Source: an uncultured Methylopila sp.
Lineage (GTDB): Bacteria; Pseudomonadota; Alphaproteobacteria; Rhizobiales; Methylopilaceae
Length of the DNA: 64,000 nt
Direction of reading: 5' to 3'
NCBI GenBank assembly: GCA_902168115.1
Contig: CABHPB010000050.1
Location: 1-64,000, forward strand
Part shown: in pieces, positions 1 through 64,000 of the stretch
Layout of the letters: each line of letters starts with the position of its first letter
How positions within the stretch are numbered: position 1 is the stretch's first letter
Made by a program: the position numbers and the translations under genes
Notes under the pieces: model-generated
Database searches by the model: none
Told to the model about the DNA's origin: nothing
Seen by the model: the letters and a program-made list of their open reading frames with translations, nothing else

Positions 1-33
1 TCGTCGGCAGCGTCAGATGTGTATAAGAGACAG
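1..33 (+). other. Illumina Nextera read-1 transposase adapter (contamination)
   Basis: Bases 1-14 and the following 19-base Tn5 mosaic end (AGATGTGTATAAGAGACAG, 15-33) together match the standard Nextera read-1 adapter. This is library sequence left on a contig end and not part of the organism. Any reading frame crossing base 33 is artificial. Genomic sequence starts at base 34. Confidence 0.97.
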
Positions 34-217
34 GGGTGAACAGAGGCGCGTCGCGAAACCCTTCGAGCGTCGCCTTGTCGAGGCCGGCGAGCGGGTTGAG
101 CGCGAGCGCGTCGGCCGTGGCCGCGGCGGCCTCGTCCTCCGGCGCGACCTCCTCCGACTGCGCGGCGGCGATCAGCGCGACCAGCGAAAGCCCTGCGAGA
201 AGAACAGCGCGCCTCAT
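34..217 (-). CDS. T2SS GspN/GspC-like protein, 3' part missing at contig end
   Basis: The start codon at 217 overlaps the gspM stop as ATGA, so it is the next gene of the gspE-L-M operon. About 61 residues are readable: MRRAVLLAGLSLVALIAAA is a signal sequence or membrane anchor, followed by an acidic, Ala-rich linker and then LEGFRDAPLFTP. An 'RPLFSPTRRPP'-like segment after a short linker is typical of the GspC/GspN-type inner-membrane components of T2SS, which link the inner-membrane platform to the secretin. The frame runs into the adapter, so the C-terminal part is unknown. Assignment rests on operon position and this short motif. Confidence 0.6.
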
Positions 218-768
218 GCCGGGAGCTTCCTGTGGCCGCGCACGACGAGCCCGACCCTCAGCGTCGGGTCCTCGGGATTCTCCGCGCCGCCGGAATCGAG
301 CCTGCGGGCCTCGAGCCGCTCGATCGTGAGCAGCGGAAGCCGGGTCTCGAGCCCGTGCAGGACGTCGAGCAGGGCGTCGTTGCGCGCGTCGAAGGTGACG
401 CGCAGCTCGACGCGGCCGTCGTCCGGCGCGTCAGGATCGCGGTCGGTGCCGGGCTCCTGCGTCTCGATGAGACGGGCGTCGGCGCCGGCGACCGCGCCGA
501 CCAGGATCTTCTGCAGCTCCGCCCGCGCGAGCTCGACGCCGTCGCCCTGAAGATAGATCGCGGAGGCGTCGCGCTTGGCGTCCGCGCGGTCGCCGAGCCG
601 CGCGACCCGCCTCTCCAGCGCCTCGACGGTCCGCGCCTGACGATCGGCGAGGTCGGAGGCGTCGCTCGCCTGCAGGAAGCCCAGCACTGCGAAGGCGAGC
701 GCGCCGAGCGGAACCGCGACCGCGAGCGCGCCGGTCGCGACGCGCCGGATGTTGGACGGGCCGCTCAC
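214..768 (-). CDS. gspM: Type II secretion system protein GspM (subtype b)
   Basis: 184 residues. A single N-terminal membrane helix (about residues 12-33, GALAVAVPLGALAFAVLGFL) is followed by a coiled-coil stretch (about 40-65) and a small periplasmic ferredoxin-like domain, the layout of GspM. In T2SS, GspM pairs with GspL in the inner membrane platform and positions the GspE ATPase. It overlaps gspL by 4 bases at its start and the following gspN-like gene by 4 bases at its end, implying translational coupling. Sequence conservation in this family is low, so the call leans on topology and the gspE-L-M-N order. Confidence 0.8.
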   Translation of the reverse strand: MSGPSNIRRVATGALAVAVPLGALAFAVLGFLQASDASDLADRQARTVEALERRVARLGDRADAKRDASAIYLQGDGVELARAELQKILVGAVAGADARLIETQEPGTDRDPDAPDDGRVELRVTFDARNDALLDVLHGLETRLPLLTIERLEARRLDSGGAENPEDPTLRVGLVVRGHRKLPA

Positions 769-1820
769 AGCCCCGCTCCCGCCGCCGGCGCGTTCGGCTG
801 GGGCGGCTCGGGCCGGATGCGCTGGCCGAGGATCTCGAACAGGTCCTTGCCGTCGGGGCCGCGCGTCACGGGGGCCGCGAAACGGGTGTCGCGCATCAGC
901 GCGCTCGCCTCGAGCCGCGCGATCAGGCCGGGCGCGGCGGACGACGCGCCGGCGAGGCGGATGCGGCTCTGGTCGATCTCCATGTCGCGCAGCGCGGTGT
1001 CCTTCGGAAGCGTCCTGGCCAGCCGGTCGATCAGCGTCACCATCGCCGCGTCCGGACGCTTCGCCGCGATGAGGGCGGCCTCACGCGAGCCGGCGCCGGC
1101 GCCGACCGCCGCCTGCAGCGCGCGCCGCGCGGCGGTCGAGCGCGCCTCGATGCTTTCCAGCCGCGCGTTCGCGGAATAGCTCGTCCAGACCGACAGCGCG
1201 AGCAGCGGCAACACGACGAGCGCGGCGACGGCCGCGGCCGTCTTCACCAGCTTGAGCGCCTTGGCGTGCAACCGGTCCTCGGAGCCCCGCCACAGGTCGA
1301 TCGTCAGCGGCTCCGACAGCGGCTCGGCGGCGCTGCCGAGAGCCGTCGGCTCCAGTCCGAGCGCCCTCGCCTTCTGAAGCCACTTGTCGGCGATGTCCCG
1401 GGAGGTCGCGGCGAAGAGAACCCGCAGCTCCCCGCTCTCGGTCTCGCCGGCGACGCGGTAGCCGTAGAGCGCGCGATCGAGCGTCCAGGGCACGAGCTTC
1501 TCGGCGCGGTGCTCCACGATCGGGTCGAGATATTCACGCCCCGCGGCGGGAAGGGCGAGTTCGCGGGTCAGCACGACCGACGCCGGCAGCCGGAGCTCGA
1601 CGATGGCGGCGGCGCGCTTCTTCGTGCCGGCGGGAAGGCGCTTCGGCTCGCCCGCCCCTTGCGCCTCGTAGAGCGCGAGCGCCTCGCCCTCGCCGACGGC
1701 GATGATGCGGCCGCGCGCTCCCGCCTTCTGCGCGAGCGGCGCCGCGAGCGCGACGAGATCGTCGACCGCCGTCCTCCAGGCGCCCGTCAGCGACACGGTA
1801 CTCGAAGCCTCCAGGCTCAT
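765..1820 (-). CDS. gspL: Type II secretion system protein GspL
   Basis: 351 residues. The N-terminal two thirds (to about residue 185) is a cytoplasmic actin-like domain, as in GspL/PilM, that would bind GspE. A membrane helix follows (about 190-212, KTAAAVAALVVLPLLALSVW), then a periplasmic PilN/GspL-type region (about 215-350). It sits 53 bases after gspE and overlaps gspM by ATGA. Its role is to recruit the secretion ATPase to the membrane platform with GspM and GspF. Confidence 0.82.
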   Translation of the reverse strand: MSLEASSTVSLTGAWRTAVDDLVALAAPLAQKAGARGRIIAVGEGEALALYEAQGAGEPKRLPAGTKKRAAAIVELRLPASVVLTRELALPAAGREYLDPIVEHRAEKLVPWTLDRALYGYRVAGETESGELRVLFAATSRDIADKWLQKARALGLEPTALGSAAEPLSEPLTIDLWRGSEDRLHAKALKLVKTAAAVAALVVLPLLALSVWTSYSANARLESIEARSTAARRALQAAVGAGAGSREAALIAAKRPDAAMVTLIDRLARTLPKDTALRDMEIDQSRIRLAGASSAAPGLIARLEASALMRDTRFAAPVTRGPDGKDLFEILGQRIRPEPPQPNAPAAGAGL

Positions 1821-1873
1821 AAATTCGCGCGAGGTTGGTCCGACGCCCGCGCGGGGTCAATCGCCGTCGCGCG

Positions 1874-3556
1874 TCAGCCGGCCGCGCGCAGCACTTCGGC
1901 GACAGTGGTCATGCCTCGGCCGGCCTTGGCGAGGCCGTCCTCGATCATCGTGGTGAGGCCCGACTTGCGGGCGCTGGCGAGCAGCAGCGTCGGGTCCGGC
2001 TTCTCGCGGATCAGCCGGCGCAGCTCGTCGTCGACGCGCATCGCCTCGAACACGCCGATGCGCCCGCGATAGCCGGTGTGCCCGCAGGCCGCGCAGCCCT
2101 TCGCAGAATGAAAATGCGACGCCGGATCGAGCCTGAGGCCGCGTTCGGCGACGAGCTTGCGCGCAGCTTCGTCCTCGCGCGGATCGGGCGCCTTGCAGCG
2201 CTCGCAGAGGCGGCGCACGAGGCGCTGGCCGAGCACGCCGCGCAGCGAGGCCGCGATCAGATACGGCTCCACGCCCATGTCGGCGAGACGCACGATCGCG
2301 TCCGTGGCGGAGTTCGTGTGCAGCGTCGTCAGCACCAGATGGCCGGTGAGCGCTGCCTGCGCGCCGACGGCGGCCGTCTCCTGGTCGCGCATCTCGCCGA
2401 CCATGATGATGTCGGGGTCGTGGCGCAGGAACGAGCGCAGCGCGTTCGCGAAGTTGAGGCCGATCGCCGGCTTGATCTGGGTCTGGTGGACGCCTGGCAG
2501 CTGGTACTCGATCGGATCCTCGACGGTGACGATCTTGCGCGTGGGGTCGTTCAAGAGCTGCATCGCAGTGGCGAGGGTCGTCGTCTTGCCCGAGCCGGTC
2601 GGGCCGGTGACGATGACGATGCCGTGCGGCTCCGCCAGCAGCTCCTTGAAGACACGCAGATCGCGGCCGGTGAGGCCGATGCGCTCGAACTCCAGCAGCT
2701 TGGAATCCTTGAGCAGGATGCGCAGCACGGCGGTCTCGCCGTACATGGTCGGCATGGTCGCGACGCGCAGGTCCGCCTCGACGCGGCCGATGAAGACGTT
2801 GGCGCGCCCGTCCTGCGGCAGGCGGCGCTCGGCGATGTCGAGGCTCGCGAGAATTTTTACGCGCGACAACACCGCGGGGGCGAGGTGTTTCGGCGCGACC
2901 TGCTCGGTGCGGAGCTGGCCGTCGACGCGCAGCCGGACGCGCAGCTCGTCGCGGCCGGTCTCGATATGGATGTCGGTCGCGCCGAGGTCGATCGCGCGCT
3001 CCATCAACTGATCGACGAGCCGGACCACCGGGGCGCCGCGCGCAAGGTCCTTCAGGGCCTCGACGGTCTCTTCGGACTGGCCGGCGGGCGCGTCGGTCGG
3101 CGAGCGGGGCCGCAGGTCCGGGGCGGCCTGCTCGAACAGCAGGTCGATCTCCTCGAAGGAGACGACGACGAGCTGCGGGGTGACGCCGAGCGCGAGCCGA
3201 ACCGCGTCGAGACCCTCGGCGGCGGCGGGATCGGCGACGGCGAGGGCGACCGAGCCGTCGAGCTCGAACGGGTAGGCGAAAGCCTCGCGCAGGAAGCCGC
3301 GCGACAGGCCCTCGAGCCGGGGCGGGGCCGCGGCGACGTCGGCGAAGCTCATCCGGGGCAGCGCGTTCAGCGCGGCGAGCGCGTCGGCGAGATCGGGGGC
3401 CGGGACCGCGCCCGCCCGCCAGAGCGCCTCGGCCTCCCCTGCGCCGTCGATCCGCGCGTCGGGGCTGGCCCGCTCCGCGAGGGGCGCGTCGAGCGCGACC
3501 CCCAGCCGCGTCAGGCGTCCGGCGAGGCTGGAGGCGATGGGAAGCGGAGCGTTCAT
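1874..3556 (-). CDS. gspE: Type II secretion ATPase GspE
   Basis: 560 residues, usual length. The N-terminal GspE_N domain (about 60-150) is followed by the hexameric ATPase core with Walker A GPTGSGKTTTL (about 316-326), the Asp-box region, the Walker B stretch DPDIIMVGEMRD (about 378-389) and His-box HLVLTTLHTN. A tetracysteine zinc site is seen as CERC (about 449) and CAAC (about 486), a mark of GspE/PilB proteins. It powers pseudopilus assembly from the cytoplasmic face through GspL. First gene of the minus-strand operon E-L-M-N. Confidence 0.95.
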   Translation of the reverse strand: MNAPLPIASSLAGRLTRLGVALDAPLAERASPDARIDGAGEAEALWRAGAVPAPDLADALAALNALPRMSFADVAAAPPRLEGLSRGFLREAFAYPFELDGSVALAVADPAAAEGLDAVRLALGVTPQLVVVSFEEIDLLFEQAAPDLRPRSPTDAPAGQSEETVEALKDLARGAPVVRLVDQLMERAIDLGATDIHIETGRDELRVRLRVDGQLRTEQVAPKHLAPAVLSRVKILASLDIAERRLPQDGRANVFIGRVEADLRVATMPTMYGETAVLRILLKDSKLLEFERIGLTGRDLRVFKELLAEPHGIVIVTGPTGSGKTTTLATAMQLLNDPTRKIVTVEDPIEYQLPGVHQTQIKPAIGLNFANALRSFLRHDPDIIMVGEMRDQETAAVGAQAALTGHLVLTTLHTNSATDAIVRLADMGVEPYLIAASLRGVLGQRLVRRLCERCKAPDPREDEAARKLVAERGLRLDPASHFHSAKGCAACGHTGYRGRIGVFEAMRVDDELRRLIREKPDPTLLLASARKSGLTTMIEDGLAKAGRGMTTVAEVLRAAG

Positions 3557-3620
3557 AAAGCGGCGATCTGCTTGGACTTGCGAAAGATCATAGCCGCTAA
3601 GACCTTTCAGACAAAATGAA

Positions 3621-3646
3621 CGCGCGCCGGCCTGGGCCGGCGCGCG
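3621..3646 (-). terminator. GC-rich hairpin after the HbpS-like gene
   Basis: A perfect 12-bp inverted repeat (CGCGCGCCGGCC and its complement, 2-base spacer) lies 19 bases past the stop of the 3665-4369 gene. The transcript continues into TTCATTTTGTC, only a weak U-tract. It would separate that gene from the gspE operon downstream on the same strand. Confidence 0.6.
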
Positions 3647-3664
3647 CCGTGCGGGCGTCCGCCC

Positions 3665-4369
3665 TTACTGTGTGACCCCCTGCGTGCCGGAGTCGTTCGG
3701 GCAATGCGGATGCCCGTTGACGTTGTCGAAGGTGAGCGTGTCGCTGCCTTCGCTCGGGGCGAGCTTGAGCCTCAGGCGCGTCCGCCAGGCCGTGGAATGG
3801 TCGGCGCAGGCGGTGTCGCCGGACAGGCCGAGGCCGCCGATCGCGGACTTGCCGCTATAGAGGCCGAGCCCGCCGCCGAAGGTGATCGTGCCGCCGAGGC
3901 GCTTGCCGAGCATCGGGTCCTTGTCGGTGCCGAACTTGGCGAAGCCGCCGTCATAGATCGTGGCGGCGTCGAGCGGGTTGCCGAAGGCAAGGCCGAACAG
4001 CGGATTGCCGCCGCTCGGGCTGCCCTGCACCCACGGATAGAGCATGGCGGACGAGATTGGAGCGCTGTCGAGCGACAGGCCGTTGGCGGTGAAGGCCTTG
4101 GCCGCCGCGATCTGACGGCTCAGCAGCCACTGGCTGTCGGCGCCGTCGCCGGAATAGGCGACGGCGCAGATCACGCCCGTCCGGTCGACCACCACCGCCC
4201 AGTAATGGTTGTTCAGGCCGGTCGAGTCGGCTTCGTCGGCCTTGATCAGCGCCTTTTTCAGATCGGCGCTCGAGACGGGGCATTCAGCCGGCGCGGCGGC
4301 CATCGCCGGCGCCGCGGCCAGTCCGACGAACGCTGCAAGCGCCGCCGCTCCCAGAACGGAAACTCTCAT
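3665..4369 (-). CDS. Secreted HbpS/GlcG-like heme-binding family protein
   Basis: 234 residues. A clear signal peptide (MRVSVLGAAALAAFVGLAAA, cleavage near APAMAAAPAE) is followed by a domain that resembles the HbpS/GlcG family (Haem_degrading, PF03928): ALIKADE... VVVDRTGVICAVAYSGD... and glycine-rich repeats. Four cysteines remain in the mature protein, suggesting disulfides formed in the periplasm. An in-frame ATG lies 6 bases upstream, but AAGGGG sits 6 bases before the ATG at 4369, which therefore fits better. It lies between the two divergent T2SS operons, so it could be a T2SS exoprotein; that is inference from position. Family call is by pattern only. Confidence 0.6.
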   Translation of the reverse strand: MRVSVLGAAALAAFVGLAAAPAMAAAPAECPVSSADLKKALIKADEADSTGLNNHYWAVVVDRTGVICAVAYSGDGADSQWLLSRQIAAAKAFTANGLSLDSAPISSAMLYPWVQGSPSGGNPLFGLAFGNPLDAATIYDGGFAKFGTDKDPMLGKRLGGTITFGGGLGLYSGKSAIGGLGLSGDTACADHSTAWRTRLRLKLAPSEGSDTLTFDNVNGHPHCPNDSGTQGVTQ

Positions 4370-4375
4370 GCTCAT

Positions 4376-5093
4376 CCCCTTGTTTTCGTTGAGATCCGCG
4401 CATGCGCCCTCGAAGCGGACGCTTCGGGGGCCGCGCGATGCGGTCGGATGCCGTTTCTGATGACGCCAAGCACGCAAGACGCGTCCCGGACGCGGACCGT
4501 CCTGCCCGCCGCTCCCGGACGCGCCGACAACTCACGCCCGCCAAAGAACGCTGTCAACAACTATAAAGTCATCGATTGCAAAGAAGCTTTGAATTTGGCG
4601 CATACGAAAGAAAACAAGATGTACGAATACGTACGTTGTTTTACGGACCCTGTGTCGGCTCCTTGATCCGGCCTGTGGCCGCTGCGCATCATCGCAACGT
4701 GTTCCGCGACTTGCGACGCGACGCGAAAAGCGCGGCGCCGGCCGTTGTGATGATCTGCCGGCAGATGAACCGGCGGGGCCCCCGCGCGAGCCCCCGATCC
4801 GATGTCCGGCGAGAGACTAACAACAGCAAGATCTGGCGGCAGCAGGTCCCAAATCCAGTCTTTCCTCGCGTGGTATCCTAATAATTAGTTTAAATGCGCT
4901 ACATTATGGTTTACGTAATATTAAAGTAAACAATTCGATGACGATACGAAACTCATTTCATTAGAGCTGTATGACAGATTAATCAAATATTAACCATGAT
5001 GACGGATGCAGTGGGCGTTTGACATTTGCCACGAGCAAGCATCCAATGCCGTTCCGGGCTTGGGGAAAGCTTGGGTCGATCGGGGTTCAAGTG
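4376..5093. promoter_or_regulatory. AT-rich regulatory region upstream of gspD
   Basis: About 720 bases without a convincing gene. From 4555 to 4640 and again from 4870 to 5010 the sequence is far richer in A and T than its surroundings. It holds an inverted repeat GTTTAC-N11-GTAAAC (4909-4931), an 8-base palindrome ACGTACGT (4629-4636) and a CtrA-like box (4979-4993). It probably carries promoters for gspD to the right and the HbpS-like gene to the left. A 101-codon open frame at 4576-4881 has no coding character. Confidence 0.6.
4979..4993. promoter_or_regulatory. CtrA-like box upstream of gspD
   Basis: TTAA-N7-TTAACC (TTAA at 4979-4982 and 4990-4993), a full match to the consensus of the alphaproteobacterial cell-cycle regulator CtrA. 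It lies about 100 bases before the gspD start in an AT-rich stretch where a promoter is expected. Chance matches to TTAA pairs are less rare in AT-rich DNA, so binding is inference. Confidence 0.5.
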
Positions 5094-7400
5094 ATGAAAG
5101 CGGCTCGTTTTCTGGGCGTCGGCGCCTGTATCGCCGTCCTGGCCGCCTGCGCGACGAGCGAGGAACAGGGCCCCCGTCCGTCGCTGCTGAACACGGGCCT
5201 GTTCTCGGACGTCTCAGCCAAGAAAGGGCGGTCGGACATCGGTCGGGATGGCGCGCTCGCGATGTCGGTCTCGAATTCGGCCGAGGCCTCGACCGTGGTC
5301 GGCGACGCCGCGACCGGTCCGATCAAGCGGGTCGCCTTCGTGAACGAGGAGGGCGAGGACGACGCCCCGGCGCCCGGCGCCGCGGCCGGAGCCAGCTATC
5401 GCCTCAACTTCGAGAACGCCGACATCCGGCAGGTCGTCCAGGCCGTGCTCGGCGAGACGCTGAAGCTCAACTACACCATGACCGAGGACGTCTCCGGCAA
5501 GGTGACGATCTCCTCGCCGCGCGCATTGACAGGCCAGGAGCTGCTCGCCGCGCTCGAATCCTCGCTGAACGCCAACGGCTTCTCCATGACGAAGGCGGCC
5601 GGCGGCTACCGCATCGCGCCGACCGCGGTCGGCGGCGGCGTGGTGGACACGCCGTTCGCGACGCAGCCGAGCTACGGCGTGTCGGTCGTGCCGCTGCGCC
5701 ACGTCTCGGCGAACACCATGGGCAAGCTCGTCGCCGGCTTCGTCGCCGAGAACGACGGGCTGCGGGTCGACGCCGCGCGCAACGCCATGGTCATCCGCGG
5801 CCCGGGCCAGAAGCGGCAGGAGGCGGTCGACGCCATCATGTCGTTCGACGCCGACTGGATGCAGAACCAGGCCGTCGGCATCTACGAGGTGCGCCGCGCC
5901 CAGCCGGACGCCGTCGTCACCGAGCTCAACCGCGTGTTCGACGCCGACATGAAGAACGGCGCCGCCGGCAGCGTCATCCAGTTCAAGCCGATCTCCCGGC
6001 TGCGCGCCGTGATGGTCGTCACCAAGAACCCGCAGCTCCTGAAGCGCGCGGAGACCTGGGTGCGCCGTCTCGACCGCGACACCACGAGCGGCGCCGAAAA
6101 CGTCTTCGTCTACAAGGCGCGCTACCGAGACGCCAAGGAGCTGGCGCGGATCGTCACGCAGCTGTTCCGGGCGGGCGGCGACGCCAACGCGATCGCCTCG
6201 CGCACCTCGAACGCGACGCCTGCGGCGACGCCCACCGGCATCGGCGAGAACAGCAGCACGCCCAACACCGGCTCGGGCTCGTCGGGTTCGTCCTCGTCCT
6301 CCTCCTCGTCATCGTTCAACCGGTCTTCCTTCGGGCAGAGCCAGACCCCGGGCCAGAGCGGGAGCGGCCAGCAGTCGTCCTTCGGCAACCCGAACTTCGA
6401 CGGCCAGAGCGGGAGCGGGGACCAGTCCGGCTCGGACAGCTCCGGCAGCGGCGACTCGATCGACCTGACGTCGCAGGCGGCGGCGCAGAAGTCGAACATA
6501 CTCGTAAGCGCGGACCCGGCGAACAACGCCGTCGTGGTCTACGCCGACGGCTACACCTACCAGAAGGTGCTCGCGGCGCTCCGGCAGCTGGACACCGCGC
6601 CGCTGCAGGTCGCGATCCAGGCGACGATCGCCGAGGTGACCCTCAACGATCAGATGAAGCAGGGCGTGCAGTACTTCGTGGAGTCGCACTCGCTCGGCCT
6701 CGGCAACGACAACGGCTCGTTCCGGCTGCTGAACGGAACGGCCAAGGCGCTCACCAAGGCGACCACCGGTTTCAGCATCGCGCTTGGCTCGAACTCGAGC
6801 CCCGACGTCGTCATCCAGGCGCTCGACCAGGTGACCGACGTCGAAGTGCTGTCCTCGCCCTCGCTCGTCGTCGCCGAAAACCAGCCGGCCAACTTCCAGG
6901 TCGGCGACGAGGTGCCGGTGCAGACGGCGCAGCAGAGCAGCGCGATCACCGGCCTGCAGAACAGCTTCGAGTACAAGGACACCGGCGTGATCCTGAACGT
7001 CACGCCGCGCATCGGCACCAACGACGCGGTGACGATGCAGATCGAGCAGGAGATCTCCGCCGTCTCCGGCCAGACCGCGAACTCGCTGACGCCGACGATC
7101 TCCAAGCGTCGCGTCGCGAGCAACATCTCGGTCACCAGCGGCCAGACCGTGCTGCTCGCGGGCCTCATCAGCAAGCGGGACGAGCGCCGCAAGAGCGGAA
7201 TCCCCGGCCTCGGCGACCTGCCGGGCGTCGGCGGCCTGTTCTCGACGCGCGAGCACAACAAGAATCGCACCGAGCTGGTCGTCTTCATCAAGCCGGTCGT
7301 GATCCGCTCCGGCGAGGACGCGTCCTCGGTCGCGAATGAGTTCCGCTCGCGCCTGCTGGTCAGCAATGGCGGCTCGATCCGGACCAACTACACGAAGTGA
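5094..7400 (+). CDS. gspD: Type II secretion outer-membrane secretin GspD
   Basis: 768 residues from the ATG at 5094, chosen because it yields a lipoprotein signal MKAARFLGVGACIAVLAAC with lipobox LAAC; GGGG lies 8 bases upstream. Upstream in-frame ATGs give no signal peptide. Domains: N0 (about 101-165), N1-N3 repeats to about 480, interrupted by a Ser/Gly/Gln-rich low-complexity insert (about 393-456), then the secretin core with VPVQT (about 610) and the conserved ending GIPGLGDLPGVGGLF. It forms the outer-membrane channel. An acylated secretin could reach the outer membrane without a separate pilotin. First gene of the plus-strand operon. Confidence 0.94.
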   Translation: MKAARFLGVGACIAVLAACATSEEQGPRPSLLNTGLFSDVSAKKGRSDIGRDGALAMSVSNSAEASTVVGDAATGPIKRVAFVNEEGEDDAPAPGAAAGASYRLNFENADIRQVVQAVLGETLKLNYTMTEDVSGKVTISSPRALTGQELLAALESSLNANGFSMTKAAGGYRIAPTAVGGGVVDTPFATQPSYGVSVVPLRHVSANTMGKLVAGFVAENDGLRVDAARNAMVIRGPGQKRQEAVDAIMSFDADWMQNQAVGIYEVRRAQPDAVVTELNRVFDADMKNGAAGSVIQFKPISRLRAVMVVTKNPQLLKRAETWVRRLDRDTTSGAENVFVYKARYRDAKELARIVTQLFRAGGDANAIASRTSNATPAATPTGIGENSSTPNTGSGSSGSSSSSSSSSFNRSSFGQSQTPGQSGSGQQSSFGNPNFDGQSGSGDQSGSDSSGSGDSIDLTSQAAAQKSNILVSADPANNAVVVYADGYTYQKVLAALRQLDTAPLQVAIQATIAEVTLNDQMKQGVQYFVESHSLGLGNDNGSFRLLNGTAKALTKATTGFSIALGSNSSPDVVIQALDQVTDVEVLSSPSLVVAENQPANFQVGDEVPVQTAQQSSAITGLQNSFEYKDTGVILNVTPRIGTNDAVTMQIEQEISAVSGQTANSLTPTISKRRVASNISVTSGQTVLLAGLISKRDERRKSGIPGLGDLPGVGGLFSTREHNKNRTELVVFIKPVVIRSGEDASSVANEFRSRLLVSNGGSIRTNYTK

Positions 7401-7413
7401 CGCGCCGCCCGCG

Positions 7414-7971
7414 ATGTCCCGAGAGGCGTATCTCGAGGCCGGCGGCGCGGCCGCCGCGCTCGGCGCGGGCGCGCTGATCGCGCTGAAGCCGTCATCCGGC
7501 GCGATCCTCGCTCCGCTCGCGCTCGCCTTCGCGGTCGGCTGGATCGCCTGGAGGGACGCCCGCGAGTTCATCATTCCGGACGGCGCGGCCGTCGCCCTTG
7601 CGGCGCTCGCGCTCGGGACGCGGCTCGCCGCCGAGGGCCTCGGCTGGAGCGTCGCGCTGGTCGCGATCGGCGACGGACTCGCCTGCGGCGGCGCGCTCTG
7701 GGCGATCCGCGAGGTCTACTACCGGCTGCGCGGCCATGACGGCCTCGGCTTCGGCGACGTGAAGCTCGCGGCGGGGGCGGGGATCCTCGTCGGGCCGACG
7801 GGCTTTGCGGTCGCGGTGCTCGCCGCTTCGCTCGCCGGCCTTGCGATCGTCGCCTTGCGCGCGGGAACCGGATCGCGCCTCGACGGCGCCTCCCGCATCC
7901 CGCTCGGCGCGCTGCTCGCGCCCTCGACGCTCGGCGTCTGGGCGCTGGGCCTCGGCGCGGTCCCGATCTAG
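7414..7971 (+). CDS. gspO: Short A24 prepilin peptidase (GspO-like)
   Basis: 185 residues from the ATG at 7414, 13 bases after gspD. It is a polytopic membrane protein with the two aspartates of A24 aspartic peptidases: DAREFIIPD near residue 50 and GFGD in HDGLGFGDVKLAAG near residue 112. It lacks the N-terminal cytoplasmic methyltransferase domain with the zinc-binding cysteines of full-length GspO/PilD, so it resembles the short CpaA/TadV type. It should cleave the leader peptides of the pseudopilins GspG-K encoded just downstream; whether these are N-methylated is unclear. Confidence 0.8.
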   Translation: MSREAYLEAGGAAAALGAGALIALKPSSGAILAPLALAFAVGWIAWRDAREFIIPDGAAVALAALALGTRLAAEGLGWSVALVAIGDGLACGGALWAIREVYYRLRGHDGLGFGDVKLAAGAGILVGPTGFAVAVLAASLAGLAIVALRAGTGSRLDGASRIPLGALLAPSTLGVWALGLGAVPI

Positions 7972-7980
7972 GCTCGGGGG

Positions 7981-9192
7981 ATGGGCACGTTCGAGTACCG
8001 GGCGATCAACCCGGCCGGCAAGCTAGTGGCGGGCGCCATGGAAGGCGGCTCGCGCGCGGAGGTGCTGGCCGAGCTCGACCGCGCGGGCTTCACGCCGATC
8101 TCCGCCGAGGAGTCCGACGGCAAGCCGCACCGGAGCCTGCGCGACCGGCTGACGCCGGAGCCGAGCGCCGAGCACGTGACCGGCTTCACCCTCGACCTCG
8201 CGATGCTGCTGAAGGGCGGGGTGCCGCTCAACGACGCGCTGCTGATCCTGACCCAGATGGAAAGCCGCCGGTGGCTCGTGAAGCTCATCGAGGCGCTGCA
8301 TGTCGAGATCTCGGGCGGCAAGAGCTTCAGCCAGGCGCTGTCTCTGCATCCGCGCATGTTCCCGCCGGTCTATGTCCAGACGATCGCGGTCGCGGAGCAG
8401 GCGGGCCGGCTCGAGGAGGCGCTCTCCGACATCGCGCAGGAGCGCCAGCGCAACGAGCGGCTGAAGCGCTCCTTCGTCTCGGCCGTGGCCTATCCGGCCT
8501 TCCTGGTGCTCGCGGCGCTCGGCGTCATGTCCTTCGTCCTGCTGTTCGTGATCCCGCAGTTCGAGGGCGCGCTGCAGGGCTTCCGGTCGAAGCTCTCGCC
8601 GTCGACCACCTTCGTGTTCGACCTGTCGCGCAGTTTTCGCGAGAACCTAGACGTCATCGTGCTCGGGGCCGCCGGCGTCCTTGGCCTCGTGCTCGCGATC
8701 AGCCGGGTGACGCGCGGCGGCAACCTGTTCGTGCGCGCCTTCGCGCGGCTGCCGCTGACCGGAACGCTGCTCCGGCACGAGCTCACCGTGACCTTCTGCC
8801 GGACGCTGTCGATCCTGCTCGCCAACGGCGTGCCGATCACCAACGCGCTGCGCCTCATCCGCGACATCGTCCGGGTGCCTTCCGCCGCGGCGGAGATCGA
8901 CGCGACCATCGCCGACGTCCGGCAGGGCGCCCGGCTCTCAGACGCGCTGTCGAAACGCGCCTTTCTTCCGTCGCACGTCACGCAGATGCTGCGCGTCGGC
9001 GAGGAGTCCGGCCGGCTCGCCGACAGCGCGTCGCGCATCGCCGGTTTCTACGAGGCGAAGCTCGAGGCGAGCCTCAAGCGACTTGTGGCCGTCATCGGTC
9101 CGGTGTTGATGATCGGGGTCGCGCTCCTGATCGCCTGGCTGATCGTCTCGGTCATGACGGCGCTGACGAGCATCAACGATCTTCTTGTGTGA
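7981..9192 (+). CDS. gspF: Type II secretion inner-membrane platform protein GspF
   Basis: 403 residues, usual size. Two tandem GspF/PilC cytoplasmic helical domains (about 65-190 and 265-390) are each followed by hydrophobic helices, for example AYPAFLVLAALGVMSFVLLF near 170 and a C-terminal LMIGVALLIAWLIVSVM segment. The motif GVPLNDALLILTQ and its second copy GVPITNALRLIRD mark the two repeats. It is the polytopic core of the assembly platform. Ten bases separate it from the prepilin peptidase gene. Confidence 0.94.
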   Translation: MGTFEYRAINPAGKLVAGAMEGGSRAEVLAELDRAGFTPISAEESDGKPHRSLRDRLTPEPSAEHVTGFTLDLAMLLKGGVPLNDALLILTQMESRRWLVKLIEALHVEISGGKSFSQALSLHPRMFPPVYVQTIAVAEQAGRLEEALSDIAQERQRNERLKRSFVSAVAYPAFLVLAALGVMSFVLLFVIPQFEGALQGFRSKLSPSTTFVFDLSRSFRENLDVIVLGAAGVLGLVLAISRVTRGGNLFVRAFARLPLTGTLLRHELTVTFCRTLSILLANGVPITNALRLIRDIVRVPSAAAEIDATIADVRQGARLSDALSKRAFLPSHVTQMLRVGEESGRLADSASRIAGFYEAKLEASLKRLVAVIGPVLMIGVALLIAWLIVSVMTALTSINDLLV

Positions 9193-9224
9193 GTTCGGTG
9201 AGTGAGTTGCTGGGGCGAGGCGTC

Positions 9225-9713
9225 ATGACGACAGACAAGACCGCGATGGACGCGGCGGCGATACGCATGGGCGTGCGGGGCAGGGCGGCAGGACGCGGCG
9301 GGCGCGACCGAACCGGCGGGTTCACGCTCGTCGAACTGCTGGTGGTGCTGGTGATCCTCAGCCTGGTGATGGGCCTCGTCGGCCCGCGCGTGCTGAGCTA
9401 CCTGTCGAGTTCGCGCGAGCGGGCCGCGCGGCTCCAGCTGCAGGCCTTCTCCTCGGCGCTCGATCTCTACTATCTCGACATGGGCCGCTATCCGACGACC
9501 TCGGAAGGCCTCCAGTCGCTGGTCAAAGCGCCGCCGGGCCAGGACAAGTGGTCCGGCCCCTATGTGCAGCAGGGGCAGATCCCGATGGATCCGTGGGGCT
9601 TCCCCTACGAGTACCGCACGCCCGGACGCACCAAGGCCTATGCGATCACCTCGCTCGGCTCGGACGGGCGGCGCGGGGGCGAGAATGACGCCGCCGACAT
9701 CGTCAGCGACTGA
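9225..9713 (+). CDS. gspG: Major pseudopilin GspG
   Basis: 162 residues from the ATG at 9225, preceded by GGGGCGAGG. A long, Arg/Gly-rich leader of 32 residues ends in TGG, followed by FTLVELLVVLVILSLVMGL: prepilin cleavage after Gly32, Phe+1 and Glu+5. In-frame ATGs at residues 8 and 15 could give a shorter leader. The C-terminal domain has the GspG pattern LYYLDMGRYPTTSEGLQSLV, WGFPYEYRTPG and the Ca-binding SLGSDGRRGGENDAADI. Main subunit of the periplasmic pseudopilus that pushes substrates through the secretin. Overlaps gspH by 29 bases. Confidence 0.95.
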   Translation: MTTDKTAMDAAAIRMGVRGRAAGRGGRDRTGGFTLVELLVVLVILSLVMGLVGPRVLSYLSSSRERAARLQLQAFSSALDLYYLDMGRYPTTSEGLQSLVKAPPGQDKWSGPYVQQGQIPMDPWGFPYEYRTPGRTKAYAITSLGSDGRRGGENDAADIVSD

Positions 9714-10155
9714 CGCGCCCGCGCGAGGCGAGCGAAGCGGCTTCGCGCTGATCGAAGTGATGCTCGCGCTCGTCCTGATCGCGCTCGTGGCGGCCCTCGC
9801 CTTGCCGAAGGCCCGCCCGAACGACGGAACGGCGGCCCTCCGGGCCAAGGCCTACGAGACGGCGGCCCTGCTGCGCGCGGACCGTGACGCGGCGCGCCGG
9901 CTCCAGCGCGAGGTGGCGAGCGTCGTCGACTTCGATCGGCGGCGGGTGGCCTCGGGACTGCAGTCGCAGTCCGTGTTCTTTCCCGGCGGCGTCTCGCTGC
10001 GGCTCAAGGCCGACATGTTTCCCGGCTTCCGCTTCTTCCCGGACGGCCGATCCAGCGGCGGCGAGCTCATGCTGGCCGCAGGTCCGCGCGGCCTCGTCCT
10101 GCGCGTCGACAGACTGACCTCGGCCGTCGAGATCCGGCAGGGATCCCCACGATGA
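9685..10155 (+). CDS. gspH: Minor pseudopilin GspH
   Basis: 156 residues. The start ATG (9685) lies inside the end of gspG in another frame, with GGGGGCGAGA as ribosome site. Leader ends in RSG, then FALIEVMLALVLIALVAAL (cleavage after Gly, Glu+5). The rest has the GspH fold pattern with a late FFPDGRSSGGELML segment. It is a minor pseudopilin that links the tip complex to the GspG fibre. ATGA overlap with gspI. Confidence 0.88.
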   Translation: MTPPTSSATDAPARGERSGFALIEVMLALVLIALVAALALPKARPNDGTAALRAKAYETAALLRADRDAARRLQREVASVVDFDRRRVASGLQSQSVFFPGGVSLRLKADMFPGFRFFPDGRSSGGELMLAAGPRGLVLRVDRLTSAVEIRQGSPR

Positions 10156-10664
10156 GCCGCGCGCCGCGCGCCGCCCGCGCGGGCTTCACGCTGATCGAGA
10201 CGCTGGTGGCGCTCGTCGTGTTCGCGGTCGTGGCGGTCGTCGCGCAGCGGGGCATCGTCAGCGTGCGGCTCGGGCTGGAGCGCACGCGCGACACGCTCGC
10301 CGCCGAGCAGGTCGCCCGCTCGATCGTCGAGACCGAGCTCGACGCGCTTGTCCGCGCGCCCGGCGAGCAGTCCGGGCAGACCGACGGCGTCGGCTGGACG
10401 ATCCTCGCCGAGCCGATCGACCTGCCGCTGCCGCCGGGACCGCCGCCGACAAAGACCGCGACGGTCCAACAGCAGACAGACGAGCAGGCGCTCGCGGCTG
10501 CGGCGCAGGGCGGACAGCCGGGTCAGCAGCCCGCGCAACGCGCGGCGGAGCAGGAGCCGGACGTCCAGTGGCGGCTGCTCAAGGTGACCGTGTCGGTCGC
10601 GAACGGGCGGGCGCGGCCGTTGCGCGTCCAGACGCTGCAGGCGGTGAAGGACGTGCCGCAATGA
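10152..10664 (+). CDS. gspI: Minor pseudopilin GspI
   Basis: 170 residues. Short leader MSRAPRAARAG, then FTLIETLVALVVFAVVAVVA: type IV prepilin cleavage site with Glu+5. The C-terminal half contains a Pro/Gln/Ala-rich stretch (about 95-135) not usual in GspI, then VQWRLLKVTVSVANGRARPL, the typical closing strand. GspI nucleates the tip complex with GspJ and GspK. It shares 4-base overlaps with gspH and gspJ. Confidence 0.88.
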   Translation: MSRAPRAARAGFTLIETLVALVVFAVVAVVAQRGIVSVRLGLERTRDTLAAEQVARSIVETELDALVRAPGEQSGQTDGVGWTILAEPIDLPLPPGPPPTKTATVQQQTDEQALAAAAQGGQPGQQPAQRAAEQEPDVQWRLLKVTVSVANGRARPLRVQTLQAVKDVPQ

Positions 10665-11563
10665 GCCGGCGGCGCGCGGTCGGCCGCGACGGCTTCCTGA
10701 TGATCGAGGCGCTGTCCGCGCTCGCCCTCGGCGCCCTGATCCTCGTCGCCATGCTGTCGCTCACCGGCCTGCTGCGGCGCTCGGCCGACCGCGCGGCGTG
10801 GGGCGTCGAGGTGTCGGAGATCTCGACGCGCACCGTCGGGACGATCGCGCGCGAGCTCCGGCAGACGCAGCGCCGGCGCTGGGCCGCTCCGCCGCAGGCG
10901 GCCGGCGCGCAGCCGACCCAGCGACCGACCCAGCCGTCGGTCCAGCAGACCGGACAGAACACGCCGACAAATCCCGCCGCCCGCGCCCAGCAGATGAACG
11001 CTTCGGGCGATCCGCAGGGGGAGGGCGCCCCGGAGGGCGAGAACCAGTCCGCGCCGCCGCGGCCCTTCGTGTTCTCCGGCGCGCCGGACCGCGTGACCTT
11101 CGCCCTGACGCCCCGTCAGGACAGCGGCCTCCGGGCCCCCGTCTTCGTCGCCTATCAGGTCGAGGACACCGGCGCGATCCTGCGCGCGGAGGCGCCGCTG
11201 CGCTTCGACGCGATGGGGCCGGCTGGCGTCGAGCTCGGCCCGGTCGCGCGCATCGACCCCGGCCCTGAACGCCTGCGCTTCGCCTATGTCCTGCGGGACT
11301 CGGCTGGCGGCGAGACGATCCTCGACGCCTGGTCTGACCCCATGAAGATGCCGGCGGCGATCCGGATCGACCGATTCGACGCCGCTACAGGCAAGCCGGT
11401 CGGTTCGCTCCGGGTGCCCCTGCTCATCGACGCCGAACCGTCCTGCGCCGGCCAGCGCGGCCAGTGCAGCCGCATCGAGGCCTCGGCGCAAGGCGGCCAG
11501 GACGCCAGCGACCCCGCGCGAACCGGCGAGCCCGGCGCGCAGCAACCCGGCCCGCAGCGATGA
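10661..11563 (+). CDS. gspJ: Minor pseudopilin GspJ
   Basis: 300 residues, longer than usual for GspJ (about 200). Leader ends in GRDG, then FLMIEALSALALGALILVAM with Glu+5. A low-complexity Pro/Gln/Thr-rich insert occupies about residues 75-130 and accounts for the extra length; the folded domain resumes at PFVFSGAPDRVTFAL. The start overlaps gspI (ATGA) and the end overlaps gspK (ATGA). Part of the I-J-K tip of the pseudopilus. Confidence 0.86.
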   Translation: MSRRRAVGRDGFLMIEALSALALGALILVAMLSLTGLLRRSADRAAWGVEVSEISTRTVGTIARELRQTQRRRWAAPPQAAGAQPTQRPTQPSVQQTGQNTPTNPAARAQQMNASGDPQGEGAPEGENQSAPPRPFVFSGAPDRVTFALTPRQDSGLRAPVFVAYQVEDTGAILRAEAPLRFDAMGPAGVELGPVARIDPGPERLRFAYVLRDSAGGETILDAWSDPMKMPAAIRIDRFDAATGKPVGSLRVPLLIDAEPSCAGQRGQCSRIEASAQGGQDASDPARTGEPGAQQPGPQR

Positions 11564-12456
11564 GGCGGAACCGAAACGGCGGCTTCGTGCTGATCTCGGT
11601 GCTGGGCGCGCTGATCGTGCTGACGGGGCTCGCGGCGGCGGCCGCCTATCTCGTCCGCACGGCCGTACTCGGCGCGGCCGCGATCCGGTCCGAGCTGTTC
11701 ACCGACGCGCTGACCCGCGCGGGGCTCGAGATCGCCGGCTTCGAGCTTTTCCAGCTAAGGCGGCCGGCGGCCTCGGTCAGCGGCCAGCAGATCCGGCTCG
11801 ACGACGGCGTCGTCACCCTGTTCGTCACGGCGGAGTCGGGCAAGATCGATCTCAACACGGCGACCCCCGATGTGCTTGCGAGCCTGTGGGCCTCGCTCGG
11901 GCTCGGGGGCCTCGCCCCGGAGCAGTTCGCCGCGCGGGTCAAGGATTATCGCGACGCCGATTCCGAGCCCGGCGAGAAAGGCGGCGCCGAGCTCTCGGAG
12001 TATCAGTCCGCGGCCGCCGACAGGGCGCCGGCCAACGCCCCCTTCGACCAGGTCGACGATATCCAGTTCGTGCTCGGCGTGACGCCCGACGCCGCGCGCG
12101 CGCTCGCGCCGCTGGTGACCGTGCACAATCCGGGAGGGAAGGTCTCGGCCTACGACGCCTCGCCGGCGGTGGTGCGGGCCATGCCGCAGGGTTCGACCGT
12201 GGTCGACCGGATCATGGCGCTGCGGACGGCGCCGGTCCCCCGCAGCGAGGAGGAGGCCGAGGCCGCCGACAAGGCCGCGCAGGAGTCGCTCGGCCAGGCC
12301 GCGAAGAACTTCAGCTTCGAGCGGACGTCGAGCGCCTACACGGTCCGCGTCGAGGTCGTGCGCGGCGACGCGCGTCGCGCCACGCAGGCCATCCTGGTCA
12401 AGTCGCGCGCGAGCGACGCGCTCTATTTCACGACGGACGTGGTCGATCGGCCGTAA
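11560..12456 (+). CDS. gspK: Minor pseudopilin GspK
   Basis: 298 residues from the ATG at 11560, overlapping the gspJ stop. Leader MRRNRNGG, then FVLISVLGALIVLTGLAAAA; position +5 is Ser instead of Glu, which is usual for GspK. The helix-hairpin region ESGKIDLNTATPDVLASLW (about 100-118) is a strong GspK marker, and two acidic segments follow. GspK caps the pseudopilus tip. Last gene of the plus-strand T2SS operon. Confidence 0.92.
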   Translation: MRRNRNGGFVLISVLGALIVLTGLAAAAAYLVRTAVLGAAAIRSELFTDALTRAGLEIAGFELFQLRRPAASVSGQQIRLDDGVVTLFVTAESGKIDLNTATPDVLASLWASLGLGGLAPEQFAARVKDYRDADSEPGEKGGAELSEYQSAAADRAPANAPFDQVDDIQFVLGVTPDAARALAPLVTVHNPGGKVSAYDASPAVVRAMPQGSTVVDRIMALRTAPVPRSEEEAEAADKAAQESLGQAAKNFSFERTSSAYTVRVEVVRGDARRATQAILVKSRASDALYFTTDVVDRP

Positions 12457-12542
12457 GGGCCCGGGTGGACCCGACGCTCGCCGTGGAAGAGCAAGCGCGC
12501 GGACCGACCGGATCCGGTCCTATGGGAGCGCTCCCTGCAGCT

Positions 12543-12567
12543 GCCGCCGGAAGCGGCGTCCGGCGGC
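12543..12567 (+). terminator. Hairpin after gspK
   Basis: Inverted repeat GCCGCCGGA (12543-12551) and TCCGGCGGC (12559-12567) with a 7-base loop, 87 bases past the gspK stop. No U-tract follows, so it may only be an RNA-stabilising or Rho-assisted end of the operon. The rest of 12457-12699 shows nothing else. Confidence 0.35.
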
Positions 12568-12699
12568 GCAGAAACCGCCCGCGGGCCCGTGTTCAGGCGG
12601 ATTCGGCGGATCGCGAGCCGCGGCGCGTTGCCGCGACGGTCGGATCGTTCAGCCTTCGATGCTCAAGGATCGGAAAAACGGCGGCTGGGCCGGGATAAC

Positions 12700-12776
12700 T
12701 GGCGCGCCCGAAAGGATTCGAACCTCTGACCCCCAGATTCGTAGTCTGGTGCTCTATCCAGCTGAGCTACGGGCGC
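12700..12776 (-). tRNA. tRNA-Arg (anticodon ACG)
   Basis: 77-base cloverleaf read on the minus strand: acceptor stem GCGCCCG (5' end at 12776) pairs with CGGGCGC, D-arm GCTCAGCTGGATAGAGC, anticodon stem CCAGA/TCTGG around loop CTACGAA (anticodon ACG, decoding CGU/CGC/CGA after A34 deamination), T-arm with GGTTCGAATCC. The terminal CCA is encoded (12700-12702). No integrase or duplicated 3' end is seen next to it. Confidence 0.97.
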
Positions 12777-12908
12777 GCGTCGCGTCGGGCGGCAGGGCCG
12801 CCCCGAGCGAGGCGAGGTCATTAGCCCCTCGAATGGCGCTTGGCAAGCGTCTGTGCGCTCCTTCTCGCCATGCGGCGGGAGATCGGCGCCCGGCGGGCGG
12901 GTGGGCCG

Positions 12909-14423
12909 TCAGGCGCGGGCGCGTTCGCGCGCGCGGGCCTGCAGGTCGATCGGCCGGTCTGGGATGGTGATGCGGAAGGTCGCGCCGATCGTGCCCTCGA
13001 CGAGCGAGATCGAGCCGCCATGGGCGCGCACCAGCTCCGCCGCGATGGCGAGGCCGAGGCCCGTGCCGCCGCTGCGGGTCGAGCCCTGGAACGGCTCGAA
13101 CAGGTGCTCGCGCGCCTTCTCCGGGACGCCGGGCCCGGTGTCGGACAGCTCGATCACCACCACCGCGCCCTCGCGCCGGCCGGCGACGCGGATCTGGTCC
13201 TGCTGCGGATCGGTCTCGCCGCGGCTCTCGAGCGCCTGAAGGGCGTTGCGGCCGAGATTGAGCAGCGCCCGGAACACGTGGTCCGGATCGGCGTCGACCG
13301 TGAGGCCGCGCTCGACCGCCGAGACGAAGCCGACGGAAGACAGGTCCTGGGCGAGGCCGAGCGTCGCGCGGACCTCTTCGACGATGTCGGCCAGCGGCGC
13401 CATGCGCCGGCTCGGCGGGTGCTCGTGCGCCGCGCCGTAGTTCAGCGTCGACTGGCAGAAGCGGATCGCCCGGTCGAGCGTGGCGACCAGCCGCGGCGCG
13501 ATCTTCTGCACCGTTGGGTCGGGCACGGTCTGAAGCCGGTCCGAGACCAGCTGCGCGGAGGCGAGCAGGTTCCTCAGGTCGTGGTTGATCTTGGAGACCG
13601 CGAGGCCGAGCGCCGCGAGCCGGGACTTCTGCTGGAGCTGATTGTGAAGCTCGAGCTGGAGCCGCTCGAGCTCAGCTTCGGCGACGCCGATCTCGTCGCC
13701 GCGGTCGGAGGCGACGATGATCCGGCTCGGATCCTCCGGCGCGTCCCCGAAGCCGACCATGGCGGCGGTGAGACGCCGCACCGGGCGCACGATGATCTGG
13801 TTCAGCGCGACGTAGACCAGCGCGCCGGTCGCGAGCGAGATCGCGAGCGCGATCAGCAGCACCTTGATCGAGAAGGCGAGCATGGCCTGCCTGAGCCGGG
13901 TCTCGTCGACCACGATCTCCACCACGCCGCCCTCGTCCGGCCCGTCGTCGAACACGCGCGCGAGGCGCTTGTCGCCGTTCAGCAGGGTGTCGAAGGCCTG
14001 CAGGACGGCCTCGGGGCCGTCGATCTCGCGCCGGTCGATCGTGATCGCGACCTGCGGCGGCATGTCGTCGACCGCGAGCAGCCGGCGCGCCTCGCCGGTC
14101 TTCAGCGCGAGCGCCCTTGCGCCGACGGTCCTCAGCAGCTTGCGCGCGACCGGCTCCTCGACCATGCCGTCGGGCGCCGCCTCGAGCGCGAGGGCGGCCG
14201 TGCGGGCGCGGTTCAGCTGGTCGTCGAGGAAGGTGAGCCGGAAGTTCGCGATCGACGGAACGTAGATCAGGATTTCCGAGACCATGACGAACAGCGCGGT
14301 GAGCGCGAGCAGCTTGCCCGACAGCCCGACTCCGCGCGCGGTGTCATAGTCGCGCCCGCCGTCCTCGACGAGGCGCGGAAGGGCTTGTTCGAAGCGCGGT
14401 TTTCCCAGGTCGTCGGGCGGCAT
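12909..14423 (-). CDS. Membrane-bound sensor histidine kinase (orphan)
   Basis: 504 residues. Two membrane helices (about 36-58 and 185-207) flank a periplasmic sensor region, followed by a HAMP-like linker (IIVRPVRRLTAAM). The dimerisation domain carries the phospho-acceptor box KINHDLRNLLASAQ (His near 279), then N-box LLNLGRNALQAL, G1 DTGPGVP (about 427) and G2 GGTGLGLAIAAELV. It would autophosphorylate on His and pass phosphate to a response regulator. No regulator gene adjoins it, so partner and signal are unknown. It is divergent from rpmH. Confidence 0.9.
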   Translation of the reverse strand: MPPDDLGKPRFEQALPRLVEDGGRDYDTARGVGLSGKLLALTALFVMVSEILIYVPSIANFRLTFLDDQLNRARTAALALEAAPDGMVEEPVARKLLRTVGARALALKTGEARRLLAVDDMPPQVAITIDRREIDGPEAVLQAFDTLLNGDKRLARVFDDGPDEGGVVEIVVDETRLRQAMLAFSIKVLLIALAISLATGALVYVALNQIIVRPVRRLTAAMVGFGDAPEDPSRIIVASDRGDEIGVAEAELERLQLELHNQLQQKSRLAALGLAVSKINHDLRNLLASAQLVSDRLQTVPDPTVQKIAPRLVATLDRAIRFCQSTLNYGAAHEHPPSRRMAPLADIVEEVRATLGLAQDLSSVGFVSAVERGLTVDADPDHVFRALLNLGRNALQALESRGETDPQQDQIRVAGRREGAVVVIELSDTGPGVPEKAREHLFEPFQGSTRSGGTGLGLAIAAELVRAHGGSISLVEGTIGATFRITIPDRPIDLQARARERARA

Positions 14424-14522
14424 ACTGAATCACGAAATCTCGACGGCGCGCGATGATGATGCGGCGCCTGCGCCCCGTCAAACCGCGACCGGTCGCGGCG
14501 CCCGCGAAACCCGCTCCCGACA

Positions 14523-14552
14523 TTGACTTCGCGCGACAGGCGCCCGTATAAG
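14523..14552 (+). promoter_or_regulatory. Sigma70-type promoter of rpmH-rnpA-yidC
   Basis: TTGACT (14523-14528), 18-base spacer, TATAAG (14547-14552), close to the housekeeping consensus, in the divergent gap between the kinase gene and rpmH. Transcription would start near 14559. Confidence 0.7.
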
Positions 14553-14566
14553 CCGGCCGTGTTCGC

Positions 14567-14597
14567 ACCCGCGTCGCCCCGCGGGTCTTTTTGTTTT
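14567..14597 (+). terminator. Terminator-like hairpin in the rpmH leader
   Basis: ACCCGCG (14567-14573) and CGCGGGT (14580-14586) form a perfect 7-bp stem with loop TCGCCC, followed by CTTTTTGTTTT. It has all elements of an intrinsic terminator but lies just after the predicted transcription start and about 80 bases before rpmH, with no gene upstream on this strand. It may be a leader attenuator. Confidence 0.6.
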
Positions 14598-14677
14598 GGC
14601 CGAAGGCCTGGCGAGAACGCCGGACGGACCAGGATCCGCAGGCGCTCCCAGAGTCTCCGGCGACCGGAGACTTCACC

Positions 14678-14812
14678 GTGAAACGGACCTATCAGCCCTC
14701 GAAGCTCGTCCGCAAGCGTCGTCACGGCTTCCGCGCTCGCATGGCGACCGTCGGCGGCCGCAAGGTCATCGCCGCCCGTCGCGCCAAGGGCCGCAAGCGG
14801 CTGAGCGCCTGA
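14678..14812 (+). CDS. rpmH: 50S ribosomal protein L34
   Basis: 44 residues with a GTG start at 14678, the standard L34 length. The family signature is complete: [20 protein letters not shown], then [23 protein letters not shown]. Small basic protein of the large ribosomal subunit. An extended upstream frame exists but does not match L34. First gene of the conserved rpmH-rnpA-yidC cluster. Confidence 0.97.
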
Positions 14813-14846
14813 TCCCGGCCGCGTCGGCGGCGCGGGCGACAGGACG

Positions 14847-15275
14847 ATGGCGCGCCTCTCCGGCGGTCTCGACGTCCTGCGCCGCCGCGCCGACTTCGTC
14901 GCGGCTTCGACGGACGGCGTGAAGATCGGCGGGCCCATCGTCGGCCTGCACATGCGAGACAGGTCCGACGCAGGCGAGACGCCGCGCGTCGGCTTCACGG
15001 TGACGAAGCGCGTCGGCGGAGCGGTCGAGCGCAATCGGATGAAGCGGCGGCTGCGCGCTGCGGCGCGGCTCGCGCTGGACGGTTCCGCGAAGCCCGGCTG
15101 CGACTACGTGCTGATCGCGCGACGCGCCGTGCTCGACGTCGGCTTTGACCGGCTGAGGCGTGACGTCGCGGAAGCCGCCAAGCGCGCCCACGGCCGGTCG
15201 GCCGGAGCCGCTCGCCCGCCCGCCGCGGGCCAAACGGATCCAGCGGCCGGTCCCCGGCCCGAGAGCGGACGATAA
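14847..15275 (+). CDS. rnpA: Ribonuclease P protein component
   Basis: 142 residues. The N-terminal part binds the 5' leader of pre-tRNA (GGLDVLRRRADFVAAS), and the RNR signature is present as GGAVERNRMKRRLRAAAR (about 55-72). It partners with the catalytic RNase P RNA in tRNA 5' maturation. A Pro/Ala-rich C-terminal tail of about 25 residues is extra. The stop overlaps the yidC start (TAATG), so translation is probably coupled; 34 bases separate it from rpmH. Confidence 0.95.
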   Translation: MARLSGGLDVLRRRADFVAASTDGVKIGGPIVGLHMRDRSDAGETPRVGFTVTKRVGGAVERNRMKRRLRAAARLALDGSAKPGCDYVLIARRAVLDVGFDRLRRDVAEAAKRAHGRSAGAARPPAAGQTDPAAGPRPESGR

Positions 15276-17071
15276 TGGACAATCGCAACACCATCCTCGC
15301 GGTCGCCCTGTCGATCATGGTGCTGATCGGCTGGCAGTACTTCTTCGCGCGCCCGCAGATCGAGGCGCAGCGCCAGCAGCAGGCGACCCAGCAGGCGCTC
15401 AACGCCGACAAGCAGGGCGGCCAGGCCCCGGGGGCCGGAGCGCCGCAGCCCGGCGCGCCCGCGCCGTCCGCCGCCGGCGCGCCGCAGGGCAAGACCCGCG
15501 ACGAGGCGCTCAAGGCGAGCCCGCGGGTGAAGATCGACAGCCCGCGCCTCGACGGATCGATCGCGCTCGTGGGCGGGCGGATCGACGACGTCTCGCTGAA
15601 GGACTACCGCGAGACCGTCGATCCGAAGAGCCCCGAGATCGTCCTGTTCGCCCCGCTCGACAGCCCGCAGCCCTACTACGCCGAGTTCGGCTTCGTGAAC
15701 GCCCAGGGCGGAACCGCGAAGCTGCCGGACGGCGGCACCGAGTGGAAGGCGGAGACGCCGGGCCCGCTCACCGACAAGTCGCCGGTCGTCCTGACCTGGG
15801 ACAACGGCGAAGGCCTGATCTTCAAGCGGACCATCTCGCTCGACGAGAACTACATGTTTTCGGTGAAGGACAGCGTGACCAACGCGGGCTCCGCGGCGGC
15901 GACGCTCTACCCTTACGCGCTGATCTCCCGGCGCGGCGAGCCGCATGTCTCGGGCTACTACATCCTGCACGAGGGCCTGATCGGCGTGATCGGCGACGAG
16001 GGCCTGCAGGAGCTGACCTACAAGAAGGTCTCCGACGGCCCGCGCAGCTTCAAGCAGAACTCGGGCGGTTGGCTCGGCATCACCGACAAGTACTGGGCCT
16101 CGGCGCTGATCCCGCCCCAGGACAAGCCCTACGACGCGCGCTTCGCCTCGACCACCGACGGCGGCAAGACCTACCAGACGGACTACCTGCTGAACGCGAT
16201 GACCATCGCGCCGGGCGCCTCCGCCGAGACGTCGGGCCGCCTGTTCGCCGGCGCCAAGCAGGTCTCGGTCATCGACAAGTACGAGACCGCAGGCGGGGTG
16301 CGCAAATTCGAGCTGATGATCGATTGGGGATGGTTCCACTTCATCACCAAGCCGATGTTCTATGCGCTGGACTACTTCTTCAAGCTGCTCGGCAACTTCG
16401 GCCTCGCCATCCTGGCGGTCACGGTCATCGTCAAGCTGCTGTTCTTCCCGCTGGCGAACAAATCCTACGTCTCGATGTCGAAGATGAAGCTGGTCCAGCC
16501 TGAAATGGCGAAGATCAAGGAGCGCTTCCCCGACGACAAGGTCAAGCAGCAACAGGAGCTCATGGAGCTCTACAAGAAAGAGAAGATCAACCCGCTGGCC
16601 GGCTGCCTGCCGATCGTGATCCAGATCCCGGTGTTCTTCTCGCTCTACAAGGTGCTGTTCGTCACGATCGAGATGCGGCACGCGCCGTTCTACGGCTGGA
16701 TCAAGGACCTCGCCGCGCCCGATCCGACCTCGCTGTTCAACCTGTTCGGCGTGATCCCGTGGGAGGTTCCGCACTTCCTGCTGATCGGCGTGTGGCCGAT
16801 CCTGATGGGCATCACGATGTTCGTGCAGATGCGCCTCAACCCGGCCCCGCCGGATCCGACGCAGGCCATGATCTTCAACTGGATGCCGCTGTTCTTCACC
16901 TTCCTGCTGGCCTCGTTCCCGGCCGGCCTGGTGATCTACTGGACCTGGAACAACCTGCTCTCGATCATCCAGCAGTGGGTGATCATGAAGCGCCAGGGCG
17001 TGAAGGTGGACATCATCGGCAACACGATGGACATCTTCAAAAAGAAGCCGGCGGACGCGCCGAAGACGTAA
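15275..17071 (+). CDS. yidC: Membrane protein insertase YidC
   Basis: 598 residues, Gram-negative type: an N-terminal membrane helix (about 6-23, ILAVALSIMVLIGWQYFF), a Gln/Ala/Pro-rich linker, the large periplasmic beta domain (about 85-345), then the conserved five-helix insertase core (from about 360), including WGWFHFITKPMFYALDYFFK, NPLAGCLPIVIQIPVFFSLY and FPAGLVIYWTWNNLLSIIQQ. Inserts and folds inner-membrane proteins alone or with SecYEG. Short basic tail KKKPADAPKT. Confidence 0.97.
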   Translation: MDNRNTILAVALSIMVLIGWQYFFARPQIEAQRQQQATQQALNADKQGGQAPGAGAPQPGAPAPSAAGAPQGKTRDEALKASPRVKIDSPRLDGSIALVGGRIDDVSLKDYRETVDPKSPEIVLFAPLDSPQPYYAEFGFVNAQGGTAKLPDGGTEWKAETPGPLTDKSPVVLTWDNGEGLIFKRTISLDENYMFSVKDSVTNAGSAAATLYPYALISRRGEPHVSGYYILHEGLIGVIGDEGLQELTYKKVSDGPRSFKQNSGGWLGITDKYWASALIPPQDKPYDARFASTTDGGKTYQTDYLLNAMTIAPGASAETSGRLFAGAKQVSVIDKYETAGGVRKFELMIDWGWFHFITKPMFYALDYFFKLLGNFGLAILAVTVIVKLLFFPLANKSYVSMSKMKLVQPEMAKIKERFPDDKVKQQQELMELYKKEKINPLAGCLPIVIQIPVFFSLYKVLFVTIEMRHAPFYGWIKDLAAPDPTSLFNLFGVIPWEVPHFLLIGVWPILMGITMFVQMRLNPAPPDPTQAMIFNWMPLFFTFLLASFPAGLVIYWTWNNLLSIIQQWVIMKRQGVKVDIIGNTMDIFKKKPADAPKT

Positions 17072-17090
17072 GGCCAACGCCGAAGAGTCG

Positions 17091-17190
17091 TCATCCCGGC
17101 CGAGCGAAGCGAGAGCCGGGATCGGGTTCCGAACAAGGCGCCCCATCTAGAATACGTTCCCGGATCGGCCTGACGGCCGTCCGGGATCGC
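17091..17190. repeat. Intergenic palindromic repeat after yidC
   Basis: Two inverted repeats in tandem: ATCCCGGC (17093-17100) with GCCGGGAT (17115-17122), and TCCCGGA (17158-17164) with TCCGGGA (17180-17186) enclosing GGCCTGACGGCC. The 'CGTCATCCCGGCCGAGCGAAGC' style start is widespread as an extragenic palindromic unit in Rhizobiales. It lies at a convergent gene junction and may also end transcription. Confidence 0.6.
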
Positions 17191-17200
17191 GAGTAAGATT

Positions 17201-17554
17201 TCAGGCCGGTGACTTTGGCGCGGCGACCGGCGCCCTTTCTCGGCGCCGCCGCTCCGGTCGCCTTAACGTTTTGCAGAGCGACATCAAGACGACGGCCAGC
17301 GGCGCGATCGCCGCGACGGGGTTCAGGCGAGCGATTGCTAGATACAGGGCGATGCTGGCGAACACCGCGACGCGCACAGCCCACCAGACGCCAAACCGTC
17401 TCAGCGAGAAGCGCTCGATTTCGTCGAGGCGATGGACGCCCTTGGAAATCTGACGGCTTTTAAGATAGGTGTCCGCCGCGACCGCGGCGCCAATCATCGC
17501 CGCCAGACCGAGCGTCAGAAGCTCGCCGGAGAGTTCTGGCGATACGCATGTCAT
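17201..17554 (-). CDS. Small membrane protein of unknown function
   Basis: 117 residues from the ATG at 17554 (a GTG at 17566 would add four). Two or three hydrophobic segments are visible: [17 protein letters not shown] near the start, [17 protein letters not shown] and [15 protein letters not shown]. Between them lies a charged stretch [20 protein letters not shown]; the tail is very Arg-rich. I recognise no family. It is convergent with yidC and divergent from engB. Coding is supported by the membrane pattern only, and base composition is slightly less GC-rich than the flanks. Confidence 0.5.
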
Positions 17555-17661
17555 TGAGGCGCTCACGTTTGGGTCCGAGCATCATGCCTCAGGCGCGACG
17601 GGTCTCGAAGGTCGCCGCTCCGCCGATTGACCTGATGCTTCATGAAAGCCGCGTTGTTCAA

Positions 17662-18306
17662 ATGGTCGAGCCAATCGAAGACCCCTATCCCGAACTCGGC
17701 CGCAAGCTGTTCGCGGGGCCGTGCGACTTCGTGAAGAGCTGCGCGAAGCTCGAGCAGCTGCCCGGGATGGACCGGCCCGAGATCGCCTTCGCCGGCCGCT
17801 CCAACGTCGGCAAGTCGACGCTCGTCAACGCGCTCACCAGCCGCAAGACGCTCGCCAAGACGTCCAACACGCCCGGCCGCACCCAGCAGCTCAACTATTT
17901 CGACCTCGGCGGGCGGGCCTATCTCGTCGACATGCCGGGCTACGGCTACGCGCAGGCGCCGGTCGAGCAGGTCCAGGCCTGGACGCGGCTGGTGAAGGCC
18001 TATCTGCGCGGCCGCGCCAGCCTCGCGCGCGTCTTCGTGCTGATCGACTCCCGGCATGGGCTGAAGCAGGTCGACCTCGACGCGCTCGGCCTGCTCGACG
18101 TGGCGGCGACCTCCTACCAGATCGTGCTGACCAAACTCGACCAGCTCAAGCCGTCGGAGCGCGAGGACAGGATCGCCGGGACGCTGGAGGCGCTGCGCAA
18201 GCGTCCGGCCGCCTTCCCCGAGGTGCTGGCGACCTCGAGCAAGGACGGGATCGGCGTCGCCGAGACGCGGGCGGCGATCGCGCGCCTGATCGACGAGCGC
18301 GCATAA
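17662..18306 (+). CDS. engB: Ribosome biogenesis GTP-binding protein EngB/YihA
   Basis: About 214 residues from the ATG at 17662, matching the usual 200-220; an ATG at 17635 is possible and neither has a strong ribosome site. GTPase motifs in order: G1 GRSNVGKST, switch region [12 protein letters not shown]3 [10 protein letters not shown]4 TKLDQLK, G5 ATSSKDG. It acts in late assembly of the 50S subunit. In many alphaproteobacteria it follows yidC, as here, with one small reverse gene between. Confidence 0.93.
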
Positions 18307-18314
18307 GGCTCGGC

Positions 18315-18393
18315 CGTCATTGCCGGGCATGAGCCGGCAATCCATGTTCTCAGGCGAAGTCAACGCATGCCCGGATCAGATCCCGGCGTGACG
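18315..18393. repeat. Intergenic palindromic repeat between engB and the cupin gene
   Basis: ATTGCCGG (18319-18326) and CCGGCAAT (18334-18341) form a perfect stem around GCATGAG; an imperfect second palindrome ATGCCCGGATCAGATCCCGG follows (18366-18385). The CGTCATTGCCGGGC start is another common Rhizobiales extragenic repeat type. It ends 25 bases before the cupin start. Confidence 0.6.
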
Positions 18394-18417
18394 AGGCGTT
18401 TCGACAGGAGACCGCGG

Positions 18418-18897
18418 ATGTCCGAAGACCACTCCCACGAGCCGCGCTGGAAGCACGACGGGGTCCGCGTCATCAAGGGCGACCGGCTCGACAGCAACAC
18501 AGCCCAGACGCCCGGCATGTTCCGACAGGCGGCGATCAACCACGCGCGCGTGGGCGCGCAGAAGATCTGGGCCGGCACGGTCTCGATCCAGCCGGACGCC
18601 AAGACCGGCGTCCACCATCACGGCGCGCTCGAGAGCGTCATCTACGTGGTGAGCGGCAAGGCGCGGATGCGCTGGGGCGATCGGCTCGAGTTCGTCGCGG
18701 AGGCCGGGCCCGGCGACTTCATCTTCGTGCCGCCTTACGTGCCGCATCAGGAGATCAACGCCGACCCTGAACAGCCGCTGCAATGCGTGCTGGTCCGCTC
18801 CGACAACGAGGCGGTGGTGGTCAACATCGACGACGTCGAACCCGTCGAGAAGCCGGAAGAGGTCTATTGGGTCGACCCGATCCACAAGGCGCCGTGA
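18418..18897 (+). CDS. Cupin-domain protein
   Basis: 159 residues from the ATG at 18418 with GGAG at a good distance; an upstream in-frame ATG falls inside the repeat and is rejected. The cupin core runs about 60-145: motif 1 GVHHHGALESVIYVVSGKAR supplies His, His and Glu metal ligands, motif 2 PGDFIFVPPYVPHQE supplies the last His. A single-domain cupin of this type binds a metal and may be a small-molecule oxygenase, isomerase or sensor; substrate cannot be told. The DUF1801 gene follows after 11 bases. Confidence 0.8.
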   Translation: MSEDHSHEPRWKHDGVRVIKGDRLDSNTAQTPGMFRQAAINHARVGAQKIWAGTVSIQPDAKTGVHHHGALESVIYVVSGKARMRWGDRLEFVAEAGPGDFIFVPPYVPHQEINADPEQPLQCVLVRSDNEAVVVNIDDVEPVEKPEEVYWVDPIHKAP

Positions 18898-18908
18898 GCG
18901 GCGGGCCG

Positions 18909-19340
18909 ATGTCCGACGTCTCCCCGGATGACAAGAGTGCGCCGCGCCTTTTGTCGGGCGGCAATCCGCAGATCGCCAAGGGATACGGCGACGCGCCGGT
19001 GCAGGCCTATATCGCGGCGATGCCCGGCTGGAAGAGCGCGGTCGGCCGACGGATCGACGCGCTCGTCGAGCAGGCCTTGCCCGGCGTCGCGAAGGCGGTG
19101 AAGTGGAACTCGCCGCTCTACGGCGTCGAAGGCCAGGGTTGGTTCCTCAGCCTCCACTGCTTCACCAAGTACGTGAAGGTCGCCTTCTTCCGCGGCGCGT
19201 CGCTGTCGCCGATCCCTCCCGGCGCCTCGAAGCAGGAAGAGGTGCGCTACCTCGACATCCGGGAGGGCGACGCTTTCGACGATGCGCAGTTCGTCTCGTG
19301 GGTCGAGCAGGCGAGCCGCCTGCCCGGCGAGAAGCTGTGA
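18909..19340 (+). CDS. DUF1801 domain protein
   Basis: 143 residues. The pattern PVQAYIAAMPGWKSAVGRRI, VKWNSPLYGVEGQGWFLSLH and FTKYVKVAFFRGASL is typical of DUF1801 (YdhG-like) proteins, small soluble single-domain proteins without known activity. It starts 11 bases after the cupin gene and is likely cotranscribed. The frame extends upstream into the cupin gene; the ATG at 18909 was taken as first start clear of it. Confidence 0.8.
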   Translation: MSDVSPDDKSAPRLLSGGNPQIAKGYGDAPVQAYIAAMPGWKSAVGRRIDALVEQALPGVAKAVKWNSPLYGVEGQGWFLSLHCFTKYVKVAFFRGASLSPIPPGASKQEEVRYLDIREGDAFDDAQFVSWVEQASRLPGEKL

Positions 19341-19359
19341 GCCGTGCGCCTGCGCGCCG

Positions 19360-19623
19360 CTACACCCGTCTGAACAACCCGATGATCAGGAGCAGCACGA
19401 TCGCGCCGATCGTGGCGCCGACGATTGCGCCCAGCCAGCCGGACCCGACGAAAATCCCGAGCTTCGCCAGCAGCCAGGAGCCGATGAAAGCGCCGATCAC
19501 GCCGACGATGATGTTGCCGATGATGCCGAAGCCGAAGCCGCGCACGATCAGGCCGGCGAGCCAGCCTGCGACGCCGCCGATGATCAGGATCGCGATGATG
19601 CCATAGCCTGCGAAGGGTTCCAT
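19360..19623 (-). CDS. GlsB/YeaQ/YmgE family small membrane protein
   Basis: 87 residues from the ATG at 19623, with GGGAC upstream. Nearly all hydrophobic with repeated glycines: GYGIIAILIIGGVAGWLAGL, GFGIIGNIIVGVIGAFIGSW and GWLGAIVGATIGAIVLLLII, three membrane helices as in the transglycosylase-associated (YeaQ) family, often stress-linked. The frame runs further upstream but without membrane character. Convergent with the DUF1801 gene. Confidence 0.88.
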   Translation of the reverse strand: MEPFAGYGIIAILIIGGVAGWLAGLIVRGFGFGIIGNIIVGVIGAFIGSWLLAKLGIFVGSGWLGAIVGATIGAIVLLLIIGLFRRV

Positions 19624-19822
19624 GGATGTCCCGTCTCGAAAGATTTGCTCCCCTGAAGCCGAGATAGCGCCTCGGTCGGCCCCGTCCATGGCGCCGGGGA
19701 GGCGCCTCTTCGCGAGCCATGCCGCGCCGCAGCATCGGGCGATGGTCGCATTGCGCCGGTCGGTCCCGGCGTCGTACTCCACGGCCACACGACAGTTCTC
19801 ACGAAGTGACGAGACGGCCGCG

Positions 19823-21112
19823 ATGAGCGCAAACGCCGAAAAGAAAGATCTTTACGAGCTGGGCGAAATGCCGCCGCTCGGTCATGTCCCGGCGAACATG
19901 CACGCCTGGGTCGTCCGCAAGGACCGACACGGTCCGCCGGAGAGCGCCAACGAGCTCGAGGTGGTGCCGACCTGGCCGCTCGGCGACGAGGACGTGCTGG
20001 TCTACGTCATGGCGGCCGGCATCAACTACAACCACGTCTGGGGTTCGCTCGGAGAGCCGATCTCTCCGATCGACCGCCACAAGTGCGACATCCATATCGG
20101 CGGCTCGGACGCGTCCGGCATCGTCTGGGCGGTCGGCTCCAAGGTGAAGCTCTGGAAAGTCGGCGACGAGGTCGTCATCCACTGTAACCAGGACGACGGC
20201 GACGACGAGGAGTGCAACGGCGGCGATCCGATGTTCTCGGACTCCCAGCGCATCTGGGGCTACGAGACGCCGGACGGCTCGTTCGCGCAGTTCTGCCGCG
20301 TGCAGTCGCGCCAGCTGATGCCGCGGCCCAAGCACCTCACCTGGGAGGAGGCGGCCTGCTACACGCTGACGCTCGCCACCGCCTACCGCATGCTGTTCGG
20401 CCATGCGCCGCACCAGCTGAAGCCGTCCGACAACGTGCTGGTCTGGGGCGCCTCCGGCGGCCTCGGCGTGTTCGCGGTGCAGCTGATCGCGGCCTCGGGC
20501 GCCAACGCCATCGGCGTCATCTCGGACGAATCCAAGCGCGACTACGTCATGAGCCTCGGGGCCAAGGGCGTCATCAACCGCAAGGACTTCGACTGCTGGG
20601 GCCAGATGCCCAAGGTGAACAGCCCCGAGTACAACACCTGGGTGAAGGAAGCCCGCAAGTTCGGCAAGGCGATCTGGGAGATCACCGGCAAGGGCAAGGA
20701 CGTCGACATGGTGTTCGAGCACCCGGGCGAGTCGACCTTCCCGGTCTCCTGCCTCGTGGTGAAGCGCGGCGGCATGGTCGTGTTCTGCGCCGGCACCACC
20801 GGCTACAACATCACCTTCGACGCCCGCTACGTCTGGATGCGGCAGAAGCGCATCCAGGGCTCGCACTTCGCGCATCTGAAGCAGGCGGCCTCGGCCAACC
20901 GCTTTGTCATCGACCGCCGTGTGGATCCCTGCATGTCGACGGTGTTCACCTTCAAGGACATTCCGAAGGCGCACACCCAGATGTGGGAGAACAAGCATCC
21001 GCCCGGAAACATGGCGGCGCTGGTCAACGCCCCGAAGGCGGGCCTCAGGACCGTCGAGGAGGTCCAGGAGGCCTATGCCGCCTCGAAGTCGGCGCAGCCG
21101 GCGGCGGCGTGA
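19823..21112 (+). CDS. ccr: Crotonyl-CoA carboxylase/reductase
   Basis: 429 residues, the size of characterised Ccr enzymes. It belongs to the medium-chain dehydrogenase/reductase superfamily: GroES-like N-terminal domain with [23 protein letters not shown]-binding fold starting [20 protein letters not shown], and the long Ccr-specific stretch [20 protein letters not shown]. It reductively carboxylates crotonyl-CoA to ethylmalonyl-CoA, the key step of the ethylmalonyl-CoA pathway for C2 assimilation. Start at 19823 fits the family N-terminus. It overlaps the next gene (ATGA) and heads an operon with panD. Confidence 0.94.
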
Positions 21113-21522
21113 TGCCGATCGGCGTCTTCCACCTCTGGCTGAGGCCCGAGGAGCCGCTGTTCTCGAGACAGCGGGAGGGAGACGACGAGCGGGCCGCCTT
21201 CGCCAGGGCCAACAACGTCGTGTTCATCGGCTATCCGCCGACGCTCGACGTCTTTCTGTACGAGGTGCGGGAGGGCGATCTGATCGCCACCCGCTGCGAC
21301 GGGTTCTGCGGGATCGGGCGCGCCGTGGGCGCGCCCTACATCCAGCCCGGCGCGAAGGCGCAGGGACGGGTGCCGCATTTCCGCAAGGTCGAGTGGCTCA
21401 GCGTCACCAGCCGCGGCACGACCTGCCCCTACGAGCCCTTCCTGCGCGGCCTCACCACGCAGGACGCGATAAAGGACATCACCGCGCATTGCGGCGAGGG
21501 GCCGCTCGGCGCTTTCCAGTGA
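21112..21522 (+). CDS. Unrecognised protein between ccr and panD
   Basis: 136 residues, start overlapping the ccr stop as ATGA, so it is translationally coupled. Begins [20 protein letters not shown]; then [40 protein letters not shown] and [10 protein letters not shown]. The '[19 protein letters not shown]' core with a following W recalls PUA/EVE-like small-ligand or modified-base folds, but this is a guess. Five cysteines, no signal peptide, no membrane helix. Its job may relate to its neighbours ccr and panD. Confidence 0.7.
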
Positions 21523-21530
21523 GACCGGCC

Positions 21531-21974
21531 ATGCAGCAGTTCGTGCGCGCCAAACTCCACGGCGTCCGCGTCACCGGCGCTGACCTGAACTATCACGGCT
21601 CGATCACGCTCGATCCCGAGATCTGCCGCAGGGCCGGGCTTGACCCGCTCGAATTCGTGGAAATCTGGAACAAGAATTCTGGCGCGCGCATCAGCACCTA
21701 TGTGCTCTACGGCGAGCCCGGATCGCGGTGCTGCGTGCTGAACGGCGCGGCGGCGCGCACCTGCCAGGTCGGGGACGAGGTCATCATCGCCTCATCGACC
21801 TTCGGCGCGCTCGACGACGTGATCGCCCAGAGCCCGACCGTGCTGACCTTCGGTCCGGGCAACGAGGTCGCGGAGGAACTGCGCTATCGCGTGTTCCGGA
21901 ACGAGCGCGGCGAGCCAGACATGGCGATCGAGCAGGACGGAGGGGTTGTCCCGATCCGCAAGCTCGTCGGCTGA
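21531..21974 (+). CDS. panD: Aspartate 1-decarboxylase proenzyme
   Basis: 147 residues; E. coli PanD has 126 and the extra length is a C-terminal tail. The self-cleavage pair is present in YHGSITLD (Gly23-Ser24), so Ser24 can become the pyruvoyl cofactor. Other active-site residues align: Lys8 in AKLHG, Arg53, Thr56 and Tyr57 in ARISTY, Asn71 in NGAAA. It makes beta-alanine from aspartate for pantothenate and CoA. It begins 8 bases after the unknown gene and closes the ccr operon. Confidence 0.9.
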
Positions 21975-22004
21975 TCTCGCCGCGCTGTCGTCAGGGTCTG
22001 CGCG

Positions 22005-22121
22005 TCAGGAGGTGAGCTCCTTGCGCTGCTCGCGGTCGAGGCCCGAATTGAGCCGGGTCATCACGAAGGTCGCGAGCGCGACGCCGAAAGCGAAGATCGC
22101 GAAGGCTTCAAGCAGGGTCAT
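22005..22121 (-). CDS. 38-residue single-helix membrane protein
   Basis: A short frame of 38 codons: MTLLEAFAIFAFGVALATF is a membrane helix, followed by VMTRLNSGLDREQRKELTS, a charged tail. A strong ribosome site AAAGGTG lies 7 bases before the ATG at 22121. No family recognised. Convergent with panD. The hydrophobic helix plus good ribosome site argue for a real small protein. Confidence 0.55.
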   Translation of the reverse strand: MTLLEAFAIFAFGVALATFVMTRLNSGLDREQRKELTS

Positions 22122-22265
22122 CCGTCACACCTTTCTGTTTCGCGCCGGACGTCCGTCCGGGGCCGTTTGGGATTACGTCGGTTGCCTCGTCCCTACGGCA
22201 AGCGGTTGCCTGAGCGGATGATTTCCGCCTTGCTTCCGCCGTCCGTAAAATTCGCGGCGCTTTTA

Positions 22266-22550
22266 TCAGACGATCTGGCGCCGCCTTTTCTCCGCAACGT
22301 CCGGACGCGCCCTCCCGAACCGGATCGGAAACGCCGCGAGGGCGTAGAGGATGAGCGCGGCCGCGAAGCCGAGCATCAGCCAGTCCTGACCGTGCGGAGA
22401 GAGGAACCAGCCGAGATCGACCACGCGGTCGAGCGCGACGACGGGCCAGGCCGCCAGATCCCGCCAGAACAGCAGGTTCGCCAGCGTGAAGCCGTGATCC
22501 ACCGACGACGAGGCCGCGCCGAAGAGGATGTAGATGAAGAAGATCCTCAC
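22266..22550 (-). CDS. Small membrane protein of unknown function
   Basis: 94 residues from a GTG at 22550, chosen because GAGGG sits 7 bases upstream; a TTG at 22574 would add 8 residues without a ribosome site. Hydrophobic segments at residues 1-15 (RIFFIYILFGAASS), about 28-45 and 61-80 (DWLMLGFAAALILYALAAF); a basic tail EKRRRQIV. No family recognised. Upstream of and divergent from holA. Confidence 0.55.
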   Translation of the reverse strand: MRIFFIYILFGAASSSVDHGFTLANLLFWRDLAAWPVVALDRVVDLGWFLSPHGQDWLMLGFAAALILYALAAFPIRFGRARPDVAEKRRRQIV

Positions 22551-22732
22551 GTCGCAGCCCTCAAGCGCGGCCAAGTTGAATCAACTCTGCCAAAGACTTT
22601 TGCGGGCGCAATCGTCATCGCTCGGCGTGCATAGCGCGCTCCGAAGACCGCCCGGAGGATTTGCGTAAAACTGGACGGATCAAGGGGCGGCCGGCGTTGA
22701 CAGCCCGGGCGCCGGCCAGCACGGTTTTCGCC

Positions 22733-23761
22733 ATGGTCGCCATCAAAGCATCGGCGGTCGACGCCTTCCTGGCGCGGCCTCAGCCGGACGTCTTCGCCGT
22801 CCTGATCTACGGTCCGGACGCCGGGCTGGTGGCCGAGCGGGCCGAGACGCTGGCGAAGCGGGCGCTCGACGGTTCGGACGATCCGTTCGCGCTGGTGCGC
22901 CTCGAGGGCGACGATCTCGCCTCCGACCCCGGACGTCTGGCCGACGAGGCGCGCACGATCGCGCTGTTCGGCGGCAAGCGGGTGATCCGGGTGCGGATCG
23001 GGGGCCGATCGACCGTCGCGGCCGTCGAGGCGCTGCTGGAGGGCCCCCAGCCGGAGTCGCTCGCGATCCTCGAGGCGGGCGACCTGAAGAAGAACGCGCC
23101 GCTGCGCGCGCTCTGCGAGAAGAGCCCCCGCGCCGCGGCCTTGCCCTGTTACCCGGACGAGGCCGGCGCGCGAGACCGGCTGATCGACGAGGAGATGCGG
23201 GCGGCCGGCCTGACGATCTCTCCCGACGCGCGCGCGCTGCTGTCGGCGAGTCTCGGACCCGACCGTCTCGCGGCGCGCGAGGACGTCCGCAAGCTGTGCC
23301 TCTACGCCATGGGGCAGGGACGCGTGGAGGTCGACGACGTTTCGGCGGTCGTCGCCGAGACCTCCGAGGTCGGGATGGACGAGGCCGTGGACGCGGCCTT
23401 CGGAGGCAGGCCGGCGGACGTCGCGGCCGCGCTCAGGTCGATGCGGGCGGGCGGCACGCCCGCGTCCGTGGCGCTCGCGGCGGGGCTGCGCCACGCGCTC
23501 GCCCTGCATCGCCTGCGCGGGCAGGTCGACGAGGGACGCAGCGCCCGGTCGGTCGTCGAGGGCGCGCCGATGATCCATTTCCGGCGCAAGGACGCCGTCG
23601 AGCGGGCCCTGACGCGCTGGACGTCGGCCCGGCTGCTCGACGCCGTGACCAGGCTTGCGGGCGCGGTCGGCCAGTCGCGGCGGTCTGCGGCGACGGGCGA
23701 GGCCGCAGCCGAGCGCGTGCTGCTCGCGATCGGCCAGGAAGCCGCGCGCGGCGCCCGCTAG
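22733..23761 (+). CDS. holA: DNA polymerase III subunit delta
   Basis: 342 residues from the ATG at 22733; an earlier in-frame ATG at 22661 gives a non-matching extension. Typical delta features: start VAIKASAVDAFLARPQPDVF, VLIYGPDAGLVAERAETLAK, SLGPDRLAAREDVRKLCLY, and a C-terminal helical part. It is the clamp-loader subunit that opens the beta sliding clamp. In Rhizobiales it usually lies directly before parB; here a lysin-like gene comes between. Confidence 0.9.
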   Translation: MVAIKASAVDAFLARPQPDVFAVLIYGPDAGLVAERAETLAKRALDGSDDPFALVRLEGDDLASDPGRLADEARTIALFGGKRVIRVRIGGRSTVAAVEALLEGPQPESLAILEAGDLKKNAPLRALCEKSPRAAALPCYPDEAGARDRLIDEEMRAAGLTISPDARALLSASLGPDRLAAREDVRKLCLYAMGQGRVEVDDVSAVVAETSEVGMDEAVDAAFGGRPADVAAALRSMRAGGTPASVALAAGLRHALALHRLRGQVDEGRSARSVVEGAPMIHFRRKDAVERALTRWTSARLLDAVTRLAGAVGQSRRSAATGEAAAERVLLAIGQEAARGAR

Positions 23762-24146
23762 GCCGCGCCGCCGGAACCCGCTGGTTTTCGAGACGATCGT
23801 CACAGCGCGCGCCGGCCGGGTGGGCGGTTGCGCCGGCGCATCGCCGCGTAAGTAGAGTTACTTACGTAGCCGCAAGCTGATTGCGAAAAAGACCAATAAC
23901 TGCCAATCTGAAATCTATCGTACAGGCAATTTCATTAAAATTATTCTTTTCTGGTGTTTGCGAAGTCTATTGGTCGTTTTGGGCCGTTTCCCGGAGCGTC
24001 GCGGCGGGTCGCCGTGCTCGGTCCGGCCACGCATGGGCATGCCGCAGCAGTCGCGGTCCGCGTAGTCGTATCAGCGATCGATCCGGAGCCTTCCGGCGCT
24101 CGCTGCAGTGCAGCAGCGCCGCCGGAGAGCGGCGTGAGGGGGCGCC
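23762..24146. promoter_or_regulatory. AT-rich gap upstream of the lysin-like gene
   Basis: 385 bases without a gene. The stretch 23865-23965 is unusually AT-rich for this chromosome. It contains a perfect inverted repeat CGTAAGTA-GAGT-TACTTACG (23847-23866), a candidate operator. Probably holds the promoter of the 24147 gene. A 114-codon frame from 23881 shows no protein-like features. Confidence 0.5.
23847..23866. promoter_or_regulatory. Inverted repeat, candidate operator
   Basis: CGTAAGTA (23847-23854), GAGT, TACTTACG (23859-23866): perfect 8-bp dyad at the edge of the AT-rich patch, about 280 bases before the lysin-like gene. A regulator site or a short hairpin; no T-run follows. Confidence 0.4.
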
Positions 24147-26129
24147 GTGGTTACGATCGACCAATCCCTTCTCAAGGGAAAAATCCGCGACCGGCCAATC
24201 AGCAAGGAGCTGGAGCTGGTTCTGACGCGAGCCGGCAACGCCGCGGGAATCGACAAGATCTTCGTGACCTCGGGCGGCCAGCCGGGAACCGCGGGCAAGA
24301 GCACCGGATCGACCCGGCACAATGGCGGCCGCGCCGCGGACCTGCGCCTTGTCGCGGGCGGAAAGCGCCTGACCTTCTCGGACTCAGCCGCCGATCCCCT
24401 GGTCGCGCGGTTTGTGACGGCGGCCGCCGCGCATGGCGCGAGCGGCATCGGCGCCGGCGTGAACTACATGGGCGCCGAGACGCTCCACGTCGGGTTCGGA
24501 CGCACGATCAGCGACGCCCAGAAGCTCGTCTGGGGCGCCGGCGGCCACGCCAAGAACGCGCCGCAGTGGCTCAGGGACGCGGCGAAGGAGGGCTGGTTCA
24601 ACCCGCCAGCCTGGGTGTTCGACGACGACGACAGCCCAGAGGACCTGCCGGAGGATCGTGACGACGTCATCAGGGCGGAGGACGACGACGAGATCGCCGA
24701 AGTCGTGGTGAAGCCTCTGGTTCTCGACGACATCCCCGCCCGCTTCTCCCGGGAAGTCATTCTGGCGGCGCAGGCGACGCAGCGCCGTTGGAGGACGCCC
24801 GCTTCCGTGACCCTAGCGCAATGGGCGCTCGAGAGCGCCTACGGCAAGAGCATGCCGGCTGGTTCCAACAATCCCTTCGGAATCAAGGCGTTGAGGGGCC
24901 AGCCGACGGTGATGGCCTCGACGATCGAGTTCATCGGCGGAAAGAAGGTTCGCAAGTCGGAGCCGTTCCGCGCCTTCGCCAGTCTGGACGAGGCGTTCAT
25001 CCAGCACGGCGAACTGCTGGGCACGTCGCGGCACTATGTCGAGGCGCGAAAGTTCACGAGCGATCCGGACCGTTTCGCCGACGCGCTGACTGGGATCTAC
25101 GCGACCGATCCGCAGTACGGCGCCAAACTCCGGAGCATCATGTCGAAGAACGATCTCTACCGGTTCGACATCGATGTGGACGGAGACGGTTCGGCGGATG
25201 TGGAGATTATCGGGCGCGGGACGGATGTGATGACGGAGGCCCTGCGGCGGGGCGACGCCCGCAAGACGCGCGTCATCGCGCTGCAGAAGCGGCTCGTCGA
25301 CCTCGGCTACAAGCTCGGCGAGATCGACGGAAAGTTCGGTTCGCTGACCGAGACGGCCGTCCTCGCCTTCCAGTCGGACAACGGACTGGCCTCGACCGGC
25401 TTCGTCGACGAGCGCACGGAGGCCGCGCTCGACGTCGCCGAGCCGCGCAGGCTCGACGAAAAACGCCTGCGGACGACCGAGACGGATCTCGCCGAGAGCG
25501 GATCGCGCATCGTCGTCAACGCCCGCCGGAGCAGGCTGCTCAGCTGGATCACGGCTGCGCTCGGCGCGCTCGGCGTCGGCAACAGCGCGGTCATCAACGC
25601 CGGGGGCGGGCAGGCCGGCGCCGCGGTCGGAACGCCGGGCGTCATGCCGGAGGGTCTGCTGCCGTTCCTTGCCGACGTGCAGAAGCTTGCGCCCGGCGCG
25701 CCTCCCGCCGAGCTCACACGGCTCGCCGACGCGGCCAAGGGGCTGTCGGCCAAGATCGGCGCGCTGTCGCCGCCGCCGGAAATCGTCGCCTGGCTCGGCC
25801 AGGTCCGGAAGACGATCTCGCCCGAGGTGCTGGCGAAGTACCCGGACATCTCGACGGTGCTCGACTCTCTCGCGCGGGCCCCGACACAGCAGAGCGGGGG
25901 CATGCGGACGATCTTCGACGTGCTGCCGGGCCTGTTCGCGCCGGGCGGAAATCTCCAGGCGATCATGGAGGGCGTTGCGGGGATCGGCGCGAGCGTGCTG
26001 CCGGGCTTCGGCGGCTCGGCGGCGATCCTTGCCGCGGCGCTCGCCTCACGCCTGTTCGCGAACAACATCGCGACCGCGCGCGTCGAGGATCATCAGAACG
26101 GGAACACGATCAGCCCGCTAAAGCCCTGA
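24147..26129 (+). CDS. Three-module peptidoglycan hydrolase-like protein
   Basis: 660 residues from a GTG at 24147 preceded by GAGGGGG. Modules: an M15-like D,D-peptidase fold (about 40-120: GSTRHNGGRAADLRLV ... ETLHVGFG, with the His/Asp/His pattern); a GH73 glucosaminidase (about 198-332: ILAAQATQRRW, LAQWALESAYGKSMPAGSNN, NPFGIKA, FRAFASLDEAFIQHGELL); a PG_binding_1 repeat (about 375-430: VIALQKRLVDLGYKLGEIDG). The last 180 residues hold two hydrophobic stretches (about 470-490, 605-640). No N-terminal signal peptide. The set resembles a phage-type lysin or cell-wall remodelling enzyme. It splits the usual holA-parB pair. Confidence 0.8.
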   Translation: MVTIDQSLLKGKIRDRPISKELELVLTRAGNAAGIDKIFVTSGGQPGTAGKSTGSTRHNGGRAADLRLVAGGKRLTFSDSAADPLVARFVTAAAAHGASGIGAGVNYMGAETLHVGFGRTISDAQKLVWGAGGHAKNAPQWLRDAAKEGWFNPPAWVFDDDDSPEDLPEDRDDVIRAEDDDEIAEVVVKPLVLDDIPARFSREVILAAQATQRRWRTPASVTLAQWALESAYGKSMPAGSNNPFGIKALRGQPTVMASTIEFIGGKKVRKSEPFRAFASLDEAFIQHGELLGTSRHYVEARKFTSDPDRFADALTGIYATDPQYGAKLRSIMSKNDLYRFDIDVDGDGSADVEIIGRGTDVMTEALRRGDARKTRVIALQKRLVDLGYKLGEIDGKFGSLTETAVLAFQSDNGLASTGFVDERTEAALDVAEPRRLDEKRLRTTETDLAESGSRIVVNARRSRLLSWITAALGALGVGNSAVINAGGGQAGAAVGTPGVMPEGLLPFLADVQKLAPGAPPAELTRLADAAKGLSAKIGALSPPPEIVAWLGQVRKTISPEVLAKYPDISTVLDSLARAPTQQSGGMRTIFDVLPGLFAPGGNLQAIMEGVAGIGASVLPGFGGSAAILAAALASRLFANNIATARVEDHQNGNTISPLKP

Positions 26130-26381
26130 GGGCCGAAAATCGCGAAACGGGGCGAAAAAATCGACCTCGTCAGAGACTCGCTGGCGGCGATTGTGGGTCC
26201 GGTCGGTATGATCGGGCCTCCGAAACGAAACGGCCGCCTGTGGGCTCCTGAGAGTCACGGGCGGCCGGGTCGGTTTCCAAAACTTCGGCGGCGGGCGGTT
26301 TTGGCCCGCCGGGCGGAGTTTGCGCGGCGCAAGCGCCAGACCGGCCGTTTTCGGGCGGGAAGAGCCGTCGTGGCTCGCTAG
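26130..26381. terminator. Convergent gap with hairpins
   Basis: 252 bases between convergent genes. GGCGGGC (26290-26296) and GCCCGCC (26304-26310) form a 7-bp hairpin around GGTTTTG; a second imperfect pair of CGGCCGCC-like arms lies at about 26230-26268. No proper U-tract on either side. Probably bidirectional transcription end. Confidence 0.4.
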
Positions 26382-27248
26382 TCAGCCGCGCAGGCGGCGC
26401 GCCAGCATGTCGAGCTGATCCAGAGAGGCGAAGCGAATCGTGAGCGAGCCGCCCGCGCCCTTCGTGGCCAGGGCGACGTCGAGGCCGAGCGCGGTCGCGA
26501 GCTCCTTCTCCAGAGCGATCGTGTCCGCGTCCCGCTCCGGCTTCGCCGGGCGAGCGCCGCCCTTGACCTCCGGCGCGCGCGCCAGCGCTTCGACCTCGCG
26601 CACCGACAGGCCGCGCTCGACCGCCTTCTTCGCGGCGGCCTCGGGATCGTCGAGCGTCAGCAGCGCGCGCGCGTGGCCGGCGCTCAGCGCGCCGTCCCGC
26701 ACATAGGCCTTCACCGGCTCCGGCAGCCTGAGCAGCCGCACCGTATTGGCGATGTGACTGCGGCTCTTGCCGATCACCTCGGCCAGCTTCTCCTGCGTGT
26801 AGGAGAACTGCTTCTGGAGCTGCTCGTAGCCGGCCGCTTCCTCCATGGCGTTGAGGTCGGCGCGCTGGACGTTCTCGACGATCGCGATCTCGAGCGCCTC
26901 GCGCTCGTCGACGTCGAGCACGACGATCGGCGCGTCGTGGACGCCCGCGCGCTGCGCCGCGCGCCAGCGGCGCTCTCCCGCGATGATCTCGAAGCTGTCG
27001 GCGTCGCCGGGCAGCCGCCGCACGAGAATTGGCTGAAGGACGCCCTTCTCCTTCACCGAAGCCGTCAGGTCCTCGAGCTCTTCCTCTCGGAACGTCTGGC
27101 GCGGATTGGCCTTGCTGGGCTTGAGCTGGGCGATCTGCGCGCGGCGCTGCGGCCGGGCGCGATCGAGGCTCGTCACCTCCTCGCCGACGTCGCCGATGAG
27201 CGCCGCAAGTCCCCGTCCAAGCCTGGAGCGCTGCTCCTCCGCCATCAT
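26382..27248 (-). CDS. parB: Chromosome partitioning protein ParB
   Basis: 288 residues. N-terminus RSRLGRGLAALIGD is the ParA-contact segment; the CTPase domain has PNPRQTF-like KANPRQTFREEELEDL and the signature GERRWRAAQRAG (about 88); the helix-turn-helix KSRSHIANTVRLLRLP (about 160) reads parS; a C-terminal dimerisation domain ends at residue 288. It binds parS sites and spreads as a CTP clamp to build the origin partition complex. Two perfect parS sites lie 1.5-3.5 kb away. The start is one of two adjacent ATGs. Confidence 0.96.
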   Translation of the reverse strand: MMAEEQRSRLGRGLAALIGDVGEEVTSLDRARPQRRAQIAQLKPSKANPRQTFREEELEDLTASVKEKGVLQPILVRRLPGDADSFEIIAGERRWRAAQRAGVHDAPIVVLDVDEREALEIAIVENVQRADLNAMEEAAGYEQLQKQFSYTQEKLAEVIGKSRSHIANTVRLLRLPEPVKAYVRDGALSAGHARALLTLDDPEAAAKKAVERGLSVREVEALARAPEVKGGARPAKPERDADTIALEKELATALGLDVALATKGAGGSLTIRFASLDQLDMLARRLRG

Positions 27249-27273
27249 GCTGATCTCCGATACGCCTTGAACG

Positions 27274-28095
27274 TCACGCCGCCCGCAGCGCGCGCTCGCG
27301 CTGGATCACTTCGGAAGCGAGCCTCAGATAGGCCTGGCTGCCGGTGCATTTCAGGTCGTAGAGCAGCGCCGGCTTACCGTAGGACGGCGCCTCCGAGACG
27401 CGGACGTTCCGGGGAATCATGGTTTCGTAAACCTTGTCGCCGAGGAACTGCCGCACGTCGGCGACGACCTGGCCGGACAGATTGTTGCGCGGGTCGAACA
27501 TGGTCAGTACGACGCCGTGGATCGAGAGCTGCGGGTTCAGTGTCTGGCGGACCTGCTCGACGGTGCGGAGCAGCTGGCTGAGACCCTCCAGCGCGAAGAA
27601 CTCGCACTGCAGCGGCACCACGATCGCGTTCGCCGCGGCCATCGCGTTGATGGTGAGCAGGTTGAGCGAGGGCGGGCAGTCGACCAGCACATAGGTGTAG
27701 CGGGTCGCGCCCTCGTCGGCGTGAAGCGCGGCGATGGCGTCGCGCAGCCGGAAGGCGCGGTCCTTCTCGGAGGCGATCTCGAGCTCGACGCCGAGGAGAT
27801 CCATCGTCGACGGCGCGAGATGCAGGCGCGGGACGACGGTTTCCTGGATTGTCGCGCCGAGGGTGGCGTCGCCGGTGAGCACGTCGTAGGTCGACAGCTT
27901 GCGCGCCTTGCGGTCGATCCCGAGCCCGGTCGAAGCGTTGCCCTGAGGGTCGAGATCGACGATCAGCACGGTCTCGCCGATCGCCGCCAGCGCCGTTCCG
28001 AGATTGATCGCGGTGGTCGTCTTGCCGACGCCGCCCTTCTGGTTGGCGAGGGTCAGCACCCGAGGCGCGCCGGGCGGAAAAGCGTTCGAAAGCAT
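27274..28095 (-). CDS. parA: Chromosome partitioning ATPase ParA
   Basis: 273 residues. Deviant Walker A KGGVGKTTT (about 19-27), Walker A' and B in VDLDPQGNASTGLG and VLVDCPPSLNLLTINAM. It is a nucleoid-binding ATPase that moves ParB-bound origins apart. 25 bases upstream of parB and downstream of rsmG in the classic order. Start ATG 28095. Confidence 0.97.
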   Translation of the reverse strand: MLSNAFPPGAPRVLTLANQKGGVGKTTTAINLGTALAAIGETVLIVDLDPQGNASTGLGIDRKARKLSTYDVLTGDATLGATIQETVVPRLHLAPSTMDLLGVELEIASEKDRAFRLRDAIAALHADEGATRYTYVLVDCPPSLNLLTINAMAAANAIVVPLQCEFFALEGLSQLLRTVEQVRQTLNPQLSIHGVVLTMFDPRNNLSGQVVADVRQFLGDKVYETMIPRNVRVSEAPSYGKPALLYDLKCTGSQAYLRLASEVIQRERALRAA

Positions 28096-28126
28096 GGCGC
28101 TGGCTCCGGAAAGCTGCGTCGCTCGA

Positions 28127-28765
28127 TCAGCCGGCAGGTCCCTCGAACGCTTCGACGCGCACGATGCGGGCGATTTCGTCCGTCAGACTCGGGTGGAACG
28201 ACGCCCTGAATCTCCAGGATTTCTCCGCCTCGGTCAATTCCGCGGAGGCCTCGCGGCCCTTCGGAAACAGTCCGACGGCGCCGGTTTTCAACAGCGGCGC
28301 CGCAATGCCGAGAAGCGCGGTGAGCGGCGCGAGCGCGCGGGCGGTGACCACGTCGGCCGACAGGCCGGCGAGGGCGGCTTCCGCGCGCTCGGCGTGGATG
28401 TTCGCCGAGACGCCCATCGCGCGCGATGCCTCGCGCAGGAAGGCGGCCTTCTTGCCGTTGCTCTCGACGAGATGGATGTCCGTCGTCCCCGACAGGATCG
28501 CCGCCACGACGAGGCCGGGAAATCCGCCCCCGGAGCCAATGTCCACCCACCGTGCCGGCTCGGGCGGCGCGAGCGCGACGAGCTGGGCGCTGTCGGCGAT
28601 GTGCCGCGTCCAGATCTCATCGAGCGTGTTCGGCGCAACGAGGTTGGTCTTGGCCTGCCAGCGATCGAGCGTCGTGACCAGCGTGTCGAGTCGCGCCCAT
28701 GTTTCACGTGAAACATCGACCAGCCGCTCGGCCGCGGCCCGATCAGCGGCGCGCGCGTCGCTCAC
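28127..28765 (-). CDS. rsmG: 16S rRNA (guanine527-N7)-methyltransferase RsmG
   Basis: 212 residues, GTG start at 28765 overlapping the mnmG stop. The SAM-binding motif [15 protein letters not shown] (about 71-85), the [14 protein letters not shown] acidic loop and the VTARALAPL segment are the RsmG pattern. It methylates G527 of 16S rRNA; loss gives low-level streptomycin resistance in other bacteria. Codons 17-22 (VSRETW) are encoded by a parS site. Confidence 0.95.
28700..28715. promoter_or_regulatory. parS: parS site inside rsmG
   Basis: TGTTTCACGTGAAACA, the exact 16-bp palindromic parS sequence bound by chromosomal ParB proteins. It lies within the 5' end of the rsmG coding sequence and about 0.6 kb from parA. 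Confidence 0.96.
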
Positions 28766-30642
28766 GCCACGGCGGCGCGGCGCGCCCTCACGGCGAGCAA
28801 AGCGAGCGCGGCCGGCGTCATGCCCTCGATGCGCCCGGCCTGTCCGAGCGTGCGGGGTGCGACGCGCGCTAGCTTCTCGGAGAGCTCGGCCGACAGCCCG
28901 GGAATGGTCCGGTAGTCGACGCCCGCGGGGAGGGCGAGTTCTTCCTCGGCCTTCCGGCGCGAGACCTCGGCGGTTTGGCGGTCGAGATAGACCGCGTAGC
29001 CGGCCTCGATCGTCAGCTGCTCGAAGGTCCTGGCGTTGATCCCGCCGAGCTCGGGCCAGACGCGGACGACGTCAGCGCCGGTCACATGCGGCAGCGAGAG
29101 CAGATCGAAGGCGGAGCGCCGGCGTCCGTCCTGGTTCACCTGCAGGCCCGCCCGCGCGGCCTCGGCCGGGGTCAAGGTGAGCGATCGGGCGAGCGCCTCG
29201 GCGGCCGCCAGCCGGTCCGCCTTTTCCGCGAAGGCTTTCTCGCGGCGCGAACCGACGACGCCGAGCGCGGCGCCCTTCGCCGTCAGGCGCAGATCCGCGT
29301 TGTCGCCGCGAAGCGACAGCCGGTATTCGGCGCGCGAGGTGAACATGCGATAGGGCTCGGTGACGCCATGCGTGACGAGGTCATCGACCATCACGCCGAG
29401 ATAGGCCTCGGAGCGCTCGAAGGTCGCGGCGTCCGAGCCGCCCGCCTTGCAGGCCGCGTTCAGGCCGGCGAGCAGACCTTGCGCCGCGGCCTCCTCGTAG
29501 CCGGTGGTGCCGTTGATCTGTCCGGCGAGGAAGAGGCCTGGCAGGCGCTTGCATTCGAGCGTCGGGTCGAGCTCGCGCGGATCGATATGGTCGTATTCGA
29601 TCGCGTAGCCGGGCCGCAGGATCTCCACGCGCTCCAGCCCCGGCATCGAGCGGACCAGCGCCAGCTGCACGTCTTCCGGCAGGGAGGTGGAGATGCCGTT
29701 CGGATAGACGGTCGCATCGTCGAGGCCTTCGGGCTCCAGAAAGACCTGATGGCCGTCGCGCTCGCCGAAGCGGACCACCTTGTCCTCGATCGAGGGGCAG
29801 TAGCGCGGGCCTCGGCTCTCGATGCGGCCGGAATACATCGCCGAGCGCGCGAGGTTGGCGCGGATGACCGCGTGGGTCTCAGGCGTCGTGCGGGTGACAT
29901 GGCAGGCGATCTGCGGATTGGCGATCGCGTCGGTCAGCGTGGAGAACGGCTCCGGCGGCGAGTCGCCGTCCTGCCGGTCGAGCCCTTCAAAGTCGATCGT
30001 GCGGCCGTCGAGCCGCGGCGGGGTGCCGGTCTTAAGGCGGCCGAGCGCGAGGCCCGCGGCGTCAAGGCGCTTCGACAGGCCGAGCGCGGGGGCCTCGCCG
30101 ACGCGACCGGCTGGGATCTGGCGCTCGCCGATGTGGATGAGGCCTCGCAGGAAAGTGCCGGTGGTGATGACGACCGCGCCTGCCCGGATGCTGCGGCCGT
30201 CGGCGGTGACGACGCCCGAGACGCGGTCGCCGGCCGCGATCAGGTCGTCGATCTCCGCCTCGACGACGTCGAGGTTCGGGGTCCGGGCGAGGGCGGCCTG
30301 GACCGCGGCGGCGTAGAGGCGCCGGTCCTGCTGCGCGCGGGGGCCGCGCACCGCCGGGCCCTTGCTCCGGTTCAGCACGCGAAACTGGATGCCGCCGTCG
30401 TCGGCGCAGCGGCCCATCAGCCCGTCCAGCGCGTCGACCTCGCGGACGAGATGGCCCTTGCCGAGCCCGCCGATGGCGGGGTTGCACGACATGGCGCCGA
30501 TCGTGTCAGCCCGATGGGTGACAAGCGCCGTGCGCGCGCCGGCCCGCGCCGCCGCGGCCGCGGCTTCGCAGCCCGCATGTCCGCCGCCCACGACGATGAC
30601 GTCGTAGCCGTGCGGGTCCGGGGTCTTGGGTCGAAGGCTCAT
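28762..30642 (-). CDS. mnmG: tRNA uridine-5-carboxymethylaminomethyl synthesis enzyme MnmG
   Basis: 626 residues from the ATG at 30642 (E. coli 629). FAD-binding start [20 protein letters not shown], the conserved [20 protein letters not shown], and [11 protein letters not shown]-type [19 protein letters not shown] are present. With MnmE it makes the cmnm5 modification at wobble uridine 34. It starts 66 bases after the mnmE stop, with a parS site in that gap, and overlaps rsmG at its end. Confidence 0.97.
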
Positions 30643-30678
30643 GGACGCGTCGATACTGGCGCACGGCGCGGCGCGCAA

Positions 30679-30694
30679 TGTTTCACGTGAAACA
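30679..30694. promoter_or_regulatory. parS: parS site between mnmE and mnmG
   Basis: Second exact copy of TGTTTCACGTGAAACA, in the 66-base gap between mnmE and mnmG, 1979 bases from the first. Perfect parS pairs this close to parAB are a hallmark of origin-proximal regions. Confidence 0.96.
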
Positions 30695-30708
30695 TCGGCG
30701 CGGGTAGG

Positions 30709-32037
30709 TCACTTCCCGATGCAGAAGGACGAGAAGATCGCGCCGAGAACCTCTTCGACGCCGATCCGCCCGGTGATCCGTCCGAGCTCTGTCGCGGCGG
30801 CGCGAAGCTGCTCGGCCAGCAGTTCGTCCGGCGTGTCGTCCCAGGAGGCGAGGGCGTCTGCGAGCTGGCGGTGGACTGCGCGCGCGGCGTCGCGGTGGCG
30901 GGCGCGGGTGAGGCCGACGTCCCTCCCGGCGCCCAGCGCCTCGCGACCAGCCTCCGCCAGCGCCGCAACCAGCGCGCCGAGGCCCTCGCCGGTGCGCGCC
31001 GAGATCCGGTGGCCCACGGCGGCGGATGCCTCGGCGAGGTCGATCTTGCTGGCGACGCGCCAAATTCTGGATGCGTCGACGGCCGGCGGCTCGCCAGCCG
31101 CGGCGGCGTCCTCGAGCCACAGGACGAGGTCGGCCGCCGCCCCTCGCGCCTCCGCCCGCCTCACGCCTTCCTGCTCGGCGGCGTCCGCCGCGTCCCTGAG
31201 GCCGGCCGTGTCGGCGACGGTCACGGGCACGCCGTCGAGGTCGAGGTGGACCTCGAGCACGTCGCGCGTCGTGCCGGCCGCCTCCGTGACGATGGCGACG
31301 TCGCGCTTCGCCAGCGCGTTCAGCAGCGACGACTTCCCCGCGTTCGGCCGCCCGAGGATGGCCACCTGGAACCCCTCGCGCATGCGCTCCGCCCGCCGGT
31401 CCGCGATCGCCTCCGCGATGTCGCGCGCTAGCGCCTCGACCTCCTGTCGCGCCGCGCCGCGGGCGGCGTCGGTGACGTCCTCCTCGTCCGAAAAATCGAT
31501 GCCGGCCTCGACCAGCGCCATTGCGGCGACCAGGCGTTCGCGCCAGCGCTCGACGACGGCCGACAGCGCGCCCTCGCTCTGCAGCAGGGCCTGCCTGCGC
31601 TGCGCCTCGGTGTCGGCGCCGAGCAGGTCTGCGAGCCCTTCCGCTTCCGCGAGGTCCATCCGGCCGGCGACGAAGGCGCGGCGGGTGAACTCGCCCGGCT
31701 CGGCGAGCCGGACGCCGGCGATCGACAGCACGGCGTCGAGCGTCGCCGCCGTCACCGCGCGGCCGCCATGGATGTGCAGTTCGGCGAGGTCCTCGCCGGT
31801 GGCCGAGGCCGGACCTGGGAACCAGAGCGCAAGCCCCCGGTCGAGCAGGCCGCCGTCTCTCGGATCGCGGAAGGCGCGGAAGGCGGCTCGGCGGGGCTCT
31901 GCACCTCCGCCGGCGATCGCGACGAGGCAGGCGAAGGCGTCGGGGCCGGAGATGCGGATCACCGCGATCGCCGCCTTGCCCGGCGCCGTCGAAACCGCCG
32001 CGATCGTGTCGCGGGACTTGAACCCGTCGCCTCCCAT
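30709..32037 (-). CDS. mnmE: tRNA modification GTPase MnmE
   Basis: 442 residues from the ATG at 32037, chosen for GGAG 8 bases upstream and because MnmE proteins start just before [22 protein letters not shown]; an ATG at 32076 would add 13 residues. N-terminal folate-binding domain, G domain with [28 protein letters not shown], and the C-terminal FCIGK where the cysteine is essential. Works with MnmG on tRNA wobble uridine. Divergent from the DUF255 gene. Confidence 0.95.
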
Positions 32038-32074
32038 GGCGAGTTTCTCCGAAACAGACCGATCCGGACCGCTC

Positions 32075-34123
32075 ATGCCAAACCGCCTCGCCGACGCCGC
32101 AAGCCCCTATCTCCTGCAGCACGCCGACAATCCGGTCGACTGGTGGGAGTGGTCGCCGGAGGCCTTCGAGGAGGCCAGGCGGCTGAACCGGCCGGTGCTG
32201 CTCTCGATCGGCTACGCCGCGTGCCACTGGTGCCACGTCATGGCCCATGAGAGCTTCGAGGACGAGGCCGTCGCCGCGGTGATGAACGAGCATCTGGTTT
32301 CGATCAAGGTGGATCGCGAGGAGCGCCCCGACGTCGACCAGATCTACATGGCCGCGCTGCATGCGCTCGGGCAGCAGGGTGGCTGGCCGCTCACGATGTT
32401 CCTCACCCCGTCCGGGGATCCGTTCTGGGGCGGCACCTATTTTCCGAAGGAGGCCAGATACGGCCGGCCCGGCTTCCCGGACGTCGTTCGCACGCTGTCC
32501 CGGGTCTATGCGGAGGAGCCCGAGCGCGTCTTCCAGAACGCGACGGGCATCGCTGCGCGGCTCAAGCCAAAGCCCGCGGAGGAGGGCGCCTTCGGCCTCG
32601 CCGAGCTCGACGAGACGGCGCGGCGGCTGGTCCGCATCTTCGATCCGGTCGACGGCGGTTTCCAGGGCTCGCCGAAGTTCCCGCAGGCCGGCGTGCTGGA
32701 GCTGATGCTGCGCGCCGCCGCCCGAACCGGAGAGGGCGACGTCGCCGCCCCGGCCAATCTCACATTGGCGCGCATGGCGGCCGGCGGGATCCACGACCAT
32801 GTCGGCGGCGGCTTCGCGCGCTATTCGGTCGACGCGCAGTGGCTCGTCCCGCATTTCGAAAAGATGCTCTACGACAACGCCCAGCTGCTGCCGCTCTATG
32901 CAGCCGCGGGGCGCGCGCTGGGCGACTCCCGCCTGCTCGACGCCGCGCACGGGATCGTCGACTGGCTCGAGCGCGAGATGATCACCGAGGAAGGCGCCTT
33001 CGCCGCGAGCCTCGACGCCGACAGCGAGGGCGAGGAGGGCAAATTCTACGTCTGGTCGCGGGCGGAGCTGGACGAGGCGCTCGGTCCGGACGACGCGGCT
33101 TTCGCGGCCGACGTGCTCGACATCTCCGCCGCCGGCAATTTCGAGGGCGCGTCGATTCCCAACCGCCTTGACGCCCCGAAGGCGGCGTCGGTCGACGAGG
33201 CGCGGCTGACGCAGATCCGGGCGCGCATGCTCGCGACCCGCGCGAAACGGATCCGCCCGGGACGCGACGACAAGGGGCTCGCGGACTGGAACGGGCTGAT
33301 GATCGCGGCGCTCGCCGACGCTGCTTTCGCGCTCCATCGGCCCGACGCGCTCGAACTCGCCAGGCGCGCCTTCGCCGCGATCGTCGCGAGCCACGCGCGC
33401 GGAGAGCGGCTGGGCCACGCCTTCCGCGCCGGCCGGCTGATCTTTCCCGGCTTCGCCTCGGACTACGGAGCGATGGCGCTGGCGGCGATCGCGCTCGCCG
33501 GCGCGACCGGCGAGGTCGCCTATCGCGATCACGCCGCGCGCTGGCTCGACGCGGCGCGCGCGCACCATCGCAATCCGGCCGGTCCCGGCTACGCGGTCGA
33601 CGCCGACGACGCGCCCCGCCTCGTCGTGCGGCCGGAGGCGCTGATGGACGAGGCCATGCCGAGCGGGACGGCGCTGATCCTCGCAGCGGAGGTCCGGCTC
33701 GCGACCTTTGACGCGGACGAGGAGCGCCTCGTTCGTTTCGACCGGGAGCTCGAGGCGCTCGGCGGACGGATGGGGTCGAACGTCATCGGCCATGCCGGCC
33801 TGCTGAACGCGCTCGACGCGCGGCTCCGGCTGTCGTCGATCGTCGTCATCGGGGACGGGGACGCCGCCGACGCGCTCCACCGCAAGGCCATGGCCGCGCC
33901 GTCATGGGAACGGGTCGTGCGGCGCGTGCGCAGCGCCTCGGATCTTCCGGACGGCCACCCGGCCCGCGCCGCTAAGGTCTCCGGGGCGGCGGCTCTGGTC
34001 TGCGCCGGCCAGGCCTGCTCGGCCCCGGCGACGACGCCCGAGGCGCTGTCGGCCGCGCTCGCAAACCTCGCCGACCTTTCCGAGCCGGCTCTATCCATCT
34101 CGCCCGGCGACGGCCCGAACTGA
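32075..34123 (+). CDS. DUF255 thioredoxin-like protein (YyaL/SSP411 family)
   Basis: 682 residues. N-terminal thioredoxin-like DUF255 domain ([51 protein letters not shown] with a CHWC redox motif near 50), then [20 protein letters not shown], and a long alpha/alpha-barrel like that of glycan epimerases (about 190-680). Function unproven; relatives occur from bacteria to human SPATA20. The start at 32075 overlaps the alternative mnmE start codon on the other strand. Convergent, 2 bases from the transpeptidase gene. Confidence 0.92.
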
Positions 34124-34125
34124 CG

Positions 34126-35598
34126 TCAGCGCATCGCGGACTGGCGCGCATAGGGCAGGTCGCGGACCTGGCGCGGCGGCGGCAGCGGCTCGAGGCGCTG
34201 CGGGGCCTGCGGCTCCGCCTCCGCCGCCTCGGTCGCAGGCGCCTGCAGAGGCGCCTCGGGCGCGCCGAGCTGGCGCGGCGGCGTTCCAGGCTTGCGGGGA
34301 CGCGGCGCGACCGGTTCGGCCTCGGCGACCGGCGCGGCGATCTCCGGGGTCTCCTCGGCGGGCGGCGCGACGCCCGGCGGCTCCTGGAAGTCGACCGGCA
34401 CGCCGGGGACGACGAGGCCGGCGAGCTCGCGCGCGTCCCAGTTCGTCAGGCGCACGCAGCCATGGCTGTTGGTCTTGTCGATCTTCGACGGCTCGGGCGT
34501 GCCGTGGAGACCATAGGTCGGCTTGTCGAGACCGACCCAGGTCGCGCCGACCGGCCCGTTCGGCCCGGGCGGCAGCCTGAGCGCCTTGGTGTTCGCGCCC
34601 TGCTGGAAATTGACCTTCGGCCGGTACCAGTAGTCCGGATTGATCGCGATCGCCTTCACGGCGTGCGTGCCGGTCGGCGAGGGCATGTCGGAGCTGCCGA
34701 TCGTCGCGGGGTAGGCGACGACGAGCTTTCCGGCTGCGTCGTAGCCCCGGAGCTGCTTCAGCTGCTTGTCGGCGACGATGTGCGCGACCTTGGCCTTCAG
34801 CGGCTTGCCGACATTGGCGACAACGACGTCGACGCCGGCCTCGGTGAAGCTGACGTCGGGATTGAGCCGGCGAAGGAACGCCTCGTCCATGTGGAAGCGC
34901 TCGGCGAGCATCTCGGCAGCGTCGCGATAGGACAGGCCCGGCAGCTGCGCCTGCTCGGCGTAGTCGCCTGGCATCGTCGGCACGAACGGGCCGGCGACGT
35001 CCTCCGGCGTGATCGTGTAGGAGACGAGGGCGGGCTCGGAGTAGCCGCCTTCGAGCTCGGCCCAGAGCGCGGCGTCGATCACGCCGTCGACCTCGTGGCC
35101 GCGCATCTCCTCGAAAGCGCGCACCGCCTTGAACACGTTGCCGCCGGCGATGCCGTCGATCACGCCCGGTGAGACGTGATTGCGGTCAAGAAGCACCTGC
35201 AGCTTGATCATGCGCGGATCGGAGCGCTGGCCCTTCGGAAACGGGTCTTTGGTGTAGACGGCGTCGTTCGCGAGCGAGATCAGCAGATCGACCGGATAGT
35301 CCTGTTCGGCCGCCGCCTTTGGGGCTGCAGCGCGTGGGCGTGGCGCGAGCTGCGACGGTGAGTTGGGCGAGATGGTCGCGGGGGTCGCCGCCGGCGCCGA
35401 CGGCGCGACCGGGCGCGGCTCGATGGCGCCGGTCGTCGTGACGTCGCGCCGCACGGCGGTCGATCCGGTCGAAGAAGGGTGCGGCCGCGGGCCGCTGCTG
35501 AGCAGCGACTCGATGAGATCGAACGGCTCGGCCCGCAAGGCGGGGCTCGCCGAAAAAAGGATCGCGAGGGTCGCGACGGCCGTCATGCTGCGCGCCAC
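34126..35598 (-). CDS. L,D-transpeptidase (YkuD family) with peptidoglycan-binding domain
   Basis: 490 residues from a GTG at 35598 with GGAG 7 bases upstream; this yields a signal peptide MARSMTAVATLAILFSASPA. An N-terminal Pro/Ala-rich linker, a peptidoglycan-binding-like part (about 125-190), and the YkuD domain (about 275-400) with HGTPEPSKIDKTNSHGCVRL: the catalytic Cys is in SHGCVRL. C-terminal about 90 residues are Pro/Glu-rich. It makes 3-3 cross-links or anchors proteins to peptidoglycan in the periplasm. Confidence 0.92.
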   Translation of the reverse strand: MARSMTAVATLAILFSASPALRAEPFDLIESLLSSGPRPHPSSTGSTAVRRDVTTTGAIEPRPVAPSAPAATPATISPNSPSQLAPRPRAAAPKAAAEQDYPVDLLISLANDAVYTKDPFPKGQRSDPRMIKLQVLLDRNHVSPGVIDGIAGGNVFKAVRAFEEMRGHEVDGVIDAALWAELEGGYSEPALVSYTITPEDVAGPFVPTMPGDYAEQAQLPGLSYRDAAEMLAERFHMDEAFLRRLNPDVSFTEAGVDVVVANVGKPLKAKVAHIVADKQLKQLRGYDAAGKLVVAYPATIGSSDMPSPTGTHAVKAIAINPDYWYRPKVNFQQGANTKALRLPPGPNGPVGATWVGLDKPTYGLHGTPEPSKIDKTNSHGCVRLTNWDARELAGLVVPGVPVDFQEPPGVAPPAEETPEIAAPVAEAEPVAPRPRKPGTPPRQLGAPEAPLQAPATEAAEAEPQAPQRLEPLPPPRQVRDLPYARQSAMR

Positions 35599-35772
35599 CG
35601 AACGGACTCCTCGACGCGAGAGGTTACGCCAACGACGTCGCGGGAGGTCCGGAGCGCCACGCAGCACAGTCGCGCGATAGGGTAAACAAACTGCTGCCGA
35701 CGCCCGTCTGGGCACGGGTTCGGCGCCGCTTCGTGATCGTCACTCTCGACGCGGCGGGCCAATGCGCCTATA

Positions 35773-35793
35773 TTGACCGAACGGTTCGGTCAA
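35773..35793. promoter_or_regulatory. 21-bp palindrome, TetR-type operator
   Basis: TTGACCGAAC (35773-35782), G, GTTCGGTCAA (35784-35793): a perfect palindrome overlapping a TATATT -10-like element at 35770. It lies 84 bases before the TetR gene at 35877, so autoregulation is likely. Confidence 0.7.
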
Positions 35794-35876
35794 CGCGGTC
35801 AACGAGGCTGCGGCGGCCGGGCATAGCTCCTTCTGACACCATGACCGGCTGAGCCGGACGGCCTAGACTGACGCCC

Positions 35877-36533
35877 ATGCAGACGACATTGGAAAAGCCC
35901 GCGACCGAGGATGCGTCCGACAGCGCCAAGCGCCGCCAGATCCTCGACGGCGCCCGTCAGGTGTTTCTCGCGCAGGGTTTCGACGCTGCGAGCATGGGCG
36001 AGATCGCCAAGGCGGCGGGCGTCTCCAAGGGCACGCTCTACGTCTATTTCGAGAACAAAGAGCAGCTGTTCAGCGCCTTGGTGAAACGGCAGTGCGCGAT
36101 CACCGCCGAGCGCCTGTTCGAGCTCGACGCCGGCAATCACGACGTCCGCGAAGTGCTGTTCCGGCTCGGCACCAGCTTTCTCGACGCCATGGTCGAGCCG
36201 AGCCACGTCTCCACGGTCCGCATGGTCATCGGCGCCGCCGACCGGAAGCCCGAGATTGGGCAGCTTTTCCTCGACGCCGGTCCCCGCGGCGGAAAGCGCC
36301 GGCTCGCCGACTGGCTTCAGGCCAAAGTCGACCAGGGCGAGCTCGTCATCGACGACGTCGAGGTCGCCGCCTGGCAGTTCCTGTCGATGTGCAACAGCGC
36401 GGTGATGATGCCCGTGCTGATCGGCAGCGAGCCCCCGCCCCCATCGGAGAGGCTGTCCTATCTCGTCGGCCGCGCGGTCGACGTGTTCATGGCCGGCTAC
36501 GGACCTAAGTCCGCGCCCGGGACCGGCGCCTGA
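35877..36533 (+). CDS. TetR family transcriptional regulator
   Basis: 218 residues. N-terminal helix-turn-helix: [50 protein letters not shown]. The C-terminal ligand domain ([20 protein letters not shown]) resembles the AefR-like group. It probably binds the palindrome upstream of itself. The ATG at 35877 lacks a clear ribosome site. The AbrB-family membrane gene follows 63 bases later on the same strand and could be a target. Confidence 0.92.
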
Positions 36534-36595
36534 GCAAGGCTGCCCGGCGCAATCGCCGTTTGACGGCGCCCGCTCGAGGGCAGATCAAGCTCGCC

Positions 36596-37708
36596 ATGAC
36601 GACAGAGCCGGATGCGCGCCGGGACGCCCGGACTCGGCGCGCCCTCCTGGAACTGCGAGACGTCGCGACGGCGCTTGCGATCGCTACGGTCGGCGCAGTC
36701 CTGTTCTACTTTCTCGGCCTGCCTGCGCCTGCGCTGATCGGCGCTGTGACGGCGACGAGCGTCGCGGCGCTCGCCGGAAAGCTCGGTCCGTTCCCGAAAC
36801 GCTGGCGCGACGTCGTCTTCGTCGCGCTCGGCGCCTCGATGGGCTCGGCGGTCACGGCGGAGACGCTGTCCGGAATCGCCCGCTGGCCGGGCAGCATGGT
36901 GGCGCTCGCCGTCGCGGTCACGGCGATGACCGCCTCGTCCTACTTCGTGCTGCGTCGCGGCTTCGGCTGGGACCGCACCACCGCTTTCTACGCCTCCCCG
37001 CCCGGCGCGCTGAGCGCGACGCTCGCTCTGGCGGCGACGACCGACGCCGACATGAGCAAGGTCGCGGTCGCGCAGGTGATCAGGGTGTTCATCCTGACCA
37101 TGGCCGCGCCCATCGCCATCGTCGCGACCGGCGGTCACGCGCCTGCCTCCGCCGCGGCGCCGCTGGTCGCGAGCCCCGGCGGGATCGTGGCGGTGATCGC
37201 CGCCGGGATCGCCGGCGCGCTGGTCTTCCATCGGTTCAGGATCCCCGGCGGGCTGATGGTCGGGGCGTTCCTCGCCAGCGCGATCCTGCATGCGAGCGGG
37301 CTGGTGGTCGGCCGCCTGCCCTGGTGGATGACGCTTCCATTCTTCGTCGCGCTCGGCGCGATCGTCGGCACGCGCTTCGCCGGCCTGAAGCCGTCGCTCA
37401 TCCTGTCGCTGCTGAAGGCCTCGCTCGCCTCCTTCTTCGTGACGGCGGCGCTTGGGGTCGGCTTCGCGGTCGCGATCGGCTGGACGCTCGGGCTGCCGAG
37501 CGCGCAGGTCTTCGTCGCCTTCGCGCCCGGCGCGCTCGAGACGATGATGTTGACTGCGTTCCTCCTCGGCCTCGATCCGGCCTATGTCGGAGCGCATCAC
37601 GTCGCCCGGTTCCTGGCGCTGTCCTTCGCCGTGCCGCTCGCCGCCCGCCTCATCGGCGCGAGCGCGCCGCTCGAAAGCGCGCCGGAACCGACCGACGAGG
37701 ACGTGTAA
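36596..37708 (+). CDS. AbrB/PF05145 family membrane protein
   Basis: 370 residues from the ATG at 36596; a TTG at 36560 gives an extension without support. About ten hydrophobic helices in two internal repeats: [20 protein letters not shown] and later [20 protein letters not shown], plus repeats of [13 protein letters not shown] / [13 protein letters not shown] and [19 protein letters not shown] / [20 protein letters not shown]. This is the inner-membrane AbrB family, often named ammonia monooxygenase regulator; real function unknown, probably transport. Confidence 0.88.
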
Positions 37709-37794
37709 GCGCGGAAGTCGCGCTCGGGCCCGCATCGTGGTATGTGGCGCGCTTCCTCGAAACCGAGCCGCCAAGCCTTATCTTCGGACGCAGA

Positions 37795-39012
37795 ATGACC
37801 GCGCTCGACATCTCCTTCGATCGCCGCCCCGAGGCGGATGCGCCGCCCGCCCCCGCGCTGGCGGCCAAGCCCACGCTCGTCGGGCTGACGCGCGCGCGCC
37901 TCGGCGAGGCGCTCCTGTCCGCGGGCGTTCCCGAACGCCAGCTCAAGATGCGCGTCGCGCAGCTCAACCACTGGATCCACAATCGCGGCGCCGCCTCCTT
38001 CGACGCCATGACGAACGTCTCAAAGGAGATGCGATCGACGCTCGCGGAGAACTTCACGCTCGACCGTCCGGAGATCGTCAGCGAGCAGATCTCCGTCGAC
38101 GGCACCCGCAAGTGGCTGCTGCGCCTGCCCGCGCAGGGCCCGCGCGTGCGGCCCGCCGAGATCGAGGCCGTTTACATTCCCGAAGAAGGGCGCGGCACGC
38201 TCTGCGTCTCCAGCCAGGTCGGCTGCACGCTGACCTGCACCTTCTGCCACACGGGCACGCAGGTGCTGGTCCGCAACCTTACCGCCGCCGAGATCGTCGC
38301 CCAGCTCGTTCTCGCGCGCGACCGGCTCGGCGACTGGTCGGGCGGCGCGGCGCCTGAGGGCGCGGTGGTGCCGGGCGACGGCGGCCGCTTCGTCACCAAC
38401 ATCGTCTTCATGGGCATGGGCGAGCCGCTCTACAATCTCGACGCCGTGCGCGACGCGATCGAGGTGATGGCCGACGGCGAGGGCCTCGGCGTCGGGCGCC
38501 GCAAGATCACCGTCTCGACCTCGGGCGTCGTCCCCGAGATGAAGCGGCTCGGCGAGGAGACCGGCGCGCAGCTCGCCATTTCGCTCCACGCCGTGAACGA
38601 CGCGCTGCGCGACGTGCTGGTGCCGATCAACAAGAAGTTCCCGATCAAGCAGCTCTTGCAGGCCTGCCGGGACTATCCCGGCGCGTCCAACGCCCGGCGC
38701 ATCACCTTCGAATACGTGATGCTGAAGGGCGTGAACGACAGCCCCGCGGAAGCGCGCGAACTGGTGCGGCTGCTCGCAGGCCTTCCCGCCAAGATCAACC
38801 TGATCCCGTTCAATCCCTGGCCGGGCTCTCCTTACGAATGCTCCGACTGGGCAACGATCGAGGCGTTCTCCGAGATCGTGTTCCGCGCGGGCTACGCCAG
38901 TCCGGTGCGCACGCCGCGCGGGCGCGACATCGCGGCCGCCTGCGGGCAGCTGAAGTCCGAGACCAAGCGGCTTCGCGCCAAGGAGCGGGAGGCCATGGAG
39001 GCTGCCGAGTGA
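37795..39012 (+). CDS. rlmN: 23S rRNA A2503 / tRNA A37 C2-methyltransferase RlmN
   Basis: 405 residues. Radical-SAM cluster [11 protein letters not shown] (CX3CX2C, about 143-153), [28 protein letters not shown] and the essential C-terminal cysteine in DIAAACGQL. It methylates A2503 of 23S rRNA and A37 of some tRNAs using a methyl-cysteine intermediate. The ATG at 37795 gives the usual length; the frame extends far upstream over the preceding gene in shadow. Confidence 0.96.
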
Positions 39013-39057
39013 CTGTCGCAAGCGAGAGCGCGACCCTGCCGGGCGCGTTCTGACGCC

Positions 39058-39504
39058 ATGCTGGCCCGACTCGCCGCCCGCCTCCTGCTCGCGCCGCTCG
39101 GCTTCGCCTGCGGCGTGCTCGCCGCCTTCGCGACCGTCGCCGCGATGGCGACGGGGGGGCTCGGCGACACGCATCTCTTTCCCGAAGAGATCGCGATCCT
39201 CGGCTACGACCTCACCGTCAACGCAGCCACCGTCGCGCTGTTGTTCGCGCCGCTGATGGGCGCGCCCGCCATCGTCGCGGTCGCGATCTCGGAGATGTTC
39301 TCGCTACGCTCGTGGATCTTCCACGCAGCCGCCGGCGCGGCCTCGGCCCTGCTGCCCTGGTCGCTCGCGCCCTCGAGCTTCGAGGGACCGGTGTTCACGA
39401 CCAGCCAGGTGGTCGCCGCGGGCCTCGTCGGCGGCCTCGTGCACTGGCTGATCGCGGGGCGCACGGCCGGGCTGGCCGATTCCCGGCGCGATCCAGGCGC
39501 CTGA
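39058..39504 (+). CDS. Four-helix membrane protein of unknown function
   Basis: 148 residues. Hydrophobic segments at about 7-33 ([20 protein letters not shown]), 53-75 (NAATVALLFAPLMGAPAIVA), 85-103 and 112-132 (VVAAGLVGGLVHWLIAGR). No cysteine motif or charged catalytic pattern. It follows rlmN after 45 bases and is likely cotranscribed. Family not recognised; similar short proteins are common in Rhizobiales next to rlmN by impression only. Confidence 0.65.
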   Translation: MLARLAARLLLAPLGFACGVLAAFATVAAMATGGLGDTHLFPEEIAILGYDLTVNAATVALLFAPLMGAPAIVAVAISEMFSLRSWIFHAAAGAASALLPWSLAPSSFEGPVFTTSQVVAAGLVGGLVHWLIAGRTAGLADSRRDPGA

Positions 39505-39540
39505 GGCGGTCAATGGCGATCAGCGCCTCATTTCAGCGCT

Positions 39541-39780
39541 CTAATATCTGACGGGATTGTCGCCCTCGAAGATGTCGAACGCGTATAGCGGGCCCATATC
39601 GCCCTGGATGGTCACTCGACCCTTACCGTCTCCGCCTTTCCAACATTCAATCTCGCCCGAAATCTCATTGTGATTCACAGGGCCGCGGAATATCGGATTC
39701 TTTGAAGCGTCGATCTGATCCAAGACCGTAAAGGTCTGATCGGCATTTGAATTCTCAAACTGGAATGTAATGTATGCCAT
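39541..39780 (-). CDS. Low-GC orphan protein, 79 residues
   Basis: From the ATG at 39780 with GGGGG about 9 bases upstream. Sequence starts MAYITFQFENSNADQTFTVL and continues as a soluble acidic protein rich in Gly, Asp, Asn (IECWKGGDGKGRVTIQGDMG); one cysteine, no signal or membrane helix. Its DNA is close to half A+T while both neighbours are strongly GC-rich, and codons such as AAT, TTT and ATA appear often, suggesting recent acquisition. No family recognised. Confidence 0.55.
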   Translation of the reverse strand: MAYITFQFENSNADQTFTVLDQIDASKNPIFRGPVNHNEISGEIECWKGGDGKGRVTIQGDMGPLYAFDIFEGDNPVRY

Positions 39781-39864
39781 GGATATAGGCCCCCGGTGGT
39801 TGTCCATCGAAGGTTGCACGATCTGTCGGCTACGCCTAGATCTGTCAGATATGTACAAATACAG

Positions 39865-39890
39865 ACGGCGCGGATCGAAATCCGCGCCGT
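39865..39890 (-). terminator. Terminator after rplS
   Basis: ACGGCGCGGAT (39865-39875) and ATCCGCGCCGT (39880-39890) form a perfect 11-bp stem with tetraloop TTCG on the minus strand, 33 bases past the rplS stop, continuing CTGTATTTGTAC. A strong hairpin with a mixed T-tract. Confidence 0.8.
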
Positions 39891-39922
39891 TCTTAAAGAT
39901 GCCGTCGCAGGTCGGCTGAAAT

Positions 39923-40324
39923 TCAGCGTGCGGCTGCCGCCGCCTCGCCCTTGGCCTTCTGGCTGCGGTCCTGCTTCTCGACGATGCGGGCCGACTTGCC
40001 GCGGCGATCGCGCAGGTAATAGAGCTTGGCGCGGCGGACCTTGCCGCGACGCACGACCTTCACGCTGTCGATCAGCGGCGAGTAGAGCGGGAACACGCGC
40101 TCGACGCCCTCGCCGTAGGAAATCTTGCGGACGGTGAAGCTCTCGTTGAGGCCGCCGCCGGACCGGGCGATGACGACGCCCTCATAGGCCTGAACGCGGG
40201 TGCGCTCGCCTTCCTTGACCTTCACGTTGACCGTGATGGTGTCGCCGGGAGCGAAATCCGGGATCTCGCGCTTGGCGACGACGACGTCCATCTGCTCGCG
40301 ATCGAGTTGCTCGATGATGTTCAT
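39923..40324 (-). CDS. rplS: 50S ribosomal protein L19
   Basis: 133 residues. L19 signature: [82 protein letters not shown]. The Ala-rich tail is normal for alphaproteobacteria. It lies 76 bases after trmD on the same strand, the classic trmD-rplS order, but rpsP and rimM are not found upstream of trmD here. Confidence 0.97.
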
Positions 40325-40400
40325 AGGTCTTGTCTCCGCGTCTCCCGCTCAACGCGGGGCGCACGAGAAGTTTCAGTGAATCTCGTGATCGGCGGCTCTC

Positions 40401-41120
40401 CTACTCGCTTTCGCTGCGTTTGTCGACGCCTCCTGTCAATGATGCGACATATTTCGCCCACAGGTCCGGTCGGCGGGCCCGCGTCGCCTGCAGGGAGAAG
40501 CGTTTTCGCCAGCGCGCGACGGCTGCGTGGTCCCCGGAGAGCAGCTCGGCCGGGATGGCGCGGCCTTCGAAATCGCGAGGCTTGGCGTAATGCGGGTGCT
40601 CGACGAGCGGCCGTTCGAAGCTCTCGACGTCGCCGGACGCCGCATCGCCCATGACGCCGGGCAGCAGCCGCACGCAGGCGTCGAGCAGCAGCGTCGCCGC
40701 CGCCTCGCCGCCCGACAGGACGACGTCGCCGACAGAGACCTCCTCGAGGCCGCGCGCCGCGACCACGCGCTCGTCGACGCCCTCGAACCGGCCGCAGACG
40801 ATCAGCACGCCGGGGCCGGCCGCGAGCTCGCGCACGCGCGCCTGACTGAGCGGTCTACCGCGCGGCGTCATCAGGAGGCGCGGCCGGTCGTCGGCCCCGG
40901 CGGCGTCGATCGCGACGGCGAGCACGTCGGCCCGCAGGACCATGCCCGGGCCGCCGCCGGCCGGCGTGTCGTCCACCGTGCCGTGCCGGTCGGCCGCATG
41001 CGCGCGGATGTCGCGCGCCTCCAGCGACCAGGCGCCGCCGAGCGCCCGGCCGGCCAGCGCATGTCCGAGAAGCCCCGGAAACATCGCGGGATAGAGGGTG
41101 AGAACAGTCGCGCGCCACAT
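40401..41120 (-). CDS. trmD: tRNA (guanine37-N1)-methyltransferase TrmD
   Basis: 239 residues from the ATG at 41120. SPOUT knot motifs: [60 protein letters not shown] and [20 protein letters not shown]. It methylates G37 of tRNAs to keep the reading frame. The C-terminal part [20 protein letters not shown] is typical. The upstream frame extension of 65 codons is Arg-rich and non-homologous. Confidence 0.96.
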
Positions 41121-41263
41121 CGGCGGCAGGGCCTCGTCCGGTTTGAAACGGCTTCTCCTTGCCCGCCCGCGCCGGCCGCGTCCACCGCTCGTGAACCCTC
41201 GGTCCGGCAAAACTCTCCGATAAGCGCTTGTCGGTTCGGCGAAGCCGGGCATACTCTTGTCCT

Positions 41264-41770
41264 GTGAGCACCGTGGCCATCGACATCCGGCCTGCCAATG
41301 CGGACGACGCCGCATCGATCGCCGCCGTGCACGACGCCGCCTGGCGCAACGCCTATCGCGGCCTCATCCCCGGACGAGAACTCGAACGGATGATCGAGCG
41401 GCGCGGGCCCTCGTGGTGGTCCGGCGCGATCCGGCGCGGCAGCCGCGTCAGCCTGCTGATGTTCGGAGGCGAGGCCGTCGGCTACGCATCCTCCGGCCGC
41501 AACCGCGCCTCGACGCTCGCCGTCGGCGGCGAGGTCTACGAGCTCTACCTGAAGCCGGAATATCAGGGGCTCGGGCTGGGGCGCCGGCTGTTCAACGCCG
41601 CGCGCGGCGAGCTCGCGGGCCGCGGACTGCTCGGCGCGTCCGCATGGTCGCTCGCCGGCAACGACCCGGCCTGCGCCTTCTACGCCCGCCTTGGCGGCAA
41701 GCTCGCCGCCCGCGGCGTCGAGCATTTCGGCGACGTCACCCTCGAAAAATTCGCCTACGTCTGGCGCTGA
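41264..41770 (+). CDS. GNAT family N-acetyltransferase
   Basis: 168 residues from a GTG at 41264 (start uncertain; no clear ribosome site). GNAT pattern: [20 protein letters not shown] at the start, [20 protein letters not shown] containing the acetyl-CoA loop Q-G-L-G-L-G-R, and a late [14 protein letters not shown]. Transfers an acetyl group to an unknown amine. Divergent from trmD, followed by dapD 100 bases later. Confidence 0.85.
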
Positions 41771-41870
41771 CGCGGAGCGCAGGGCCGGCGGCGCGCCTCA
41801 GGCGATTGACATCGCGCGGTCCCGCGCCGCAAACCTCCGGCGCATTCCAAGACCTCCGGAGCCGTCCCCC

Positions 41871-42713
41871 ATGAGCCATGCCGACCTCGCCGCTGCGATC
41901 GACGACGCGTGGGAGAAGCGCGCCGAGATCAGCCCGTCGACGACCGGCGCGGCCCGCGAGGCGGTCGAGACCACGCTGGCCGGCCTCGACAAGGGCGAGA
42001 TCCGCGTCGCGGAGAAGTCCGGCAAGGACTGGACGGTCAACCAGTGGGCCAAGAAGGCCGTGCTGCTGTCCTTCCGCCTCAACGACATGGGGCGCATCGC
42101 GGGCGGTCCCGGCCAGGCGGCGTGGTGGGACAAGGTGCCGTCCAAGTTCGACGGCTGGACCGAGCCCGAGTTCCGCGAGGCGGGCTTCCGCGCCGTGCCG
42201 GGCTCGATCGTGCGCCGCTCGGCCTTCGTCGCGCCGAACGTCGTGCTGATGCCGTCCTTCGTGAACGTCGGCGCCTATGTCGACACGGGCACGATGGTCG
42301 ACACCTGGGTCACCGTCGGCTCCTGCGCGCAGATCGGCAAGAACGTGCATCTGTCGGGCGGCGTCGGCATCGGCGGCGTGCTGGAGCCGCTGCAGGCCGG
42401 CCCGGTGATTATCGAGGACGACTGCTTCATCGGCGCCCGGTCCGAGGTCGTCGAGGGCGTGATCGTGCGCAAGGGCTCGGTGCTCTCGATGGGCGTGTTC
42501 ATCTCGGCGACCACCAAGATCGTCGACCGCGCGACCGGCGAGGTGTTCGTGGGCGAAGTGCCGGAATATTCGGTGGTCGTCCCCGGCGCGCTGCCGGGCA
42601 GGCCGCTGCCGGACGGAACGCCCGGACCCTCGCTCTACTGCGCCGTGATCGTGAAGCGCGTCGACGCCCAGACCCGTTCCAAGACCGCCATCAACGAGCT
42701 GCTGCGGGACTGA
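41871..42713 (+). CDS. dapD: Tetrahydrodipicolinate N-succinyltransferase
   Basis: 280 residues. N-terminal helical domain, then the left-handed beta helix of hexapeptide repeats: [80 protein letters not shown]. It succinylates tetrahydrodipicolinate in the succinylase branch of lysine and diaminopimelate synthesis. dapE, a later enzyme of the same branch, follows after a palindromic repeat. Confidence 0.97.
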
Positions 42714-42731
42714 TCGGATCGGCGAACTGCC

Positions 42732-42839
42732 TGCTTCGAGACGGCCCTTCGGAACTCCTCAGCCATGAGGAAGGTTGAGGATGCCGGTCTCTTCGTTCCT
42801 CATGCCGAGGAGCCGCGCATCGCGCGGCGTCTCGAAGCA
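42732..42839. repeat. Intergenic palindromic repeat between dapD and dapE
   Basis: Bounded by an 11-bp perfect inverted pair TGCTTCGAGAC (42732-42742) and GTCTCGAAGCA (42829-42839), with CTCCTCAGCCATGAGGA and CCGAGGAGCC inside. This 'cttcgagac ... cctcatgccgaggagc' type unit is a well-known extragenic palindromic repeat of Rhizobiales. About 108 bases; ends 20 bases before dapE. Confidence 0.75.
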
Positions 42840-42859
42840 CGCACTCGGCTGATGCGACC

Positions 42860-44005
42860 ATGACCATCGACCCGAAGAATCCCGTCGACGTCGCCCGCGC
42901 GCTGATCGCCTGCGAGAGCGTGACGCCGGACGAGGGCGGCGCGCTCGCGCTGCTCGAACGCCTGCTGGCGCCGCTGGGATTTGCGGTCGATCGCCCGGTC
43001 TTCTCGGCCGACGGCACGCCCGACATCGAGAACCTCTATGCGAAGCGCGGCGAGGGCGAGGCCTTCGTCTTCGCCGGTCATACCGACGTCGTGCCGCCCG
43101 GCGACGTGTCGAAGTGGCGCCACAACCCTTTCGTCGGCGCGGCGGAAGCGGGCGAGCTGTTCGGGCGCGGCGCGGTCGACATGAAGGGCGCGGTCGCCTG
43201 CATGATCGCGGCGGTCGCACGGCGGCCCGAGGCCGGGCCCGTCGCCTTCCTGATCACGGGCGATGAGGAAGGCCCGGCGATCAATGGCACCGCCAAGCTG
43301 CTGGAATGGGCGACGGCGCGCGGCGAGCGATTTTCGGCCTGCCTGCTCGGCGAGCCGTCGAACCCCAATGCGCTCGGCGACGAGATCAAGGTCGGCCGCC
43401 GCGGCAGCCTGTCCGGCACGGTGACGATCGCCGGCGTGCAGGGCCATGTCGCCTACCCTCATCGCGCCGACAATCCGGTGCGCCGCCTGCCGAAGGTTCT
43501 GTCCGCGCTGATGGACGAACCGCTCGACGACGGGACGGAGCACTTTCAGCCGTCGAACCTTGAGGTCGTTTCGGTCGAGAGCGGCGCGGGCGCCTTCAAC
43601 GTCATTCCGGGCGAGGCGAGGCTGCGCTTCAACATCCGCTACAATGACCGCCACGACGCTGCCAGCCTGATGCGGCTCGTGCGTGAGCGGCTAGACGGCG
43701 CGCTCGGGTCGGACGGCTACAGTCTCGACCCCGAGCCGCACACCGGCGACGCCTTCCTCACCCCGCCCGGCGCCTTCAGCGACGTGGTCGCGGACGCCGT
43801 CGAGGCCGAGACGGGCCGGCGGCCGGCGCTCACCACGACGGGCGGCACATCGGACGCGCGCTTCATCAAGTCCTACTGCCCGGTGGTCGAGTTCGGCCTC
43901 GTCGGTCAGACCATGCATCAGGTCGACGAGCGGGTCTCGATCGCGGATCTGGAGACGCTGACGCGCATCTACGAGCGCGTGCTCGAGAAGGCGACCGGCG
44001 CATGA
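42860..44005 (+). CDS. dapE: Succinyl-diaminopimelate desuccinylase
   Basis: 381 residues, M20 metallopeptidase. Two-zinc ligands in order: His in [12 protein letters not shown], bridging Asp in [11 protein letters not shown], catalytic Glu in [13 protein letters not shown], Glu in LLGEPSNPN-type region and His in [11 protein letters not shown]. It releases succinate from N-succinyl-LL-diaminopimelate for lysine and cell-wall synthesis. The stop overlaps the MAPEG gene (ATGA). Confidence 0.96.
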
Positions 44006-44382
44006 CGATCGCTCACTGGTGCGTGCTGTTCGGCGGGATCTTGCCGATCTTGTGCGCCGGGCTCGCCAAGTCCGGCGCGGCCGATTTCGACAATGCCCGC
44101 CCGCGCGAGTGGTTCGAGAAGCAGGCCGGCTGGCGCAAACGCGCCGACGCCGCCCAGCGCAACGGCTGGGAGGCCTTCCCGCTGTTCGCCGCCGCCGTGC
44201 TGGTCGCGACGACGCAAGGGGCTGAGACAGGCGCGGTCGATGCGCTCGCCCTCGGATGGGTCGCGCTGCGGCTCGCCTATGTCTGGGCCTACGTGGCCGA
44301 CCGGCCGTCGCTGCGCTCGGCGCTGTTCACCGGAGCCCTGGCCGCGACGGTCGCGATCTTCACGGCGCCGCTCTGGACTTGA
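44002..44382 (+). CDS. MAPEG family membrane protein
   Basis: 126 residues. Four hydrophobic segments: [20 protein letters not shown], then [18 protein letters not shown] with the MAPEG-typical 'RR..A..N..E..PLF' pattern ([16 protein letters not shown]), [20 protein letters not shown] and a last helix. The family covers membrane-associated glutathione and eicosanoid enzymes; bacterial members are mostly uncharacterised. Overlaps the dapE stop by 4 bases. Confidence 0.88.
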
Positions 44383-44386
44383 GCGC

Positions 44387-44557
44387 CTACTCGGCGGCGA
44401 GCGTCAGCCCGAGCTCGGACGCCTTGGCGTGGATGTCGGACTGGTCGCGCCGCAGCCTCAGCGCGATGAGGCTCGCGGGCACCTTCTCCCGGACGAGCTC
44501 CTGAAGCTGCTGGACGTTCTCCGCCGTCCAGGGACGGTCTTCGCTGACTTCGGCCAT
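44387..44557 (-). CDS. Small soluble protein, 56 residues
   Basis: MAEVSEDRPWTAENVQQLQE starts a helical protein; the segment LVREKVPASLIALRLRRDQS then DIHAKASELGLTL resembles the short helix-turn-helix of GcrA/SANT-like small proteins that occur widely in Rhizobiales. AGGGAGG lies 8 bases before the ATG at 44557, a strong ribosome site. It may bind DNA but no target is evident. Convergent with the MAPEG gene. Confidence 0.7.
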   Translation of the reverse strand: MAEVSEDRPWTAENVQQLQELVREKVPASLIALRLRRDQSDIHAKASELGLTLAAE

Positions 44558-44653
44558 GGTCGAGCCTCCCTTCAGTTTGAAGAAGAGGTATGGGCCGGCC
44601 GGGGCGCCGTCGAGCGATAGGCACGCCCAAAAAAGCGGCGCCTCAACGAGGCA

Positions 44654-45439
44654 TCAGAACTGCCGCGACACCATCATGTGCTTGATCTCGGCGATGGCCT
44701 TCGCCGGATTGAGGCCCTTCGGGCAGGCCTTGGCGCAGTTCATGATCGTGTGGCAGCGATAGAGCTTGAACGGGTCTTCCAGCCCGTCGAGCCGCTCGCC
44801 GGTCGCCTCGTCGCGGCTGTCGATCAGCCAGCGATAGGCCTGCAGCAGCGCGGCCGGGCCGAGATAGCGGTCTCCGTTCCACCAGTAGCTCGGGCACGAG
44901 GTCGAGCAGCAGGCGCAGAGAATGCACTCGTACAGCCCGTCGAGCTTCTCGCGGTCCTCGTGGGACTGGCGCCACTCCGTGCCGGGCGCGCGCGTGTCGG
45001 TCTTGAGCCACGGCTCGATCGAAGCGTGCTGAGCGTAGAAGCGGGTGAGGTCGGGGACGAGGTCCTTCACCACCGGCATGTGCGGCAGCGGGTAGATCTT
45101 CACCGTCCCGCCGTCGGCGCACTCGTCCATGCCCTTGGTGCAGGCGAGCGTGTTGGTCCCGTCGATGTTCATCGCGCAGGAGCCGCAGATGCCCTCGCGG
45201 CAGGAGCGCCGGAAGGTCAGCGAGGCGTCGACGTTCGACTTGATCCAGATCAGGCCGTCGAGGACCATCGGACCGCAGTCGCCGCGGTCGACGAAGAAGG
45301 TGTCGACCCGCGGGTTGATCCCGTCGTCCGGGTTCCAGCGATAGACCTTGAACTCGGTGACATCCTTCGCCCCGCCCGGCTTCGGCCAGACCTTGCCTTC
45401 GACCAGGCGGGAGTTCTTGGGGAGGTTGAGCTGAACCAT
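44654..45439 (-). CDS. sdhB: Succinate dehydrogenase iron-sulfur subunit
   Basis: 261 residues. N-terminal plant-type ferredoxin domain with [2Fe-2S] cysteines in [16 protein letters not shown] and ACTK; C-terminal domain with [17 protein letters not shown] and [17 protein letters not shown] for the [4Fe-4S] and [3Fe-4S] clusters. Passes electrons from SdhA flavin to quinone at SdhC/D. Last gene of the sdhC-D-A-(75 aa)-B operon. Confidence 0.97.
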
Positions 45440-45446
45440 GAACGCC

Positions 45447-45674
45447 TCAGGCCTCGATCAGATCGAGGCGTTTCTCGATGCGCTGGAGCCGCGCGTCGAA
45501 CGTGTCGAGCCTGTGATCGAGACGAACGATATCGGTCCTGATCCCTGCAACCTGAACTTCGACCGACGCGACGCGCGCGGTCAGTTCGGACAGCCGCTCG
45601 CCCATCACGTCGACCTTCTGGTCGATCTGGCGCAGGTATCGAAGGACGATGCTGTCGGGTTCCTCGGCCATCAT
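45447..45674 (-). CDS. Coiled-coil protein within the sdh operon
   Basis: 75 residues, starting at one of two adjacent ATGs (45674 or 45671) with GAGGAG just upstream. After [20 protein letters not shown] almost the whole protein shows hydrophobic heptads ([52 protein letters not shown]), a single long helix likely to dimerise or trimerise. Only 7 bases on each side separate it from sdhA and sdhB. No known role in succinate dehydrogenase. Confidence 0.75.
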
Positions 45675-45681
45675 CGGCTCC

Positions 45682-47511
45682 TCAATACACCCGAGCCTTC
45701 GGCTCGATGTACTGGATGTCGTTGGTCATCGTGTAGGTGTGGACCGGACGGTAGTCGATCGACACGGTCCTCGCCTCGACGTCGGCCCAGGCGAGGGTGT
45801 GCTTCATCCACTGCTTGTCGTCGCGGTCCGGGAAGTCTTCGCGCGCATGCGCGCCGCGGCTTTCCTGGCGGTTGACCGCGCTCTCCATGGTGACGACCGC
45901 CTGAGAGATCAGGTTGTCGAACTCCATGGTCTCGATCAGGTCGGAGTTCCAGACCAGCGAGCGGTCGGTGACGCCGACGTCGCCCGCGCCCGACCAGACC
46001 TTGTGGATCAGGCCCTTGCCCTCCTCCAGCACCTCGCCGGTGCGGAACACGGCGCAGTTCGACTGCATGACCTTCTGCATGTCGAGCCGAAGCTCCGCCG
46101 TCGGCGTGCCGCCGGAGGCGTTGCGGAACTTGTCCAGCCGCGAGATCGCGAGGTCCGAGGCGCCCTTCGGCAGCTCGGCGTGCGAGGCGTTGCGCTCGAC
46201 CGTCTCGGCGCAGCGGTCGGCGGTCGCGCGGCCGAACACCACGAGGTCGATCAGCGAGTTGGAGCCGAGCCGGTTCGCGCCATGGACGGAGACGCAGGCC
46301 GCCTCGCCGATCGCCATGAGCCCGCGCACGACCGAGTCCGGATCGCCGTCCAGCTTGGTCAGCACCTCGCCGTGAAAGTTCGTGGGGATGCCGCCCATGT
46401 TGTAGTGCACGGTCGGGATCACCGGGATCGGCTCCCTCGTCACGTCGACGCCGGCGAAGATTCGCGCGCTCTCGGAGATGCCGGGCAGCCGCTCGTGCAG
46501 GATCTTGGGGTCGAGATGGTCGAGGTGCAGGAAGATGTGATCCTTGTTCTTGCCGACGCCGCGGCCCTCGCGGATCTCCACCGTCATGGAGCGCGAGACC
46601 ACGTCGCGTGACGCAAGGTCCTTCGCCGAGGGGGCGTAGCGCTCCATGAAGCGGTCGCCCTCGGAGTTCGTCAGGTAGCCGCCCTCGCCGCGCGCGCCCT
46701 CGGTTATGAGGCAGCCGGCGCCGTAGATGCCGGTCGGGTGGAACTGCACGAACTCCATGTCCTGCAGCGGCAGGCCCGCCCGCAGCACCATCGCGTTGCC
46801 GTCGCCGGTGCAGGTGTGGGCCGAGGTCGCCGAGAAATAGGCGCGGCCGTAGCCGCCGGTCGCGAGAATGCAGCGCTTCGACTGGAAGCGATGCAGCGTG
46901 CCGTCGTCCATCTTGAGCGCGACGACGCCGACGCAGGCGCCTTCCTCGTCCATCATCAGGTCGATGGCGAAGTATTCGATGAAGAACTGCGCCTTGGCCT
47001 TCAGCGCGGCGCCGTAGAGCGTGTGCAGGATGGCGTGGCCGGTGCGGTCGGCCGCGGCGCAGGTGCGCTGCGCGGTGCCCTTGCCGTAATGGGTCGTCAT
47101 GCCGCCGAACGGCCGCTGGTAGATCTTGCCCTCCTCCGTGCGGGAGAACGGCACGCCCCAGTGCTCGAGCTCATAGACGGCGGCGGGAGCGTTGCGGACG
47201 AGGTACTCGATCGCGTCCTGGTCCCCGAGCCAGTCGGAGCCCTTGACGGTGTCGTACATGTGGAAGCGCCAGTCGTCCTCGCCCATGTTGCCGAGCGCGG
47301 CCGAGATGCCCCCCTGCGCCGCGACCGTATGCGAGCGGGTCGGGAACACCTTGGTGATGCAGGCGGTCTTCAGCCCGGCTTCCGAGCAGCCGACGACGGC
47401 GCGAAGGCCCGCCCCGCCGGCGCCGACGACAACGACGTCGAACTTGTGGTCCGTGAAGGGATAGGCGCGGCCGTTGACCGAGGGGCCGGTCCCGTTCGTC
47501 TGCGCGGCCAT
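45682..47511 (-). CDS. sdhA: Succinate dehydrogenase flavoprotein subunit
   Basis: 609 residues. FAD-binding [20 protein letters not shown], the covalent FAD histidine in [17 protein letters not shown], and the active-site stretch [20 protein letters not shown] with [20 protein letters not shown]. Oxidises succinate to fumarate in the TCA cycle and passes electrons to SdhB. Follows sdhD after 6 bases. Confidence 0.98.
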
Positions 47512-47517
47512 GGAGGG

Positions 47518-47892
47518 TCAGACTCCGAAGCTGATCTTGAGCAGGGCGAAGGCCGCCGCGAGCCCGATGACCACCGCGAAGAACGCGTTGGCCATCAGCG
47601 CGACGAGCTTGAGCAGGTCGTCATGGACATAGTCCTCGATGATGACCTGCATGCCGATCTTCATGTGGATCGTCGCCGACAGCACGAAGAGCAGCATGAG
47701 GATGGCGATCCAGGGATTGCCGAGCAGCGCCGTCGCGCCGGCGTGGCTCGATCCCGACAGCGCGATGACAACGCCGACGAAGACCAGCGACAGCGCGAGG
47801 TTCGCGACGGCGGTCAGCCGCTGGAGCCAGAAATGTTCGGTTCCGGACTTCGCCGCGCCGAGGCCGCGGACCTGGCCGAGAGGGGTTCGCAT
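47518..47892 (-). CDS. sdhD: Succinate dehydrogenase membrane anchor subunit
   Basis: 124 residues from the second of two adjacent ATGs. Three membrane helices: LTAVANLALSLVFVGVVIAL, NPWIAILMLLFVLSATIHMK, LVALMANAFFAVVIGLAAAF. The heme-ligand His region is HMKIGMQVIIEDYVHDD, typical of SdhD. Anchors SdhAB to the membrane and helps form the quinone site. Between sdhC and sdhA. Confidence 0.93.
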   Translation of the reverse strand: MRTPLGQVRGLGAAKSGTEHFWLQRLTAVANLALSLVFVGVVIALSGSSHAGATALLGNPWIAILMLLFVLSATIHMKIGMQVIIEDYVHDDLLKLVALMANAFFAVVIGLAAAFALLKISFGV

Positions 47893-47911
47893 CATGTCGC
47901 CTCTCCTCCCC

Positions 47912-48319
47912 TCAGCCCGCCGCGCCCTTGAGGACGTAGCCGACGATCCAGATCAGAACAGTGAGGCCGATCCCGCCGAACAGGCAGACCCGGTACAGCA
48001 GCTCGCGCTCCGGCCCGAAGCCGTGGCCGACGTCCCAGATGAGGTGGCGTACGCCGCCGAGCGCGTGATGGACGAGCGCCCAGGTGTAGAAGAACAGGAC
48101 GAGCTGGCCGAGGATCGAGCCGTAGATCGCCTGGACCGTCGAGAAGGCCGACGGCCCGGACGCAGCCGACACCAGCCAGATCACGATCAGCAAAGTGCCG
48201 ACATAAAGCGCGCCGCCGGTGATGCGATGCACGATCGACATCATCATCGACAGCATCGGGCGGTAGATCTGCAGATGGGGCGACAGCGGCCTACCGGATC
48301 CGGCGTGCGGCGAGTCCAT
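47912..48319 (-). CDS. sdhC: Succinate dehydrogenase cytochrome b556 subunit
   Basis: 135 residues from the ATG at 48319 with AAAGGT about 9 bases upstream; a TTG at 48349 would add 10. RPLSPHLQIYRPMLSMMMSI and VHRITGGALYVGTLLIVIWL are the SdhC signature; heme His in ALVHHALGGVRHLIWDVGHG. Three helices. First gene of the sdhCDAB operon. Confidence 0.94.
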   Translation of the reverse strand: MDSPHAGSGRPLSPHLQIYRPMLSMMMSIVHRITGGALYVGTLLIVIWLVSAASGPSAFSTVQAIYGSILGQLVLFFYTWALVHHALGGVRHLIWDVGHGFGPERELLYRVCLFGGIGLTVLIWIVGYVLKGAAG

Positions 48320-48583
48320 GGGCTGTGGACCTTTGCCTGTCTTGAGCAATTCGAAGTTCCGCCGACGGACTAGCGGATGCTGCGCCGCAGCGCAACGCCG
48401 CGCACCGTCATGGCGGGGTCGCCTTTAGGCCATAACCGACGGGAAATATGAGCCAAACCTGCATCGCGGCAACGGGATCGTGCGACATTTCAATGATTTG
48501 TCACGCCACCGGGTCGCCTCAATCTTTACGCTCGGCGCGCAATCACGATAAGAGACCAAAGAGACTTCGATAGGAACCAATAG
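48320..48583. promoter_or_regulatory. Divergent promoter region sdhC / TetR
   Basis: 264 bases between the divergent sdhC and TetR genes. It must carry the sdh operon promoter and the TetR promoter; the stretch 48490-48580 is less GC-rich than elsewhere. I see no strong palindrome or clear -35/-10 pair. Confidence 0.4.
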
Positions 48584-49294
48584 ATGACGGACGCCTCCGC
48601 CGAGACTTCCTCGCGCGCTGGCCTGCGGAGGCGCGCGCCGCGCCTCGCCGGCGACGCGCGCCGGGCGATCATCGTCGAGGCCGCCTCGCGTTTTTTCGCC
48701 GACCAGGGATTCAGCGGGCCGACCCGCGACCTCGCCGAGTCGATCGGGGTGACGCAGGCGCTGCTCTACCGCTACTTCGAGTCCAAGGAGGCGCTGATCA
48801 AATCGGTGTTCGCCTCGGTCTTCCGGGACCGCTGGTGCGACGACGCGATGGGCCGCTTCGAGGCGACCGCGTCGCAGCCGATGGTCGACCGGCTGGTCGA
48901 CATCTACGAGGCCATGCTTCCGAGGATGACGCCGATCGCCACCCGGCTGCTGTTCCGGGCGGGTCTGGATTCGTCGTCCGAGCCGGATCAGGACGCCGTC
49001 GGCCTCACGCCTGGCTTCGTCTCGGCGCTGATCGAGGCGTGGCGCGAGGAGGAGAAGCTGCGGCCGCTCGCCAAGGCGCCGCTGCTCGAGGGCGAGCGCG
49101 CGCTCGTCCACGCCATGCACGACGCCATGATGATGATCCGCGTGCGCGAGCACGTGCTCAAGACCGCGCGTCGCCTCGGCGACGCCGCCGAGATCCGGCA
49201 GGTCGCCGAGACCCATGACGCAGGCGTGCGCGCCGTGCTGCGCCGCCTGCACGAGGGCGACGTCAGCGACGAGCGGCTGGTGGTCTCCGAATAG
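48584..49294 (+). CDS. TetR family transcriptional regulator
   Basis: 236 residues; ribosome site GATAGGA 8 bases before the ATG. N-terminal DNA-binding domain: RRAIIVEAASRFFADQGFSG, TRDLAESIGVTQALLYRYFE, SKEALIKSVF. The larger C-terminal domain is helical and not family-diagnostic. It is divergent from the sdh operon and convergent with the mesaconyl-CoA hydratase gene. Its targets are unknown. Confidence 0.92.
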   Translation: MTDASAETSSRAGLRRRAPRLAGDARRAIIVEAASRFFADQGFSGPTRDLAESIGVTQALLYRYFESKEALIKSVFASVFRDRWCDDAMGRFEATASQPMVDRLVDIYEAMLPRMTPIATRLLFRAGLDSSSEPDQDAVGLTPGFVSALIEAWREEEKLRPLAKAPLLEGERALVHAMHDAMMMIRVREHVLKTARRLGDAAEIRQVAETHDAGVRAVLRRLHEGDVSDERLVVSE

Positions 49295-49315
49295 CCGGAG
49301 CCGGCGGGCGTCCGC

Positions 49316-50359
49316 TCACCTCGGCAGAAGCAGCCAGAGATCGAGGTCGAGGACCACCGCCGGATGGTCCTTGCCGTCTTCGCCGGTGCGCGGAAAATCG
49401 CCAGGCGCATGGTTCTTGAAGCCCGTCATCCGGACCCTGAGCGCGCCGACGTCGGTGCGGCCGGGCAACGGCTGCTTGTCCAGGATTTCCGACCAGGCGT
49501 AGAGCGTGTCGCCGGCGAAGATCGGCGCGACATGGCGGCCGCCGTTGATGCCGGCGACGTGGAATGCGTTCTCGAGGCCGTTGTAGCTGAGCGAGCGCGC
49601 AAGGCTGATGACGTGGCCGCCATAGACCAGCCGCCTGCCGATCTTGCTGGATTGCTGGGCGAAGGCGTCGAAGTGGACCTTGGCGGTGTTCTGCCAGAGG
49701 CGCGTCGCGAGCTGGTGCTCGGCCTCCTCGACGGTCATGCCGTCGACATGGTCGATCTTTTCTCCGACCTGATAGTCGTCGAAGCGGCGGGTCGAGCCGG
49801 CCTCGGCGTCGTCCCACTTCGACAGGTCGATGCGCGGGCAGGCCGCGCCGAGGTCCGCCGGATCGACGACGGCGGGAAGGTCCGGAACGACCGTCTCCTG
49901 CAGCGGCCGTCCGCCCTGGATCCGCACCAGCACCCAGCGGACATATTCGAGCACGGCCGCCCCGTCCGACCGCTTGCCGCTGGTCTTAACCCAGACGACG
50001 CCGGCGTCGCCCTTCGAGGTCGGCCTGACGCCGATCACCTCGGAGGTCGAGACTAGCGTGTCGCCGGGATAGACCGGCCTCAGGAAGCGGCCGGCCGCGT
50101 AGCCGAGATTGGCGAAGGCGTTGAGCGAGACGTCCGGCACCGTCTTGCCGAAGACGACGTGGAAGGTGATCAGGTCGTCGGCCGGGCTGCGCGGATAGCC
50201 GATCGCGCGGGCGAAGGCGTCGGAGGACTGCACGACGAAGCGATTGCCGTAGAGCGCCTGGTTGAGCGCCACGTCGCCGACCGTCACCGTGCGGGGCGTC
50301 GCGTGGCGGATCACGTCGCCGACGATGAAGTCCTCGAAGAACCGACCCGCTCCGGCCAT
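49316..50359 (-). CDS. mch: Mesaconyl-CoA hydratase (double MaoC domain)
   Basis: 347 residues from the ATG at 50359 with GGGAG 7 bases upstream. Two hot-dog MaoC-like halves (about 1-150 and 180-340). The start AGRFFEDFIVGDVIRHATPR, FHVVFGKTVPDVSLNAFANL, GYAAGRFLRPVYPGDTL and VLEYVRWVLVRI closely resemble mesaconyl-C1-CoA hydratase of the ethylmalonyl-CoA pathway, as in Rhodobacter and Methylorubrum. It hydrates mesaconyl-CoA to beta-methylmalyl-CoA. Same pathway as ccr at 19823, though 30 kb apart. Confidence 0.9.
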   Translation of the reverse strand: MAGAGRFFEDFIVGDVIRHATPRTVTVGDVALNQALYGNRFVVQSSDAFARAIGYPRSPADDLITFHVVFGKTVPDVSLNAFANLGYAAGRFLRPVYPGDTLVSTSEVIGVRPTSKGDAGVVWVKTSGKRSDGAAVLEYVRWVLVRIQGGRPLQETVVPDLPAVVDPADLGAACPRIDLSKWDDAEAGSTRRFDDYQVGEKIDHVDGMTVEEAEHQLATRLWQNTAKVHFDAFAQQSSKIGRRLVYGGHVISLARSLSYNGLENAFHVAGINGGRHVAPIFAGDTLYAWSEILDKQPLPGRTDVGALRVRMTGFKNHAPGDFPRTGEDGKDHPAVVLDLDLWLLLPR

Positions 50360-50568
50360 AGCCACGCTCCCGCAAGTTCCGTTGTGCGGCGCCGTAAATG
50401 GCATGATGCGGCCCGGTGGGCGACTTCGACATTCGCCGCACGCCCTTTCCGGATGGTGAAGGCGGCAGAGCGATTGCGCGGCATTCGCTTCACGCGGTTT
50501 TCAATGGCGGCATGCCACTGTCGCCCCGTCAGAGGCCGGAGCCGCTGGCTGACGTATCGGGGAAATTC

Positions 50569-51312
50569 ATGTCGCAGGTCGAGCCGATCCATCCGCTGAG
50601 CGAAGTCGTCGAGCTTGATGTTCTCGACCGCGCGCGCCTTGCGCTCGGCCACGAACGCGCGGGCCGCTTCCGCGAGGCGTGGTTCGAGTGGGAGACCCTG
50701 CGCACCGCCGATCCGGACCGTTCCGATTGGAACGCGCCGCTCGCCGCAAGCTATCTGCGCTACGCCTTCGAGTGGACCGCCGACGCCGGCTCGGGCTCGC
50801 TCGCGGAGGCCGAGACCGCGCTGCTGCGCGGCGTCTCGATCCTGACGATCGACCTCGCCGAGAAGGCGGACGACGTCGTCCGACTGATGCTGATCGCCCG
50901 CGCCTGCGAGCAGCGCTGCCTGCTGCGCGCCTATGGCGACGGATGGACCAAGGCCGCGCGCGAAGCGCTCGACGCCGGGATCGCGGCCCCGCTCAAGGGC
51001 GACTCCCGCCAGATCCTCGCCGCCGGCGTCGCCGCCACCACGGCGCTCGATCTCGTGGCGATCTCGGCTCCCTCGCTCGCGACGCTCGCGGCGGAGCTCG
51101 CCCAGAGCTGCCTCAGGCTCTCCGCCACGCTTCATGCGGCGGGCGCAGAGGACGAGGCCCGCGGGCTGGAGCTTCGCGCCGAGGCCGTGCTGCGCGGGCC
51201 GCGTCCCGCCCCGGAGGCGCGCCGCGCCGCGCTGGTCGCGATCGAGGGCGGCGGCGAGCCGACCCCGCCGCGCCGGCCTCAGCTCAGGCTCGTCACCACT
51301 CCGACAGAGTGA
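50569..51312 (+). CDS. Helical protein of unknown function
   Basis: 247 residues from the ATG at 50569 with GGGGA 6 bases upstream; an ATG-free extension to 50416 exists. Almost entirely alpha-helical and Ala/Leu-rich, with repeated pairs of helices (LDRARLALGHERAGRFREAW, AEAETALLRGVSILTIDLAE, LLIAR-like runs) reminiscent of TPR-like or armadillo folds, ending PPRRPQLRLVTTPTE. No catalytic motif, no signal. Its 3' end overlaps the DUF1737 gene by 20 bases, tail to tail. Confidence 0.7.
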   Translation: MSQVEPIHPLSEVVELDVLDRARLALGHERAGRFREAWFEWETLRTADPDRSDWNAPLAASYLRYAFEWTADAGSGSLAEAETALLRGVSILTIDLAEKADDVVRLMLIARACEQRCLLRAYGDGWTKAAREALDAGIAAPLKGDSRQILAAGVAATTALDLVAISAPSLATLAAELAQSCLRLSATLHAAGAEDEARGLELRAEAVLRGPRPAPEARRAALVAIEGGGEPTPPRRPQLRLVTTPTE

Positions 51313-51499
51313 CGTCGTCGCTCCACTCGACGTCCGGGACGTCCTTGCGGACCGGCTGGCCGCAGATCACCGTCTTCTTCTCCGGGTCGTAGGTCAGCGT
51401 CGCCGGCCCCGCGAGTTCCCAGCCCTTGCTGAGCGCGGCAGAGACGCGCTTGCAAAAGGCGCTGTCGTCGGGGCCGGTGAGATAGCGGTAGAGCTTCAT
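51293..51499 (-). CDS. DUF1737 domain protein
   Basis: 68 residues from the ATG at 51499. MKLYRYLTGPDDSAFCKRVS, AALSKGWELAGPATLTYDPE and the CGQPVRKDVP stretch match DUF1737, a short soluble domain of unknown function common in Proteobacteria. It follows the SH3 gene after 26 bases on the same strand and overlaps the 3' end of the convergent helical-protein gene. Confidence 0.8.
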   Translation of the reverse strand: MKLYRYLTGPDDSAFCKRVSAALSKGWELAGPATLTYDPEKKTVICGQPVRKDVPDVEWSDDVTLSEW

Positions 51500-51525
51500 C
51501 GATCTGTCCGTTCTGTCGGCCGCCC

Positions 51526-52119
51526 TCAGCGGCAGACCGTGATCTGGTTCGCGCAGAGCCGCGTCGCCCAGCCCCGCACCGTCTTGCCGCGGAATTCGCC
51601 CTCGACCTCGGCCCACTCGCCCTTGCAGGCGAAGATGCGGGCGACCTCGAAGCGGTCGACCTTGCCGGCGGGGCTGCTCGAATTCGGGCTGTAGAGCGTC
51701 GCCGCGACCTTGGCGTCCGCCGACGGGCCCGCGCGCAGCACGACGTCGCCGACGTCCGAGCCCGAAAGCGTGCCGGAGACCCAGCCCTTCTTCTCGAACA
51801 CGACGCCCGCCTTGTCGGGCTCGCCATAGTCGCGGAAGAACGCCTTCTCGATCAGCAGCCAGCCGTCCTTCGAGCCGACGACGCGCATCTCGACCTCGAA
51901 GCTCTCGCCGTCCTGTTCGCGGCTGTTCTCGAGCTTGGCGATCACCGCGGCCTTGCCCGAGGGGCCGGCGCGCACGTTGAGCCCGTTCGGATCGTCGTCG
52001 AGCGAATAGACGTCGATGGCGCAGGCGACGGCGCCGCTCGTGTCCACCGGGGTCTCGGCGGCGAACGCGCCGCCGCCGAGCAGTCCCAGAAGCGCCAGCC
52101 CTCCAACGAGCCGGCCCAA
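51526..52119 (-). CDS. Exported SH3-domain protein
   Basis: 197 residues if the TTG at 52119 is the start, only 5 bases after asd; it yields a signal peptide LGRLVGGLALLGLLGGGAFA. Two bacterial SH3 (SH3b) repeats: one with DPNGLNVRAGPSGKAAVIAK, the other with SDVGDVVLRAGPSADAKVAA. Three cysteines near the ends. Likely periplasmic, perhaps a cell-wall or sensing protein. No ATG is available close by, so the start is less sure. Confidence 0.72.
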   Translation of the reverse strand: MGRLVGGLALLGLLGGGAFAAETPVDTSGAVACAIDVYSLDDDPNGLNVRAGPSGKAAVIAKLENSREQDGESFEVEMRVVGSKDGWLLIEKAFFRDYGEPDKAGVVFEKKGWVSGTLSGSDVGDVVLRAGPSADAKVAATLYSPNSSSPAGKVDRFEVARIFACKGEWAEVEGEFRGKTVRGWATRLCANQITVCR

Positions 52120-52124
52120 GGTCG

Positions 52125-53156
52125 TCAGGCCGCCTGCTTGAGCAGGCCGCGATTGGCGAGGCATTCCGCGATCTGCACCGCGTTCAGCGCCGCGCCCTTG
52201 CGCAGGTTGTCCGAGACGCACCAGAGCACGAGGCCGTTGTCGACCGTCGGATCCTCGCGGATGCGGGACACGAAGGTCGCGAAGTCGCCGACGCACTCGA
52301 CCGGCGTCACGTAGCCGCCGGGCTCGCGCTTGTCGACGACCAGGATCCCGGGCGCCTCGCGGAGAATGTCGCGCGCCTCGTCGGCCGAGATCGGGTTCTC
52401 GAACTCGATGTTCACGGCCTCCGAATGGCCCACGAACACCGGCACGCGCACGCAGGTCGCGGTCAGCTTGATCTTGGGGTCCAGGATCTTCTTGGTCTCG
52501 GCCACCATCTTCCATTCCTCCTTCGTAAAGCCGTCTTCCATGAAGACGTCGATGTGAGGAATGACGTTGAACGCGATCTGCTTCGGGAACTTGCCGCCGT
52601 CATGCTCCGGCGGCTGGTTCACATAGATGCCCTTGGTCTGGTTCCAGAGCTCGTCCATCGCTTCCTTGCCGGCCCCGGAGACCGACTGGTAGGTCGAGAC
52701 GACGACGCGCTTGATCTTGGCCGCGTCATGCAGCGGCTTCAGCGCGACGACGAGCTGGGCGGTCGAGCAGTTCGGGTTCGCGATGATGCCCTTCTTGGTG
52801 TAGCCCGCGACCGCGTCGGCGTTCACCTCCGGCACGATCAGCGGCACGTCCGGGTCCATGCGCCAGACCGACGAGTTGTCGATCACGATCGCGCCCTGCG
52901 CGGCGATCTTCGGGCTCCACTCCTTCGACACGGCTCCGCCGGCCGACATCAGGCAGATGTCGATGTTGGAGAAGTCGAAGGTCGCGAGATCCTTGCATTT
53001 CAGAGTTCGGTCGCCGAACGACACTTCCGTCCCGAGGCTCCGGCGCGAGGCCAGAACGACGAGCTCGTCGACCGGGAATTCCCGCTCGTCGAGGATGTTC
53101 AGCATTTCGCGGCCCACATTGCCCGTGGCGCCGACGACGGCGATCCGATAGCCCAT
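52125..53156 (-). CDS. asd: Aspartate-semialdehyde dehydrogenase
   Basis: 343 residues from the ATG at 53156 with GAGGGAG 6 bases upstream. NADP-binding VVGATGNVGREMLNILDERE, the active-site cysteine in IIANPNCSTAQLVVALKPLH, and the C-terminal GHSEAVNIEFENPISADEAR. It makes aspartate semialdehyde for lysine, methionine and threonine, upstream of dapD and dapE in the same window. Cotranscribed with the SH3 and DUF1737 genes. Confidence 0.97.
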   Translation of the reverse strand: MGYRIAVVGATGNVGREMLNILDEREFPVDELVVLASRRSLGTEVSFGDRTLKCKDLATFDFSNIDICLMSAGGAVSKEWSPKIAAQGAIVIDNSSVWRMDPDVPLIVPEVNADAVAGYTKKGIIANPNCSTAQLVVALKPLHDAAKIKRVVVSTYQSVSGAGKEAMDELWNQTKGIYVNQPPEHDGGKFPKQIAFNVIPHIDVFMEDGFTKEEWKMVAETKKILDPKIKLTATCVRVPVFVGHSEAVNIEFENPISADEARDILREAPGILVVDKREPGGYVTPVECVGDFATFVSRIREDPTVDNGLVLWCVSDNLRKGAALNAVQIAECLANRGLLKQAA

Positions 53157-53342
53157 TTCCAACTCCCTCAGCCGGCGGGGATTTGGCGCCGCCGGCCCGG
53201 TCTTTTGACGCGGCGTCATGCCGCGCCGGTTCCATGACCTGAAATCGCGCGGATTTCAACGCCGGCGCTCGGCGTCGCTTGCAACCCTGTCCCCGATCAG
53301 GCGTTCTTCCAAATATGGCGACATGGCGCCTGGAGACCCGAG

Positions 53343-53612
53343 ATGACCGCTTCCCGTCCGACCCTGCTTCTGGCCGCAGTCGCGGCGCTCGCCTCCGTTT
53401 CGCTCGCAGCGCCCGCGTCGGCGCAGGACGGCGTCTCGGTGACGATCCGCAAGGGCCCGAGCTACCTCAACACGCGCACCACGCCGACGCCCGGCTCCTA
53501 TTCGCGCGCGGCCTACCAGACCAACGCGGCGACCCAATCGACCACGCCGACCCGCGGCATCGGCTTCACGCGCTGGCCGCTGCCGTCGACCTTCGACCTG
53601 CCCGGCTACTGA
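53343..53612 (+). CDS. Small exported protein
   Basis: 89 residues. Signal peptide [20 protein letters not shown], cleavage near APASAQ; mature part of about 60 residues is Thr/Pro/Arg-rich ([20 protein letters not shown]). GGAG precedes the ATG. No family recognised. 43 bases before deoB, so possibly in its transcript. Confidence 0.65.
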
Positions 53613-53655
53613 CGCAGGCCCTGCGCGCCCGCGACCTGACCTACGCGGCTCGCCG

Positions 53656-54876
53656 ATGACGCGCGCCCTGCTGATCGTGCTCGACTCCGTCGGCGTCGGC
53701 GGCGCGCCCGACGCGGAGGCGTTCGGCGACGCCGGCGGCGACACCCTCGGCCACATCGCCGAGGCCTGCGCCGCGGGCGCGGGCGACCGCGACGGGCTGC
53801 GCGCCGGACCGCTCAGCCTTCCGAACCTCGTCGGACTGGGGCTCGGCGAGGCGGCCCGGATAGCCTCAGGCCGCACGCCCCCCGGGCTCGAGGGTCCGGC
53901 CGCCGACGGCCGCTTCGGCGCCGCTCAGGAGACGTCGCGCGGAAAAGACACGCCGTCTGGTCACTGGGAGATCGCCGGCTGCCCGGTCGCCTTCGACTGG
54001 GGCTATTTTCCGAACATTGAGCCGGCCTTCCCGCCGGAACTCACCGAGGCGCTGGTCGCGCGCGCCGGACTTCCCGGCGTGCTCGGCGACCGGCACGCCT
54101 CGGGCGCCCAGATCATCGTCGATCTCGGCGAGGAGCATGTGCGGACGGGCAAACCCATCTGCTACACCTCGGCCGACAGCGTGTTCCAGATCGCGGCCCA
54201 TGAGGAGGCGTTCGGGCTCGAGCGGCTCTACCGGACCTGCGAGATCGCGCGCGAGCTGGTCGATCCGCTCGGCATCGGCCGGGTGATCGCCCGTCCCTTC
54301 ACTGGGACCGACGCGGCCTCCTTCCGCCGCACCGCCAACCGGCGCGACTACGCCGTCCCGCCGCCCGAACCCACTTTGCTCTCCCGCGCCGTCGACGCCG
54401 GACGCGTGGTCGTCTCGGTCGGAAAGATCGGCGACATCTTCGCCCATGTCGGGACCGGGAGGATCGTCAAGGCCGACGGCAACGCGGCGCTGCTCGACGC
54501 GGCGCTCGACGCCTTTCGCGCCCTTCCGGACGGCGGCCTCGTCTTCGTGAACCTGATCGATTTCGACACGCTCTACGGCCACCGGCGCGACGTGGCGGGC
54601 TACGCCGCGGCGCTGGAGGCGTTCGACGTCCACATTCCCGAGATCCGCGCCGCATTGAGACCCGGCGATCTCTGCGTCGTCACCGCCGACCACGGCTGCG
54701 ATCCGACCTATCGCGGCACGGATCACACCCGCGAGCGGACGCCGGTCCTGGCCTTCGGGCCGGACGTCGCCGCGGGTTCGATCGGCCTCCGGACGAGCTT
54801 CGCCGACATCGGCGCCAGCGTCGGCGTTCATCTCGGGCTTGGGCCGGGGGCGCATGGCCGCCCCTGGAACGCCTGA
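53656..54876 (+). CDS. deoB: Phosphopentomutase
   Basis: 406 residues, alkaline-phosphatase superfamily. Metal/active-site residues in [20 protein letters not shown], the cap domain with [10 protein letters not shown], and [20 protein letters not shown] near the end. It interconverts ribose-1- and ribose-5-phosphate in nucleoside salvage; upp two genes later belongs to the same salvage theme. Confidence 0.97.
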
Positions 54877-54938
54877 CGCTTGTCGCCCCGGAACCGCTCG
54901 GCTACGACTTCGCCTCGGTTCGGGGTGCGGGGGAAGCC

Positions 54939-55310
54939 ATGGCGCGATCGTCGGTCGGTCTGTTCGCGGGCCTCGCTTTGGCCTGGCTCGCCTCGCCCGC
55001 TCTCGCGGACACGAGCTACTGCGCCCGGCTCGGCGAGAACGACCACTACAGCTCCAAGGGCCAGCGGCTGACGAGCGTCGGCGCCGTGGTCCAGCAGGAC
55101 CGCGCCAACTACCACCGCTTCGGCCGCCCCGACCCGGAAGACCAGGGCGATCCGGTGTTCTCGAACAAGGCCAACCGCGACGTGCTGAACGGCCGGGTCG
55201 ACGACAACGCTTTGTCTCCGGCGGAACGCCGCGAGATCGTCGACGGGACGCCCTATGTGTGCCTCAGCGTGACCGACGACGGCCACGCCTACATCACCTC
55301 GATCCGCTGA
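54939..55310 (+). CDS. Small exported protein of unknown function
   Basis: 123 residues. Signal peptide [20 protein letters not shown] with cleavage near ALADTS; the mature protein has two cysteines (near 28 and 112) and patterns [20 protein letters not shown] and [20 protein letters not shown]. No family recognised. The upp gene starts 5 bases after its stop, so they are likely cotranscribed. Confidence 0.7.
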
Positions 55311-55315
55311 TCCCC

Positions 55316-55945
55316 ATGGCCGAGACGACCGTCGTCGACCACCCGCTGGTCCGCCACAAGCTGACGCTGATGCGCGAGGTCGACGCCTCGACGGCGCGGT
55401 TCCGCCAGCTGCTGCGCGAGATCTCGCTGCTGCTCGCCTACGAGGTGACGCGGGACCTGCCGGTGGAGCTCGTCGAGATCGAAACCCCGCTGACGCGGAT
55501 GATGGCCCCGAAGCTCGCGGGCAAGAAGCTGGTCTTCGCCTCGATCCTGCGCGCTGGCAACGGCCTCGTCGACGGCATGCTCGACCTCGTGCCATCGGCC
55601 CGCGTCGCCCATGTCGGGCTCTATCGCGACCACGAGACGCTGCAGCCGGTGCGCTACTTTTTCAAGGCGCCGGCCGACCTCTCCGAGCGGCTGGTGATCG
55701 TGGTCGATCCGATGCTTGCGACCGGCAACTCCGCCGTCGACGCCGTGAGCGAACTCAAGGACGCCGGGGCCAAGGATCTCCGCTTCCTGTGCCTGCTCGC
55801 GGCTCCGGAAGGCCTCGCGCGCTTCGCGAACGCCCATCCGGACGTGCCCGTCTTCACGGCCTCGATCGACGAGCGGCTGAACGAGCACGGCTACATCGTG
55901 CCGGGCCTCGGCGACGCCGGCGACCGGCTCTACGGGACGAAGTAG
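55316..55945 (+). CDS. upp: Uracil phosphoribosyltransferase
   Basis: 209 residues. [40 protein letters not shown] and the PRPP-binding loop [17 protein letters not shown] are the UPRTase signature, with [17 protein letters not shown] at the end. It makes UMP from uracil and PRPP. Starts 5 bases after the exported-protein gene; convergent with metW 9 bases away. Confidence 0.97.
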
Positions 55946-55954
55946 CGACCGCCG

Positions 55955-56620
55955 CTAGTCCCGGCTGAGCAGGAACACGCCCTGCGCGCCGAACAGGTTC
56001 CAGAACCACCACGGCGCGTTGACGCGCACCGGCCGGCCGGTCGGGTCGAGCGCGACCGCTCGCTCCATCCGCGCCCCCAGCAGCGCCACGAGGTCCACGA
56101 AGTCGCGGATCGTGCAGAGATGGATGTTGGGCGTCTCGTACCAGGGATCGGGCAGGTTCGAGTTCTTCGGCATGCGGCCTTCCGCGAAGAACTGCACGCG
56201 CGTCCGCCAGTGCCCGAAGTTCGGGAACGAGACGATCGCCCGGCGACCGATCCTCAGAAGGTCCTCGACCACCTGCTTCGGCTGGCGCGTGGCCTGCAGC
56301 GTCTGGGACAGGATCACATAGTCGAAGGCGTCGTCGGGATAGTGGGCGAGGTCGGTGTCGGCGTCGCCCTGGATGACCGACAGGCCGTGCGCGACCGAGG
56401 CGTTGACGCCCGCCTGGGAAAGCTCGATCCCGCGCCCGTCGACACCGCGCCGCTCGATGAGAAGCCTGAGCAGCGCGCCGTCGCCGCAGCCGACGTCGAG
56501 CACGCGCGATCCCGGCCGGACCATTTCGGCGACCAGCAGATGATCGGGCCGCGGCGCGGCGGCGAGCGTCTCCGCCGAGAGCGGTCGGTCCGGCGAGAGG
56601 CTGTCTGAGACGGCTGTCAT
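55955..56620 (-). CDS. metW: Methionine biosynthesis protein MetW
   Basis: 221 residues from the ATG at 56620 (a GTG 15 bases upstream is possible). Methyltransferase-like fold with SAM motif SRVLDVGCGDGALLRLLIE, then the MetW-specific YVILSQTLQATRQPKQVVED and SFPNFGHWRTRVQFFAEGRM. MetW usually pairs with MetX homoserine acetyltransferase; metX is not adjacent here. Confidence 0.94.
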   Translation of the reverse strand: MTAVSDSLSPDRPLSAETLAAAPRPDHLLVAEMVRPGSRVLDVGCGDGALLRLLIERRGVDGRGIELSQAGVNASVAHGLSVIQGDADTDLAHYPDDAFDYVILSQTLQATRQPKQVVEDLLRIGRRAIVSFPNFGHWRTRVQFFAEGRMPKNSNLPDPWYETPNIHLCTIRDFVDLVALLGARMERAVALDPTGRPVRVNAPWWFWNLFGAQGVFLLSRD

Positions 56621-56763
56621 CGGGGCTCGGTTCACGACGCTGCGACCGGCGCGCGCTGGACTGCGCGAGCCTTGAGGCTAAAAAGCAGGTTCTCGATTAA
56701 TCGATCCCGCCCCGCCCGCAAAGACCAGCCCGCGCCATCGCGGCGCAGCCGGAACCCTCAGAC

Positions 56764-57882
56764 ATGGCAAGCTCCCGTCTCGATCCGAACCCGCCGCTCT
56801 CGACGCTGGTCTTCCCGGTCGCGGGAATAGCCTTCTACGGCGTGGTGACGGCGCTCGGCCTCGGCAAGTCGTTCTCGGGCACGCCGGCGGATCTCGCGGT
56901 CGCGATCGGCCTCATCCCCGTCCTGTTCGGCGCGGTTTTCGCCGCCGTCCACCACGCCGAAGTGATCGCGCATCGCACGGGCGAGCCCTTCGGCACGCTG
57001 GTGCTGACGATGGCGGTGACGGTGATGGAGGTCGCGCTGATCGCCTCAGCCCTCCTCGCCGACGAGCCGAACCCGACGCTTGCGCGCGACACCATCTTCG
57101 CCGTGGTGATGATCGTCGTGAACGGGCTCGTCGGTCTCTGCATCCTGCTCGGCGGCCTGAAGCATCGCGAGCAGAACTTCCGCGTCACCGGCGCGAACGC
57201 CTATCTCGCGGTGCTGATCCCGCTCGCCGCGCTGTCGCTCGTGCTGCCGAACCACACCTTCGCCGAGCCCGGCGGCGCCTATTCGACCAGCCAGCTGGCT
57301 TATGTCGCGGCGGCGACGCTCGCGATCTACGCGGCGTTTCTCTACACGCAGACCATCCGCAACCGCGAGTATTTCGCGGTGGTCATCGAGGACGACGAGG
57401 CCGCTGACAAGGCGCATACGCCGTCGAACCGCGCCACGTTGATCTCCTGCGTCTTCCTCATCCTCGCGCTCGCCGCGGTGATCCTGATGTCGAAGACGTT
57501 CACGGCCGCCGTCGAGTTCTCGCTCGACCGGTTGTCGGCGCCGAACGCGCTGGCGGGCGTCGTCGTCGCCCTGCTGATCCTGCTGCCGGAGTTCACAGCG
57601 GCGATCCGGGCCGCGCGCGCGGACAAGATGCAGAAGAGCCTCAATCTCGCGCTCGGTTCGGCCTGCGCGACGATCGGCCTGACGATCCCGGCGGTCGCGA
57701 TCGTGTCGATCCTCTACGGCGCGAAGCTGGAGCTCGGCCTCGACGCGAAGGACACGGTGATCCTGCTGGTCACGGTCGCGGTTGCGCTGCTGACCTTCGG
57801 CACCGGGCGGACCAACATCCTCTACGGGCTGATCCACCTTGTCCTGTTCGCGACCTACGGCTTTCTCATCCTCGCGCCGTGA
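56764..57882 (+). CDS. Calcium/proton antiporter (CaCA family)
   Basis: 372 residues, about 11 membrane helices in two Na_Ca_ex repeats. Ion-binding segments VLTMAVTVMEVALIASALLA (first alpha-repeat) and ILLPEFTAAIRAARADKMQK then SLNLALGSACATIGLTIPAV (second) match ChaA/VCX-type Ca2+/H+ exchangers, with the conserved Glu in each repeat. Expels calcium from the cytoplasm. Divergent from metW, and followed by a palindromic repeat. Confidence 0.92.
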   Translation: MASSRLDPNPPLSTLVFPVAGIAFYGVVTALGLGKSFSGTPADLAVAIGLIPVLFGAVFAAVHHAEVIAHRTGEPFGTLVLTMAVTVMEVALIASALLADEPNPTLARDTIFAVVMIVVNGLVGLCILLGGLKHREQNFRVTGANAYLAVLIPLAALSLVLPNHTFAEPGGAYSTSQLAYVAAATLAIYAAFLYTQTIRNREYFAVVIEDDEAADKAHTPSNRATLISCVFLILALAAVILMSKTFTAAVEFSLDRLSAPNALAGVVVALLILLPEFTAAIRAARADKMQKSLNLALGSACATIGLTIPAVAIVSILYGAKLELGLDAKDTVILLVTVAVALLTFGTGRTNILYGLIHLVLFATYGFLILAP

Positions 57883-57885
57883 GCT

Positions 57886-57945
57886 TGTCCTTCCCCGCTG
57901 GCGGAGAAGGTGACCGGAGCGAAGCGGAGGTCGGGTAAAGGGGCG
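57886..57945. repeat. Intergenic palindromic repeat after the antiporter gene
   Basis: CTTCCCCGC-TG-GCGGAGAAG (57891-57909 region) forms a 9-bp stem with one mismatch, followed by the GGAGCGAAGCGGAGGTCGGG type tail common to alphaproteobacterial extragenic repeats. It sits between two convergent genes. Confidence 0.6.
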
Positions 57946-57963
57946 CCTCTTCGCCCGCCCGCC

Positions 57964-58767
57964 CTACTCGATCGTCAAGATCACCGGTACGTGGTCGGAC
58001 GGGCGCTCCCAGCCGCGCGCGGCCTTGAGCGTCTCGACGCCGGTCGAGCGCGCGGCGACGTCCTCGCTCGCCCAGACATGGTCGAGCCGACGGCCGCGGT
58101 CCGACGCCGCCCAGTCGGCGGCGCGGTAGCTCCACCACGAATAGAGCTTTTCGGGATGCGGCACGTGCCGGCGCACCGCGTCGACCCAGCGCCCGGCGAG
58201 CCGCATCGCCTCCAGCCCCTCGGTCTCGACCGGCGTGTGGCTGACGATCTTCAGGAGCTGCTTGTGGCTCCAGACGTCGCTCTCATGCGGCGCGATGTTG
58301 AGGTCGCCGACCATGATGCGGCGGTCCGTCTCTGCGATCCGCTCGGACCACTGGTGCAGCTCGCGCACGAACTGGAGCTTGTGCGCGAACTTCGGGTTGA
58401 TCGTCGGGTCCGGCTCGTCGCCGCCGGCGGGCACGTAGAAATTGTGCAGCGTGACGCCCTCGAGCGGGCCCGCCGCGAAGGTCGTCGCAAGGTGCCGCGC
58501 GTCGTCCTTGTCGGCCCAGCGCTCCTTGGCGACGGTCACGAACGGGTAGCGCGAGAAGGTCGCGACGCCGTGGTAACCCTTCTGGCCGTGCATCGCGATG
58601 TGCTCGTAGCCGAGCTTGCGGACGGCCGAGAGCGGGAAGCAGTCGTCCGGGCACTTGGTCTCCTGCAGGCAAAGGACGTCCGGCGCATGGTCCTCGACCA
58701 GCTTCTGGACGAGCCCGATGCGCAGGCGCACGGAGTTGATGTTCCAGGTGGCGAGACGCACGGGCAT
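57964..58767 (-). CDS. xthA: Exodeoxyribonuclease III
   Basis: 267 residues. Endonuclease/exonuclease/phosphatase fold: RLATWNINSVRLRIGLVQKL at the start, LCLQETKCPDDCF with the metal-binding Glu, MVGDLNIAPHESDVW, and the catalytic SDHVPVILTIE at the end. Cleaves abasic sites and degrades 3' ends in base-excision repair. Confidence 0.97.
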   Translation of the reverse strand: MPVRLATWNINSVRLRIGLVQKLVEDHAPDVLCLQETKCPDDCFPLSAVRKLGYEHIAMHGQKGYHGVATFSRYPFVTVAKERWADKDDARHLATTFAAGPLEGVTLHNFYVPAGGDEPDPTINPKFAHKLQFVRELHQWSERIAETDRRIMVGDLNIAPHESDVWSHKQLLKIVSHTPVETEGLEAMRLAGRWVDAVRRHVPHPEKLYSWWSYRAADWAASDRGRRLDHVWASEDVAARSTGVETLKAARGWERPSDHVPVILTIE

Positions 58768-58880
58768 GAAAGCTGGATAGTCGATCCGCCGCCCGGCGCG
58801 AAACGCGCGATCGCCGCCGCGTCCCGTTGCGGGCGCGTATCCACGACTTTCTTCGGGCGAAGCCGGGGTCCGGACGCAAA

Positions 58881-58913
58881 GACGCCCGACCGTCGGGGGA
58901 GCGGCCGGGCGTC
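58881..58913 (-). terminator. Terminator after lolA
   Basis: GACGCCCGACCG (58881-58892) pairs with CGGCCGGGCGTC (58902-58913), 12 bp with one mismatch, followed on the minus strand by TTTGCGTCC. It lies about 200 bases past the lolA stop and 114 bases before xthA. The surrounding gap 58768-59108 (341 bases) shows no other feature. Confidence 0.5.
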
Positions 58914-59108
58914 CGCGCGCTGGGCGCCCCGTCGCATCGGAGGAGGCGACGGGCCACGAGACGATAGCGCCGATGCTGCGACGGGGGAACGCAGCGATTC
59001 GGGCTGTCTCGCTCGCCCCGTCAAGTGGGGGGCGGCTGCGACGCCTTCAAGCGGCGCGGGCGACATTTTTCGAAACAGGCCGTGAGGTCGGCGCGAAGTC
59101 CTGAAAAC

Positions 59109-59798
59109 TCAGTCGCGACGCATCTGCGGCCAGCGCTGCTGGACCACCTTGAACAGATTGTCGTCGAGCTTCGCGACCAGCTGCACGTCGGAGAGCTGCA
59201 CCGAGGTCTCCATGCCCTGCGCGTCGGTGACGATCCACTGCTGGAGCGCGTAGGTCTTGGAGTTGAACATCAGCTGGATCTGCGCCTTGCCGCCGATCGA
59301 GTTCTTCTCCTCCATCACGACCGAGACGAGCTCCGGCTCCTGATAGACCCCGAGCACATTGCCGTTCTTCAAGAGGTCGACATTGTTCTGCAGCAGGAAG
59401 CGCAGCGGCGTCTGGCTGAGCGGCCAGAGCTCCTGCGTCGCGAGCTTTCGGTTCTTCACCGAGACCGAGGATCCGTCCGAGACGATCTCGAGCGGGCTCG
59501 GCGGGGCGTACTGGAAGCGGATCTTGCCGGGGCGCGACAGGTAGAGCTTGCCGACCGTGCGCGAGCCGTCCGGCCCGGTCTGCTCGAAATTCGCGGTGAC
59601 GTTCGACAGCGTGTTGAAATAGGCGTTCACGCGCTGGAGCGTCGCCTGCTGCGTCGGGTTGAGCTGCGACGTCGGAACGGCGTCCTTGCCCTTGCCCATC
59701 AGCTTCTCGAGGAAGTTCTGCGCGCTCGCGGGCGTCGCCGCAGGGGCGACGAGAAGAAGCGCGGCGAAAAGGGCGGCGAGCGGGCGGAAGGCGGTCAT
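59109..59798 (-). CDS. lolA: Outer-membrane lipoprotein carrier protein LolA-like
   Basis: 229 residues. Signal peptide MTAFRPLAALFAALLLVAPA with cleavage near PASAQ; mature protein has the unclosed-barrel pattern RVNAYFNTLSNVTANFEQTG, PGKIRFQYAPPSPLEIVSDG and later LWPLSQTPLRFLL. It carries lipoproteins across the periplasm. In alphaproteobacteria lolA usually follows ftsK directly; here a signal-peptidase-like gene comes between. Confidence 0.9.
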   Translation of the reverse strand: MTAFRPLAALFAALLLVAPAATPASAQNFLEKLMGKGKDAVPTSQLNPTQQATLQRVNAYFNTLSNVTANFEQTGPDGSRTVGKLYLSRPGKIRFQYAPPSPLEIVSDGSSVSVKNRKLATQELWPLSQTPLRFLLQNNVDLLKNGNVLGVYQEPELVSVVMEEKNSIGGKAQIQLMFNSKTYALQQWIVTDAQGMETSVQLSDVQLVAKLDDNLFKVVQQRWPQMRRD

Positions 59799-59895
59799 TC
59801 CGTTGAGAGTCCTACGGATCGGTCGCGGGTTGGGGCTGGACGCCGGTGCTCATCTAGGGTCCGTTCGTGGCGTTTTCAGGTTTGTATTGCTGCCG

Positions 59896-60831
59896 TCAGC
59901 GCACGGGCTTGCCGAGGCGGCTCCAGTCTGGGCTCCAGGTTACCATGACTGGTTTGCCGAGCGCGCTCTCGACCGGGATATCTCCGAACACTCGGCTGTC
60001 CATCGCTTTGTCCCGCGCATCGCCGAGCAGATAAAGATGCCCGTCCGCCACGCGCCGTTCCGCAACCTCCTCATATCGCGCCGGATTCGGCGGCTCCCTC
60101 ACGATCAGATAGTTTCGATCTCCGTTCTTCTCATCGAAGGCCTTGGTCGAGGCCGTGAGAAACCTGGATAAGGCGCCCTGGGAAGGCAGCGGCGCGGAAC
60201 TCTGATCCAGACGACGTCCGTTGACGACTGGATTCCCTTGATGAATCGCGACGACGTCTCCAGGCAGTCCGATGACTCTGCCGAATGACGGAACCGGGGG
60301 ATTTGGCTGAGAGAGGAAAAAAACGATGTCGCCCCGCTCCCAGGCGCGATTGGGCGCGACGAGGACGCATTCTTTAGGCCTAAGCGCCGGCTCCATCGGC
60401 CACGAGTAACGGCAGACCTGCGCGACCTTGAAGAGCCATGTCGCGTTGATCGTGTGAGCCGACGTCGCCAAAGCGATCCAGGCCGCGAACACAAGGCAGT
60501 AGAAGATCCCTTCTTGATACCAGAGGCCTGTTCGGTCTTCGCCTTGGCGCACGACCCGATCGAGATCGCATGCGAACGCAATGCAAACGAGAAAATGGGA
60601 GACGGCCGCCACAACGGCGACCGGGCGATAGTCGAGCAGGCCGAACGGCAAATTCGACAGCAGCCAAATGAATGCCGCAGCGCCGACGAACGCCGCGGCT
60701 CCTCGGCCAAAACGGCCGGCATAGGCATAGCCGACCGGCGGCATGAACATGCCGAGACTCGCCGCTCGCTGGCGTCTCTTCAGCCTCCCTGCGGTGGACG
60801 CCTCGTCGCTCATTTTGGCGACCACGCTCAC
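59896..60831 (-). CDS. Signal peptidase I-like protein lacking both catalytic residues
   Basis: 311 residues. The GTG at 60831 overlaps the ftsK stop (GTGA); an ATG at 60813 is possible. Three membrane helices (about 45-115, such as [10 protein letters not shown]-like and [16 protein letters not shown]) precede an S26-type domain (about 130-311). Conserved boxes remain: [17 protein letters not shown] and [20 protein letters not shown]. But the nucleophile position before MEPAL is Pro145 (SWPMEPAL) and the general-base Lys before RVIGLPGD is Gly184 ([10 protein letters not shown]). It therefore should not cleave signal peptides by the usual Ser/Lys mechanism. Its DNA is visibly less GC-rich than the neighbours. 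Confidence 0.82.
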
Positions 60832-63482
60832 GCCGCGTCGTCCGCGCCTTCCGTCTCCAGTAGGATCTCTCGCTTGCCGGCGTGGTTGGCGGGGCCAACG
60901 ACGCCTTCCTTCTCCATTCGCTCGATGAGCGATGCGGCGCGGTTGTAGCCAATCTGCAGCCGGCGCTGGATGTAGGAGGTGGAGGCCTTCTTGTCCCGCA
61001 GCACGACCTGGACCGCCTGGTCGTAGAGGTCGCCGCCCTCCTCGCCGAACGCGCCCTTGTCGAACGGCGCGCCGTCGGCGTCGCCGCCCGTCTCGTCGTC
61101 CTCGGCGGTCACCGCGTCGAGATAGTCCGGCTGGCCCTGGCTTTTAAGATGCGCGACGACCTCCTCGACCTCCTCGTCGGAGCAGAATGGGCCGTGGACG
61201 CGGCTGATGCGGCCGCCGCCGGCCATGTGCAGCATGTCGCCCTGCCCGAGCAGCTGTTCTGCGCCCATTTCGCCGAGGATGGTGCGGCTGTCGATCTTGG
61301 AGGTCACCTGGAAGGAGATGCGGGTCGGGAAGTTCGCCTTGATGGTGCCGGTGATGACGTCGACCGACGGACGCTGGGTCGCCATCACGATGTGGATGCC
61401 GGCCGCGCGCGCCATCTGGGCGAGGCGCTGGATGGCGCCCTCGATCTCCTTGCCGGCGACGAGCATCAGATCCGCCATCTCGTCGACGATGACGACGATG
61501 TAGGGCAGCTTCCCGATCTCCATCACCTCCTGCTCGTAGATCGCCTCGCCGGTCTCCTTGCAGAAGCCGGTCTGGACCGTGCGGGTGACGTGCTCGCCCT
61601 TGGCGAGGGCCTGCTCGGCGCGGGCGTTGAAGCCGTCGATGTTGCGGACGCCGAGCTTCGACATCTTGCGATAGCGGTCCTCCATCTCGCGGACCGCCCA
61701 TTTGAGCGCCGTCACCGCCTTCTTCGGGTCGGTGACGACCGGCGTCAGCAGGTGCGGGATGCCGTCGTAGATCGAGAGCTCCAGCATCTTCGGGTCGATC
61801 ATGATCAGCCGGCACTCCTCCGGCTTCAGCCGGTAGAGCAGCGACAGGATCATGGTGTTGATCGCGACCGACTTGCCCGAGCCGGTGGTGCCGGCGATCA
61901 GCAGATGCGGCATGCGCGCGAGCTCGGCGATCACCGGCTCGCCGCCGATGGTCTTTCCGAGGCAGAGCGGGAGCCGCATCTTGGCCTTCTCGAAGTCGTT
62001 CGAGGCCAGCAGCTCGCGCAGATAGACGGTCTCGCGGCGCGCGTTCGGCAGCTCGATGCCGATCGCGTTGCGGCCCGGAATGACTGCGACGCGCGCCGCC
62101 ACAGCGCTCATCGAGCGGGCGATGTCGTCGGCGAGGCCGATGACGCGGCTCGACTTGATGCCGGGCGCCGGCTCGAGCTCGTAGAGCGTGACGACCGGGC
62201 CGGGGCGCACATTCGCGATCTGGCCGCGCACGCCGTAGTCCTCGAGCACGCCTTCGAGCAGGCGGGCGTTCTGCTCCAGCGCCTCCTGGCTGAGCGCCGG
62301 GCCCTGCCCCTTCTTCGGCTCGGCGAGCAGCGTCAGCGGCGGCAGCTCGTAGACGTCCTGCTCGAGCAGGTCGGGCTGGGCCTCGCGCTGCGCGCGGCGA
62401 CCCGGACGGATCGGGCCGGCGGGCCGCGTGATGCGCGAGGGCGGCTCCTTGCCGCCGACGAGCTGGCGCGGCGCGCCGCCGAGCGCGCCGGTCGAGCGCA
62501 GGACCGGCTCGCCGTCGAGGTCGACGTCCATCGGGCCGTCATAGCCGTCGGCGCCGCTGAAGGCGGGCTCGCGCCGTCCGCGCGAAAAATCGTCCGGATT
62601 GCGGCTGGCCCGGGCGAGCACGCCCGACAGGCCGTCGGCGTCTTCGTTCCGTCGTGCGGAACGGCGCGCGAAGAAGCGCTCGGCCGCGCCCTTGGCCGAC
62701 AGCGCCCAGTGCGTCAGCAGGCCGAGCGAGATCAGCCGGCCGCCGTCGTCGTCCTCGTCGTAGATCTCGTCCGGCTCGGGCTCGGGCTCGCGCCGGGCGA
62801 GGCCGCGGCCCGCGACCTGACCGTTCCGGGCGGACTTGTTGGCGGCGAGACGCTGATGGGCGATCTGCGCGTTGGTGTTCGGACGGGCGGCGCGCTCGCT
62901 CGGAGCGATGACGCCGAGCGCCAGCAGGAACGCGACCAGACCGGAGGCCGCGAGCGCCGCGCCGAGCGCGATGCTGGCGACCGAGCCGCCCAGGCCGACG
63001 GCGTCCGCAGTCACGGCGAACAGGTCGCCGAGGACGCCGCCGAGACCCGCCGGCAGTGGCCAGGATGCGGGAGCGGGAACGAGCCCCGCCACGCCCGCGA
63101 AAAGGATCGAGGCGATCGGCCAGGCGATGAGCTTGACCTTCTCGCCGTCGATGGCGCGCTGGGTCATGAGCCGCCAGCCCCACACGCCGATCGGCAGCAC
63201 GAAGGCTGCGGCCGCGAGTCCGAAGGCCTGCATGAACATGTCGGCGATCACGGCGCCGGCCGCGCCGAGCGCGTTGTCGGCCGCGCCCGAGCTCGCATGG
63301 CTGAGGCTCGGATCCTGCGCCGACCAGGTGGCGAGCGAGACGCCGATCAGGGTCGCGACCGCGACGAGCCCGAGGCCGCCGAGCTCCACCGCGCGACGGA
63401 TCAGCATGGCGCGGATGCCGTCGGGCAGCAGGCTGACGGACTGATATCCGCGCGGACGCGACCTCAACGCGCGCATTGTCAT
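60828..63482 (-). CDS. ftsK: DNA translocase FtsK
   Basis: 884 residues from the ATG at 63482 with GAGGAG 7 bases upstream. Four to five N-terminal membrane helices (about 30-220) anchor it at the septum, an acidic and Pro/Arg-rich linker runs to about 400, then the motor domain with Walker [15 protein letters not shown], Walker [12 protein letters not shown], and the DNA-reading gamma domain [20 protein letters not shown]. Pumps chromosome ends at division and guides dimer resolution. Shares 4 bases with the signal-peptidase-like gene. Confidence 0.97.
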
Positions 63483-63794
63483 CGGGGGCTCCTCGGTGCC
63501 GCTCGCGATGCGTCCGTGCGGTCGGCGCGCCCCCGCGCGCCAGCCTTTCCACCCGGTGTCCGCATCCCGTCGCCGTCGTCCTGTCGGTCGGCCGCATGGG
63601 CCGTGCGTTGGTCTGGGAAGGTAGTGGGAAGAGGGTTAAGGCGGGCTTACTCCCGGCCGCATCTAAAGCGACGGCCCGCGCCTTGGCGCCCGCCGCAATC
63701 GCAAGAAGCCCCGGGATGTTCTCCCGGGGCTTCGCTGCGTCGCTTCGAAGATGCGGTCCGGCGGGCGCTGGGACCCGCCGCCCGCATCGCTCGA
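63483..63794. promoter_or_regulatory. Gap between amt and ftsK
   Basis: 312 bases without a gene. It holds the amt terminator (63706-63732), the ftsK promoter (not clearly resolved) and a CtrA-like TTAA-N7-TTAC match at 63636-63650. No other structure seen. Confidence 0.5.
63706..63732 (-). terminator. Terminator after the ammonium transporter gene
   Basis: AAGCCCCGGGA (63706-63716) and TCCCGGGGCTT (63722-63732), a perfect 11-bp stem with a 5-base loop, followed on the minus strand by CTTGCG. It lies 62 bases past the transporter stop. Confidence 0.8.
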
Positions 63795-64000
63795 TCAGCT
63801 GTGGTAGGCGCGCTCGCCGTGCGAGATCAGGTCGAGACCCTCGCGCTCCGCCTCTTCGGCGACGCGCAGACCGAGGAGGACGTCGACGATCTTGAAGAGG
63901 ATCAGGCTGCCGATGCCGGTCCACGCGACGGTGACAGCGACGGCCTTGATCTGGGTCAGCACCTGGCCGGCCATGTTGTAGTCGGCGACGCCGACGCCGC
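63795..64000 (-). CDS. amtB: Ammonium transporter, C-terminal part only
   Basis: The last 68 codons are present; the rest lies beyond the window. The readable end GVGVADYNMAGQVLTQIKAV, AVTVAWTGIGSLILFKIVDV and the tail LLGLRVAEEAEREGLDLISH matches the last membrane helix and cytoplasmic C-terminus of Amt/MEP transporters, including GLD and the GERAYHS ending common in alphaproteobacteria. Conducts ammonium uptake; activity is usually gated by GlnK. Confidence 0.93.
   Translation of the reverse strand, partial: GVGVADYNMAGQVLTQIKAVAVTVAWTGIGSLILFKIVDVLLGLRVAEEAEREGLDLISHGERAYHS

What the first reader, a model, noticed from the sequence alone, without database searches (positions are those of the whole stretch)
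59896..60831. Signal-peptidase-like protein that lost both catalytic residues
The S26 fold boxes are kept but Ser (to Pro145) and Lys (to Gly184) are replaced. The gene is coupled to ftsK, lies where lolA normally follows, has lower GC and adds three membrane helices. A pseudo-peptidase may bind signal sequences or act at the division site.
Basis: partly seen in the sequence, partly recalled or inferred. Interest (0 to 1): 0.7.

Follow-up and report, generated by a model that had tools for sequence, protein, structure and literature searches.

The report
Inactive signal-peptidase paralogue beside ftsK
A membrane protein related to the enzyme that trims export signals off proteins has lost its cutting residues, and some of its rare relatives have lost part or all of theirs separately, so it may grip exported proteins without cutting them, or may be on its way out.

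Summary
ORF 59896-60831(-) encodes an S26 (type I signal peptidase) domain behind a multi-helix N-terminus. It lacks the nucleophile Ser (Pro145, or a three-residue gap in another alignment), the general base Lys (Gly184) and the Ser that supports the Lys (Ala276). The genome keeps an ordinary LepB elsewhere. The ORF is stop-free over 311 codons and its predicted fold matches signal peptidase I. A paralogue in the same slot behind ftsK in Methylopila jiangsuensis also has Lys to Gly but keeps Ser, so sequencing error does not explain the loss. Among 14 genomes with this extended N-terminus, 7 lack the Lys, against 1 of 87 other S26 rows; on the tree the Lys state changes at least 4 times, the Ser state 3 times. 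The FtsK/division idea is weak: 2 of 13 genus genomes have the gene, and the ftsK-lolA interval varies between species. Best reading: a non-cutting pseudo-signal-peptidase that works like Streptococcus SipA (binding is inferred). Decay under relaxed selection is the main rival: long branch, lowest GC3 in the window. New variant of a known kind; interest 0.4.

The parts
59896..60831 (-). S26 signal-peptidase-like ORF, 311 aa, predicted catalytically dead; GTG start (another possible start is the ATG at codon 7)
60442..60831 (-). N-terminal extension (residues 1-130) with several predicted membrane helices; no Pfam family of its own above cut-off
   Evidence: hydropathy; model; alignments; Pfam
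60382..60408 (-). box [10 protein letters not shown] (142-150); nucleophile Ser absent (Pro145, or a three-residue gap)
60328..60336 (-). box C RGD (166-168), kept
60256..60282 (-). box [10 protein letters not shown] (184-192); Lys replaced by Gly184
59992..60024 (-). box [12 protein letters not shown] (270-280); the Ser that supports the Lys is Ala276; most of the loop modelled at pLDDT below 50
60828..63482 (-). ftsK; its stop codon overlaps the start of the gene (neighbour, not shown to belong)
59109..59798 (-). lolA, directly downstream (neighbour, not shown to belong)

Best explanation
It is a catalytically dead, polytopic paralogue of type I signal peptidase (a pseudo-signal-peptidase). 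Shown from sequence: an S26 domain; no nucleophile Ser, general-base Lys or Lys-supporting Ser; an intact ORF; an ordinary LepB elsewhere in the genome; a relative in the same slot in a second species that also has Gly at the Lys position but still has Ser. Inferred: the Lys was lost first and the Ser later in this lineage. Inferred: the protein sits in the inner membrane with its S26 fold on the periplasmic face and uses the signal-peptidase cleft to hold the N-terminus of one or a few exported proteins without cutting it (chaperone, adaptor or decoy, as proposed for SipA). Its partner is unknown; FtsK is only its genomic neighbour.
For: S26 membership. Dyad absent under both alignments, and Ala at the third position. 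Canonical LepB with Ser, Lys and Ser at G000:C47. Sister protein in G004, found again in the named record NZ_BSFK01000004.1, Methylopila jiangsuensis; sister support 99/79. Of 102 aligned rows 94 have S/K/S; 8 lack the Lys, and 4 of those 8 also have Ala for the supporting Ser, against 0 of 94 with Lys. Fewest changes on the tree: 4 for Lys, 3 for Ser; one clade of the 8 Lys-less rows rejected, p-AU 0.0006. 27 of 43 near-invariant columns kept. Chance of no stop in 311 codons of this base composition 1e-4. AlphaFold model matches E. coli signal peptidase I (E 3.8e-8) and SipA 4n31 (E 4.3e-5). Precedent: SipA with Asp48 and Gly85, essential for pilus polymerisation, cleft kept, no detectable peptidase activity (PMC4049620: abstract, first part of the discussion, cleft section, passages).
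Against: The window copy sits on a long branch (3.26 against 0.98 for its sister), has the lowest GC3 of 37 window ORFs, has lost 16 of 43 near-invariant columns (2 of the 16 are the SxS, counted as a gap) and is absent from its nearest relative G009. All of this also fits relaxed selection. The model is moderate (mean pLDDT 67.8, box-E loop below 50), and its eight-row alignment contained signal peptidases, so the fold is partly imposed. No close ortholog exists for a dN/dS test. No partner, expression or binding data. SipA itself showed no binding to the pilin or peptides tested in vitro. Counts of changes do not tell loss from gain; loss is inferred because canonical rows have the dyad.
Confidence: 0.5

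Rival explanations
1. A paralogue under relaxed selection, possibly acquired from another bacterium: it lost catalysis because it is no longer needed and is decaying in the variable ftsK-lolA slot.
For: Long branch 3.26; GC3 0.72 against 0.92-0.95 in five neighbours, lowest of 37; present in 2 of 13 genus genomes and absent in nearest G009; 16 of 43 near-invariant columns lost.
Against: No stop or frameshift in 311 codons despite very high divergence; S26 core boxes and N-terminal region kept; its sister also lacks the Lys but keeps 32 of 43 columns; low GC3 is also seen in the dyad-intact members G331 and G789 (0.43 and 0.47), so it does not by itself mark decay.
Confidence: 0.33
2. It is still a protease with a different catalytic pair, for example Ser143 with Lys153 or Lys275.
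For: In the ungapped alignment Ser143 lies at the S88 position, two residues from the nucleophile site; Lys275 lies in box E. One relative has Ser/His (G560), so the base position can change without being emptied.
Against: Lys153 and Lys275 are not kept in relatives. A Ser at the S88 position is common in ordinary rows too, so Ser143 is no sign of a new nucleophile. The Lys-supporting Ser is gone. In SipA the nearby Asp48 and Lys83 equivalents were mutated without visible effect.
Confidence: 0.07
3. A dedicated FtsK partner acting at the division site.
For: Start codon overlaps the ftsK stop; the G004 relative also directly follows ftsK.
Against: Absent in 11 of 13 genus genomes, all with the ftsK; the slot holds AAA ATPases or an ABC-3C gene in others; five Lys-less relatives (G094, G786, G560, G246, G079) showed no ftsK by eye over 11-12 kb.
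Confidence: 0.06

Closest known systems
Streptococcus pyogenes SipA (PDB 4n31, 4k8w; PMC4049620)
   Same: Signal peptidase fold with Ser and Lys replaced; the Lys position is Gly in both; Foldseek match E 4.3e-5. The two box-E Asn that SipA changed (N274 to Tyr, N277 to Glu; PMC12984324, passages) are changed here too (Ala272, Lys275).
   Different: SipA has Asp at the Ser site, one membrane helix and a pilus operon; this protein has Pro or a gap, a multi-helix N-terminus, and sits in a Gram-negative between ftsK and lolA.
Staphylococcus aureus SpsA
   Same: Inactive signal peptidase homologue lacking two conserved catalytic residues, in a genome with an active one (PMC12445088, two passages).
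   Different: Firmicute, described as dispensable; its sequence was not compared here.
LepB, canonical signal peptidase I (own copy at G000:C47)
   Same: S26 boxes, Pfam PF10502.
   Different: LepB has Ser/Lys/Ser and one predicted N-terminal helix.
Multi-helix S26 paralogues of the same order (G052, G127, G331, G789 and others)
   Same: Same kind of N-terminus (GYxYxGR, then YNRWW in several) and S26 core.
   Different: 7 of the 14 listed here keep Ser and Lys and are presumably active.

Membership tests
Peptidase S26 (Pfam PF10502) | profile match above the curated cut-off | tested here: met
   79.3 bits against 22.9
Active type I signal peptidase (LepB) | nucleophile Ser in box B | tested here: not met
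   Pro145 or gap
Active type I signal peptidase (LepB) | general-base Lys in box D | tested here: not met
   Gly184
Active type I signal peptidase (LepB) | Ser supporting the Lys in box E (role recalled) | tested here: not met
   Ala276
Pseudo-signal-peptidase (works like SipA/SpsA) | S26 fold with the dyad absent, in a genome with an active paralogue | tested here: met
   fold by prediction only
Pseudo-signal-peptidase (works like SipA/SpsA) | peptide-binding cleft kept | tested here: inconclusive
   core strands predicted; cleft residues not compared one by one
SipA proper | pilus operon with class B sortase | tested here: not met
   neighbours are ftsK and lolA
Signal-peptide binder | binding without cleavage shown | not testable with these tools
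   needs protein

The most novel reading that the evidence does not exclude
A rare group of polytopic signal-peptidase paralogues in Alphaproteobacteria has turned into non-cutting signal-peptide binders several times independently, a bacterial counterpart of the iRhom pseudoproteases (recalled analogy). The window protein is the end point, with nucleophile, base and supporting Ser all gone, and its sister in Methylopila jiangsuensis a halfway stage (Ser kept, Lys gone).
Probability: 0.3. Interest if true: 0.6.

Novelty: new variant of a known kind. Interest (0 to 1): 0.4.

Why it matters
PMC4049620 (passage) notes signal-peptidase-like proteins without the dyad in Gram-positive genomes. In eight searches of the held open-access library I saw no Gram-negative case among the papers listed; one search listed 20 of 114, and subscription journals are mostly missing. 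Here dyad-intact and dyad-less members stand side by side in one genus (G331 and G789 against G786). That gives a natural series for asking what a signal peptidase does when it stops cutting.

Tried and rejected
Search with the window protein alone in genome contigs found nothing; with the two-row alignment it found one locus, M. jiangsuensis. Plasmid searches gave matches of which no place covered 80% of the query. Canonical LepB in viral contigs found nothing. Paper searches for Methylopila with signal peptidase, and for 'inactive signal peptidase' with 'signal peptidase I', gave 0 papers. PMC4376731 (passages) lists pseudopeptidases of other families. Rejected: sequencing error (an independent genome shares the Gly); Ser-to-Pro as the only possible alignment (a three-residue deletion fits too); low GC3 as proof of decay (also low in dyad-intact members).

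Limits. The script chose rows by a box-E pattern that leaves the Ser, Lys and supporting-Ser positions free but misses proteins with a broken box E. It aligned 104 sequences; 102 rows were counted, since rows sharing a locus name overwrote each other. The 102 are the 14 extended members, L010 (G040, S/K/S, set apart by me) and 87 others. The tree used 46 of them: those 15, L065 and 30 of the 86 remaining, picked by me; the catalytic columns were left in, and three end branches are long. The 14-member list comes from profile matches that reach into the N-terminus; G127 matches from model position 66 only, and the start of its open frame does not align. At most 5 or 10 candidates per genome were scored. 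Ferried by eye only: pyrF, rnc and epimerase-like names of neighbours.

Full report
What is there. The ORF at 59896-60831 on the minus strand encodes 311 residues. Its GTG start overlaps the ftsK stop codon, and lolA follows at 59109-59798. Pfam places residues 125-299 in Peptidase_S26 (79.3 bits, cut-off 22.9); nothing above cut-off covers the N-terminus. NCBIfam's signal peptidase I model matches with 76.5 bits against a cut-off of 47, so an automatic pipeline would probably name it signal peptidase I. Hydropathy and the model give several membrane helices before the core.

Catalytic residues. Box C (RGD), the rest of box D (RVIGLPGD) and the frame of box E (GDxRD...DSR) are kept. The Lys is Gly184. 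The Ser is Pro145 in ungapped alignments; in MAFFT of the larger set the whole SxS is a gap. A third residue is also lost: the box-E Ser that supports the Lys (E. coli Ser278; numbering and role recalled) is Ala276. An ordinary LepB with Ser/Lys/Ser is on contig C47, followed by a gene that looks like rnc by eye.

Is it chance or error? A random 311-codon stretch of this base composition would be stop-free about once in 10,000. The relative in G004 also has Gly at the Lys position but keeps Ser. The same protein came from the named record NZ_BSFK01000004.1, Methylopila jiangsuensis. A sequencing error does not explain this.

Family. 14 genomes gave matches that reach into this N-terminus: G000, G004, G035, G052, G053, G079, G094, G127, G331, G780, G786, G789, G560, G612. 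The type is rare: 3 of 385 genomes of the class, own genome included, by the N-terminal profile, and 11 of 393 of the order at E 1e-61, own included, one of these (G046) over the core only. 7 of the 14 lack the Lys: Gly in G000, G004 and G094, Arg in G079 and G780, Glu in G786, His in G560. 3 of 14 also lack the Ser (G000, G094, G786). Of 87 other rows, 86 are Ser/Lys/Ser and one has Ala for Lys (G246). Among all 102 rows, Ala at the supporting Ser occurs in 4 of 8 Lys-less rows and 0 of 94 with Lys; rows are related, so this is a count, not a test.

Tree. The window protein and the G004 protein are sisters (99/79), next to G560 (98/88). The fewest changes of state are 4 for Lys and 3 for Ser; holding all 8 Lys-less rows together is rejected (p-AU 0.0006). 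Such counts cannot tell loss from gain; I read them as losses because canonical rows have the dyad. G786 (Asn/Glu) lies in a 99/98 group with dyad-intact G331 and G789 of its own genus. The window (3.26), G560 and G612 branches are long, so their places are less sure.

Place in the genome. Of 13 genus genomes only G000 and G004 have the gene. Elsewhere lolA follows ftsK at once or after a gap (G008, G009, G012), or an opposite-strand AAA ATPase stands between (checked by Pfam in G001, G002, G007), or an ABC-3C component follows (G006). The other four were not checked by Pfam. In G004 no lolA was seen in the 1.5 kb behind ftsK. Seven neighbourhoods were read (five of Lys-less proteins, two of dyad-intact ones): none had an ftsK that I recognised by eye. 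G079 lies beside a pyrF-like gene, as does G780. So the ftsK link is positional.

Selection. GC3 is 0.72 against 0.92-0.95 in five neighbours, and lowest of 37 window ORFs. But dyad-intact G331 and G789 also have low GC3 (0.43 and 0.47), so low GC3 may mark the family rather than decay. The protein keeps 27 of 43 near-invariant columns; its sister keeps 32.

Structure. AlphaFold2 with eight rows gave mean pLDDT 67.8 with a better core; most of the box-E loop is below 50. Foldseek finds E. coli signal peptidase I first (E 3.8e-8) and SipA (E 4.3e-5). The alignment held signal peptidases, so this is support, not proof.

How it works. SipA has Asp48/Gly85 at the dyad, keeps the cleft, shows no peptidase activity and is essential for pilus polymerisation (PMC4049620: abstract, first part of the discussion, cleft section and passages). 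S. aureus SpsA is called inactive (PMC12445088, two passages). By analogy I take this protein to be a non-cutting binder of exported N-termini. That step is inferred. Decay is the main rival.

Noticed in passing
genus genomes, ftsK-lolA interval (L082-L094): A variable slot: S26 paralogue, AAA_21-type ATPase, ABC-3C component or no gene, depending on species.
   Followed up: partly
L111 (G560) and L160 (viral contig): Signal-peptidase-like proteins with His at the general-base position and Ser kept, as in a Ser/His dyad.
   Followed up: no
L055 (G079) and L117 (G780): S26 paralogues of two genera, each beside a pyrF-like gene, both with Lys to Arg and the supporting Ser to Ala, yet not sisters on the tree.
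   Followed up: partly
L065 (G246): S26 paralogue without the extended N-terminus and with Lys to Ala.
   Followed up: no
genus genomes: Each of 13 genomes has a second FtsK-like match besides the ftsK of this locus; in G000 and G007 the second match contains a TGA.
   Followed up: no
window 47639-48373 (+): ORF with the second-lowest GC3 (0.73) of the 37 picked and no Pfam match at E 0.001.
   Followed up: no
window 5019-7400 (+): GspD-like secretin of the type II/III secretion kind.
   Followed up: no
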